Of a stretch of DNA of 43,933 nucleotides, positions 1-43,933 are shown piece after piece. Both the position numbers and the translations under genes were made by a program. The stretch's first letter is position 1, and each line of letters starts with the position of its first letter. Below the pieces are notes generated by a model. That model did not search any database and was not told the DNA's origin. It saw only the letters and a program-made list of their open reading frames with translations. This DNA is from Photorhabdus noenieputensis (GTDB lineage: Bacteria; Pseudomonadota; Gammaproteobacteria; Enterobacterales; Enterobacteriaceae), in contig NZ_RCWC01000043.1 of assembly GCF_018448935.1 (NCBI RefSeq), positions 1 to 43,933 on the forward strand, written 5' to 3'.

Positions 1-2
1 AA

Positions 3-107
3 ACGAGTCAATTAAGCATTAAAGCGAAGCGTAGACGAATATGGATGAAAACCCAATTTTTGGAGCGAGTATTACAGGCGGGTTTTGCTAATGTGAGTGA
101 TATTTAA
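3..107 (+). CDS. 3' end of an unidentified gene (partial)
   Basis: An open frame runs from the window edge to a TAA at 105-107 and gives 34 residues rich in Lys/Arg followed by an amphipathic stretch ending NVSDI. I do not recognise the family. It is in the same frame as the ORF at 114, separated only by the stop and two codons. The two could therefore be one gene broken by a nonsense change, or two adjacent genes. The start lies outside the window. Confidence 0.35.
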   Translation, partial: TSQLSIKAKRRRIWMKTQFLERVLQAGFANVSDI

Positions 108-113
108 TCATTC

Positions 114-533
114 ATGCGGTTGCCCTGGGCTCTTAATGACGGGAAAAGAATAAAGATCGATTCGTTAACGGGACATATTGTGCGTATTGGAGGGGCTCCG
201 AGAGTCGGAGGGCTGACAGTTGTATTTGATGATGGTAGTAGCCATCGATTAGGTACAATATCTGGTGAGACGGCATCTATTTCTCTGAATGGCAGTCGAA
301 TTACCAGTTTGGAAGTATGGGGCAATGGTGCTGTTGATCAAGCGGTCTTTACTTTGAGTGATGGTCGTTCGTTGTCATTTGGCGCACCTGGAACATCTCG
401 ATATAGGAAATTTTATGTTGGCGAAAGTCACTATATTGCAGGGATATATCTGTCCAGTGATTACAGCCCATTAGCAGGTCAGGCAGCAAATATCGCTGTA
501 TCTTATCAGTTGATAAATGATGATGAAAAATAA
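114..533 (+). CDS. Small beta-rich protein, possibly jacalin-like lectin domain
   Basis: The 139-residue product has no signal peptide or membrane segment and alternates short hydrophobic strands with Gly/Ser turns. Its central and C-terminal pattern (ITSLEVWGN, then TLSDGRSLSFG, then an aromatic-rich strand and HYIAGIYLSS) resembles the repeated strand-turn units of jacalin-like beta-prism lectins. That is pattern recognition, not a proven match. The ATG at 114 has only a weak purine stretch (GAGTGA) about 13 bases upstream. The reading frame continues upstream through a single TAA at 105-107, so this may be the 3' part of a longer, interrupted gene. A strong hairpin follows at 599-670. Confidence 0.45.
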   Translation: MRLPWALNDGKRIKIDSLTGHIVRIGGAPRVGGLTVVFDDGSSHRLGTISGETASISLNGSRITSLEVWGNGAVDQAVFTLSDGRSLSFGAPGTSRYRKFYVGESHYIAGIYLSSDYSPLAGQAANIAVSYQLINDDEK

Positions 534-598
534 TAGCTTTTAACAAGTATATTTTATGTACGTAGGATGTTATTAGCTTTTATTTAATTATTTGATGC

Positions 599-670
599 AA
601 TTGCCGACGTCTATGCCCATAGGGGGAATAGCTCCTTTGATGAATAGTTCTTTTGATGTCGGCAATTTTT
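599..670 (+). terminator. Long-stem hairpin followed by T-run
   Basis: Arms at 599-611 and 655-667 pair over 13 positions with one G-U pair, and TTTTT follows directly. The 43-base loop contains a second, shorter stem (AGGGGG / CTCCT). It sits downstream of the 114-533 ORF and downstream (in minus-strand terms, after the stop) of the AraC-type gene. The loop is larger than in a usual intrinsic terminator. Confidence 0.5.
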
Positions 671-696
671 GTATATTACTTCAATAACTATTTACT

Positions 697-1473
697 TTAA
701 CTGCGCTCCTTATAAGCAGACATATATTCCCTTGGTGAACGCCCGGTCATTTTCTTGAAAAAGATTGCAAAAGCACTATCACTGGCAAATTCTAATTCGC
801 TAGCAACAGATGACAAATTACCCTGTTTTGCCAGTAATTCTATAGATTTGATTAAACGCCATTGTTGTCGCCACTGTTGATAACTGAGTCCTGTTTCTCG
901 GCGAAATATCCGACTGATGGTTTTTTCACTGGCTCCAATATTCATGGCCAGTATTTTGAGCGGTGGTGGCAGTGTGGTCAGAGGAATACGGGTCAAACGA
1001 CGGTCGAAAGGGAGCGGTAATAATGTCGGTTCTCTTTTTGCCAGATGGATTTCGTCAAGACAAACTGCCAATAGGTTAGCGACAGCTCCATGTAACCAAT
1101 CTGTATTAAAGGGAGCCAGCGCTATTCGTTCTAATACTTCACGAAACAGAGGTGTAACTTCCAATACCTCAACGTTTTCTGCTAAGCATCCGATCCGATT
1201 TACATCCAGATAAATCGAGCGGTATCCGACGGATTCTTTTATCTCTGCCCTATGAATAATACGCGGTGGAATCCAGGCGACCCGAGTTGGTGGAAGTATG
1301 CATAACTGATCTGCCAGGGTGATATTGATGCATCCTTGCTGAGTGAATAGTAATTGCCCCATCTCATGTTGATGAAATCCTGAGTCATGCTGACCTAGTT
1401 CAGCCGCAATTCCCACTACCGGTACTCCAAGGCTATCAGGATCAAAACTATCATCACGAGAAAGCCATGCCAT
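697..1473 (-). CDS. AraC-family transcriptional regulator (cupin + two HTHs)
   Basis: The 258-residue product has an N-terminal cupin-like sensing domain (HQHEMGQLLFTQQG around residues 34-47, then a PPxRVAWIPP stretch). Its C-terminal AraC DNA-binding domain has a first helix-turn-helix around 170-190 (MNIGASEKTISRIFRRETGL) and a second around 218-248, ending in the conserved GRSPREY motif. The organisation resembles E. coli NimR (YeaM). The ATG at 1473 has an AGGA Shine-Dalgarno. The divergent neighbour is an MFS drug-exporter-type gene, so local control of that exporter is likely. The inducer is unknown. Confidence 0.85.
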   Translation of the reverse strand: MAWLSRDDSFDPDSLGVPVVGIAAELGQHDSGFHQHEMGQLLFTQQGCINITLADQLCILPPTRVAWIPPRIIHRAEIKESVGYRSIYLDVNRIGCLAENVEVLEVTPLFREVLERIALAPFNTDWLHGAVANLLAVCLDEIHLAKREPTLLPLPFDRRLTRIPLTTLPPPLKILAMNIGASEKTISRIFRRETGLSYQQWRQQWRLIKSIELLAKQGNLSSVASELEFASDSAFAIFFKKMTGRSPREYMSAYKERS

Positions 1474-1548
1474 ATTGATGTCCTATTTAATAAATAAAAT
1501 GTCTTTATTATTATAATATGACAGTTAAGGGCATGCTAATTTACGTTT

Positions 1549-1675
1549 TATACCCGTTATCTTTCAAGTTGCCTCTTTGTTGGCTGCACTCGCTCACCCC
1601 GGTCACATCGTTATCTATGCTCCCGGGGATTCTCTCCCTTGCCGTCGCGATGCATCTTGAAATCCATAGGGTATA
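1549..1675 (-). repeat. ERIC element (127 bp), copy 1
   Basis: A 127 bp imperfect palindrome whose reverse complement starts TATACCCTATGGATTTC and ends GATAACGGGTATA. It contains the CCGGGGTGAGCGAG and AACTTGAAAGATAACGGGTATA-type blocks typical of enterobacterial repetitive intergenic consensus elements. It is inverted relative to, and differs at only about three positions from, the copy at 39422-39548. It lies between the AraC-type regulator and the MFS gene, probably inside their divergent promoter region. Confidence 0.93.
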
Positions 1676-1701
1676 TTGTCTAATTGATTGAGAAAAATAC
1701 A

Positions 1702-2865
1702 ATGCAACGTAAACTTGGACTTACTTTGGCAACAGCGCTGATGATGTTTCCACAAATTGTAGAAACCATCTATAGCCCGGCATTAACCAATATCGCAAAG
1801 GAATTTAAAGTGAGTGCTGAGCAGGCTGCTCAAACGCTGTCTTTATATTTTTTCGCTTTTGCTATCGGTGTGGTCGTTTGGGGGCGTATGTGCGATCTCA
1901 TAGGCAGACGGCTAACGTTATTGAGTGGATTGTTACTCTATAGCGGTGCTTCGTTAATGGCATTACTAAGCCGTCAGTTTGAGTTGTTACTGGCGGCCAG
2001 AATGTTATCTGCATTTGGGGCCGCAGTGGGCTCGGTAGGAACGCAAACAATGCTGAGAGATTCTTACCAAGGAAGTGAATTAGCTCGGGTGTTTTCTATT
2101 ATGGGCGTCGCCTTGGCCATAGGTCCGGCAGTTGGCATGATAAGTGGTTCTATCTTGGTCTACTTCTGGGGGTATAAAGGTGTCTTTTCCGGCTTGTCTT
2201 TACTTGCGGTATTACTATCAGGCTGGTCTGCTATTTGTCTGCCTGAAACCCGTCCAGCGTCAATGGTAACAATACCGCTAATTAGTACTTTAATTATCAT
2301 GCTTAAGGATGTAGCAATTTGGTGTAATGCGCTGTTAATAGCCCTCTTTAACCTATGTTTGTTCAGTTATTACCAATTAGCTCCATTTAATTTTGAGCGG
2401 TTAGGATTCTCTCCTGAGATGTTTGGTTACACCGGATTATTTTTGGCATTGGGAGTAGGCATTGGCGCTTGGTTGAATAAACTCTTGCTGAACAAACAAT
2501 GGAATTCATCAAATTTAGTGTTGCTTGCTTCTGTTATTGTCCTAATTGGAGGCGGGTTGATAATGGTTCTGGAGGATACTTGGTTGTTTATTCTGCCTAT
2601 GATTTTGATTGTTGTGGCCTACGGAATTGCAATTCCTAACATCCTGGCTTCTGCATTGACTGATTATACGGATAGATTGGGGACGGCAGGAGCATTATTG
2701 GGGTTACTATATTATTTGATGTTAGGTGGCGGTTTGGCGCTAGCGGGTTGGAACCAACATCTTGGGATTGTTTTGATATGTTGTGGTTGTTTTATCCTAT
2801 TGTTGGCTGTAACCAATTATTTCAAATTAATGAGAGCTAAAGACAACCTATCAGTTGTGGAATAA
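1702..2865 (+). CDS. MFS transporter, Bcr/CflA-like drug exporter
   Basis: A 387-residue inner-membrane protein with about 12 hydrophobic segments. The loop 2-3 motif of major facilitator proteins is seen as GRMCDLIGRR around residues 61-70. The N-terminal ETIYSPALTNIAKEF motif is typical of Bcr/CflA-type proton-driven multidrug exporters. I place the start at the ATG at 1702 (MQRKLGL), preceded by GAGAAA, rather than the in-frame TTG at 1684. The AraC-type gene is divergent across the ERIC and is the likely regulator. The substrate cannot be told from the sequence. Confidence 0.85.
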   Translation: MQRKLGLTLATALMMFPQIVETIYSPALTNIAKEFKVSAEQAAQTLSLYFFAFAIGVVVWGRMCDLIGRRLTLLSGLLLYSGASLMALLSRQFELLLAARMLSAFGAAVGSVGTQTMLRDSYQGSELARVFSIMGVALAIGPAVGMISGSILVYFWGYKGVFSGLSLLAVLLSGWSAICLPETRPASMVTIPLISTLIIMLKDVAIWCNALLIALFNLCLFSYYQLAPFNFERLGFSPEMFGYTGLFLALGVGIGAWLNKLLLNKQWNSSNLVLLASVIVLIGGGLIMVLEDTWLFILPMILIVVAYGIAIPNILASALTDYTDRLGTAGALLGLLYYLMLGGGLALAGWNQHLGIVLICCGCFILLLAVTNYFKLMRAKDNLSVVE

Positions 2866-3012
2866 CCTGACATTGGGAAGATTTGGAATTATGGTAAACC
2901 AATCAGGTAAAAAAGAGGTTTGATGCAGACGATGTGGGTTTTTAGGAACGAATAATAACGCAGACGCTGCCATGTCAGGCCCGTACATTTAGCATATATT
3001 TTGTGGTTTGGC

Positions 3013-3050
3013 AAAAAAGGCACTTTACCAAGAGGTACAGCGCCTTTTTT
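3013..3050. terminator. Bidirectional intrinsic terminator after fis
   Basis: Arms 3017-3029 and 3034-3046 pair over 13 positions with one mismatch and one wobble around an AAGA loop. The hairpin is flanked by A6 on the left and T6 on the right, so it can end transcripts from both sides. It serves fis (minus) and possibly anything reading through from the MFS gene. Confidence 0.85.
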
Positions 3051-3069
3051 AATGAACTAACTTTAGTGA

Positions 3070-3366
3070 TTAGTTCATGCCATATTTTTTCAATTTCTTA
3101 CGCAGTGTGCCACGGTTGATGCCCATCATCAGGGCAGCGCGCGTTTGGTTGCCACGGGTGTATTGCATCACCATGTCCAACAATGGCTGTTCCACTTCAG
3201 CCAATACCAGCTCATACAGATCATTAACATCTTGACCGTTTAATTGAGCAAAATAGTTCTTCAGTGCTTGTTTAACTGAATCACGTAAAGGTTTTTGGGT
3301 TACCTGATCTTGTGAATTTACAGTAGCAACGGTTAGTACGTCAGAATTTACGCGTTGTTCGAACAT
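3070..3366 (-). CDS. fis: DNA-binding protein Fis
   Basis: The 98-residue product [17 protein letters not shown]... ends in [17 protein letters not shown] and has the length of E. coli Fis. Fis is a nucleoid protein that bends DNA, activates rRNA promoters and assists site-specific recombination and replication. The C-terminal helix-turn-helix spans about residues 74-95. An in-frame ATG further upstream at 3444 lies inside dusB and is not the start. It is the second gene of the dusB-fis operon, 25 bases after dusB, which is the classic enterobacterial arrangement. A strong terminator follows. Confidence 0.98.
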
Positions 3367-3391
3367 AGTTCTGTCAGCTCTTTTCTTTATA

Positions 3392-4357
3392 TTACGCAAA
3401 ATTTTCGAAATATGCCCCCAACACCTCCAGCTGTTCGCTGGCATCCTCTATGGTGTTGAATGTGCGCCGGAACTGGTCATCAGGAGCATGTTCCCGGAGA
3501 TACCAGGATACATGCTTACGTGCTATACGGGCTCCCTTGCCTGGACCATAAAAGTCGTGCAATTCCCGTACGTGCTCGCTCATTAAACGCTGCACTTCGC
3601 CAATCGGCATCGGTGACAGCAGTTCCCCTGTTGCCAGATAGTGCTGGATTTCCCGGAAGATCCAGGGTCTTCCCTGAGCAGCGCGGCCTATCATCAGGGC
3701 ATCAGCCCCGGTGTATTCAAGCACTGCTCTGGCCTTAAGCGGGTCAGTAATGTCACCATTGGCAATAACCGGAATGGCAACAGTCTGCTTAACTGTCCGA
3801 ATATTGTCGTACTCTGCTTCTCCGTTAAATAAGCAGGCACGAGTCCTGCCGTGGATCGTCAGAGCTTGAATACCACAATGCTCGGCCAATTGGGCAATCT
3901 TTACACAGTTTCGTTCTTCTGGCGACCATCCAGTGCGGATTTTCAGCGTAACAGGAACATCTACTGCGTTTACAACGGTAGAAAGAATTCTTTCCACCAA
4001 TTCTGGGTAACGTAGTAAAGCCGAACCTGCTAGCTTACGATTCACTTTCTTGGCTGGACACCCCATGTTGATATCAATGATCTGAGCACCATTAGCGACG
4101 TTTATCTTCGCTGCCGCTGCCATTTCATCGGGATCACTGCCAGCGATTTGCACGGAACGAATTCCCGGTTCGTCACTGTGAACCATACGTAGCCGGGATT
4201 TGTCTGTCTTCCAGACCTGTGGGTTGGAAGATAGCATTTCCGATACTGTCATACCTGCACCCATTTTGTAACATAGTGACCGAAACGGACGGTCAGTTAT
4301 GCCAGCCATTGGGGCCGCAATAAGACAGTTTTTCAGCTGGTATTGTCCGATACGCAT
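3392..4357 (-). CDS. dusB: tRNA-dihydrouridine synthase B
   Basis: An FMN- and NADPH-dependent enzyme that reduces uridine to dihydrouridine in the tRNA D-loop. The TIM-barrel start ([15 protein letters not shown]), the [18 protein letters not shown] motif with the catalytic Cys near residue 100, and [12 protein letters not shown] are all present. I choose the start giving [10 protein letters not shown] (321 residues), as in E. coli. An in-frame ATG seven codons upstream (4378) is possible, and neither has a clear Shine-Dalgarno. It is the first gene of the dusB-fis operon, transcribed from the promoter at 4400-4428. Confidence 0.96.
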
Positions 4358-4399
4358 AAACGAAGAAAGAGTGGCCATACTGTGACTGCAAGGGCGCGT

Positions 4400-4428
4400 A
4401 TATTACGCATTTTTCGCAAAATATGAAA
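4400..4428 (-). promoter_or_regulatory. dusB-fis promoter with GC-rich discriminator
   Basis: On the minus strand TTTCAT (4423-4428) is followed after exactly 17 bases by TAATAT (4400-4405) and then the GC-rich ACGCGCCC. The arrangement matches what is known of the E. coli fis promoter, whose GC discriminator and start at C make it sensitive to growth rate and ppGpp/DksA. The leader to the dusB start would be about 35 bases. Function here is inferred from similarity. Confidence 0.75.
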
Positions 4429-4555
4429 GGCCAAACTTTGAGCAAATCGTCATTTGTTACAACTTTTTTCCAGCTTTTCTTCTGTGGTAAATATAATTAT
4501 TCATAAATAACATGGTGTTATATGTTATTGGTAAAGTTTGTCACTTAGGATTTTT

Positions 4556-4577
4556 CTATCAGCAAGTTTGCTGATAG
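4556..4577. repeat. Perfect 22 bp inverted repeat upstream of dusB
   Basis: Reads CTATCAGCAA-GT-TTGCTGATAG, so every base of both 10-base arms pairs. It lies between the prmA stop and the dusB-fis promoter, about 130 bases upstream of the -35. On the minus strand no T-run follows, so it is not an obvious prmA terminator. It could be an operator or an RNA hairpin at the prmA 3' end. Confidence 0.5.
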
Positions 4578-4640
4578 CACGGATTACCATCAATAAGTGA
4601 TCAAAATTCACACTTGAAATTATAACAAAATAAAATAATT

Positions 4641-5531
4641 TCAATTTGTTGCTATTTTTGTCCCAGATATCCGACACCACTCTTCCTGTTCCGCAACAGG
4701 ATCGATGACGAATTTATCAGTATAAGCCTGAATAACACTTTCTGCTTGGTTCGTTAAAATACCTGATAAACCTAACAAGCCACCCGGTTTTGGTAATGCA
4801 CCAATTACAGGGGCGAGTTCACGCAGAGGGCCTGCCAAAATATTAGCAATTACTACATCAGATTCAAGATCGGCTGGTGCATCTTTCGCCAAATATAGCG
4901 TTAAACGCTCCAGAACGCCATTACGTTCTGCGTTGTCTCGGCTGGCTTGAATAGCTTGTGGGTCGATATCTATGCCAATAGCGTGCGTTGCACCGAGTTT
5001 TAACGCGGCAATTGCCAGTATGCCGGAGCCACAACCAAAATCGATAACCGTTTTACCTGCCAGATTGAGACTGTCTAGCCATTGCAGGCATAACGATGTG
5101 GTTGGGTGAGTACCGGTACCAAAAGCCAGTCCAGGGTCCAGCATCACGTTGACAGCATCAGGATCAGGGACGTCGCGCCAGCTTGGACAGATCCACAAGC
5201 GGTTGCCAAAACGCATTGGGTGGAAGTTATCCATCCATTCACGTTCCCAGTCTTTGTCTTCCAACTGCTCAATTTTATGAATAAATCCTTTACCCAACTC
5301 AGGAACTTGTTCGAGCTGGCTGATAACTGCTTTCATATCTGTTTCAGCATCATAAAGCCCGATGACATCTGTATCTCCCCATAAGCGAGTCTCGCCTGGT
5401 AGGGGTTCGAATACGGGATTATCGTGGCTGTCTTGAAAGGTGACGGATACTGCTCCATTTTCCATCAGAGTATCTCCAAGGGATTCAGCGAGCTGTCCTG
5501 TAGTATTTAATCGAAGTTGTATCCAAGGCAT
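4641..5531 (-). CDS. prmA: Ribosomal protein L11 methyltransferase
   Basis: The 296-residue product trimethylates several amino groups of ribosomal protein L11 using SAM. The N-terminal L11-recognition domain begins [10 protein letters not shown]. The central linker carries [14 protein letters not shown]. The SAM-binding motif [20 protein letters not shown] lies around residues 164-183, followed by [26 protein letters not shown] is also typical of PrmA. AAGGAG precedes the ATG at 5531. It follows panF, as in E. coli, and probably shares a transcript with it. Confidence 0.97.
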
Positions 5532-5572
5532 AAAAAATTCTCCTTATTGAAAATAGATTAAAAGTGACCAAC

Positions 5573-7018
5573 TTAGTGTGGTCTGGCCGCTTTTGGCGGT
5601 AATCGCTGACCGATGATATTACCCATCCCGAAAGCCAACAGGCTAAGTAACAATGATGGCACGATCGGATGGAAGCCCAATAGATGGATATTGAAACTAG
5701 CAAGCAGAGTGTAGCTTGTTGCCCCGGTAATCATCGAACTGATAGCGCCATAGGCATTGGCTTTTTCCCAATACAGGCCCAGAACTAATGGCCAGAGGAA
5801 TACGGCCTGTAAGCCACCGAAGGCCAATAGATTCAGCCAGATAATCATCTCGGGTGGGTGCCAGGCGGCTAAAAGTAGCAACAAACCAAGAATTAGGGTA
5901 GAAAAACTGGAAATTCGGGCGAGTCTTTTTTCCTGTACGATTTGTTGTGGAAACAGGTTTAGGTAGAGATCTTTGACGATGGTTGCAGAAGATTGCAGCA
6001 GTTGTGCATTAATTGTGGACATAATGGCGGCCATCGGTGCGGCTAGAAAAATTCCAGCAGCGAATGGTGGCAATACAGTGATCATCAATGTTGGGATCAC
6101 CTGATCGGGAATGGTCAAATCAGGAATAATGGCTCGACCAATTGCTCCAGCTAAGTGCATACCAAACATGAGGAGCGTCATGACGATGGTTCCGATGATG
6201 ATGCCACGGTGAACAGCTTTGCTATCGCGGTAGGAGATGCAACGAACGGCAGTATGAGGTAATCCAATTACCCCAAAACAGACCAGTATCCAGAACGATG
6301 CCATGAAAGGTCCGCTAAGGATATGGTCTGCGCCTTGTGGGGAAACCAGCTCAGGATTAATTGTGCGTAATGTGGTGACTGCTTCCGACAGACCTCCCGC
6401 CTTATAGATAATTGCTACCAGCAATAGAACAGTGCCTAACAACATGACCAGCCCTTGTAGGGCATCATTGAGGACACTCGCTCTGAACCCCCCAAATGCG
6501 GTATAGAGAGCGATAGAGATACCGAAAATCATTAATCCGGTGCCATAAGGGATACCCGCAGCAGTTTCCAGCAGGCGTGCACCACCAATAAACTGAACGG
6601 TCATCGCGCCAACAAAAGCGACTAAAAGACTTAGGCTGGCAAACCAAACCAGAAAACGACTGCCATAACGGGCATACAACATGTCATTGAGAGTAACCGC
6701 ATTATAGCGACGGGCAAGAATGGCAAATTTTTTACCTAATACGGCCAAGGAAAGCCATATTGCCGGCAACTGAATCAGCGACAGTAATACCCACCCCAGA
6801 CCATATTTATAGGCTGCCCCCGGCCCGCCGATGAATGAGCTGGCACTGATATAGGTGGCCGTAATGGTCATTGCCAATACAAAGCCGCCCATTGAACGGT
6901 TGCCAAGGAAATACTCAGTCAGGAAGGGGCCTTTCTGGTGGCGTCGATAAGCGTAAACTGACAGGAGAAATACCAGCGCAAGATAGCCAAGCAGAGGTAA
7001 GATAACTTCACTTTGCAT
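5573..7018 (-). CDS. panF: Sodium/pantothenate symporter
   Basis: A sodium:solute symporter-family inner-membrane protein that imports pantothenate, the precursor of CoA. About 13 hydrophobic segments are visible over 481 residues. The stretches GGFRASVLNDALQGLVML and GIFLAAPMAAIMSTINAQLL are characteristic. I choose the second ATG (7018): GGAGG sits six bases before it, whereas the first ATG (7024) directly abuts GGAGG. It overlaps the end of yhdT by 11 bases, which implies translational coupling. The yhdT-panF-prmA order matches E. coli. Confidence 0.96.
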   Translation of the reverse strand: MQSEVILPLLGYLALVFLLSVYAYRRHQKGPFLTEYFLGNRSMGGFVLAMTITATYISASSFIGGPGAAYKYGLGWVLLSLIQLPAIWLSLAVLGKKFAILARRYNAVTLNDMLYARYGSRFLVWFASLSLLVAFVGAMTVQFIGGARLLETAAGIPYGTGLMIFGISIALYTAFGGFRASVLNDALQGLVMLLGTVLLLVAIIYKAGGLSEAVTTLRTINPELVSPQGADHILSGPFMASFWILVCFGVIGLPHTAVRCISYRDSKAVHRGIIIGTIVMTLLMFGMHLAGAIGRAIIPDLTIPDQVIPTLMITVLPPFAAGIFLAAPMAAIMSTINAQLLQSSATIVKDLYLNLFPQQIVQEKRLARISSFSTLILGLLLLLAAWHPPEMIIWLNLLAFGGLQAVFLWPLVLGLYWEKANAYGAISSMITGATSYTLLASFNIHLLGFHPIVPSLLLSLLAFGMGNIIGQRLPPKAARPH

Positions 7019-7250
7019 TCTCATCCTCCAGCGGGACTTCTTTGAAAATAAACTTCACCATTAACCAGCAGAGGATGATGAATACGGCTGGTAGTAACAA
7101 ACATGCCATTTCAAACCAACGAGGTAAGCCAATGACACCGGGAGCATCACTGGGTAAATAGGCTGCCAATAGCCAGCCAATAAGGTAAGCAAGTGTTAGG
7201 AACACTGCCCAAAGTGCTTCTTTATGGGATTGAACAAATCGTCTGTCCAT
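7008..7250 (-). CDS. yhdT: Small inner-membrane protein YhdT (DUF997)
   Basis: An 80-residue protein with two hydrophobic segments (about residues 13-33 and 48-70). It has the length and position of E. coli YhdT, directly upstream of and overlapping panF. The function is unknown; the overlap suggests a role tied to pantothenate uptake. In E. coli yhdT follows accC, whereas here about 2 kb with lhgO and a degenerate gene separates them. It therefore probably has its own promoter in the region to its right. GGAAGA precedes the start. Confidence 0.9.
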   Translation of the reverse strand: MDRRFVQSHKEALWAVFLTLAYLIGWLLAAYLPSDAPGVIGLPRWFEMACLLLPAVFIILCWLMVKFIFKEVPLEDENAK

Positions 7251-7528
7251 TCGTTCTTCCGGTAATTAAATAAATTAGAATGGGAAGGGAAGGATTGTAC
7301 GGCAAGATGTGAATTTATTCAGGAAAAATGTGATATAAAGTAAGTCATTTGAGTTTCGCTTAAAAACTTTTCTACATGAATAGATTATCTCGTATTCTTG
7401 TAACATAACCCATATAAGAAAAAGCATTTTCTGAATATGTTGATCGCATTTTTATCCTATTTTTCCCACAAGATGATTGGTAATGTTATAAACAAATTTA
7501 GGTTGTTTATTTATTGGAGACTAATACT
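7251..7528. other. AT-rich intergenic region upstream of yhdT
   Basis: I see no gene here. A minus-strand TACAAT at 7294-7299, about 45 bases before yhdT, could be a -10 element, but no convincing -35 accompanies it. The rest is AT-rich without clear repeats. Confidence 0.4.
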
Positions 7529-8034
7529 GTGAAAAGAAATATGAAATACAATGAAATTAAATTATTGCCCGGCAATAACTTATTTGATATTGGTTATCAT
7601 AATTTGCTATTGAGGGGGAAATTCAAAAGATCGGCAAAACATTTTTATCGAACGTGATAGTTTCTACTGGAGGAATCTACTGCCTTATGGTCATTAGCTG
7701 TGCTAATATCTGGAATATTAAACTGAAATGCCCATATATGTTGTTCAATACACAAGAGTTTTATCGCGATACGTTTTTCTTAACGGGTATTATGATCTTG
7801 AGTTTTATACTTTTTCTTTTTTAGTAAAAATATGTCACACTAAAACTTAATTTTTCAGATAACTGCCTAATTTATTTCACGTTATTCAGTTGTGGCTATT
7901 TGTTTTTTTACTACACTGATTTGAATGTAATCAGAAAGTGTATTTCCAATGCAACGAATTGTGTGCTGACAGTTATTGTTATTAGTGTAGTTTTACTCAT
8001 TGGTAAAAATCTAGAAAAATGGGCTGAACGGTAG
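7529..8034 (+). pseudogene. Degenerate small membrane protein gene
   Basis: A GTG at 7529, eight bases after GGAGA, opens a 42-codon frame (MKRNMKYNEIKLLPGN...) ending at 7657. A second frame, open from 7603, takes over near the G5 run at 7614-7618. It encodes hydrophobic stretches (FLSNVIVSTGGIYCLM, then FFLTGIMILSFILFLF) up to tandem stops at 7822-7827. The same frame then continues to 8034 with two further hydrophobic stretches, the last being NCVLTVIVISVVLLIG, and ends KNLEKWAER. This fits one former membrane protein of about 165 residues with a frameshift and two stops. The family is not recognised. Separate small genes are the alternative. Confidence 0.5.
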
Positions 8035-8059
8035 CTGAATCAATAATAGGGAATAAGGT

Positions 8060-9247
8060 ATGTATGATTATATTATTGTCGGTATTGGTATTGTTGGGCT
8101 TGGTGTTGCTAATGCATTGCAGGAAGCTCAGCCGAACATCAAGATATTGATGTTGGATAAAGAGAGCACACTAGCCAACCATCAAAGCGGTCACAATAGC
8201 AATGTCGTGCATTCAGGCATTTATTATAAACCCGGCAGCTTGAAAGCCCGCCTGGCGACGCGTGGTAATAAAACCATGTTCTCTTTTTGTCGCCAGCATG
8301 GCTTGTACCATGATCGTTGTGGCAAAGTTATTGTTGCTACACAGCCAAAAGAGTTGCCGTTATTGGAAAATCTCTATCAGCGTGGATTGCAAAATGGTCT
8401 GGACGTTAGCCGCTTAAACCGTTTGCAACTTAATGAGCGCGAGCCACACGTTAATGGGTTGGAGGCGTTACTTGTACCCGATGCTGGTATTGTGAACTAT
8501 AAAGAGGTGGCTGATAAACTGGCAGAAATTATCCAGCAGCGTGGCGCTACCTTGGTTTATAGCCAAAAGGTTACTGCCATTAAAGAAAGCAGTGATAAAG
8601 TAGAAGTTGTCACGCTACAGAATAGTTATCGGGCAAAATGGTTGATTAACTGCGCCGGATTGCATAGTGATCGTATCGCTCGTTTATCAGGCTATGATAT
8701 TGGCATGAAGATTATTCCCTTCCGTGGGGAATATTATGTGTTGAATAGTGAAAAAAATTACCTGATCAACCATTTGATTTACCCAGTACCTAATCCAGAT
8801 TTTCCTTTCCTTGGTGTGCATTTTACCCGTATGTATAACGGTAAACGCGATATTGGTCCGAATGCTGTATTGGCATTTAAACGTGAAGGCTATAAAAAAA
8901 CCGATATTAACCTAAAAGATCTGAGTGAAATATTGGGCTACCGTGGTTTTTGGAAAATTGCACGTACCTATTTTAGTGAAGGAGTAGCGGAGATATACCG
9001 TTCATTATGTAAAAAACAGTTTGTTGCTAATGCCCGTTGCTTGATTCCTGAGCTTAATGCCGAGGATATTGTTCCTGGCCCCGCGGGTGTGCGTGCTCAA
9101 GCACTGACTGCCGATGGTAAGTTGGTTGATGATTTTCATATTGTCACGGGTATGCGCTCACTGCATGTTTGTAATGCGCCTTCACCAGCAGCGACCGCTT
9201 CAATTGAAATAGGTCGTGAAATTGTTCACCAATATTTGCCTGTGTGA
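8060..9247 (+). CDS. lhgO: L-2-hydroxyglutarate oxidase/dehydrogenase
   Basis: A 395-residue FAD-dependent oxidoreductase of the DAO superfamily. It begins with a Rossmann GxGxxG (IIVGIGIVGLG), and HQSGHNSNVVHSGIYYKPGS and FRGEYYVL are hallmarks of the LhgO family. LhgO oxidises L-2-hydroxyglutarate to 2-oxoglutarate at the membrane, passing electrons to quinones. In E. coli it belongs to the csiD-lhgO-gab region, but here it is alone, on the opposite strand between yhdT and accC. Its start is preceded by GGGAATAAGG. Physiological partners are not visible in the window. Confidence 0.88.
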   Translation: MYDYIIVGIGIVGLGVANALQEAQPNIKILMLDKESTLANHQSGHNSNVVHSGIYYKPGSLKARLATRGNKTMFSFCRQHGLYHDRCGKVIVATQPKELPLLENLYQRGLQNGLDVSRLNRLQLNEREPHVNGLEALLVPDAGIVNYKEVADKLAEIIQQRGATLVYSQKVTAIKESSDKVEVVTLQNSYRAKWLINCAGLHSDRIARLSGYDIGMKIIPFRGEYYVLNSEKNYLINHLIYPVPNPDFPFLGVHFTRMYNGKRDIGPNAVLAFKREGYKKTDINLKDLSEILGYRGFWKIARTYFSEGVAEIYRSLCKKQFVANARCLIPELNAEDIVPGPAGVRAQALTADGKLVDDFHIVTGMRSLHVCNAPSPAATASIEIGREIVHQYLPV

Positions 9248-9271
9248 ATACAAGATAATATAGGAATAGAT

Positions 9272-9300
9272 AAAAAGGAGCGTTTGAACGCTCCTTAAAA
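9272..9300. terminator. Bidirectional terminator between lhgO and accC
   Basis: AAGGAGCG (9275-9282) pairs perfectly with CGCTCCTT (9289-9296) around a six-base loop. On the minus strand a T-run (TTTTTA) follows, so it ends the accBC transcript. On the plus strand TTAAAA follows, a weaker end for lhgO. Confidence 0.8.
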
Positions 9301-9304
9301 CATA

Positions 9305-9340
9305 TTGATGTTATTAAACCGGTTGATGTTATTAAACCGG
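9305..9340. repeat. Tandem 18 bp duplication
   Basis: TTGATGTTATTAAACCGG occurs twice back to back (9305-9322, 9323-9340), identical, immediately downstream of the accC stop at 9343-9345 and before the shared terminator. It looks like a recent slippage duplication and lies outside coding sequence. Confidence 0.9.
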
Positions 9341-9342
9341 TT

Positions 9343-10692
9343 TTAAGTTTCCTGTAATCCCAGTTTTTTCTCCAGATAGTGGATATTAGTGCCACCATTC
9401 TGAAAGTTTTCATCATTCATTATCGCCTGTTGAAGCTCGATATTTGTCTTGATGCCGTCAATGATCAATTCTGCCAATGCGTTTTTCATACGAGCAATGG
9501 CATTGTCACGATTTTCACCGTAAGTAATCAGCTTACCAATCATTGAATCATAGTAAGGGGGGACGGTGTAGCCAGCATAAATATGCGATTCCCAACGTAC
9601 ACCAAATCCACCCGGTGAGTGGAAACGGGTAATTTTACCTGGGCTTGGCAGGAACGTGTTCGGATCTTCGGCGTTGATACGACACTCAATAGCGTGACCA
9701 CGAACAACAACATCTTTCTGCTTAATTGAAAGTGGCATACCTGCGGCAATCCGCAACTGCTCTTTAATCAGGTCAACACCGGTAATCATTTCTGTCACTG
9801 GATGTTCGACCTGAATACGGGTGTTCATCTCAATGAAATAGAATTCGCCGTTTTCATACAGGAATTCGAAAGTACCGGCACCACGATAGCCAATTTCGAT
9901 ACATGCGTTAGCACAGCGTTCGCCAATGCTGCGACGCATTTCTGGCGTAATGCCTGGTGCAGGCGCTTCTTCGACAACTTTCTGGTGACGGCGTTGCATA
10001 GAGCAATCACGTTCAGCCAGATAAATTGCTTGACCTTGACCGTCGGCCAATACTTGGATCTCAATATGACGTGGGTTCTCAAGGAATTTTTCCATATAAA
10101 CCATATCGTTATTGAAAGCAGCTTTTGCTTCCGCACGGGTCATATTGATTGATTGTTCTAGATCTTTATCACTGCGGACGACGCGCATACCGCGACCGCC
10201 ACCACCACCGGATGCTTTGATGATGACAGGATAGCCGATGCGTTTAGCAAAGGCTTTGTTTTTCTCTGTGTCATCAGACAATGGGCCATCAGAGCCAGGT
10301 ACACAAGGAACGCCCGCTTTTTTCATCGCATTGATGGCAGAAACTTTATCACCCATCAGGCGGATCGTTTCTGCTTTTGGACCGATAAAAATAAAGCCGG
10401 AACGTTCAACCTGTTCAGCAAAATCTGCATTTTCAGACAGAAAACCGTAGCCAGGGTGAATGGCTACTGCGCCAGTGATTTCTGCCGCGGAAATAATCGC
10501 CGGGATATTCAGATAGCTTTTTGCAGAAGCTGCCGGGCCTATACAAATGGTTTCGTCTGCCAGCAGGACGTGTTTTAAGTCACGATCCGCAGAGGAATGT
10601 ACCGCAACGGTTTTGATCCCCAACTCTTTACAAGCTCGCAGGATACGCAGGGCAATTTCACCACGGTTAGCAATTACAATTTTATCAAGCAT
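9343..10692 (-). CDS. accC: Biotin carboxylase subunit of acetyl-CoA carboxylase
   Basis: The 449-residue product carboxylates the biotin on AccB using ATP and bicarbonate, the first half-reaction of malonyl-CoA synthesis. The N-terminal [17 protein letters not shown], the ATP-grasp glycine-rich loop [11 protein letters not shown] (around 159-169), [14 protein letters not shown] (around 288-301) and the biotin carboxylase C-terminal domain are intact. It lies 12 bases downstream of accB and ends at a strong terminator. It is part of the aroQ-accB-accC string. Confidence 0.99.
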
Positions 10693-10704
10693 GGGAACGC
10701 CTCG

Positions 10705-11175
10705 TTATTCGATGACGACCAACGGCTCGTCAAATTCAACGGGTTGGCCGCTTTCCACAAGAATCGCTTTAACCACACCGGCTTTGTCGGCTTCGATCTG
10801 GTTCATCATTTTCATTGCTTCAACGATGCAGAGGGTATCACCTACATTGACATGTTGGCCGATTTCAATAAACGGTTTCGCATCTGGGCTAGGCGTACGA
10901 TAGAAGGTACCCACCATTGGTGAGCGAACAACGTGACCATTGATTGCAGCCGGTTTTTCGCTGACCGTTTCTGGCAGAGCTTGAGAAGGAGCAACAGCAT
11001 TAGCCAGTGCAGGTTGTTGCGCTGTGATGGGAATATATTGTTGAGCTGCCGGAAAACTCTGGGGGGCTAATGCGCGGCTGATGCGCACTGACTCTTCCCC
11101 TTCAGAAATTTCCAGTTCAGAAATGCCAGATTCTTCAACCAGCTCGATCAGTTTTTTTATCTTACGAATATCCAT
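10705..11175 (-). CDS. accB: Biotin carboxyl carrier protein of acetyl-CoA carboxylase
   Basis: A 156-residue carrier. It has the N-terminal [18 protein letters not shown] region used for AccC contact and autoregulation in E. coli, a Pro/Ala-rich linker (about 36-75) and the biotinyl domain. The biotin-accepting lysine is Lys122 in EAMKMM. The protrusion (thumb) sequence typical of enteric AccB is present around TPSPDAKPF. The gap to aroQ is only 29 bases, and no separate strong promoter is obvious. Confidence 0.99.
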
Positions 11176-11204
11176 GAGTGTGATTCCGTACTCTTCTGTT
11201 TAAT

Positions 11205-11657
11205 TTAGTTGAGTTTTGACAAGCGGTTTACCGCTGCCTGTAATGCAAAGCTATAGCCATCTACCCCTAAACCGCAGATTACACCAACGGCAAGATCTGA
11301 AAGATATGAGTGATGACGAAATGGCTCGCGCGCGTGAACATTGGAGAGGTGGATCTCAATAAATGGGATCTTCACTGTCAGCAATGCATCACGCAGTGCC
11401 ACGCTGGTATGCGTGAATGCAGCAGGGTTAATCAAGATAAAATCAGTATTACCCTGTGCAGAATGAATTCTATTTATCAGCTCAAATTCTGCGTTGGATT
11501 GCAGATGACTGAATTTAACCCCTGATTGATAGGCTTCTTCAGACAATTTGCTGACGATATCATCAAGCGTTAAGTTGCCATAAATATCAGGCTCCCGGGT
11601 TCCTAACATATTTAGGTTAGGGCCATTAAGGAGTAAAATGTGAAACTTATCTGCCAT
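11205..11657 (-). CDS. aroQ: 3-dehydroquinate dehydratase, type II
   Basis: A 150-residue small dodecameric enzyme of the shikimate pathway that dehydrates 3-dehydroquinate to 3-dehydroshikimate. The catalytic loop is [19 protein letters not shown], with the active-site Tyr around residue 25. The catalytic His is in [14 protein letters not shown], and [15 protein letters not shown] binds substrate. It lies immediately upstream of accB, probably co-transcribed. The 200 bases to its right (11658-11865) are the likely promoter region, where I see no gene. Confidence 0.98.
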
Positions 11658-11865
11658 TGTGCTGGTATCTCCGGCAATTTGTCAACAATGTGCCAACATA
11701 ATCCGATATTAGCGATTTGTCATCTTTTTATAACAGCCACAAGTTCATTTCGGCGATAAAGCTCGACATTATAATGATATCGTAGCATTTAGCAGCTAAA
11801 TACTGGTCTTATCAGAAAAAATGTCAAGAATAAAACCACTGTACTTTAGAGGCTAATCACAATTC

Positions 11866-12843
11866 TTAACGAACTCTTACCAATGTACGTCCTGTAACCT
11901 GATTAGCTATCAATTTATTGGCGTATTCCACGGTTTGTTCCAGCGTTATCTCCGTAGTTGCTTGCTGATAAAAAGAAGCGGGTAATAGCTTTTGCAGGCG
12001 TTGCCACACGGCGGGTCGTTTGGCTGATGGAACAGTGACAGACTCTACACCTTGTAGACATACGTTACGTAAAATAAATGGCATCACTGTTGTGGGCAGA
12101 TTTGCATCACCGGCGAGGCCACAAGCGGCAACGGTACCGTTATAGTGAGTTTGAGCCAGTATTGTTGCCAGTACATTACCGCCTACGGTGTCAATGGCTC
12201 CGGCCCAAAGTTGTTTTTCCAGTGGGCGAGGTGGTTGGTTAAGTTCATGGCGCGGCAAAACTTTTTTTGCCCCTAGAGATAACAAATATTCATGATTTTC
12301 TTGTCTACCGCTAACGGCAACAACGGAATAGCCAAGTTGTGAGAGTAGTGCTATTGCTGTACTTCCTACACCACCGCTGGCACCTGTCACAATAACATCA
12401 CCACTTTCTGGCTTAACGCCACCTTGTTCCAGGGCGATAACGCACAGCATTGCAGTAAAGCCAGCAGTACCAATGATCATTGCTTGTCTGCTATCCAAAC
12501 CGGCAGGTAAAGGTGTCAACCATTCGCCTGAAACTCTGGCTTGTTCTGCCAGTCCACCCCAATGATTTTCTCCTACCCCCCAGCCGGTTAATAATACATG
12601 TTGACCGATATGAAAACGGGGATCTTCGGTACTGTGTACAATGCCAGCGAAATCAATACCCGGTATCATTGGGAATTGGCGGATAATTTTCCCTTTACCT
12701 GTGATGGCTAATGCGTCTTTATAGTTCAGAGTTGACCAGTGAATATCGACGGTAACGTCTCCTACGGGAAGATAAGATGCATCAACTTCTTCTATGGACG
12801 CTGATAATTGGTTCTGTTGTTGTTTGAGTAGCAGGGCTTTCAT
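11866..12843 (-). CDS. acuI: Acrylyl-CoA reductase-type zinc-independent MDR oxidoreductase (YhdH/AcuI)
   Basis: A 325-residue medium-chain dehydrogenase/reductase of the quinone oxidoreductase group. The NADP-binding fold VTGASGGVGSTAIALLSQLG (around 150-170) is clear. E. coli YhdH/AcuI reduces toxic acryloyl-CoA to propanoyl-CoA with NADPH. I choose the ATG at 12843 (MKALLLKQQQ), matching the usual family start, rather than 12876. In E. coli csrD lies between this gene and mreB; here none is present. It is monocistronic, between aroQ and the mre region. Confidence 0.9.
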   Translation of the reverse strand: MKALLLKQQQNQLSASIEEVDASYLPVGDVTVDIHWSTLNYKDALAITGKGKIIRQFPMIPGIDFAGIVHSTEDPRFHIGQHVLLTGWGVGENHWGGLAEQARVSGEWLTPLPAGLDSRQAMIIGTAGFTAMLCVIALEQGGVKPESGDVIVTGASGGVGSTAIALLSQLGYSVVAVSGRQENHEYLLSLGAKKVLPRHELNQPPRPLEKQLWAGAIDTVGGNVLATILAQTHYNGTVAACGLAGDANLPTTVMPFILRNVCLQGVESVTVPSAKRPAVWQRLQKLLPASFYQQATTEITLEQTVEYANKLIANQVTGRTLVRVR

Positions 12844-14574
<1,731 letters not shown>

Positions 14575-14684
14575 GTGTTAACTTGCAAGTGAGGGGGGAA
14601 TGACGGGCAGCTCAGACCTCCTTGCGATTGCTGTCTGGGAATTCCATTGTTTATGAAACAGTACAGTTTGGAATAGCGCAGCTT

Positions 14685-15719
14685 ATGAAGCCAATTTTTA
14701 GCAGAGGGCCTTCCCTGCAATTACGACTTTTCTTTGCTGTTATTGTTGCCATTGCTTTGGTTGTGGCAGACAGCCGCCTTGATGCTCTCAGTAAAGTCCG
14801 TAATTATATGGATACGGTAGTCAGTCCATTTTATTTTCTCGCCAATGGCCCGCGTCAAGTGCTTGATGGTGTGTCAGAAACCCTTGCCTCCCGTGAACAA
14901 CTTCGATTGGAAAATCGTGCTTTACGCCAAGAATTATTGATGAAAAACAGTGACATGCTGTTATTAGGGCAACTTAAACAGGAAAATTCCCGTTTGCGTG
15001 AGCTATTGGGGTCGCCTTTACGTCAGGATGAACACATGATGGTGACGCAGGTGATCTCCGGTAGGGCTAATCCTTATAGTGATCAGGTCGTCATCGATAA
15101 GGGATCAAGAGAAGGTGTTTATGAAGGGCAACCTGTTATCAGTGATAAAGGTATTGTTGGTCAAGTTGTTGCTGTCAGTCAGTTTACTAGCCGGGTATTA
15201 CTGATTTGTGATACGACCCATGCTTTGCCAATTCAGGTTTTACGTAATGATATCAGGGCCATTGTTGCTGGCGCGGGTTGTAGTGATGATTTGCAGTTTG
15301 AGCTATTGCCAAGCAACACAGATATTCGGGTTGGAGATGTACTGGTGACTTCTGGGTTAGGAGGTCGTTTCCCGGAAGGTTATCCGGTAGCGGTGGTTTC
15401 GTCAGTTAAAGTCGATAACCAACGGGCCTATACGGTGATTCATGCCCGACCAACGGCAGAATTACAGCGTTTGCGTTATTTATTATTGTTGTGGGGGGCG
15501 GATAATAATCCATCCGAACCATTGCCTCCCTCAGAGGTTTATCGTGTAGCCAACGAACGTTTAATGCAAATGATGCCTCAGGTGTTGCCACATGCAAATG
15601 AAATGGGACCACCAGCACCATCATCTGTTTCTGATGAAACAACCAAGACAACAGAAAGAGTGAAAAATGCGGAATCGACAATAACGTCTGATAAATTTAT
15701 AAATTCGGGAAATCGTTAA
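14685..15719 (+). CDS. mreC: Rod shape-determining protein MreC
   Basis: A 344-residue bitopic protein. It has a short cytoplasmic N-terminus ([12 protein letters not shown]), one transmembrane segment around residues 14-30, a periplasmic coiled coil around 62-105 ([17 protein letters not shown]...) and a beta-domain core. It scaffolds PBP2-RodA and MreB. The C-terminal tail after about residue 300 is Pro/Ser/Thr-rich and low in complexity, the usual variable part. I choose the ATG at 14685 by family; an in-frame ATG at 14622 falls in the mreB-mreC gap. It overlaps mreD by one base (TAATG). Confidence 0.97.
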
Positions 15720-16207
15720 TGAATCAATACCGGAGTCATGGGCGTTGGATCATTTGGTTATCTTTCTTGGTTGCAATGGTGCTGCAAATTATGCCGTGGC
15801 CGGAGCAAATTTATATGTATCGGCCAACCTGGTCGGCACTATTGTTGATTTATTGGGTGATGGCGTTACCTCATAGAGTCAGTGTTGGTACCGGTTTTGT
15901 ATTGGGGATCATCGTAGATTTGATTCAGGGGGCGACACTGGGTGTTAACGCTTTGGCTTACAGTCTGGTGAGTTATTTGGTGTCATTTAAGTTTCAATTA
16001 TTCCGCAATATGGCACTTTGGCAGCAGGCTTTGGTCGTCATTGCTTTATCGATACTGATGGATTTCAGTGTCTTTTGGGCAGAATTTTTGTTATCAAATG
16101 TTGCTTTTCATCCAGGAGTATTCTGGAACAGTTTGGTCAATGGTATTCTTTGGCCGTGGTTGTTCCTGTTAATGCGAAAAATCCGTCGTCAGTTTAATGT
16201 GCATTAG
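15719..16207 (+). CDS. mreD: Rod shape-determining protein MreD
   Basis: A 162-residue integral inner-membrane protein with five to six hydrophobic segments. [20 protein letters not shown], around residues 58-77, is the conserved core of the family. It partners MreC and MreB in the elongasome. Its ATG overlaps the mreC stop by one base, so the two are translationally coupled. A gap of 165 bases separates it from maf. Confidence 0.97.
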
Positions 16208-16372
16208 TGGTCGGATCGCCGTTTTTAATGTCCTGACAGAGCTTATTCCAGCAGGCGTTACTGATGCAGGCCATTCTTTCCAAATAACTTGAGGATATGA
16301 GTAGTGTGTATAACCTCAAAATGGTAAATGAAATAGCCTAATGAGATAGGTAGTAGTAAGGACAATATCATC

Positions 16373-16960
16373 ATGAAAACCCTTTATCTGGCTTCCGGCT
16401 CACCAAGGCGGCGTGAGCTGGTTGAATTATTGGACTTTAAATTTGAAATTCTTTCTCCTCAGGTAAAGGAGCAGTGGCAAGAGGGTGAAACCCCGCGTCA
16501 GTATGTTAGCCGGTTAGCAAAAGATAAATCTCTAGCGGGAGTTGCTATTGCCCCAGAAAATTTTCTGGTATTGGGAGCGGATACTGTTGTTGTATTGAGT
16601 GGTAAGATTCTGGAAAAGCCACGCAGTGAACAACATGCTGTTGAAATGCTCAGTGCACTTTCCGGGCAGTGTCATCAGGTGATTACCGCTATTGCTTTAT
16701 CAGATAGTCAGCGTACCTTAAGTGATATAGTCGTTACCGATGTAACCTTTCGCCAATTATCCACGCAGGAAATTTTGGATTATGTAGCAACCGGTGAGCC
16801 GATGGACAAAGCGGGTGCTTATGGTATTCAGGGAAAAGCGGGTTGCTTTGTTAAAACGTTGAATGGTAGTTATCACTCAGTTGTTGGTCTGCCATTGGTG
16901 GAAACGCACGAATTAATCACCAAGTTTTTTGCGTTAGTTGATGGGAAGGGGAACACATGA
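16373..16960 (+). CDS. yhdE: Maf-type nucleoside triphosphate pyrophosphatase (dTTP/UTP), YhdE
   Basis: A 195-residue house-cleaning enzyme. YhdE-type Maf proteins hydrolyse dTTP, UTP and related modified nucleotides to monophosphates. The N-terminal [15 protein letters not shown] is the phosphate-binding motif, LGADTVVVL carries the catalytic Asp, and [12 protein letters not shown] is conserved. It starts MKTLYLASG with AAGGACAATATC upstream. Its stop overlaps the rng start by four bases, as in other enterobacteria. Confidence 0.97.
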
Positions 16961-18426
16961 CAGCAGAGTTATTAGTCAACATTACACCATCCGAAACGCG
17001 CGTTGCCTACATTGATGGTGGGATTTTGCAAGAAATCCATATTGAAAGGGAAGCCAAAAGGGGAATTGTCGGCAATATTTATAAAGGTCGTGTAAGTCGG
17101 GTATTACCGGGGATGCAGGCTGCTTTTGTTGATATTGGGCTGGAAAAAGCCGCTTTTCTTCATGCCTCAGACATTGTGCCTCATACGGAATGTATTGCTG
17201 GTGAAGAGCGAAAGAACTTTCATGTCAAAGATATTGCTGAGTTGGTTCGCCAGGGACAAGATTTAATGGTTCAGGTAGTGAAAGATCCCCTTGGCACTAA
17301 AGGCGCTCGGTTAACTACCGATATTACTTTACCTTCTCGCTATCTTGTATTTATGCCCGGTGCATCTCATGTCGGGGTTTCACAACGTATTGAAAGTGAA
17401 GAAGAGCGTAATCGGCTGAAAAATATTGTGGCTGACTATTGTGATGAACATGGTGGTTTCATTATTAGGACGGCTGCCGAGGGCGTTGGCGATGAAGAAT
17501 TAGCTCAGGATGCGGCTTTCTTGAAACGATTGTGGAGCAAGGTGATGGAGCGTAAAAAGCGCAATGTCACTAAAAATAAACTTTATGGCGAATTGGCTCT
17601 GGCCCATCGTATTTTGCGTGATTTCGCCGGAGCAGCCCTTGATCGTATTCGAGTGGACTCTCGTTTGACCTTTACTCAGTTACAGGAATTTATTCGCGAA
17701 TATATTCCTAAAATGACAGCCAGATTGGAACTGTATAACGGTAATCAGCCTATTTTCGATCTGTTTGATGTAGAAAATGAAATTCAGCGAGCACTTGATC
17801 GCAAAGTTGAATTAAAATCAGGTGGTTATTTAATTATTGACCAAACCGAAGCGATGACCACAATTGATATTAATACCGGCGCATTTGTCGGGCATCGTAA
17901 TTTGGAAGAAACTATTTTTAATACCAATATTGAGGCGACGCAAGCTATTGCCAGGCAATTAAGGCTGCGTAATCTGGGGGGGATTATTATTATCGATTTT
18001 ATCGATATGAATAGTGAAGAGCATCGTCGGCGGGTATTAGCTTCTCTTGAACACGCGCTGAGTAAAGATCGTGTTAAAACGACGATTAATGGTTTTTCCC
18101 AACTCGGATTGGTGGAAATGACTCGTAAGCGGACTCGTGAAAGTATAGAGCATATACTTTGCGGTGATTGCCCGACTTGTAAAGGAAGGGGAACCGTAAA
18201 ATCTGTTGAAACAGTCTGTTATGAGATTATGCGTGAAATTGTGCGTGTGCACCGGGCAGTTGACGCAGATCGTTTCCTTATTTATGCCTCACCCGCAGTG
18301 ACCGAAGCGCTGAAAGGGGAGGAATCTCATGCACTAGCGGAAGTAGAGATTTTTGTCGGCAAACAGGTAAAAGTTCATACAGAACAGCTCTACAGTCAGG
18401 AACAATTTGACGTAGTTATGATGTAA
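16957..18426 (+). CDS. rng: Ribonuclease G
   Basis: A 489-residue endoribonuclease of the RNase E/G family that matures the 16S rRNA 5' end and degrades some mRNAs. An S1-type RNA-binding domain lies around residues 38-128 ([20 protein letters not shown]). The catalytic aspartates are in MTTIDINTG and IIIIDFIDM. The zinc-link cysteines are in [11 protein letters not shown], near residues 406-409. It ends shortly after, lacking the RNase E scaffold, which makes it RNase G. It is coupled to maf by an ATGA overlap. Confidence 0.98.
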
Positions 18427-18474
18427 CCATTTGATTTTGCTGTCATAGCAGCATTGGTAACCAAGGAGATGCGT

Positions 18475-21400
18475 GTGAGGCGACTGCCGGGAGTATTATT
18501 AGCGACAGCCGCAATAGTCATTATCATTGTGGCTTTGCTTGTCAGTGGATTACGTTTTCTACTGCCACATATTAATGATTACCGCCCACAATTATTCGCT
18601 AAAATTGAATCAATTATTGGTGTACCTATTGAGGCTGGATATATTGCGGGAGAATGGGAATCTTTCGGGCCTGTTTTTGAATTACGTGATATCAGTGTAA
18701 AAACTGCAAATGCAGATGTGAAAGCCAAAAAGATCACGGTGGCATTGGATATCTGGTTATCTTTGTTAAGAATGCGTTGGAATTTCCGCGATCTTACTTT
18801 TTATCAGTTACAAGTAGATTACTATCAACCGCTGTTTAATGATCAAAGCGGTAATATGTTTTCCCAATCGGATCTATTTTCAGATCTGTTTCTGGAGCAG
18901 TTTGATCATTTTAATCTGCAAGATAGCCATTTTACTTTCCTTACTCCCTCTGGTGAACGTGCTGATCTGCTGTTACCACAATTAACCTGGCTAAATAAAG
19001 ATAATCGTCACCGTGCTCAAGGGAAAATTAGTCTCTCTTCTATCAATAATCAGCATGGGGATATACAAGTTAAATTTGATTTGCATGATACTCATGGCGT
19101 ACTGGATAACGGTACCATTTATTTGCAGGCAGATAATGTTGATATTCACCCGTGGTTAAGTCATTGGTTGCAGGATAATACGGGGTTGAAGGATGCTGAG
19201 TTCAGTTTGTCTAGCTGGATTATGCTTAAAGATGGTCGAATTGATGGCGGCCAGCTACAACTCCGTCAGGGAGAAGCTAATTGGAAAGTTGCTAACAAAT
19301 CTCACAACCTTTCTGTCAGTGATCTGGTGTTACGGATGCGCCGCCAAGATGGTGGTTGGTTGTTTGATGCACCTGAGTTGGCAAATTTAATCACTGATGG
19401 TCAGCAATGGCCGTCAGGAAAAGTATCCGTGCTCTATCTGCCGGAAGCTAAGAGAGTTGATGGTCATGATCATTGGCGTATCCGGGCAAAAGACATTCAA
19501 CTTGAACGGCTAAGTAGCATTTTACCGACTTTTTCTTTTTTGACCCCTGATATTGTGAAGGATTGGCAACGTCGTCAGCCACAGGGATTGGTAAAGTATC
19601 TTGCCCTCGATATTACACCAAAAATGGCAGATGATTCCCGAATCAGTATGCAATGGCAGAATGTCAGTTGGCAACGCTGGCAGCAATTGCCTTCTATTGA
19701 TAACTTCTCTGGTTCTCTCAATGGCAGCTTGCGGCAAGGCAAACTGAGTTTTGCATTGAAAGATAGTGTCGTTGATTATCGAGATATGTTCTTGGCACCG
19801 TTTGAGATATCCCAAAGTCATGGCGAAATACTTTGGCGGCAAGGTGAGCAAGGTTTACAACTTTGGAGTCAAGGGCTGGATTTGCAGGCGAAATCATTGT
19901 GGGTTAATGGTGATTTTCGTTATCAACAGCCTAAAGAACAGCCTCCGGCGCTAAGTATTCTGGCGGGAGTACGGGTCTATGATGCAGGTGATGCCTGGAG
20001 GTATTTTCCTGAACCTTTGATGGGGACACCTCTGACTGACTATCTGACAGCTTCAATTATTAAAGGGCAGATAGAAAACGCGACTTTTGTTTTTCAGGGC
20101 AATCCAAAAGATTTCCCATTTGCAAAGAATAATGGGCAGTTTCAGGTTTTTGCTCCATTGCGTCATGCGACTTTCCAGTACCAACCAAACTGGCCGGCAT
20201 TGCTGGATCTCAATATTGATCTTAATTTCCAGAATAACGGTCTATGGATGCTTGCTCCGCAAACGGCACTTGGTGAAGTGAACGCGAGTAATCTTTCAGC
20301 AGTAATTCCTAATTACCGTAGCAAGAAATTATTAATCGACGCTGATCTTCTGGGAGATGGCAAAGATATTCATGAATATTTTACCCGCAGTCCGCTAGCA
20401 AATTCTGTTGGTGAAACGCTGGAGACATTGCAGATTGGTGGTCAAGTCGAGGGTAATTTGCATTTGGATATTCCACTCAATGGTGGCAATGTGGATGCCA
20501 GTGGTGAGATAACTTTAAAAAATAATCACTTGTTGATTAAGCCCCTAAACAGCGAAATGAAAAATGTGAGCGGCCGGTTTCGCTTTAATAATGGTAACTT
20601 ACAAAGCGGCAAATTATCGACCCAATGGCTTGGGCAGCCTGTTACAGTTGATTTTTCTACCGAGAGTTTACCCAAAAATTATCGAGTCAATGTTGGGCTG
20701 AATGCTCGCTGGGCTATTGAAAAATTATCTGGATTTTCACCGACGATGGCTAAAGTGCTTTCTGGCTCTGTTGATTGGGAAGGAAAAGTCGGTATTAATT
20801 TGCCGTTTCAGGGTAAGCCTCAATATGATGTGAAAATCGACGCTGATTTATCACAAGTAGATAGTCATTTATCTGCCCTGAAAGTGGATGAACTGCGTGT
20901 TCTTCATATTTTGGCTGATGGTGATATGGAGCAGTTGCGAGTAAAAGGCATTTTAGATAAACAATATGCATTTAATACTCAATGGCATTTGGCAGGGAAA
21001 AATACTCAACTGTCACGGGGAATTTTACAAAGTAACAGTAGCAACGTTCCTGACTTACCTGAAAAACCCCTGCTGGAATTGAATCTTCCGGCAATTGAGG
21101 GGGAAGAGTGGTTAGGGCTGATTACGCCTATGACTTCTGGTTCTTCATTGACTGGAATGTCAATGTTGCCACAGCATCTGCATATATCACTGCCATCACT
21201 GGATGCGGGGGGGCAACGTTGGAATCAGTTATCGTTGGATGTGGAAAAACAGTCTTGGGGAACGCAGATCACAGCTAATGGTCGGGAAATCAACGGTAAA
21301 CTTAATATCCGTAATAGTGGCCCTTGGCAAATGAACTTGGGCTATCTTTACTATAATACTTTAAAAGACAGTCCTCTGAAAAATAGCCCTCAGCAAGCTG

Positions 21401-22287
21401 AACCGGATTTACCTAAGCAATCTCAGACAGGTAAAACTCCGCGTTATTCGCTGAACCAGTGGCCTTCATTAGATATCATCTGTTCTGAATGTTGGATTAT
21501 GGGATTGAAGCTTGGGAAGGTGTTTGGTTCCCTGATTCCAGAAGGTAATTCACTTGTATTAAGGGATGGAATAGTAGAAAACAGTGTCAGTAAACTCAAT
21601 TTGGCCGGTCGTTGGCAAGGAGATGCGGTAGGGAATAATACGCGTATTACGGGGCAATTTTCTGGTGAAAAGTTTGATGAGATGGCATCTTATCTTGGTA
21701 TAGTCGTACCGATTGTAAATTCACCGTTTACCTTCCGTTTTGATTTTAATTGGTGGGATACTCCGTGGAAACCCAATTTCCAAACGCTGAATGGCAATCT
21801 AAAAAGCAACTTAGGCAAAGGCGCTATTGAAAAATTGGGTGGAGGAAGTGCTGGCCAATTACTAAAATTAGTCAGTTTTGATGCTTTGTTACGTAAATTA
21901 CAGCTCGATTTCAGCGATACCTTTAGCCAAGATTTTGAATTTGATTCAATCCGTGGTGATGTTTCAGTAAAAAATGGGATACTCAAGACTGAAAACTTAC
22001 GGGTCGATGGGTTGATTGCTGATGTGATAACGAAAGGTGAGATCGATCTTGTTCGCCAACAGATCAATATCGAGGCCATCGTCACGCCAGAGATTTCTGC
22101 TACTGTAGGGGTAGCAACGGCTTTTGTCATCAATCCGATGGCGGGTGCTGCATTATTCGCGGCGACCAAGGTCTTAGGGCCATTATGGAATAAGATATCC
22201 GTTATTCGTTACCGGATTACTGGTAATCTTGAACAACCGAAAATTGATGAAGTTCTGCGTCAGCTTAAGGAGAATAGAGGAACATGA
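18475..22287 (+). CDS. yhdP: AsmA-family envelope protein YhdP
   Basis: A 1270-residue protein with one N-terminal membrane anchor (around residues 7-32), then a very long periplasmic part built of beta-rich repeats (DUF3971) and a C-terminal AsmA-like domain. It is one of the TamB/YhdP/YdbH bridge-like proteins that carry phospholipids from the inner to the outer membrane. I choose the GTG at 18475, giving MRRLPGVLL: AAGGAG lies six bases before it, whereas the in-frame ATG at 18469 touches the same site and the TTG at 18454 precedes it. It overlaps the next gene by four bases. Confidence 0.94.
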   Translation: MRRLPGVLLATAAIVIIIVALLVSGLRFLLPHINDYRPQLFAKIESIIGVPIEAGYIAGEWESFGPVFELRDISVKTANADVKAKKITVALDIWLSLLRMRWNFRDLTFYQLQVDYYQPLFNDQSGNMFSQSDLFSDLFLEQFDHFNLQDSHFTFLTPSGERADLLLPQLTWLNKDNRHRAQGKISLSSINNQHGDIQVKFDLHDTHGVLDNGTIYLQADNVDIHPWLSHWLQDNTGLKDAEFSLSSWIMLKDGRIDGGQLQLRQGEANWKVANKSHNLSVSDLVLRMRRQDGGWLFDAPELANLITDGQQWPSGKVSVLYLPEAKRVDGHDHWRIRAKDIQLERLSSILPTFSFLTPDIVKDWQRRQPQGLVKYLALDITPKMADDSRISMQWQNVSWQRWQQLPSIDNFSGSLNGSLRQGKLSFALKDSVVDYRDMFLAPFEISQSHGEILWRQGEQGLQLWSQGLDLQAKSLWVNGDFRYQQPKEQPPALSILAGVRVYDAGDAWRYFPEPLMGTPLTDYLTASIIKGQIENATFVFQGNPKDFPFAKNNGQFQVFAPLRHATFQYQPNWPALLDLNIDLNFQNNGLWMLAPQTALGEVNASNLSAVIPNYRSKKLLIDADLLGDGKDIHEYFTRSPLANSVGETLETLQIGGQVEGNLHLDIPLNGGNVDASGEITLKNNHLLIKPLNSEMKNVSGRFRFNNGNLQSGKLSTQWLGQPVTVDFSTESLPKNYRVNVGLNARWAIEKLSGFSPTMAKVLSGSVDWEGKVGINLPFQGKPQYDVKIDADLSQVDSHLSALKVDELRVLHILADGDMEQLRVKGILDKQYAFNTQWHLAGKNTQLSRGILQSNSSNVPDLPEKPLLELNLPAIEGEEWLGLITPMTSGSSLTGMSMLPQHLHISLPSLDAGGQRWNQLSLDVEKQSWGTQITANGREINGKLNIRNSGPWQMNLGYLYYNTLKDSPLKNSPQQAEPDLPKQSQTGKTPRYSLNQWPSLDIICSECWIMGLKLGKVFGSLIPEGNSLVLRDGIVENSVSKLNLAGRWQGDAVGNNTRITGQFSGEKFDEMASYLGIVVPIVNSPFTFRFDFNWWDTPWKPNFQTLNGNLKSNLGKGAIEKLGGGSAGQLLKLVSFDALLRKLQLDFSDTFSQDFEFDSIRGDVSVKNGILKTENLRVDGLIADVITKGEIDLVRQQINIEAIVTPEISATVGVATAFVINPMAGAALFAATKVLGPLWNKISVIRYRITGNLEQPKIDEVLRQLKENRGT

Positions 22288-23141
22288 GAAACGTCAATGT
22301 TGCACTCTTGCAGTTATGTAGCGGTGAGAATATCAAACATAATTTGGCGCAAATTGAACAACAAATTAAGCAGTTGCCGGATACTATCAAGTTTGTCATG
22401 ACCCCGGAAAATGCATTGTTGTTTGCTAATGCTGATAGCTATCGTAAGCATGCTGAGCAACAGGGAGATGGGCCTTTACAGCAAGCTGTCAGTGAAATTG
22501 CTCGCCGTTATGGTGTCTGGTTATTAATCGGCTCTATGCCGCTTATCAGTCGTGAAAATCCTGAACGGCTCACCAGTAGTAGCCTGTTGTTTGATGATCA
22601 GGGTAAGATTTGCGCTCGTTACGACAAAATCCATATGTTTGATGTCAATATTAATGATGAACATGGATCATATAGCGAATCATCTATTTTCCAACGAGGA
22701 GAACATCTTACCGTTGTAGATACGCCTGTAGGTCGTCTCGGGATGACCATATGTTATGATCTGCGCTTCCCTGGGTTGTTTCAGGCGCTACGTGAGCAAG
22801 GCGCTGAATTGATATCTGTTCCTGCGGCATTTACTCGTTTGACAGGAAAAGCCCATTGGGAGCCACTGTTACGGGCCCGCGCTATTGAAAACCAATGTAT
22901 TCTGTTAGCGCCGGCTCAGGTTGGTGTACATGGAACCCGTCAGACTTGGGGTCACTCAATGGCAGTGGATGGTTGGGGGAAAGTGATTAAGAAAAACCCC
23001 GATGCAGTCAGCGCACTACAACTGAATGTCAGGGCAGATAGCTTGAAGATTATGCGTGAGCAGATGAAAGTGGTGAAACATAACCGCTTCCGGCCTCAGT
23101 TGACTTCCTTGATTGAAAAAATACCGCAAATTAAAGAGTAG
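22284..23141 (+). CDS. Nit-type carbon-nitrogen hydrolase, likely deaminated glutathione amidase
   Basis: A 285-residue member of the nitrilase superfamily. The catalytic triad is visible as Glu42 (TPENALL), Lys115 ([10 protein letters not shown]) and Cys157 ([13 protein letters not shown]). The C-site and the [16 protein letters not shown] stretch place it with Nit1-type amidases, which remove deaminated glutathione made by transaminase side reactions (metabolite repair). Substrate assignment is by family. In E. coli yhdP is followed directly by tldD; this gene sits between them, overlaps yhdP by four bases and ends five bases before tldD, so it is co-translated. Confidence 0.88.
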
Positions 23142-23146
23142 CAATT

Positions 23147-24592
23147 ATGAGTTTAACTTCTGTCAGTGAATACTTACTGGCTGCAAATAAATTAAGCCAC
23201 CAAGATCTGTTTTCAGTACTCGGTCAAATGACTGAACGTCGGCTGGATTATGCCGATCTCTATTTTCAGTCCAGTTACCATGAATCTTGGGTGTTGGAAG
23301 ATCGGATTATTAAGGATGGCTCCTATAATATTGATCAGGGGGTTGGCGTTAGGGCAATCAGTGGTGAAAAAACGGGTTTTGCTTATGCAGACCAGATCAC
23401 ATTGAATGCGCTGCAACAAAGCGCACAGGCTGCCCGTAGCATTGTCCATGAAAACGGGAATGGTAAAGTCCATACCTTTGGCGAAGTGGCCTATTCTCCG
23501 CTCTATGCGGCAATTGATCCGCTGCAAAGTTTTTCCCGTGAAGAAAAGATCGCATTATTGCAGCGAGTAGATCAGGTGGCTCGCGCCGAAGATCGAAGAG
23601 TACAGGAGGTCAATGCCAGTCTGACAGGGATCTATGAACGGGTGTTGGTCGCGGCAACTGATGGGACTTTGGCGGCTGATATTCGTCCTCTCATTCGCTT
23701 ATCTGTCACGGTGCTGGTGGAAGATAATGGTAAACGTGAACATGGCACCAGCGGTGGTGGTGGCCGTTACGGTTATGAGTATTTTCTGGAAGTGGTTAGT
23801 GGTCAGATCCGCGCAGAACAATTTGCCCGTGAAGCTGTTCGCATGGCATTAGTGAACCTTTCCGCTGTTGCGGCACCCGCTGGTACGATGCCAGTTGTTC
23901 TAGGGGCTGGTTGGCCGGGTGTGTTGCTGCATGAAGCTGTTGGTCATGGGCTGGAAGGGGATTTTAACCGCCGTGGTACTTCGGTGTTTTCTGGTCAGAT
24001 TGGTGAGAAGGTTGCGTCAGAACTCTGTACTGTGGTTGATGATGGCACGATAAAAGGCCGCCGTGGGTCATTGGCAATTGACGATGAAGGCGTTCCTGGA
24101 CAATACAATGTATTGATTGAAAATGGCATTCTGAAAGGTTACATGCAGGACAAAATGAATGCACGCCTGATGGGTGTCGCGCCGACTGGCAATGGTCGCC
24201 GTGAATCTTATGCCCATTTACCAATGCCTCGTATGACTAATACCTATTTGTTGGCGGGCCATTCCACACCGGAAGAGATCATCGGTAGTGTGAAAAACGG
24301 TTTATATGCGCCAAATTTTGGTGGTGGTCAAGTAGATATCACTTCCGGTAAATTCGTGTTCTCGACATCGGAGGCTTATCTGATTGAGAACGGTAAAATC
24401 ACCAAACCAGTGAAAGGCGCAACTCTTATCGGTTCCGGTATTGAGGCGATGCAGCAGATCTCTATGGTAGGAAACGATCTTGAACTAGATAAAGGTGTTG
24501 GGGTTTGTGGCAAAGAGGGCCAGAGCGTACCTGTTGGTGTTGGTCAGCCTACTTTGAAACTGGACAACTTGACCGTTGGAGGAACAGCCTGA
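23147..24592 (+). CDS. tldD: Metalloprotease TldD
   Basis: The 481-residue zinc-protease subunit of the TldD/TldE heterodimer. The complex degrades unfolded peptides, processes microcin B17 and degrades the CcdA antitoxin. The metal-binding HExxxH motif is intact at about residues 262-267 ([11 protein letters not shown]), and later [12 protein letters not shown] carries the third ligand region. It belongs to the rng-yhdP-nit-tldD string. Its partner tldE is at 26145 on the same strand. Confidence 0.98.
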
Positions 24593-24633
24593 TTTTTGGC
24601 TGTTTATCCGAGATAGATCATATAAGGATAGTC

Positions 24634-25098
24634 ATGAAGAAGACTTGGCTAGCTGGTGTGTTACTGACTGTTTTGGTTGTGACTTGTGGTACTTTTGCTA
24701 AAGGTGTTGATAAGACACTGTTGCAGGCTCCAGAAACAGATGGGGGTACCTCAGCAATACAACGGATTGAAGGGCTAACTGAACAGAATAACGTAGTGGC
24801 TTACTTACGACAGAATAATAAATTACCCGATATTTATATTACTAAAAAGCAGGCCCGCGACCTTGGCTGGAATGCAAAACAGGGAAACTTATGTCAGGTT
24901 CTGCCGGGTAGAGCAATCGGTGGTGACAAATTTACTAATCGTGAAAAGAAGCTACCAATGAAACCGAAACGTCAGTGGTTTGAAGCAGATGTTAACTACC
25001 GTTGTGGGCACAGAGGGAGTGACAGATTGCTTTATTCATCTGATGGTCTGATTTATCTGACGTTGGATCATTACAAAAGTTTTACCTTATTGGAGTAA
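24634..25098 (+). CDS. Secreted barnase-family ribonuclease
   Basis: A 154-residue protein with a Sec signal peptide (MKKTWLAGVLLTVLVVTCG, cleavage likely after TFA23) and a barnase domain from about residue 50. Compared with Bacillus barnase from memory, the active-site residues Lys27, Arg59, Glu73, Arg83, Arg87 and His102 correspond to Lys71, Arg103, Glu117, Arg127, Arg131 and His146. The offset is a constant 44, so it should be a catalytically active guanyl-preferring RNase. Cys87 and Cys124 could form a disulfide in the periplasm. AAGGA precedes the ATG. Its barstar inhibitor starts four bases after it. Confidence 0.93.
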   Translation: MKKTWLAGVLLTVLVVTCGTFAKGVDKTLLQAPETDGGTSAIQRIEGLTEQNNVVAYLRQNNKLPDIYITKKQARDLGWNAKQGNLCQVLPGRAIGGDKFTNREKKLPMKPKRQWFEADVNYRCGHRGSDRLLYSSDGLIYLTLDHYKSFTLLE

Positions 25099-25102
25099 TT
25101 CT

Positions 25103-25372
25103 ATGCATAAAGTGGAGTTTGATTTTGACCGTATCCCTGATCTGAAAATGTTCTATCAGCAGTTTTCTGAACAATTTGAGTTAGGAGACGAGTTTGGTAG
25201 TAATTTGGATGCTCTGTGGGATGTTGTGACAGGAGGAATTGAGTTACCTGTAGAGGTCAATTTCATCCATTTTACGCAGCAGAAAGAACGCGATTTCTCC
25301 TCATTAGTGCTTTTGTTTGAAGAAGCAGAAGAAGAACTGGAAGGGGAACTTAGTTTTAATATTTTCCCCTAA
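25103..25372 (+). CDS. Barstar-family ribonuclease inhibitor
   Basis: An 89-residue acidic cytoplasmic protein without a signal peptide. The barstar helix-2 signature FGSNLDALWDVVTG is at about residues 31-44. It keeps the two aspartates corresponding to barstar Asp35 and Asp39 (here Asp36, Asp40), which plug the barnase active site, and a Glu-rich helix follows near residue 75. It corresponds to E. coli YhcO, which lacks a linked RNase gene. Placement directly after the barnase gene is the standard pair and protects the cell from unexported enzyme. Confidence 0.93.
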   Translation: MHKVEFDFDRIPDLKMFYQQFSEQFELGDEFGSNLDALWDVVTGGIELPVEVNFIHFTQQKERDFSSLVLLFEEAEEELEGELSFNIFP

Positions 25373-25403
25373 CAGAAATTAGAACCTTACAGTTTTTAGG
25401 TCG

Positions 25404-25943
25404 TTAAGTGGATTCAGCCATATCTTTAAGATACTGGAAAATCTGACGATAAGATTTAGGTGGCTTATTTGCCGCCTTTTCTTTTTTGGCGTTGCGGATC
25501 AAAGTACGCAATTGCTGGCGATCGGTTTGTGGGAATAACGTCACCACTTCATCAATAACATCGTCATTGCCATCAATCAATTTATCACGTAATTCTTCCA
25601 GTTTATGGAACAGAGTGATTTGCTGATTATGACGATTTTTCAGTTTATCAAGCGCGGTGGTAATTGGCTCGACATCCCGGGTACGCAGCAGTTTGCCAAT
25701 AAATTGTAATTGGCGACGGTACCCCTCCCGTTTTATCTTCTGTGCAAGTTCAATGGCGGCCAGCAGATCCTCATCTAACGGAACGCGTTCAAGCGCACTT
25801 TTGCTTAGCTCAACCAATTCTGTACCCAGCTTTTTCAATGCTTCGGCATCACGTTTAATTTCGCTTTTACTGACCCAAATTATCTCTTCTTCTTCCTCTT
25901 CAGCAGGATAATCATTGAGCCAATCTTCAGGCTGCTTTGCCAT
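25404..25943 (-). CDS. darP: Dual-action ribosomal maturation protein DarP (YjgA)
   Basis: A 179-residue, highly charged, mostly helical protein. The acidic N-terminus [20 protein letters not shown] and the [21 protein letters not shown] core match E. coli YjgA, which binds late 50S precursors and promotes peptidyl-transferase centre maturation. It is divergent from tldE (pmbA) with a 201-base gap, as in E. coli. No obvious terminator is seen in the 31 bases before barstar. Confidence 0.95.
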
Positions 25944-26144
25944 AGTGGTTTTCCTTTTAAAAAGGCCGGAGCTGGCAGGTTGATTTTTGGTGCATGACCT
26001 GTAGCTCGGTGGGTGTTAACATCCTAATATTGTGTATTGTAACTGGGAAAAACGCCTGATTACCACTCGGCATTGATTGTGTGGATAAAAAGGTCCTGTT
26101 TTCCCGACAGATTTTCCCTTTATTCATCAAATTACGGGTAAGTA

Positions 26145-27485
26145 ATGAAAATCACGGATCAAATTGCGGAACAACGCAAACAACTAGAAAATGCAGTTTC
26201 ACAGGCACTAGAGCTGGCAAAAGCGGGTTGTGATGCTGCGGAGGTTGCGGTTAATAAAACAACGGGTATTAGTGTCAGCACCCGCTTTGGTGAAATAGAA
26301 AATGTAGAATTCAATAGTGATGGTGCGTTGGGGATTACCGTATACCATCAGCAATGTAAAGGTAGCGCATCATCAACAGATTTAAGCCCGGATGCCATTG
26401 CTCGTACTGTTCAGGCTGCGCTTGATATTGCTCGTTATACCTCTCAGGACCCATGTTCAGGCCCGGCAGATAAAGCGTTACTGGCGTTTGAAGCACCAGA
26501 TCTTGACCTGTTCCATCCAACAGAATTGGATGCTGATAACGCGATTGAACTAGCCGCTCGTGCAGAGCAAGCGGCATTACAGGCCGATAAGCGAATTACC
26601 AATACCGAAGGTGGCAGTTTTAACAGCCATTATGGCATTAGAGTGTTTGGTAACAGCCACGGTATGTTGCAAAGCTATTGCTCCAGTCGTCATTCTATGT
26701 CGAGTTGTGTGATTGCTGAACTTGATGGCGATATGGAACGGGACTATGCGTATACCATTAGTCGTCGTTTTGAGGATTTAAAATCGCCAGAATGGGTTGG
26801 GCAGGAGTGTGCTCGCCGTGCATTATCACGTTTGTCGCCACGTAAGTTACCGACCATGAAAGCGCCGGTGTTGTTTGCTGCGGAGGTTGCAACAGGTCTT
26901 TTCGGTCATCTGGTTGGCGCTATCAGTGGTAGCAGTATTTACCGGAAATCCTCTTTCTTGCTTGATCATCTGGGCAAACAAATTCTGCCATCATGGCTGA
27001 CAATTGAAGAGCGGCCACATTTGCTGGCAGGTTTAGCATCTTCTCCATTTGATAGCGAAGGTGTTTCTACCAGTAATCGAGATATTATCAAGGATGGCGT
27101 ATTACAGACCTGGCTTCTGACAAGTTATTCTGCTTGCAAGCTAGGAATGGCAAGTACCGGTCATGCAGGTGGAATTCATAACTGGTGCATTGCAGGGCAA
27201 GGTCAGGATTTTGCAGGTTTGCTGCGTCAGATGGGAACAGGATTAGTGGTCACTGAATTGATGGGGCAGGGAGTCAGTGCAGTAACCGGCGATTATTCCC
27301 GTGGGGCCGCTGGTTTTTGGGTAGAAAATGGTGAGATTCAGTATCCTGTCAGTGAGATTACTATTGCCGGTAATTTGAAAGATATGTGGGCTAATATGGT
27401 CACTATTGGGGATGATATTGAAACTCGTAGTAATATCCAGTGCGGTTCAGTCTTACTGCCGGAAATGAGTATCGCTGGTCAATAA
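26145..27485 (+). CDS. pmbA: Metalloprotease subunit TldE (PmbA)
   Basis: The 446-residue non-catalytic partner of TldD. It has the same overall fold, but the site aligned with HExxxH is degenerate ([14 protein letters not shown]), which is normal for TldE, whose role is to complete the chamber. TldD/E acts in peptide quality control and microcin maturation. GGGTAAGT precedes the ATG. It is divergent from darP, as in E. coli, although here tldD lies unusually close (about 1.5 kb). Confidence 0.97.
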
Positions 27486-27512
27486 GAGATACTCGTTTCC
27501 GATTATTTTAGT

Positions 27513-27532
27513 CAGCCCGGACAAATGGGCTG
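27513..27532. repeat. Hairpin between tldE and rnk
   Basis: CAGCCC (27513-27518) and GGGCTG (27527-27532) form a stem with an 8-base loop between the convergent tldE and rnk genes. Neither side has a clean T-run, so it is at best a weak bidirectional terminator. Confidence 0.35.
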
Positions 27533-27538
27533 GCTGAA

Positions 27539-27949
27539 TTAACGGTGGAGCTCACCGGCAGCTTCTGGTTGGTAAAGTAATTCTAATACTTTGACTCGGG
27601 TTTCTTCGCCGTTTGGTAATGCCCAACTGATTTCGTCACCGATACGAAGGCCCAATAATGCAGCCCCTAAAGGAGCCATAACAGAAAGCTGATCTGAACT
27701 GTCTTGCAGTGATGCTGGATAAACTAAAGTACGTACCCGCTCTTCATTGCTTGTCAGGTCAAGAAAACGAACCCGGCTGTTCATTGTTACAACATCTGAT
27801 GGAATTTCTGCTGGGGGTACAATCTCTGCACGATCCAGCTCCTCATTCAAAGCGTCAGCGATACTAGTATCTGCAAACGCTGGCTGTTCCAACAGGGAAT
27901 CTAAACGTTCTGCGTCTAATTCGTTGATGATAATTGCTGGTTTAGTCAT
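27539..27949 (-). CDS. rnk: Regulator of nucleoside diphosphate kinase
   Basis: A 136-residue GreA/GreB-like protein. The N-terminal short coiled coil ([22 protein letters not shown]) is followed by the FKBP-like C-terminal domain with [19 protein letters not shown]. Rnk binds RNA polymerase and affects nucleoside diphosphate kinase and nucleotide pools. The start is chosen at MTKP (27949), the family length, preceded by GGAGTG; the open frame extends to 27985. It lies downstream of the npr terminator. Confidence 0.96.
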
Positions 27950-27978
27950 ACCACACTCCAAATGGATTCCAACACAAA

Positions 27979-28012
27979 ATAACACCCCGCACCATGAGGA
28001 GGGGGGTGTTAT
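27979..28012 (-). terminator. Terminator of the rpoN-npr operon
   Basis: ATAACACCCC (27979-27988) and GGGGTGTTAT (28003-28012) pair over 10 bases. On the minus strand the hairpin is followed by TTTTG, downstream of npr and just upstream of rnk. Confidence 0.7.
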
Positions 28013-28137
28013 TTAAAATGATTAACCTGATAGTAGGCTGTTCTTACTGGAAAAGAAAGAGATCATGATCACGAACTGTTTTGTGCTGCTAATGAAAACA
28101 GTACAGGACATGATAATCCACAGGTGAGTGAGCAACG

Positions 28138-28410
28138 TTATTCTTCGTCAAATCCCGAATTAAATAGGTTAATAATGGCTGTAAGAGCTTGTTCTTCATC
28201 TGGGCCACTGGCTTCAACTTCAATATAGCTGCCTTTTTCTGAATCCAGCATCAGCATAGCAATGACACTGCTGGCTTCGGCTTCAACATGACTATCATTG
28301 CGTAAAACAACATGAGATTCAAAGAGCTGTACTAGATCATATAGCTTCATTGCTGGCCGGGCGTGCATTCCCAGCCGATTTTTGATTTCAAGCCTCTGCT
28401 TGACAGTCAT
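28138..28410 (-). CDS. ptsO: Phosphocarrier protein NPr
   Basis: A 90-residue HPr-like protein of the nitrogen phosphotransferase system. The phosphorylatable His16 sits in [11 protein letters not shown]. It passes phosphate from EI-Ntr (PtsP) to EIIA-Ntr (PtsN). It is the last gene of the rpoN cluster, three bases after rapZ, and the hairpin at 27979-28012 ends the transcript. Confidence 0.97.
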
Positions 28411-28413
28411 TAT

Positions 28414-29265
28414 TTATTTTCGCTTTTCGAGAGTACGGTGGCGCGACTGTACGTTTTTACCTCGGGAGCGGAAATAATCGGCCAACTGTTCTGCCACGTA
28501 AACGGAACGATGTTTACCACCGGTACAGCCAATAGCAACGGTTAAATAGCTGCGGTTATTGGTTTCAAGCATAGGCAGCCAGAGTTCAAGATAACTGCGG
28601 GTTTGATAGATAAAGTTATGCACTTCCGTATGACGGTCGAGGAAAGCGGCTACGGGACGATCAAGGCCAGTCATTGGCCGTAATTTAGGGTCCCAGTGTG
28701 GGTTTGGTAAGAAACGTACGTCAAAAACATAGTCGGCATCAATTGGAATGCCATGCTTGAAGCCGAAAGACTCAAAGACCATTGTCAACTCACGTTCCCG
28801 TTTGCCTAGTAGACGCGTTCTTAGCATCTCAGCCAATTCATGGACTGACATTTCGGAAGTGTCAATAATCAGATCTGCTCTTGAACGAAGGGGTTCCAGC
28901 AGATCGCTTTCTTGATCAATCGCGCTTTCCAGAGAAAGGTTTTTGCTTGATAGCGGATGCAGACGGCGGGTGTCGCTATAACGGCGGATCAACGTGTTAC
29001 GGTCAGCGTCAAGAAACAGTAGTTGCGGTGAGAAACTTGCTGGTAGTTTAGTCAAGGCTTCTTCGAAAACCTCAGGGGATTCCGGCATGTTTCTTACATC
29101 AATACTAACCGCGGCAGAAATATCACGGTCAGACAACGTATTTGCTAATTCCGGTAGTAATACTACCGGCAAGTTGTCCACACAATAAAAACCCATATCT
29201 TCCAGTGCACGCAAGGCAACGGATTTACCTGAACCGGAACGGCCACTGACTATCATCAGCACCAT
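28414..29265 (-). CDS. rapZ: RNase adapter protein RapZ
   Basis: A 283-residue RNA-binding protein. The Walker A motif GRSGSGKS is near residues 8-15, and [14 protein letters not shown] lies in the C-terminal domain. In E. coli RapZ senses glucosamine-6-phosphate and delivers the sRNA GlmZ to RNase E, setting GlmS levels for cell-wall precursor synthesis. It lies in the conserved rpoN operon between ptsN and npr, with a 74-base gap to ptsN. Confidence 0.98.
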
Positions 29266-29339
29266 GAGGCGACTCCCCTTAATTTCTCAGTGGTTATTAT
29301 GAGCCACTCTTATCTGTTGCTCTCCATGCACTGCAACAG

Positions 29340-29807
29340 TTATTCAGTGATAATTGAGTATAATTCTTCATCACTTTGTGCCGATCTTAAACGGCGGCAG
29401 AGGTTTTTATCTGCAAGACGTTTGGCAATCAATGACAATGTGTGTAAGTGCGTCTGGCATTGATCATTTGGAACCAGTAAAGCAAACAGCAAATCAACTG
29501 GTTGATTATCAATCGCATCAAAAGCAATGGGCTGTTCCAGATTTAGGAAAACGCCGACTGCTTGATCTGAGCTTTCTGCATCTAACTTACCGTGAGGAAT
29601 AGCAATACCACTGCCAATTCCAGTAGTACCCACTTTTTCTCTGGTTAATATTGCTTCAAATACGACATTTTCTGGTAACTTAAGCTGCTGAGATGCTAGC
29701 TCACTGATAATCTCTAAAGCCCGTTTTTTGCTCGAACAATGTACATTATTGCGCGTACATGCGAGGGAAAGCACAGAACTTAGTAGTAAATCTGCTTCAT
29801 TATTCAT
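29340..29807 (-). CDS. ptsN: Nitrogen-regulatory EIIA-Ntr protein PtsN
   Basis: A 155-residue EIIA of the mannitol/fructose class. The active His is in GSGIAIPHGKLD (around residue 70). Dephosphorylated PtsN controls K+ transport and other targets in E. coli. The product is a little shorter than E. coli PtsN (163) at the N-terminus. It belongs to the rpoN-hpf-ptsN-rapZ-npr string, with a 125-base gap to hpf that contains a strong palindrome. Confidence 0.96.
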   Translation of the reverse strand: MNNEADLLLSSVLSLACTRNNVHCSSKKRALEIISELASQQLKLPENVVFEAILTREKVGTTGIGSGIAIPHGKLDAESSDQAVGVFLNLEQPIAFDAIDNQPVDLLFALLVPNDQCQTHLHTLSLIAKRLADKNLCRRLRSAQSDEELYSIITE

Positions 29808-29835
29808 TTTTTCTATTCACTTAGGTGCCTCATTG

Positions 29836-29872
29836 ATACCGGATGCCATAGATTATCTGTGGCATCCGGTAT
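29836..29872. repeat. REP-like palindrome between hpf and ptsN
   Basis: ATACCGGATGCCA (29836-29848) and TGGCATCCGGTAT (29860-29872) form a perfect 13 bp stem with an 11-base loop. No T-run follows on either strand. The CCGGATG core resembles REP/BIME palindromes. Inside the rpoN operon it could stabilise or divide the transcript between hpf and ptsN. Confidence 0.7.
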
Positions 29873-29932
29873 TTGCGCACTGTTTTACAGCAATACTCTG
29901 CTGTTGTTACTACATTCTTTGTTAAATGACTG

Positions 29933-30220
29933 TTAATGATGTCTCAGTTTGTCTTTATGTTTGGTTAATTGACGCGCTAGTTTATCGACCAGTCCATCAA
30001 TTGCTGCATACATATCTTCATGTTCTGATGATGCGTGCAACTCACCTCCGTTAATGTGTACAGTAGCTTCGGCGATTTGTTGTACCTTTTCCACTCGAAG
30101 GATTACCTGAGTCAGGTTGATCCTATCGAAATATTGATCCAGCTTGCTGCATTTTGCAGTGATAATGTCGCGTAATGCATCAGTAATTTCAATATTGTGG
30201 CCGGTTATTTTGAGTTGCAT
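29933..30220 (-). CDS. hpf: Ribosome hibernation promoting factor HPF
   Basis: A 95-residue short-form HPF/YhbH, beginning MQLKITGHNIEITDALRDII and ending in a basic tail. It binds the 30S decoding region and, with RMF, helps form 100S dimers in stationary phase. It is directly downstream of rpoN (23 bases) in the conserved operon. GGAAGAC precedes its ATG. Confidence 0.97.
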   Translation of the reverse strand: MQLKITGHNIEITDALRDIITAKCSKLDQYFDRINLTQVILRVEKVQQIAEATVHINGGELHASSEHEDMYAAIDGLVDKLARQLTKHKDKLRHH

Positions 30221-30243
30221 ATTGTCTTCCTTCTCTGTTCATT

Positions 30244-31683
30244 TCAAACCAGACGCTTACGTTGGTTTGATGGCGGAATGGATAACGACTCTCGATATTT
30301 TGTGACAGTCCGTCGGGCAACCACGATGCCTTGATCGGTTAGCATGCTCGTCAGTTTGCTGTCACTTAATGGTTTGGCGGGGTTTTCCGCTGCTACCAGT
30401 TTTTTCACCAACGCCCGTATTGCAGTTGAAGAGGCTTCACCTCCACTTTCTGTATTGACGTGACTGGAGAAAAAATACTTCAATTCAAAAATACCACGTG
30501 AGCTATGCAGGAATTTCTGGGTAGTCACCCTGGAAATGGTAGATTCATGCATATCAACCTGGAAAGCAATGTCTGCTAAAACCATAGGTTTCATATGTTC
30601 TTCACCATGTTCAAAAAATTCCTGTTGTTGCTCTACAATGCAACGCGCAACTTTCAGCAGAGTATCATTCCGGCTTTCCAAGCTTTTGATAAGCCATTTA
30701 GCCTCTTGTAGGTTATTACGGATAAACTGACCGTCACTTTCATTGCGCGTACGTTGCCCAAGTTCTGCATAATGCTGATTAATGTGTAAACGGGGGATAC
30801 TATCTGTATTTAATTCTACTTGCCAGTGTTCACTCTCTTTTCGCACCAGTACATCGGGGATGACGTATTCTGATTCGCCGGTGTTTATTGCCAGACCGGG
30901 CTTCGGTTCAAGTGACTGGATTAAATTTATGACCTCTTTGAGTGTATCTTCTGTCAAATGACTCAGGCGGATTAAGTTGCGGAAATCCCGATGACCTAAT
31001 AGCTCCAGATGTTCGCAAACGATCAGTTTTGCCTCTTCTAGGTAAGGTGTCTCTGGCGGAAACATTGATAGCTGGACGAGTAGACAATCTTTTAAATCAC
31101 GAGCGGCGACACCGATAGGATCGAAATGTTGTATCTGTTTTAGCACCGCTTCCACTTCTGCCAGAGTGAGATGATCGTCGCCAATGCTGGCAAGAATATC
31201 GTCTAATGGCACCGTGAGATAACCAGTGTCATCTACGGCATCAATGATTGATATCGCAATGGCCGCATCGGTTTCCGTAAAAGGGGTGAGCTCTGCTTGC
31301 CACATCAAATAGTCTTGCAAGGTTTGAACGGTTTCACCCTGATAAAGCGGCAGTTCGTCGTCGTTATAATCATTACGTGTCCCGGAAGGTGTGCCAGCGG
31401 TGTAAATTTCATCCCAACTGGCATCCAGGGGTAACTCGTCTGGCATATCCTTTTGTTGCAAGGCATCAAGCGTATCCATAACTTCCGTTTCGTTATCGGG
31501 AAGCTCCTGATTGCCTATTTCCTGATGATCTTCATCCTGTTCAAGCAAAGGATTCATTTCTAGCGCTTGTTGTATTTCCTGTTGGAGTTCAAGCGTAGAA
31601 AGTTGCAACAAACGAATAGCTTGTTGGAGCTGTGGTGTCATAGCCAGTTGCTGACTAAGCCTGAGTTGCAAACTTTGCTTCAT
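30244..31683 (-). CDS. rpoN: RNA polymerase sigma-54 factor
   Basis: A 479-residue alternative sigma factor for nitrogen and other enhancer-dependent promoters. Region I is the Gln/Leu-rich activator-contact domain ([20 protein letters not shown], around 7-26). An acidic region II lies around 50-110. The DNA-binding RpoN box [12 protein letters not shown] is near residues 455-466. It follows lptB by 26 bases in the conserved cluster. Confidence 0.99.
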
Positions 31684-31709
31684 AGCGTTAAATCAATTCT
31701 CCTGGCTAA

Positions 31710-32435
31710 TTAGAGCCGGAAACCTTCGCCTAAATAAACGCGCTTCACCTGTTCATTATTAAGAATATCATTAGGTGTGCCGTGAGCAATCAGATGCCCT
31801 TGGCTGACAATATAAGCACGTTCGCATACATCCAATGTTTCACGGACATTGTGGTCTGTGATAAGGACCCCTAGCCCATAATCTCTCAAATGCTGAATGA
31901 TCTTCTTGATATCGATGACTGAGATAGGATCTACGCCGGCAAAAGGCTCATCCAGCAAAATAAATTTAGGATTGGCTGCCAGCGCTCTGGCAATCTCTAC
32001 GCGGCGACGTTCACCTCCTGAAAGCGATTGACCAAGACTGTCACGTAGATGGCTGATATGGAACTCTTCCATTAACTCTTCGGCACGTTCTTTTCGTTGC
32101 TCTTGAGTTAGATCGCGGCGGATCTCCAATACAGCCATCAGGTTGTCGAATACGCTTAAACGGCGGAAAATAGAAGCTTCCTGAGGCAAATAACCAATAC
32201 CACGGCGCGCCCGTTCGTGAAGTGGCAGTAGGCTGATATCTTCATTATCAATGGTAATTGTCCCGGCATCCCGTGAAACGATACCGACGACCATATAGAA
32301 AGTTGTTGTTTTCCCTGCACCGTTTGGACCGAGCAGGCCAACAATTTCGCCGGAGTTCACGTTTAGGCTGACATTTTCAACGACCTTACGGCCTTTGTAA
32401 GCTTTTGCCAGGTTTTCTGCGTTTAGTATTGCCAT
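31710..32435 (-). CDS. lptB: LPS export ABC transporter ATPase LptB
   Basis: A 241-residue ABC ATPase that powers the LptB2FG pump moving LPS from the inner membrane to the Lpt bridge. Walker [10 protein letters not shown], signature [15 protein letters not shown], Walker [14 protein letters not shown] and the switch His in LITDHNVRE are all present. It lies six bases after lptA, in the order lptC-lptA-lptB-rpoN. Confidence 0.99.
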
Positions 32436-32441
32436 ATATCG

Positions 32442-32987
32442 TTATTTACTCTTGTTGTTAGCCCCAGGGCCTTCTTCTTGTAATTGAGAAGGGAGTAGGA
32501 CGGTGGTTACTCGTTTACCTTTGTCACTAAACGCTTCCATTTGCTGAGTTGGGACTAGATAGGTGATACGATCGCCTTTTATATTGCTGTCTAACTGTTC
32601 CAAATAGGCATTGCCAGTCAGTGTAACCAGCTCTTTATCCATTTCGTAACGCATTTTGGAACCGCGGCCCTTGATTGGCTTGCCATTGTCCTGTAGCTGA
32701 TAGAAAGTGACCGGATTACCAAATGCCTCAATAACCATTTTCTTGGAATCGCCATCAGGGCGAGTCACAACAACTTTGTCAGCGCGGATATCGATAGAAC
32801 CCTGTTTAACGATCACATCTTCTGTAAATGTGGCAGTGTTCCCTGTCATGTCAAGGGCTTGTTTAACCGAATCGATAGAAATGGGTTTTTGTGTGTCATC
32901 TTTTAGTGCCATTGCGGGAAGGCCGACGGCAAAGATGGCGTTGGCAATAAAAGCATTACGGATTCTGTTTTTCATGTTGGATTTCAT
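32442..32987 (-). CDS. lptA: LPS transport periplasmic protein LptA
   Basis: A 181-residue periplasmic protein that forms the filament carrying LPS from LptC to LptD. A signal peptide (MKSNMKNRIRNAFIANAIFAVGLPAMA) precedes a beta-jellyroll OstA-like domain (KQGSIDIRADKVVVTRP, then RGSKMRYEMDKELVTL). The start at 32987 overlaps the lptC 3' end by 32 bases. In-frame ATGs at 33008 and 32975 are alternatives. The C-terminus is Gly/Asn/Lys-rich. Confidence 0.96.
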   Translation of the reverse strand: MKSNMKNRIRNAFIANAIFAVGLPAMALKDDTQKPISIDSVKQALDMTGNTATFTEDVIVKQGSIDIRADKVVVTRPDGDSKKMVIEAFGNPVTFYQLQDNGKPIKGRGSKMRYEMDKELVTLTGNAYLEQLDSNIKGDRITYLVPTQQMEAFSDKGKRVTTVLLPSQLQEEGPGANNKSK

Positions 32988-33534
32988 AGTAGGTGTTAAC
33001 CTTTTCAATCAGTTCAGCGGTTTTGTTCCGCAGATTGCCACGCATTTTCATACCGACGGATTTTAGCCCGACACCAATCAGTGTGACCTGATTGTCAGAT
33101 GAAACATCCTGAGTGACCAGGTTGATGATAGCGTTATCTGTGGTAATACGTTGTAATTGTGACGTATTAGTCAGACTGTCAACCTGTACGTCTCCGTAAA
33201 GATAGAGCATTTTGTCATTAGTCAGTTTGGCTTTGTTAGCACGAACTGTCCATGTAGCAATGGCATTTGAGTCATAAGTAATTAACACTGGTTTGGTAAA
33301 CCAGGTAAGTTTTGACTCTGCATAATTTTGGACGTCATCAGCGACCAATTTATACGTCAGTTTCCCCGTAGGGTCATAAACAAAAGTTATGGCATCCTGA
33401 CTTTGATAGGTTGGCTGACTGTTATCTGTGGCAGAAGATGAGTTAGTCTCATCTGAATCAGATAAGTTCCAGCCAATTAATGCCAGGATGATTAATACCA
33501 GAGTTATCACCGACCAGGATTTGATTCTATCCAT
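32956..33534 (-). CDS. lptC: LPS export protein LptC
   Basis: A 192-residue bitopic protein. A single N-terminal transmembrane helix (about residues 7-25, VITLVLIILALIGWNLS) precedes a periplasmic jellyroll domain that accepts LPS from LptB2FG and hands it to LptA. I choose MDRIKSW at 33534 as in E. coli; the open frame reaches 33612, overlapping kdsC. It follows kdsC and overlaps lptA. Confidence 0.97.
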   Translation of the reverse strand: MDRIKSWSVITLVLIILALIGWNLSDSDETNSSSATDNSQPTYQSQDAITFVYDPTGKLTYKLVADDVQNYAESKLTWFTKPVLITYDSNAIATWTVRANKAKLTNDKMLYLYGDVQVDSLTNTSQLQRITTDNAIINLVTQDVSSDNQVTLIGVGLKSVGMKMRGNLRNKTAELIEKVNTYYEIQHEKQNP

Positions 33535-33553
33535 TCTCGTTTCATTCAACCTA

Positions 33554-34117
33554 CTATATTGATAATCCTTTGGCCTCTTCCAGCTTGTTCTGAGCGAAAA
33601 GCACCAAATCACAAAGTTCCCTTACCGCCCCGCGTCCCCCTGCAATTTGGGTGACATAATGCGCTTTTGGTAAGAGTAATGGATGTGCATCTGCCACAGC
33701 GACAGATAAACCCACTTGTTCCATGACCGGCCAATCAATCAGATCATCACCGATATAAGCAACCTGTTCTGGTTTTAATCCCAGTTTATCTAACAATTCT
33801 TTGTACGCCAAAACCTTATCACTTTGTCCTTGGTAAAGATGTGTAATCCCTAGGGTGTTTGCTCGATCTTCCAGCAATTTCGCTTTACGGCCGGTAATAA
33901 TAGCGACTTCGATTCCTGAAGTAATTAAACAGCGAATTCCATAACCATCTCGAACATTAAATGTTTTTAGCTCTTCACCGCTATTGCCCATATAGATCAG
34001 GCCATCGGATAGAACACCATCAACGTCGCAAATCAACAAACGGATTTTACGAGCTTTTTCAATAACATCTTTACTAACTGGACCATAACAGGTGTCCAAA
34101 TAAACTAATTGGCTCAT
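33554..34117 (-). CDS. kdsC: 3-deoxy-D-manno-octulosonate 8-phosphate phosphatase KdsC
   Basis: A 187-residue HAD-superfamily phosphatase lacking a cap domain. LLICDVDGVLSDG (about residues 27-39) supplies the nucleophilic Asp and acid/base Asp, and YIGDDLIDWPVM supplies the Mg2+ aspartates. It removes phosphate from Kdo-8-P, the third step of Kdo synthesis for LPS core. It is 17 bases after kdsD. Confidence 0.98.
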   Translation of the reverse strand: MSQLVYLDTCYGPVSKDVIEKARKIRLLICDVDGVLSDGLIYMGNSGEELKTFNVRDGYGIRCLITSGIEVAIITGRKAKLLEDRANTLGITHLYQGQSDKVLAYKELLDKLGLKPEQVAYIGDDLIDWPVMEQVGLSVAVADAHPLLLPKAHYVTQIAGGRGAVRELCDLVLFAQNKLEEAKGLSI

Positions 34118-34134
34118 TAAGGCGTTTTCTCCGG

Positions 34135-35103
34135 TTAAACCACACCAGCTTGTAGCAGGTCATGCATATGTAATACACCAAGTAATTTGTTTTCCTCTGC
34201 GACCAATAAGGAGGTGATATGGTGTGACTGCATTAAGTTCAATGCATCAACTGCAAGGGCATTCGGTTTGATACGGATACCGCCTGTTGTCATAACATCT
34301 GAAATTTTGACATTGTACAAATCAACGCCCATATCAAACACTCGCCGTAAATCACCATCAGTAAAAATACCATCAATATACATATTTTCGTCGCAAATGA
34401 CGGTCATCCCCAGTTTTTGCCGGGTGATTTCGAGTAGAGCTTCGCGTAAGGATGCATCACGATTAACCTTTGGAATATCATTGCCGGTATTCATCAAATC
34501 ACTTACCAGTAGCAAAAGTTTGCGTCCAAGAGTGCCGCCAGGATGTGAGAGGGCGAAATCTTCAGCGGTAAAGCCACGTGCCTGGAGCAATGCAACCGCT
34601 AAAGCATCGCCCATAACCAGAGTTGCAGTGGTACTGGTTGTAGGAGCTAAACCTAGCGGACAGGCTTCCTGTGGAACTTTGATACACAGGTGGATATCTG
34701 CGGCTTTCCCCATACTACTGTGGTAATTGTTAGTCATGCAGATAAGCGGAATTTTTTGGCGTTTTAACGCCGGGATCAGTGACAAAATTTCACTGGACTC
34801 ACCAGAATTTGAGATAGCTAAAACAATATCTTTAGGTGTGATCATGCCGAGATCGCCGTGGCTGGCTTCTCCGGGATGAACGAAAAAGGATGGTGTCCCG
34901 GTGCTGGCGAAAGTTGCAGCAATTTTACACCCAATATGGCCGGATTTGCCCATCCCCATGACAATCACTTTACCTTCGCAGTTGAACATCAGTTCACAGG
35001 TACGGGCAAAATCTTCATTAATATATTGTTCAAGTTCTGCCAATCCATTACGTTCTATGTCTAATACTTTTTTACCCGCTTGCTGAAAATCAATCTTAGG
35101 CAT
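34135..35103 (-). CDS. kdsD: Arabinose 5-phosphate isomerase KdsD
   Basis: A 322-residue enzyme converting ribulose-5-P to arabinose-5-P, the first step of Kdo synthesis. An N-terminal SIS domain (GKVIVMGMGKSGHIGCKIAA, ISNSGESSEIL) is followed by two CBS domains (roughly 205-320, ending LLGVLHMHDLLQAGVV). A conserved His follows in FALSHPGGTLGRKLL. It sits between yrbG and kdsC in the usual order. Confidence 0.97.
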   Translation of the reverse strand: MPKIDFQQAGKKVLDIERNGLAELEQYINEDFARTCELMFNCEGKVIVMGMGKSGHIGCKIAATFASTGTPSFFVHPGEASHGDLGMITPKDIVLAISNSGESSEILSLIPALKRQKIPLICMTNNYHSSMGKAADIHLCIKVPQEACPLGLAPTTSTTATLVMGDALAVALLQARGFTAEDFALSHPGGTLGRKLLLLVSDLMNTGNDIPKVNRDASLREALLEITRQKLGMTVICDENMYIDGIFTDGDLRRVFDMGVDLYNVKISDVMTTGGIRIKPNALAVDALNLMQSHHITSLLVAEENKLLGVLHMHDLLQAGVV

Positions 35104-35126
35104 TTCTTTTTCCTACTCATTCGTGT

Positions 35127-36101
35127 TTATTCAATGCTGTAATTGGAAATAAACAGTACGATAAAATAAGCGATAAAGCAGCTTAATAACAGGACACCTT
35201 TAAATCGGTTTAATCGGTGTTTACGACCCAGACAAAATGCAGTAAATATTATGCTGGCTACCATCATTACCCAAAAGTCGCGATGGAAAGATTCAGGTGA
35301 AATGGCTGCTGGTGAGAGCAATGCGGGAAGGCCCAAAACAGTTGATATATTGAATATATTCGAACCTATAATATTCCCGAATGCAATGTTGTCTTCGCCT
35401 TTGAACGCTGCGGCAATCGAGGTTGCTAATTCTGGCAGGCTGGTACCAACCGCAAGTACAGTAAGCCCGATAACTAATTCACTGATGCCATAAATGCGGG
35501 CAATAACAGTTGCATTATCAATAACCATGCGAGTTGCCATAGGTAAAATAAGTAACCCTAATAGAATCCAAAGTAGGGCAATGTGTTTATTGCCTTCTAC
35601 CGGTAATTCGGAAGTCTGTTCCTGCGTGTAAATATCTGTTTCGGCTCGGCGTGATAGAGCAACCATTTTTATCATCAATAAAATATACACTATGGCGGAA
35701 GTGAGTAATACCAATCCATCCATTCGGCTGAGATAGTGATCACTCATCAAATAACCACAGAAGGCGGTGAGCAGCAGCATCAACAACAGCTCTTGCCGCA
35801 GGATATCTGATTTTACTTCCATTGGGCGAATAAATGCAGCAGCGCCGGTTATCAGTAGCAGATTAGTAATGTTAGAACCAATAACATTACCTACCGCCAT
35901 ATCAGGTTGACTATCTAGCATTGCAGTAACTGAAACCATTAATTCGGGCAGGGAAGTTCCAATGCCAACAATGGTAATACCAATAATAAATGGCGGCAGC
36001 CCCAGAGTACGGGCAAAAATTGCAGCACCATATACTAATCTATCGGAACCATATACCAGTAAAATCAATCCGGTAATTAAAAGTAAAAAGGTCAGAAGCA
36101 T
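35127..36101 (-). CDS. yrbG: Calcium/sodium antiporter family protein YrbG
   Basis: A 324-residue inner-membrane protein of the CaCA superfamily with about ten hydrophobic segments arranged as an inverted repeat. The two alpha-repeats are clear: GIGTSLPELMVSVTAML near residue 47 and AVGTSLPELATSIAAAF in the second half. The physiological ion in enterobacteria is not settled. It is the first gene of the minus-strand kds/lpt/rpoN string, divergent from mlaF with a 228-base promoter region between. Confidence 0.93.
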   Translation of the reverse strand: MLLTFLLLITGLILLVYGSDRLVYGAAIFARTLGLPPFIIGITIVGIGTSLPELMVSVTAMLDSQPDMAVGNVIGSNITNLLLITGAAAFIRPMEVKSDILRQELLLMLLLTAFCGYLMSDHYLSRMDGLVLLTSAIVYILLMIKMVALSRRAETDIYTQEQTSELPVEGNKHIALLWILLGLLILPMATRMVIDNATVIARIYGISELVIGLTVLAVGTSLPELATSIAAAFKGEDNIAFGNIIGSNIFNISTVLGLPALLSPAAISPESFHRDFWVMMVASIIFTAFCLGRKHRLNRFKGVLLLSCFIAYFIVLFISNYSIE

Positions 36102-36329
36102 GAAGCATCCTTTGTAAGGTATATCCCGAATTAATGTTAACGCTGGTTGATTTTCTAAACAAAAATTGTCTGCCCAGTTAGATGGGGTATATTCTGACGG
36201 CGACAGATAGAAAAGTAAAATTTGTCATCACATTAATGGCGAAAATTCTCCAGTTTTTTTGTAGTATATGTGATTAATATGTGAACCAAATATTAAAGCC
36301 AATTTATTAACCGTTAAGGGCTATCAATA

Positions 36330-37133
36330 ATGAACCAACAGACAGCAAATCTCATCGAGATCCGTGGTATGTATTTTACCCGTGGTAACCGTTCGATTTT
36401 TGCTGATATTAATCTAGTTGTGCCTAGAGGGAAAGTCACTGCAATTATGGGGCCTTCTGGGATAGGAAAAACGACACTATTACGATTGATTGGCGGTCAG
36501 TTACGTCCTGAACGCGGAGAAATCTGGTTTGATGGCGATAATATTCCTGCTTTATCCCGTTCTCGCTTGTATGCTGCTCGCAAGAAGATGAGTATGCTGT
36601 TTCAATCTGGGGCATTATTCACTGATCTCAGTGTCTTTGAAAACGTCTCTTTTCCGCTGCGTGAACATACGAACCTGCCTGAGGAAATTATACAGACTAC
36701 TGTAATGATGAAATTAGAGGCTGTCGGGTTACGCGGTGCTGCTAATTTGATGCCTTCTGAACTTTCTGGAGGTATGGCAAGGCGAGCGGCTCTGGCTCGT
36801 GCAATTGCACTTGATCCTGATCTGATTATGTTTGATGAGCCTTTTGTTGGCCAGGACCCGATTACGATGGGGGTTTTGGTGAAGTTGATTGATGAACTGA
36901 ATAAGGCGCTTGGTGTGACTTGTGTGGTGGTTTCCCACGATGTACCGGAAGTTTTGAGCATTGCAGATTACGCTTATATTATCGCTGAACAGCAGGTTAT
37001 TGCTGAGGGTACAGCTCAGCAGTTGCACTCTAATTCTGATAGACGAGTACGGCAATTTCTTGATGGTATTGCTGACGGGCCGGTACCTTTCCGTTTCCCG
37101 GCCGGGGATTATAAAACTGAGTTATTAGGATAA
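36330..37133 (+). CDS. mlaF: Phospholipid transport ATPase MlaF
   Basis: A 267-residue ABC ATPase of the MlaFEDB complex, which moves phospholipids between the inner membrane and periplasmic MlaC to keep outer-membrane asymmetry. Walker [10 protein letters not shown], signature [15 protein letters not shown] and Walker [14 protein letters not shown] are present. It heads the mlaFEDCB operon, divergent from yrbG. Confidence 0.98.
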
Positions 37134-37137
37134 TGGG

Positions 37138-37926
37138 ATGTTAATGTTAACACAGGCGCTGGCGGCACTTGGCCGACGGGCCATTGAGGTATTTGCCTCT
37201 TTTGGCCGTGCAGGTTTTATGCTTTTCCGCGCGATAATTGGCAGGCCAGAACCCGCCAGACAATGGCCGTTACTCCGACAGCAGCTTTACAGCGTGGGTG
37301 TTCGGTCATTATTGATTATTATCGTTTCAGGGCTGTTTATTGGCATGGTGCTTGGCCTACAGGGGTATCTGGTACTGACAACATATAGCGCAGAAGCCAG
37401 TCTTGGTATGATGGTGGCGATATCTCTGTTGCGTGAACTGGGGCCGGTGGTCACGGCACTGTTGTTTGCTGGCCGTGCCGGATCAGCCTTGACCGCAGAA
37501 ATCGGTTTGATGAAAGCCACGGAACAAATTTCCAGCCTGGAGATGATGGCGGTAGATCCATTACGGCGTGTGATAGCTCCCCGTTTCTGGGCAGGGTTTA
37601 TCAGTATGCCGCTATTATCCTTGATTTTTGTAGCGGTAGGTATTTGGGGAGGTGCTATGGTTGGTGTTGATTGGAAGGGGATTGACAGTGGCTTCTTCTG
37701 GTCTTCAATGCAGTCTGCTATCGAATGGCAGAAAGATTTGCTGAATTGTTTTATTAAAAGTGTCGTTTTCGCCATTACTGTGACCTGGATCGCTCTATTT
37801 AATGGTTATGATGCAACCCCTACTTCAGAAGGGATCAGCCGAGCAACGACCAGAACGGTGGTTCATGCGTCGTTAGCGGTTTTAGGTTTGGATTTTGTGC
37901 TGACAGCACTCATGTTCGGGAACTAA
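37138..37926 (+). CDS. mlaE: Phospholipid transport permease MlaE
   Basis: A 262-residue permease with an N-terminal interfacial helix and five transmembrane segments. The family stretches [18 protein letters not shown] and [20 protein letters not shown] are present. It dimerises at the centre of MlaFEDB. It starts four bases after mlaF. Confidence 0.98.
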
Positions 37927-37930
37927 GTCA

Positions 37931-38437
37931 ATGCAAAGCAAGAAAAGTGAAATTTGGGTTGGATTTTTTGTCTTGATTGCACTGGCTGCAATCATCTTTT
38001 TATGCCTAAAAGTGGCAGACATTAAATCGGTAGGCAACCAGCCAACCTACCGTTTGTACGCAACTTTTGACAATATCGGTGGTCTGAAAGTGCGCTCACC
38101 GGTAAAAATTGGGGGGGTGGTGATTGGCCGAGTTGCAAGTATCTCTCTTGATGAAAAAACTTATACGCCGCAAGTGGCACTGGATATTATGAAGCAGTAT
38201 GACCATATCCCTGATACCAGTTCTCTTTCCATCCGTACTTCTGGCCTATTAGGTGAACAATATATTGCCCTGAATATAGGGTTTGAAGATCCCGATATGG
38301 ACACCCGTATTCTGAAAGAGGGTGACCGTGTACAGGATACCAAATCAGCAATGGTACTTGAGGATCTTATCGGCCAGTTCTTGTATAAGAGTGGCGATAA
38401 TGCCCAAAGTGGGGCAGAGCACACGCCGACACCTTAG
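37931..38437 (+). CDS. mlaD: Phospholipid transport substrate-binding protein MlaD
   Basis: A 168-residue MCE-domain protein: one N-terminal transmembrane helix (about residues 7-27), then the MCE domain (roughly 39-115, with FDNIGGLKVRSPVKIGGVVI) that forms a hexameric ring passing lipid to and from MlaC. The C-terminal tail is shorter than in E. coli (183 residues). It starts four bases after mlaE. Confidence 0.97.
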   Translation: MQSKKSEIWVGFFVLIALAAIIFLCLKVADIKSVGNQPTYRLYATFDNIGGLKVRSPVKIGGVVIGRVASISLDEKTYTPQVALDIMKQYDHIPDTSSLSIRTSGLLGEQYIALNIGFEDPDMDTRILKEGDRVQDTKSAMVLEDLIGQFLYKSGDNAQSGAEHTPTP

Positions 38438-38471
38438 GCCAGCAACTGAATATCATTAAGAGGAACCAATT

Positions 38472-39101
38472 ATGTTGAAGAGATTATTAATGGTGGCGCT
38501 ATTGGTTGTTGCTCCACTGGCGCGCGCGGTTGATCAGACGAATCCTTATAAGTTGATGCAGGACGCGGCGGAAAAGACGTTTACTCGTTTGAAAAATAGC
38601 CAGTCGCAAATTCGTCAAAATCCAGATTATCTACGTCAAGTGGTAAAGGAAGAACTACTGCCTTATGTCCATGTTAAATACGCTGGCGCGTTAGTTCTGG
38701 GACGCTCCTATAAAGATACGACGCCAGAGCAGCGCAAGGCTTATTTTGCGGCATTTGAATCCTATCTTGAGCAGGCTTATGGGCAGGCTTTGGCAATGTA
38801 TCACAATCAAACTTACCAGATTGACTCTGAAAAGCCGTTGGGGGACAGCGATGTTGTTGCTATTCGTGTCACTATTATCGATCCGAATGGCCGTCCTCCT
38901 GTCCGTCTTGATTTCCAATGGCGCAAAAACAGCAAAACTGGTCAATGGCAGGCATTCGATATGATTGCAGAAGGCGTCAGTATGATTACGACTAAACAGA
39001 GTGAATGGGCTTCTATCTTGCGTCAGCAAGGTATTGAGGGCCTAACTAAGCAGCTTGAAATCAGCGCCCGTCAGCCAATCACACTGGAAGAGAAAAAATA
39101 A
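38472..39101 (+). CDS. mlaC: Periplasmic phospholipid-binding protein MlaC
   Basis: A 209-residue soluble carrier between MlaA-OmpC at the outer membrane and MlaFEDB. It has a typical signal peptide, [19 protein letters not shown]. The mature part contains [21 protein letters not shown] and [18 protein letters not shown], typical of MlaC. AAGAGGAA precedes its ATG. Confidence 0.97.
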
Positions 39102-39102
39102 G

Positions 39103-39396
39103 ATGGTCGAGAGTTTGATCTGGGAAAAAACAGGGCAAACCTTGATTCTCAAGGGCACTTTGGATCGTGATAGTTTGCTTCCTCTCTGGCAGCAAAAAGA
39201 GAAATTATTAGCTGATATCAACAGCATCAATGTGTCGCAACTTGAATATGTGGATTCTACCGGGTTAGCTCTTTTAGTCCGTTTTAAACATCATATGCAA
39301 AAGAGAGGGGATAAATTGCGCTTTTCTGGCATTGATGAACGGCTTAACACCTTGATTACGCTCTATGATCTGCAAGAGATGATCATTGATAGCTAA
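39103..39396 (+). CDS. mlaB: STAS-domain subunit MlaB
   Basis: A 97-residue cytoplasmic STAS protein that binds and activates the MlaF ATPase. The conserved helix-start motif EYVDSTGLALLVRF lies at about residues 46-59. The start is the ATG at 39103, one base after the mlaC stop; the open frame extends back to 39055 within mlaC. It is the last gene of the operon, followed by an ERIC and a strong terminator. Confidence 0.96.
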   Translation: MVESLIWEKTGQTLILKGTLDRDSLLPLWQQKEKLLADINSINVSQLEYVDSTGLALLVRFKHHMQKRGDKLRFSGIDERLNTLITLYDLQEMIIDS

Positions 39397-39421
39397 CCGA
39401 TAATCTCATCAATTATCTGTA

Positions 39422-39548
39422 CATACCCTATGGATTTCAAGATGCATCGCGACGGCAAGGGAAAGAATCCCCGGGAGCATAGATAACGATGTGACCGGGG
39501 TGAGCGAGTGAAGCCAACAAAGAGGCAACTTGAAAGATAACGGGTATA
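39422..39548 (+). repeat. ERIC element (127 bp), copy 2
   Basis: A full-length 127 bp element beginning CATACCCTATGGATTTC and ending AACGGGTATA. It matches the reverse complement of 1549-1675 with only about three differences. It lies 25 bases after mlaB and directly before the terminator hairpin at 39554, so it is part of the mla 3' UTR. Confidence 0.93.
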
Positions 39549-39553
39549 ATCAG

Positions 39554-39588
39554 CGCCCTTGTAAGCAGAAATATTACAAGGGCGTTTT
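39554..39588 (+). terminator. Terminator of the mla operon
   Basis: CGCCCTTGTAA (39554-39564) and TTACAAGGGCG (39574-39584) form a perfect 11 bp stem with a 9-base loop, followed by TTTT. Confidence 0.93.
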
Positions 39589-39665
39589 CACAGTTTAAGA
39601 ATAAGCAGAATTCTATTAGGATGGGTGGCTGTCTATTATTTCTAACTACAGAACATTGAGCAATT

Positions 39666-39920
39666 ATGGATACTAATGAGATTAAACAAGTGTTGATGGA
39701 TAAATTAGCACTGGATGAAGTCATCGTTAACGGCGATGGCAGCCATTTCCAGGTTATTGTGGTTGGTGAAATGTTTGCTGGCATGAGCCGGGTAAAACAG
39801 CAGCAAGCCGTTTATGCGCCTTTGATGGAATACATTGCTGATAATCGTATTCATGCCTTGTCAATTAAAGCCTACACACCGGATGACTGGAAACGGGATC
39901 GCAAGCTCAACGGTTTTTAA
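39666..39920 (+). CDS. ibaG: BolA-family protein IbaG (YrbA)
   Basis: An 84-residue small BolA-like protein with the beta-rich core ([23 protein letters not shown]) and conserved His/Cys-type ligand positions used for Fe-S exchange with Grx4. It is linked to acid resistance and envelope maintenance. The gene lies between the mla operon and murA, as in E. coli, and its stop is 51 bases before murA. Confidence 0.95.
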
Positions 39921-39956
39921 TGTTGTTTGCCTCGCCGCGAACAGCAAATTATATAA

Positions 39957-41231
<1,275 letters not shown>

Positions 41232-41268
41232 GCTTACTGTGGGTATGTACCACGGTAAGAAAGAAACC

Positions 41269-41293
41269 AGCCGGAAGCGATTCCGGCTTTTTG
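41269..41293 (+). terminator. murA terminator
   Basis: AGCCGGAA (41269-41276), loop GCGA and TTCCGGCT (41281-41288) form a perfect 8 bp stem followed by a T-run. Confidence 0.93.
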
Positions 41294-41489
41294 CTGTTTC
41301 AGAGAGAAAACAGAATAAAATAGCTAAAATATAGCCTATGTATATATTTATCATTAATATTATATTTTTCTGTATTATTCCTTTGTTTATCTTCTTATTT
41401 ATTTTATATTTTCGCGATTTTAATCTATATATTTAATATATAAATTCAACCCTGTAAAATATTTATTTTAAGTATAAAAATAACAAGGC

Positions 41490-41521
41490 TAGGAAGATCA
41501 CGAGGATCTTTCCGGCTTTTT
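41490..41521. terminator. Hairpin at the inner end of repeat copy A
   Basis: AAGAT and ATCTT, extended imperfectly by GGCTAGG / TCCGGC, surround a CACGAGG loop; TTTTT follows on the plus strand. On the minus strand it follows the 41521-42045 stop and probably ends that transcript. The corresponding stem in copy B is perfect. Confidence 0.55.
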
Positions 41522-42045
41522 CATGAGAATATGTTTTCTATATCAACTAGTTTTTCATCCTTAGTCATTCCGCATGGATACAACCCTTCTTTATATATCT
41601 CAAAGATCTTTTCCAAGATTGATTCTTTTTGTTCACCTAATATATACCTTTGAATAGATAACATGTTTAGTTGATAATAGACTTCATCTAAAATTTCAAA
41701 ATAAAAATCATCGTATTCTGTATTTGTTTTTTTTATTTTAGATTTTCTATAAATTAATGTCTTTTCCTCTTGTAAGTCACTGTATTCTTCGTCAATATCT
41801 TCTAAGTAATCTTCAGCTTCAGAATAGTTATCTTTTAAAGAAAATTCACCAACGCTATTTTCTATAAGATCTTGCCAGACTAAATATCCATCTGGTAAAT
41901 CTTGACTTAATGATAATCTAAGGGATTTGTCTTTATCTTCCAATAGGATAATATCAGAAGGTGCTTTTACTCCCCCTGATAAAAGATTATCTGAAAATAA
42001 AAAATTCATTGGTTCAGTTATAAACCTCTTATTTTCGCTTTTCAT
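41521..42045 (-). CDS. Presumptive orphan immunity protein of an Rhs toxin module
   Basis: A 174-residue, acidic protein (Asp/Glu-rich middle: YSEAEDYLEDIDEEYSDLQE) without signal peptide or membrane segment. I do not recognise a named immunity family. Its role is inferred from position: the ATG lies two bases after the end of a degenerate toxin tip (42048-42324), with GAGG inside the last toxin codons as its Shine-Dalgarno. The whole is flanked by the repeat that also follows the next immunity gene. AT content is much higher than in the adjacent murA, a sign of acquired DNA. The reading frame is intact although its toxin is broken. Confidence 0.7.
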   Translation of the reverse strand: MKSENKRFITEPMNFLFSDNLLSGGVKAPSDIILLEDKDKSLRLSLSQDLPDGYLVWQDLIENSVGEFSLKDNYSEAEDYLEDIDEEYSDLQEEKTLIYRKSKIKKTNTEYDDFYFEILDEVYYQLNMLSIQRYILGEQKESILEKIFEIYKEGLYPCGMTKDEKLVDIENIFS

Positions 42046-42047
42046 TA

Positions 42048-42324
42048 TTATACCTCTAAAATTTTATTCCACATTTCTAAAGCACGTTGATTGCCTATTT
42101 GGGCTTTTCCTTTCTAGCTATCTTTAGCTCTTATTGGTGTTCCATTCATCATTACCTTCCTTAGCTAAATTTTGTATATCAGCAACCTATTTCGATATCT
42201 TATTAACAGACTGGTTTAAGTCTATTTTGTCTGGTACATTTTTAATAGCCCTAAAGTAACCATTGTGATTACCTTGATGCCTTGCCATTGCACTAACCAG
42301 TCGGTATTGGCTTGGCGTGGGCAT
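42048..42324 (-). pseudogene. Degenerate orphan Rhs-type toxin C-terminal tip
   Basis: On the minus strand a frame opens at the ATG at 42324 (MPTPSQYRLVSAMARHQGNH...) and continues with GYFRAIKNVPDKID up to a TAG at 42187-42189. The same frame resumes (VADIQNLAKEGNDEW) and then shifts. The last part, GTPIRAKDS, a second TAG (42114-42116) and KGKAQIGNQRALEMWNKILE, is in another frame and ends with TAA at 42048-42050. The pieces join into one plausible ~90-residue toxin tip with two nonsense changes and one frameshift. There is no Rhs core upstream. The family is not recognised. Confidence 0.65.
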
Positions 42325-42346
42325 TCACCACGGTAAGAAAGAAGCC

Positions 42347-42370
42347 AGCCGGAAGTGATTCCGGCTTTTT
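42347..42370 (+). terminator. Duplicate of the murA terminator
   Basis: AGCCGGAA (42347-42354), loop GTGA and TTCCGGCT (42359-42366) plus T-run, the same stem as 41269-41293 with one loop change. No plus-strand gene precedes it here. Confidence 0.85.
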
Positions 42371-42566
42371 ACTGTTTCAGAGAGAAAACAGAGTAAAATA
42401 GCTAAAATATAGCATATGTGTATATTTACCATTGATATTATATTTTTCTGTATTATTCCTTTTTTTATCTTCTTATTTATTTTATATTTTATCGATTTTA
42501 AGATATATATTTAATATATTAATACCAACCCTGTAAGATATTTATTTTAAACATAAAGATAACAAA

Positions 42567-42600
42567 GCCGGAAAGATTATGGGGAGCTTTCCGGCTTTTT
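42567..42600. terminator. Hairpin at the inner end of repeat copy B
   Basis: GCCGGAAAG and CTTTCCGGC form a perfect 9 bp stem. TTTTT follows on the plus strand and TTTGTTATCTTT on the minus strand. It directly follows the stop of the Imm50-like gene, so it probably ends the minus-strand toxin-immunity transcript. Confidence 0.8.
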
Positions 42601-42602
42601 GT

Positions 42603-42986
42603 TTATTTACTGATATATACAGAAGGTCCCGTAAACTGTATATGAATACATTCCAGATTTAATCGAAAATTAGAGCCATGAATTATTACTTTATTATGAC
42701 CATTTTCTTTTTTTATCTCGATTTTTGCTAACATGCTAACGGCAATGCCTTCAATATTCATAGATGTAACACCACCACAGTTTATACCACACCTACATTT
42801 GTTATATCCTTTTACCCATTTTACAGGTGGGTTATCTGGTAATTTTCCGATTAAATCAAAACTTATTATTACTGTTGGTCCTTCACGATCTATTTTTATA
42901 TCAAAGAGATCTATGTCTGATATTTCCACAGGTTTAGAAAATACTTTATTAAACAATATAGTGCCATCAAGATCATTCCAAAACAT
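42603..42986 (-). CDS. Imm50-like immunity protein
   Basis: A 127-residue cytoplasmic protein. FWNDLDGTILF, then DIDLFDIKIDREGPTVIISF, a Pro-rich PDNPPVKW and a Gly/Cys-rich middle resemble Imm50-type polymorphic-toxin immunity proteins; this family call is from memory. The ATG lies ten bases after the stop of the Rhs toxin tip. Its Shine-Dalgarno (AGGAGA) overlaps that stop, the standard coupled toxin-immunity layout. It should neutralise the toxin encoded at 42997-43428. Unusual for a small immunity protein are four cysteines, two in CRCGINC. Confidence 0.75.
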   Translation of the reverse strand: MFWNDLDGTILFNKVFSKPVEISDIDLFDIKIDREGPTVIISFDLIGKLPDNPPVKWVKGYNKCRCGINCGGVTSMNIEGIAVSMLAKIEIKKENGHNKVIIHGSNFRLNLECIHIQFTGPSVYISK

Positions 42987-42996
42987 ATGATGTCTC

Positions 42997-43428
42997 CTAA
43001 AAACTATAGTGATCTAATGTTCCTGGGACATTCCCAGTTCGAATGTTATCAATAGGTCTTACATTTAAATGAGGTCCTTGATTACCTACACCATCGGGGT
43101 AATAGTGCCTAGCAGAATGATCTTGGATAATCACCTTATCTCCATCAGCTTTTGTGAATTGATACTCCTTTGTCCATATTGGCTTACCATTATTGCCAAT
43201 TATTGTTTCATTATTTGAATTAGTCATACGAACATGCCTATATTGACTTTCAAAACCAGTTTTTGGGTCAAATATTTTATCAGGCTGTTGATTCATCGGT
43301 ATTCTCGCATCTCTTTTCGCTGCTCTAAAAGCCGCATTCTTTGAACCAAATTTAGTAGGACATTTTGCCAGCCCGAATGGGGCGATCCAACCCGTCGGAT
43401 TATGCACGTAACTGTAAGGATTTACTCC
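42997..43428 (-). pseudogene. 3' fragment of an rhs gene with nuclease-like toxin tip, cut by IS66
   Basis: Read on the minus strand, the last 143 codons of an Rhs protein. The core end GVNPYSYVHNPTGWIAPFGL is followed by a ~115-residue variable tip. The tip carries FGSKNAAFRAAKRDARIP, then KEYQF, IQDHSARHYY, GPHLNVRP and a GTLDHYSF end. The spaced Glu and three His could be an HNH/Endo VII-type nuclease site (EHHH-like), a tentative reading. The fragment begins exactly where the IS66-type left end stops (43429), so the core, PAAR/N-terminus and export are lost from this side. Rhs cores normally have Asp where Ala precedes PFGL. Confidence 0.8.
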
Positions 43429-43513
43429 GTAAACGTCCGGTCACCTCACCTTGTTCTTCCCCTCAGGCCCCTGCACGCTACCGCTTCCTTATCTTCATTT
43501 GGAGACTGGCACC

Positions 43514-43744
43514 ATGAGCCGTAGCCGATATACCCCGGAGCAAAAACAACACCATGTGACCCAATGGCGCCACAGTGGCCTGACCCGAAAACAATATTGT
43601 GAACAGCATCAGCTGAGTTTTTCCTCTTTCCGCGACTGGATTGCCGACAGTAACAACATCCCCCAACCTCTCAGCCAGACACTGCCCGCCCTCTTGCCGG
43701 TTTCACTCCAGCCTGACGTGATGCGGGTACTGGCCCGATGCTGA
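43514..43744 (+). CDS. tnpA: IS66-family accessory protein TnpA (OrfA)
   Basis: A 76-residue protein beginning MSRSRYTPEQKQHHVTQW, with a helix-turn-helix of the IS66 OrfA type (SGLTRKQYCEQHQLSFSSFR, about residues 22-41). GGAG lies nine bases upstream of the ATG at 43514. It is short for the family (many are 100 or more residues). Its stop overlaps the tnpB start (ATGCTGA), so translation is coupled. Confidence 0.8.
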   Translation: MSRSRYTPEQKQHHVTQWRHSGLTRKQYCEQHQLSFSSFRDWIADSNNIPQPLSQTLPALLPVSLQPDVMRVLARC

Positions 43745-43933
43745 AACCGCAACAGCTCTTTCTGGTGCGAGAGCCCGTCGACATGCGCCGGGGCATTGAT
43801 GCCCTGACCCAGCACCTGGAGGGACTGAATTTGCGCTGGCAGGACGAGGCCGCTTTTGTTTTCTGCAACAAGGCCCGCTCCCGTCTCAAGGTGTTGCGCT
43901 GGGACCGACACGGCGTCTGGCTGTGTACCCGCC
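43738..43933 (+). CDS. tnpB: IS66-family accessory protein TnpB (partial)
   Basis: A frame open to the window end, 65 residues visible. VREPVDMRRGIDALTQHLEG and AFVFCNKARSRLKVLRWDRHG are the signature of IS66 TnpB, a small protein required for transposition whose mechanism is not understood. It overlaps the tnpA stop by seven bases. The transposase TnpC should follow outside the window. Confidence 0.92.
   Translation, partial: MLKPQQLFLVREPVDMRRGIDALTQHLEGLNLRWQDEAAFVFCNKARSRLKVLRWDRHGVWLCTR

Follow-up and report, generated by a model that had tools for sequence, protein, structure and literature searches.

The repeat of about 290 bp that occurs twice in the window, the 43,933-nucleotide stretch of Photorhabdus noenieputensis DNA analysed here, is a common 3′ end of toxin-immunity cassettes in Photorhabdus; its two copies in the window look like scars of integrative elements, fuller relatives of which are found elsewhere in the genus. 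The best explanation, with a probability of roughly 0.7, is that an element encoding a primase and a XerC-like integrase would insert in an rhs gene and displace the old toxin tip, with decay and recombination in the repeat (hereafter the flank) following the insertion. The window itself looks like a remnant, or fossil, of such an element and not a member of the group, the link being made through the flank and through relics of a DUF7706 gene; no integrase or primase lies between murA and the contig end, where the ORFs are immunity genes, a toxin tip and insertion-sequence-like DNA.

Repeat pair and murA junction

The two copies are direct repeats in the same orientation with a start-to-start spacing of 1078 (Table 1), and each stands directly behind an immunity-type ORF on the minus strand. 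Their ungapped identity is 90% over 222 nt and then 84% over the next 75 nt; the gapped identity in the own-genome search is 88% over 291 nt (E 6.5e-103), far above chance, so that the same-orientation repeat of about 290 bp that had been noted behind both immunity genes is borne out. The pair is not isolated, as four further long copies are present in the same assembly on contigs C60 (two), C46 and C70, bringing the total to six. Terminator-like hairpins are present in both copies. Unrelated tips and immunity genes follow in series, with the Tox-HNH-EHHH/Imm50 pair placed ahead of a decayed nuclease tip, which we take to belong to the AHH family, and its own immunity gene; the 174-aa ORF of this orphan immunity gene has no match in Pfam or NCBIfam. 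An rhs core fragment is absent ahead of the window orphan, which directly follows the flank, and is present in loci L123 and L149. The rhs gene is cut at the contig end by DNA that is presumably IS66-like.

Table 1. Features of the window around the two flank copies
Feature	Position	Strand	Evidence
murA, usual last codons replaced, closed by TAG from the joined sequence	39972..41231	+	Pfam EPSP_synthase E 2.3e-135; 11 other genomes compared
Flank copy 1, cassette 3′ end, behind orphan immunity gene	41231..41521	+	repeat comparison, own-genome search
DUF7706 relic, copy 1, last 8 codons and stop (AYCGYVPR, stop)	41232..41258	+	translation; PF24806
Terminator-like hairpin, copy 1, murA side	41269..41288	+	sequence
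Terminator-like hairpin, copy 1, immunity side	41492..41512	+	sequence
Orphan immunity gene, 174 aa; relatives behind AHH-type nuclease tips	41521..42045	-	ORF; close copies in G003, G004, G005, G009
Decayed 3′ part of AHH-type nuclease tip	42046..42308	-	DNA similarity to stretch behind other flank copies
DUF7706 relic, copy 2, last 12 codons and stop (QSVLAWRGHSPR, stop)	42298..42336	+	translation
Flank copy 2, behind Imm50 gene	42309..42600	+	repeat comparison, own-genome search
Terminator-like hairpin, copy 2	42347..42366	+	sequence
Immunity gene, Imm50	42603..42986	-	PF15594 E 3.6e-27
Rhs toxin tip, Tox-HNH-EHHH, in frame with Rhs-type VHNPTGWIAPFGL end motif	42997..43407	-	PF15657 E 3.9e-25; translation
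Insertion-sequence-like DNA cutting rhs gene at contig end	43440..43933	+	sequence read

Copy 1 adjoins murA because a private junction at 41219-41240 replaces the usual last codons of murA with the DUF7706 end; the murA end reads ..AAATCAACG and is followed by TAG..CTTACTG, an arrangement present only in the genome of the window (G000), G005 and G009 among 12 Photorhabdus genomes. In G004 murA is followed, after about 200 bp, by a DUF7706 end, and none is present in the 400 nt behind murA in the other eight. The repeat is not a murA feature; a role of the flank as the murA terminator was considered and rejected, since in G007, a complete genome, over 1 Mb separates murA from the flanks, and the usual 3′ end of murA differs. 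Among named sequences the murA of Photorhabdus heterorhabditis is nearest, at 98%.

Distribution and placement of the flank

Searches of the window genome and 11 other genomes of Photorhabdus find long flank copies in eight of the 12, while the remaining four give only matches shorter than 70 bp. The resulting set comprises 35 pieces, some of them truncated at contig ends, with a 36th match of 48 bp left out; one piece is without upstream sequence, leaving 34 that can be scored for placement. Of these 34, 23 begin no more than 45 nt past the stop codon of an immunity-strand ORF that is 50 aa or longer, against 7.4% for random positions in the same loci; for the 11 misses the nearest immunity-strand stop is 94-487 nt away, and several of them stem from a truncated copy or a broken gene. 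The genes ahead of the flanks, sorted by eye, fall into at least eight unrelated immunity types. A family-wide search of 295 genomes from 154 genera (E<=1e-10) finds the flank in two genomes, both Photorhabdus, and gives no match in the third Photorhabdus genome of that sample (G006); with the window DNA as query, the flank is absent from the plasmid and phage records, which give a single weak nuclease match. The repeat is multi-copy, yet it stands behind immunity genes and is confined to Photorhabdus among the 295 genomes, which is not the scatter over unrelated sites of a generic dispersed element.

A small hydrophobic ORF within the flank (41338-41436, plus strand, 32 codons), visible in many copies, was evaluated as a gene and rejected as not coding, with 51 non-synonymous changes where 52.6 would be expected (P 0.31 for its own frame); among the five other frames of the flank one minus-strand frame is borderline (0.0495), which is read as chance among six tests. 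In G007 one flank copy is split into two pieces by an insertion sequence (L119:9158-10544) with a 353-aa transposase, presumably IS630-like. A 439-aa ORF, which we take to be restriction-enzyme-like, lies convergently and directly against a flank copy on contig C60 of the window genome (L035:2356-3675), and similar ORFs are found in the G007 and G011 arrays.

Flank anatomy and the DUF7706 gene

From the immunity gene outward the flank consists of the immunity stop, a terminator, an AT-rich stretch, a second terminator and the end of a convergent DUF7706 gene. On the plus strand its murA-side end reads ..LQSALAYHGYSPR and a stop codon, which is the C-terminus of a 65-aa DUF7706 protein; the intact gene matches PF24806 (E 1.3e-24 and 1.7e-25). 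Six of the 35 pieces (in L123, L128, L133, L136, L148 and L149) are long flanks that adjoin an intact DUF7706 gene, after which L128, L133 and L148 have a SymE-family gene and a repressor; L133 and L148 add a divergent CHC2/Toprim primase, and L148 an integrase. The unit in L148 is complete and has a flank of the window type; the two ends of its contig share an overlap of 38 bp that begins at the rhs site, and it is therefore either a circle or a tandem repeat. DUF7706 is nearly confined to Photorhabdus, being above the cut-off in 11 of the 12 Photorhabdus genomes and in three of 394 genomes of the order, one of which is the window genome itself.

The integrase-primase unit and its right edge

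The unit of Photorhabdus spans about 7-8 kb and contains an Rhs tip, an immunity gene, DUF7706, SymE, a repressor, a CHC2 primase and a XerC-like integrase. The rhs 3′ end with its tip and the immunity gene lead to the flank; DUF7706, SymE and the repressor point back towards it, and the primase and the integrase run forward into a right end of about 0.9 kb. In the complete genome G011 a T6SS cluster, recognized by eye, ends with vgrG, a chaperone-type gene, an rhs gene (1480 aa) and its immunity gene, after which come DUF7706-SymE-repressor, the primase and the integrase; there follow another rhs 3′ fragment, which ends in the same tip, and a repeat of the whole set, giving identical tandem units. 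Similar tandem units with a spacing of about 7-8 kb are present in G002 and G008. The integrase matches the NCBIfam XerC model PRK01287 above its cut-off (E 5.9e-156), and when aligned to XerD (1a0p) it keeps R, K, H-R, H and Y, which we take to be the catalytic residues of a tyrosine recombinase. Distant relatives of the integrase (45-46%) stand in tandem with a spacing of about 7-9 kb near 1305000, 4220000 and 4351000 of G007:C1.

A constant edge, reading ..GTATGATGGCGTCGGGATAGTCCCTAAGA or ..GGGATACGCCAGA, lies about 0.92 kb behind the integrase and is followed by rhs coding sequence. Among 29 integrase loci three have too little sequence; the fixed edge is seen in 23 of the 26 that can be scored, the three without it being L230, L231 (which has Ns) and L238, and the left end is inferred from the tandem junctions. 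The 23 edges continue at DPxGL in 16 cases (one of them DPLNL), at LWDGD in four and at DHQGT in one, with two continuations unrecognised (L234, L237); copies of the unit within one genome are often near-identical tandems, and these counts are not independent. Three of the 23 joins were read directly from the edge sequence, the automatic pick having fallen at a later site. Joins at DPxGL and DHQGT restore the Asp codon that is native to rhs genes there; at LWDGD the codon of the intact rhs gene is Tyr, and Asp is supplied by the join. The join sites vary (first or second DPxGL, DHQGT, LWDGD), and there is therefore no single attachment sequence. To the left of G011 loci with unrecognised or DPxGL edges, inspection by eye finds Rhs-like ORFs (L235, L237) and a VENN-type ORF (L238).

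The core fragments of four genomes (G003, G004, G005 and G011) all begin at one rhs position, to within 5 nt. Two of these fragments, L123:2498 and L131:9468 (G004 and G005), have the same rhs start as the element and stand behind a different sequence. This sequence (L123:2380-2498, L131:9350-9468), which we liken to an intron, joins the rhs core where the integrase element also joins; a search of Rfam at the gathering threshold gives no match in the window, L123, L131, L127, L120 or L133. The intron-like junction ahead of these two fragments falls outside what the element explains.

Displaced modules and probable recombination in the flanks

The orphan module of the window recurs in G003, G004, G005 and G009 at 91-99% identity, each time behind a flank, and the head immunity gene ahead of it differs in every case, being Imm50 in the window and of 122, 111, 235 and 148 aa types in the other four. 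The claim that the second module is a displaced older tip and immunity pair is thus upheld by five genomes with one orphan and five head immunity types, and the suggested comparison of strains does find different toxin-immunity cassettes ahead of the same orphan; stepwise cassette replacement is supported by these sequences. Between G005 and G009 the AHH remnant is 100% and the orphan immunity gene 99.5% identical, whereas the flank ahead of the shared remnant is 87-90% identical and the preceding 57 nt, the end of the head immunity gene, 42%.

Maximum-chi-square tests on the ten pairs of these five genomes (300 permutations, p uncorrected for the ten tests) place breakpoints at 42348 (G005/G009) and 42305 (G000/G004), each with p 0.003 and at the distal edge of the flank, and at 42278 (G000/G005) and 42236 (G003/G004), each with p 0.02; four of ten pairs thus have a breakpoint at p<=0.02 within 42236-42348. 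Two further pairs break elsewhere, G000/G003 at 41270 (p 0.007) and G004/G009 at 41645 (p 0.04), and the remaining four have no breakpoint at p<=0.05. The flank had been predicted to act as a 3′ homology arm: recombination at the flank is consistent with the breakpoints at its edge, but the flank is not a mere arm, as it constitutes the junction between the immunity gene and DUF7706 in an integrase-primase element, whose insertion in rhs can account for the displacement.

Mosaicism was tested on 27 of the 35 flank pieces. Copies with the same immunity type in different genomes are more alike in the first 40 nt (0.842 vs 0.746, p about 0.003), and the excess is weak at 40-100 nt (p 0.013, 0.017); no excess is seen at 20-60 nt or past 100 nt of flank. 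At short range fewer site pairs are incompatible (0.255 vs 0.328, p 0.0025 for 20 bp), with p 0.14, 0.054 and 0.032 for 40, 60 and 100 bp. The sequence beyond the flank, classed by pattern, is an AHH-type remnant in 19 of the 27 copies, DUF7706 in five and other in three; outside the five close ones the AHH-type remnants are mostly 67-73% identical to that of the window. Copies grouped by this sequence show no excess identity inside the flank, and at or past its far edge the same grouping gives an excess with p 0.096 at 260-300 and 0.003 at 280-320. The flank is mosaic, and homologous recombination within flanks is therefore likely as a secondary process.

Relatives outside Photorhabdus and circular records

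Relatives of the primase at E 1e-60 or better are present in 13 of 394 genomes of the order and in 10 of 115 genera, the window genome included. The gene order of the unit is kept across genera, also beside hemagglutinin-type genes: L262 and L264 have the same order by eye, with edges ..CAGGATCGTCCCTATGA and ..CGGGATCGTTCCTATGA that both continue as CCCGATAGGGCTGG, and in L263 and in L272 and L273 of the window genome the primase and repressor lie behind tips of CdiA/hemagglutinin type (by eye), L263 also having the integrase. Among 5426 complete E. coli genomes, 59 contain the primase DNA, at one to six places each, all chromosomal. All six XerC units of strains EC77 (four) and LI60C3 (two) end in ..CCCGATGA joined to YCCGATAGGGCT, at the Asp codon of DPIGL; the intact rhs gene of LI60C3 reads ..GTAACGGA joined to TCCGATAGGGCTGGCGGGG at codon 1411, so that its right half agrees with the units and its left half differs from theirs, a pattern that resembles attL/attR.

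The primase is also present in 26 plasmid records. The surroundings of 11 were examined, and all 11 keep the order of an opposite HTH gene, the primase and a tyrosine recombinase; a polymorphic-toxin gene or domain is annotated or evident beside the primase in at least six (H2, H4, H5, H6, H8, H12), and the neighbours in the other five, both Leptospira records among them, are large or unnamed ORFs. The circular record NZ_CP055112.1 (8758 bp) contains XerC, an Rhs tip region cut by an ISEc1 transposase, a putative immunity gene, SymE, the repressor and the primase; it aligns collinearly, from end to end and at 98.2%, with one of the chromosomal units of EC77, is without about 70 bp of the primase gene present in the EC77 units, and has its edge joined to its own DPIGL. 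A second circular record, NZ_CP072857.1 (11289 bp), features two nuclease-tip/immunity modules together with a complete primase, a partial one, a single XerC and a RelE-type toxin-antitoxin pair. The two records, each composed almost entirely of units of this kind, may represent genuine circles, or they may have arisen when tandem units were assembled into a loop. The primase has no match at E<=1e-30 among 50,697 phage records, which does not support an interpretation of the elements as phage satellites. In another family a contig with primase and integrase (L270, G610:C247) has ends that overlap by 91 bp and is possibly a circle or a tandem unit. In L281 and L286 the place that SymE holds in elements of Enterobacterales, with the toxin or immunity gene on one side and the repressor on the other, is taken by genes of VbhA-family antitoxins.

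Proposed mechanism and alternatives

Tip and immunity cassettes would travel in a presumably mobile integrative element that carries a primase and a XerC-like integrase. The integrase, as the presumed agent, would join the circular element to an rhs gene already in place, for the most part at the DPxGL Asp codon but also at DHQGT and LWDGD. A fresh tip with its immunity gene would thereby be attached to the rhs core, and the former tip would come to lie one element further downstream. Repeated insertions would produce the tandem arrays, which we infer to grow in this direction. Later deletions would remove the part from DUF7706 to the integrase, leaving as a scar the flank and 8-12 DUF7706 codons, and homologous recombination in the flanks may shuffle the cassettes further.

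Several features would also be expected if RecA exchanged tips through the conserved core and the 290 bp flank, with the primase and the integrase as passengers, namely the restriction of excess identity among same-immunity copies to the first 40 nt and weakly to 40-100 nt, the lower incompatibility of near sites (strongest at 20 bp) and, in the closest pairs, breakpoints at the edge of the flank. Recombination as the only process is nonetheless considered unlikely, as the same right edge precedes different rhs positions, no homology to rhs is evident in the left arm of the junction, and the element gene order persists across genera and at hemagglutinin-type genes. Circles could alternatively form between core fragments by homologous recombination without a dedicated recombinase, as proposed by Jackson et al. 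(2009; PMC2935791), and core fragments do precede several displaced tips; however, the fragments of four genomes start no more than 5 nt apart and not at varying lengths, and 16 of the 23 right edges lead into DPxGL and include hardly any core, which makes this origin improbable.

It is highly improbable that the repeat is a generic dispersed element (MITE or REP) or a small gene unrelated to the cassettes: there are six long copies in the genome and a 32-codon hydrophobic ORF in many of them, but the copies are placed behind immunity-strand stops at several times the control rate (23 of 34 vs 7.4%), and the ORF is without coding constraint. A local tandem duplication of one toxin-immunity module with later divergence would account for two direct repeats 1078 bp apart and has a parallel in the identical tandem units of G011, yet the two immunity genes of the window share no family match and relatives have different heads on the same orphan, so that very little probability is given to it. 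Insertion of an integrase-primase element followed by decay and flank recombination is the explanation preferred here.

Relation to known systems

Integrative elements that replace the 3′ end of a target gene, and phage satellites with an integrase and a primase, are known kinds of mobile DNA. The present units resemble them in having a tyrosine recombinase, a primase, a repressor and circular records of plasmid size; they differ in that the target is a toxin gene and the cargo a replacement C-terminus with its immunity gene, and, in comparison to phage satellites, in a primase without a match in phage records. A description of such elements was not found among the matches listed in the open literature, nor was a paper there on DUF7706 or on Rhs, CHC2 and integrase together, most subscription papers being outside this scope.

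The papers drawn on here already describe tip displacement, orphan modules and, for Vibrio, immunity arrays that are built stepwise and share a short conserved region downstream. For Rhs, Jackson et al. (2009; PMC2935791) describe arrays of displaced tips behind rhs, in which a shared tip is displaced by different new tips, and predict a circular intermediate. The present loci are alike in their displaced-tip arrays and in one tip standing behind different new tips; in the passages of that paper the arrays have core fragments of varying length and are attributed to homologous recombination, whereas the window orphan is without a core fragment and has 3′ flank repeats, and its relatives have an integrase-primase unit with a fixed right end. 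We consider it reasonably probable that widespread integrative elements carry a replacement toxin C-terminus with its immunity gene and insert via a XerC-like recombinase into polymorphic toxin genes, in rhs mostly at the DPxGL Asp codon and in a related branch at CdiA-type genes; these would correspond to the circle predicted by Jackson et al. and would extend from Enterobacterales to Burkholderiales, Pseudomonas and perhaps Leptospira.

Poole et al. (2011; PMC3150448) describe orphan cdiA-CT/cdiI and rhs-CT/rhsI modules, which share with the present loci displaced toxin-immunity pairs and the boundary motif DPxGL or VENN; a mobile vehicle is absent from the passages of that paper, in contrast to the present units. 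The T6SS immunity arrays of Vibrio cholerae (Kirchberger et al. 2017; PMC5361080) similarly place a new effector-immunity pair in front and the old immunity gene behind, and have a short conserved stretch after the effectors within the arrays; their authors propose homology-facilitated illegitimate recombination and state that they have no integrase evidence, whereas relatives of the window carry an integrase. XerC/D genes are noted beside some polyimmunity loci by Zhang et al. (2012; PMC3482391), a likeness to the present recombinase genes beside immunity gene arrays; unlike the present units, those loci are given in the available passages without an element, ends, attachment site or primase, and the main text as available has no mention of integrase, primase or SymE.

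The swapping of toxic ends in Rhs and CDI systems has so far been explained by homologous recombination and hypothetical circles; an element that encodes an integrase, has a fixed end and is matched by circular records would provide a testable mechanism of tip swapping. Such an element would account for the joint movement of toxin and immunity genes, the downstream pile-up of old immunity genes and the leftover repeats, and the 290 bp flank would be a searchable fossil marker of these events.
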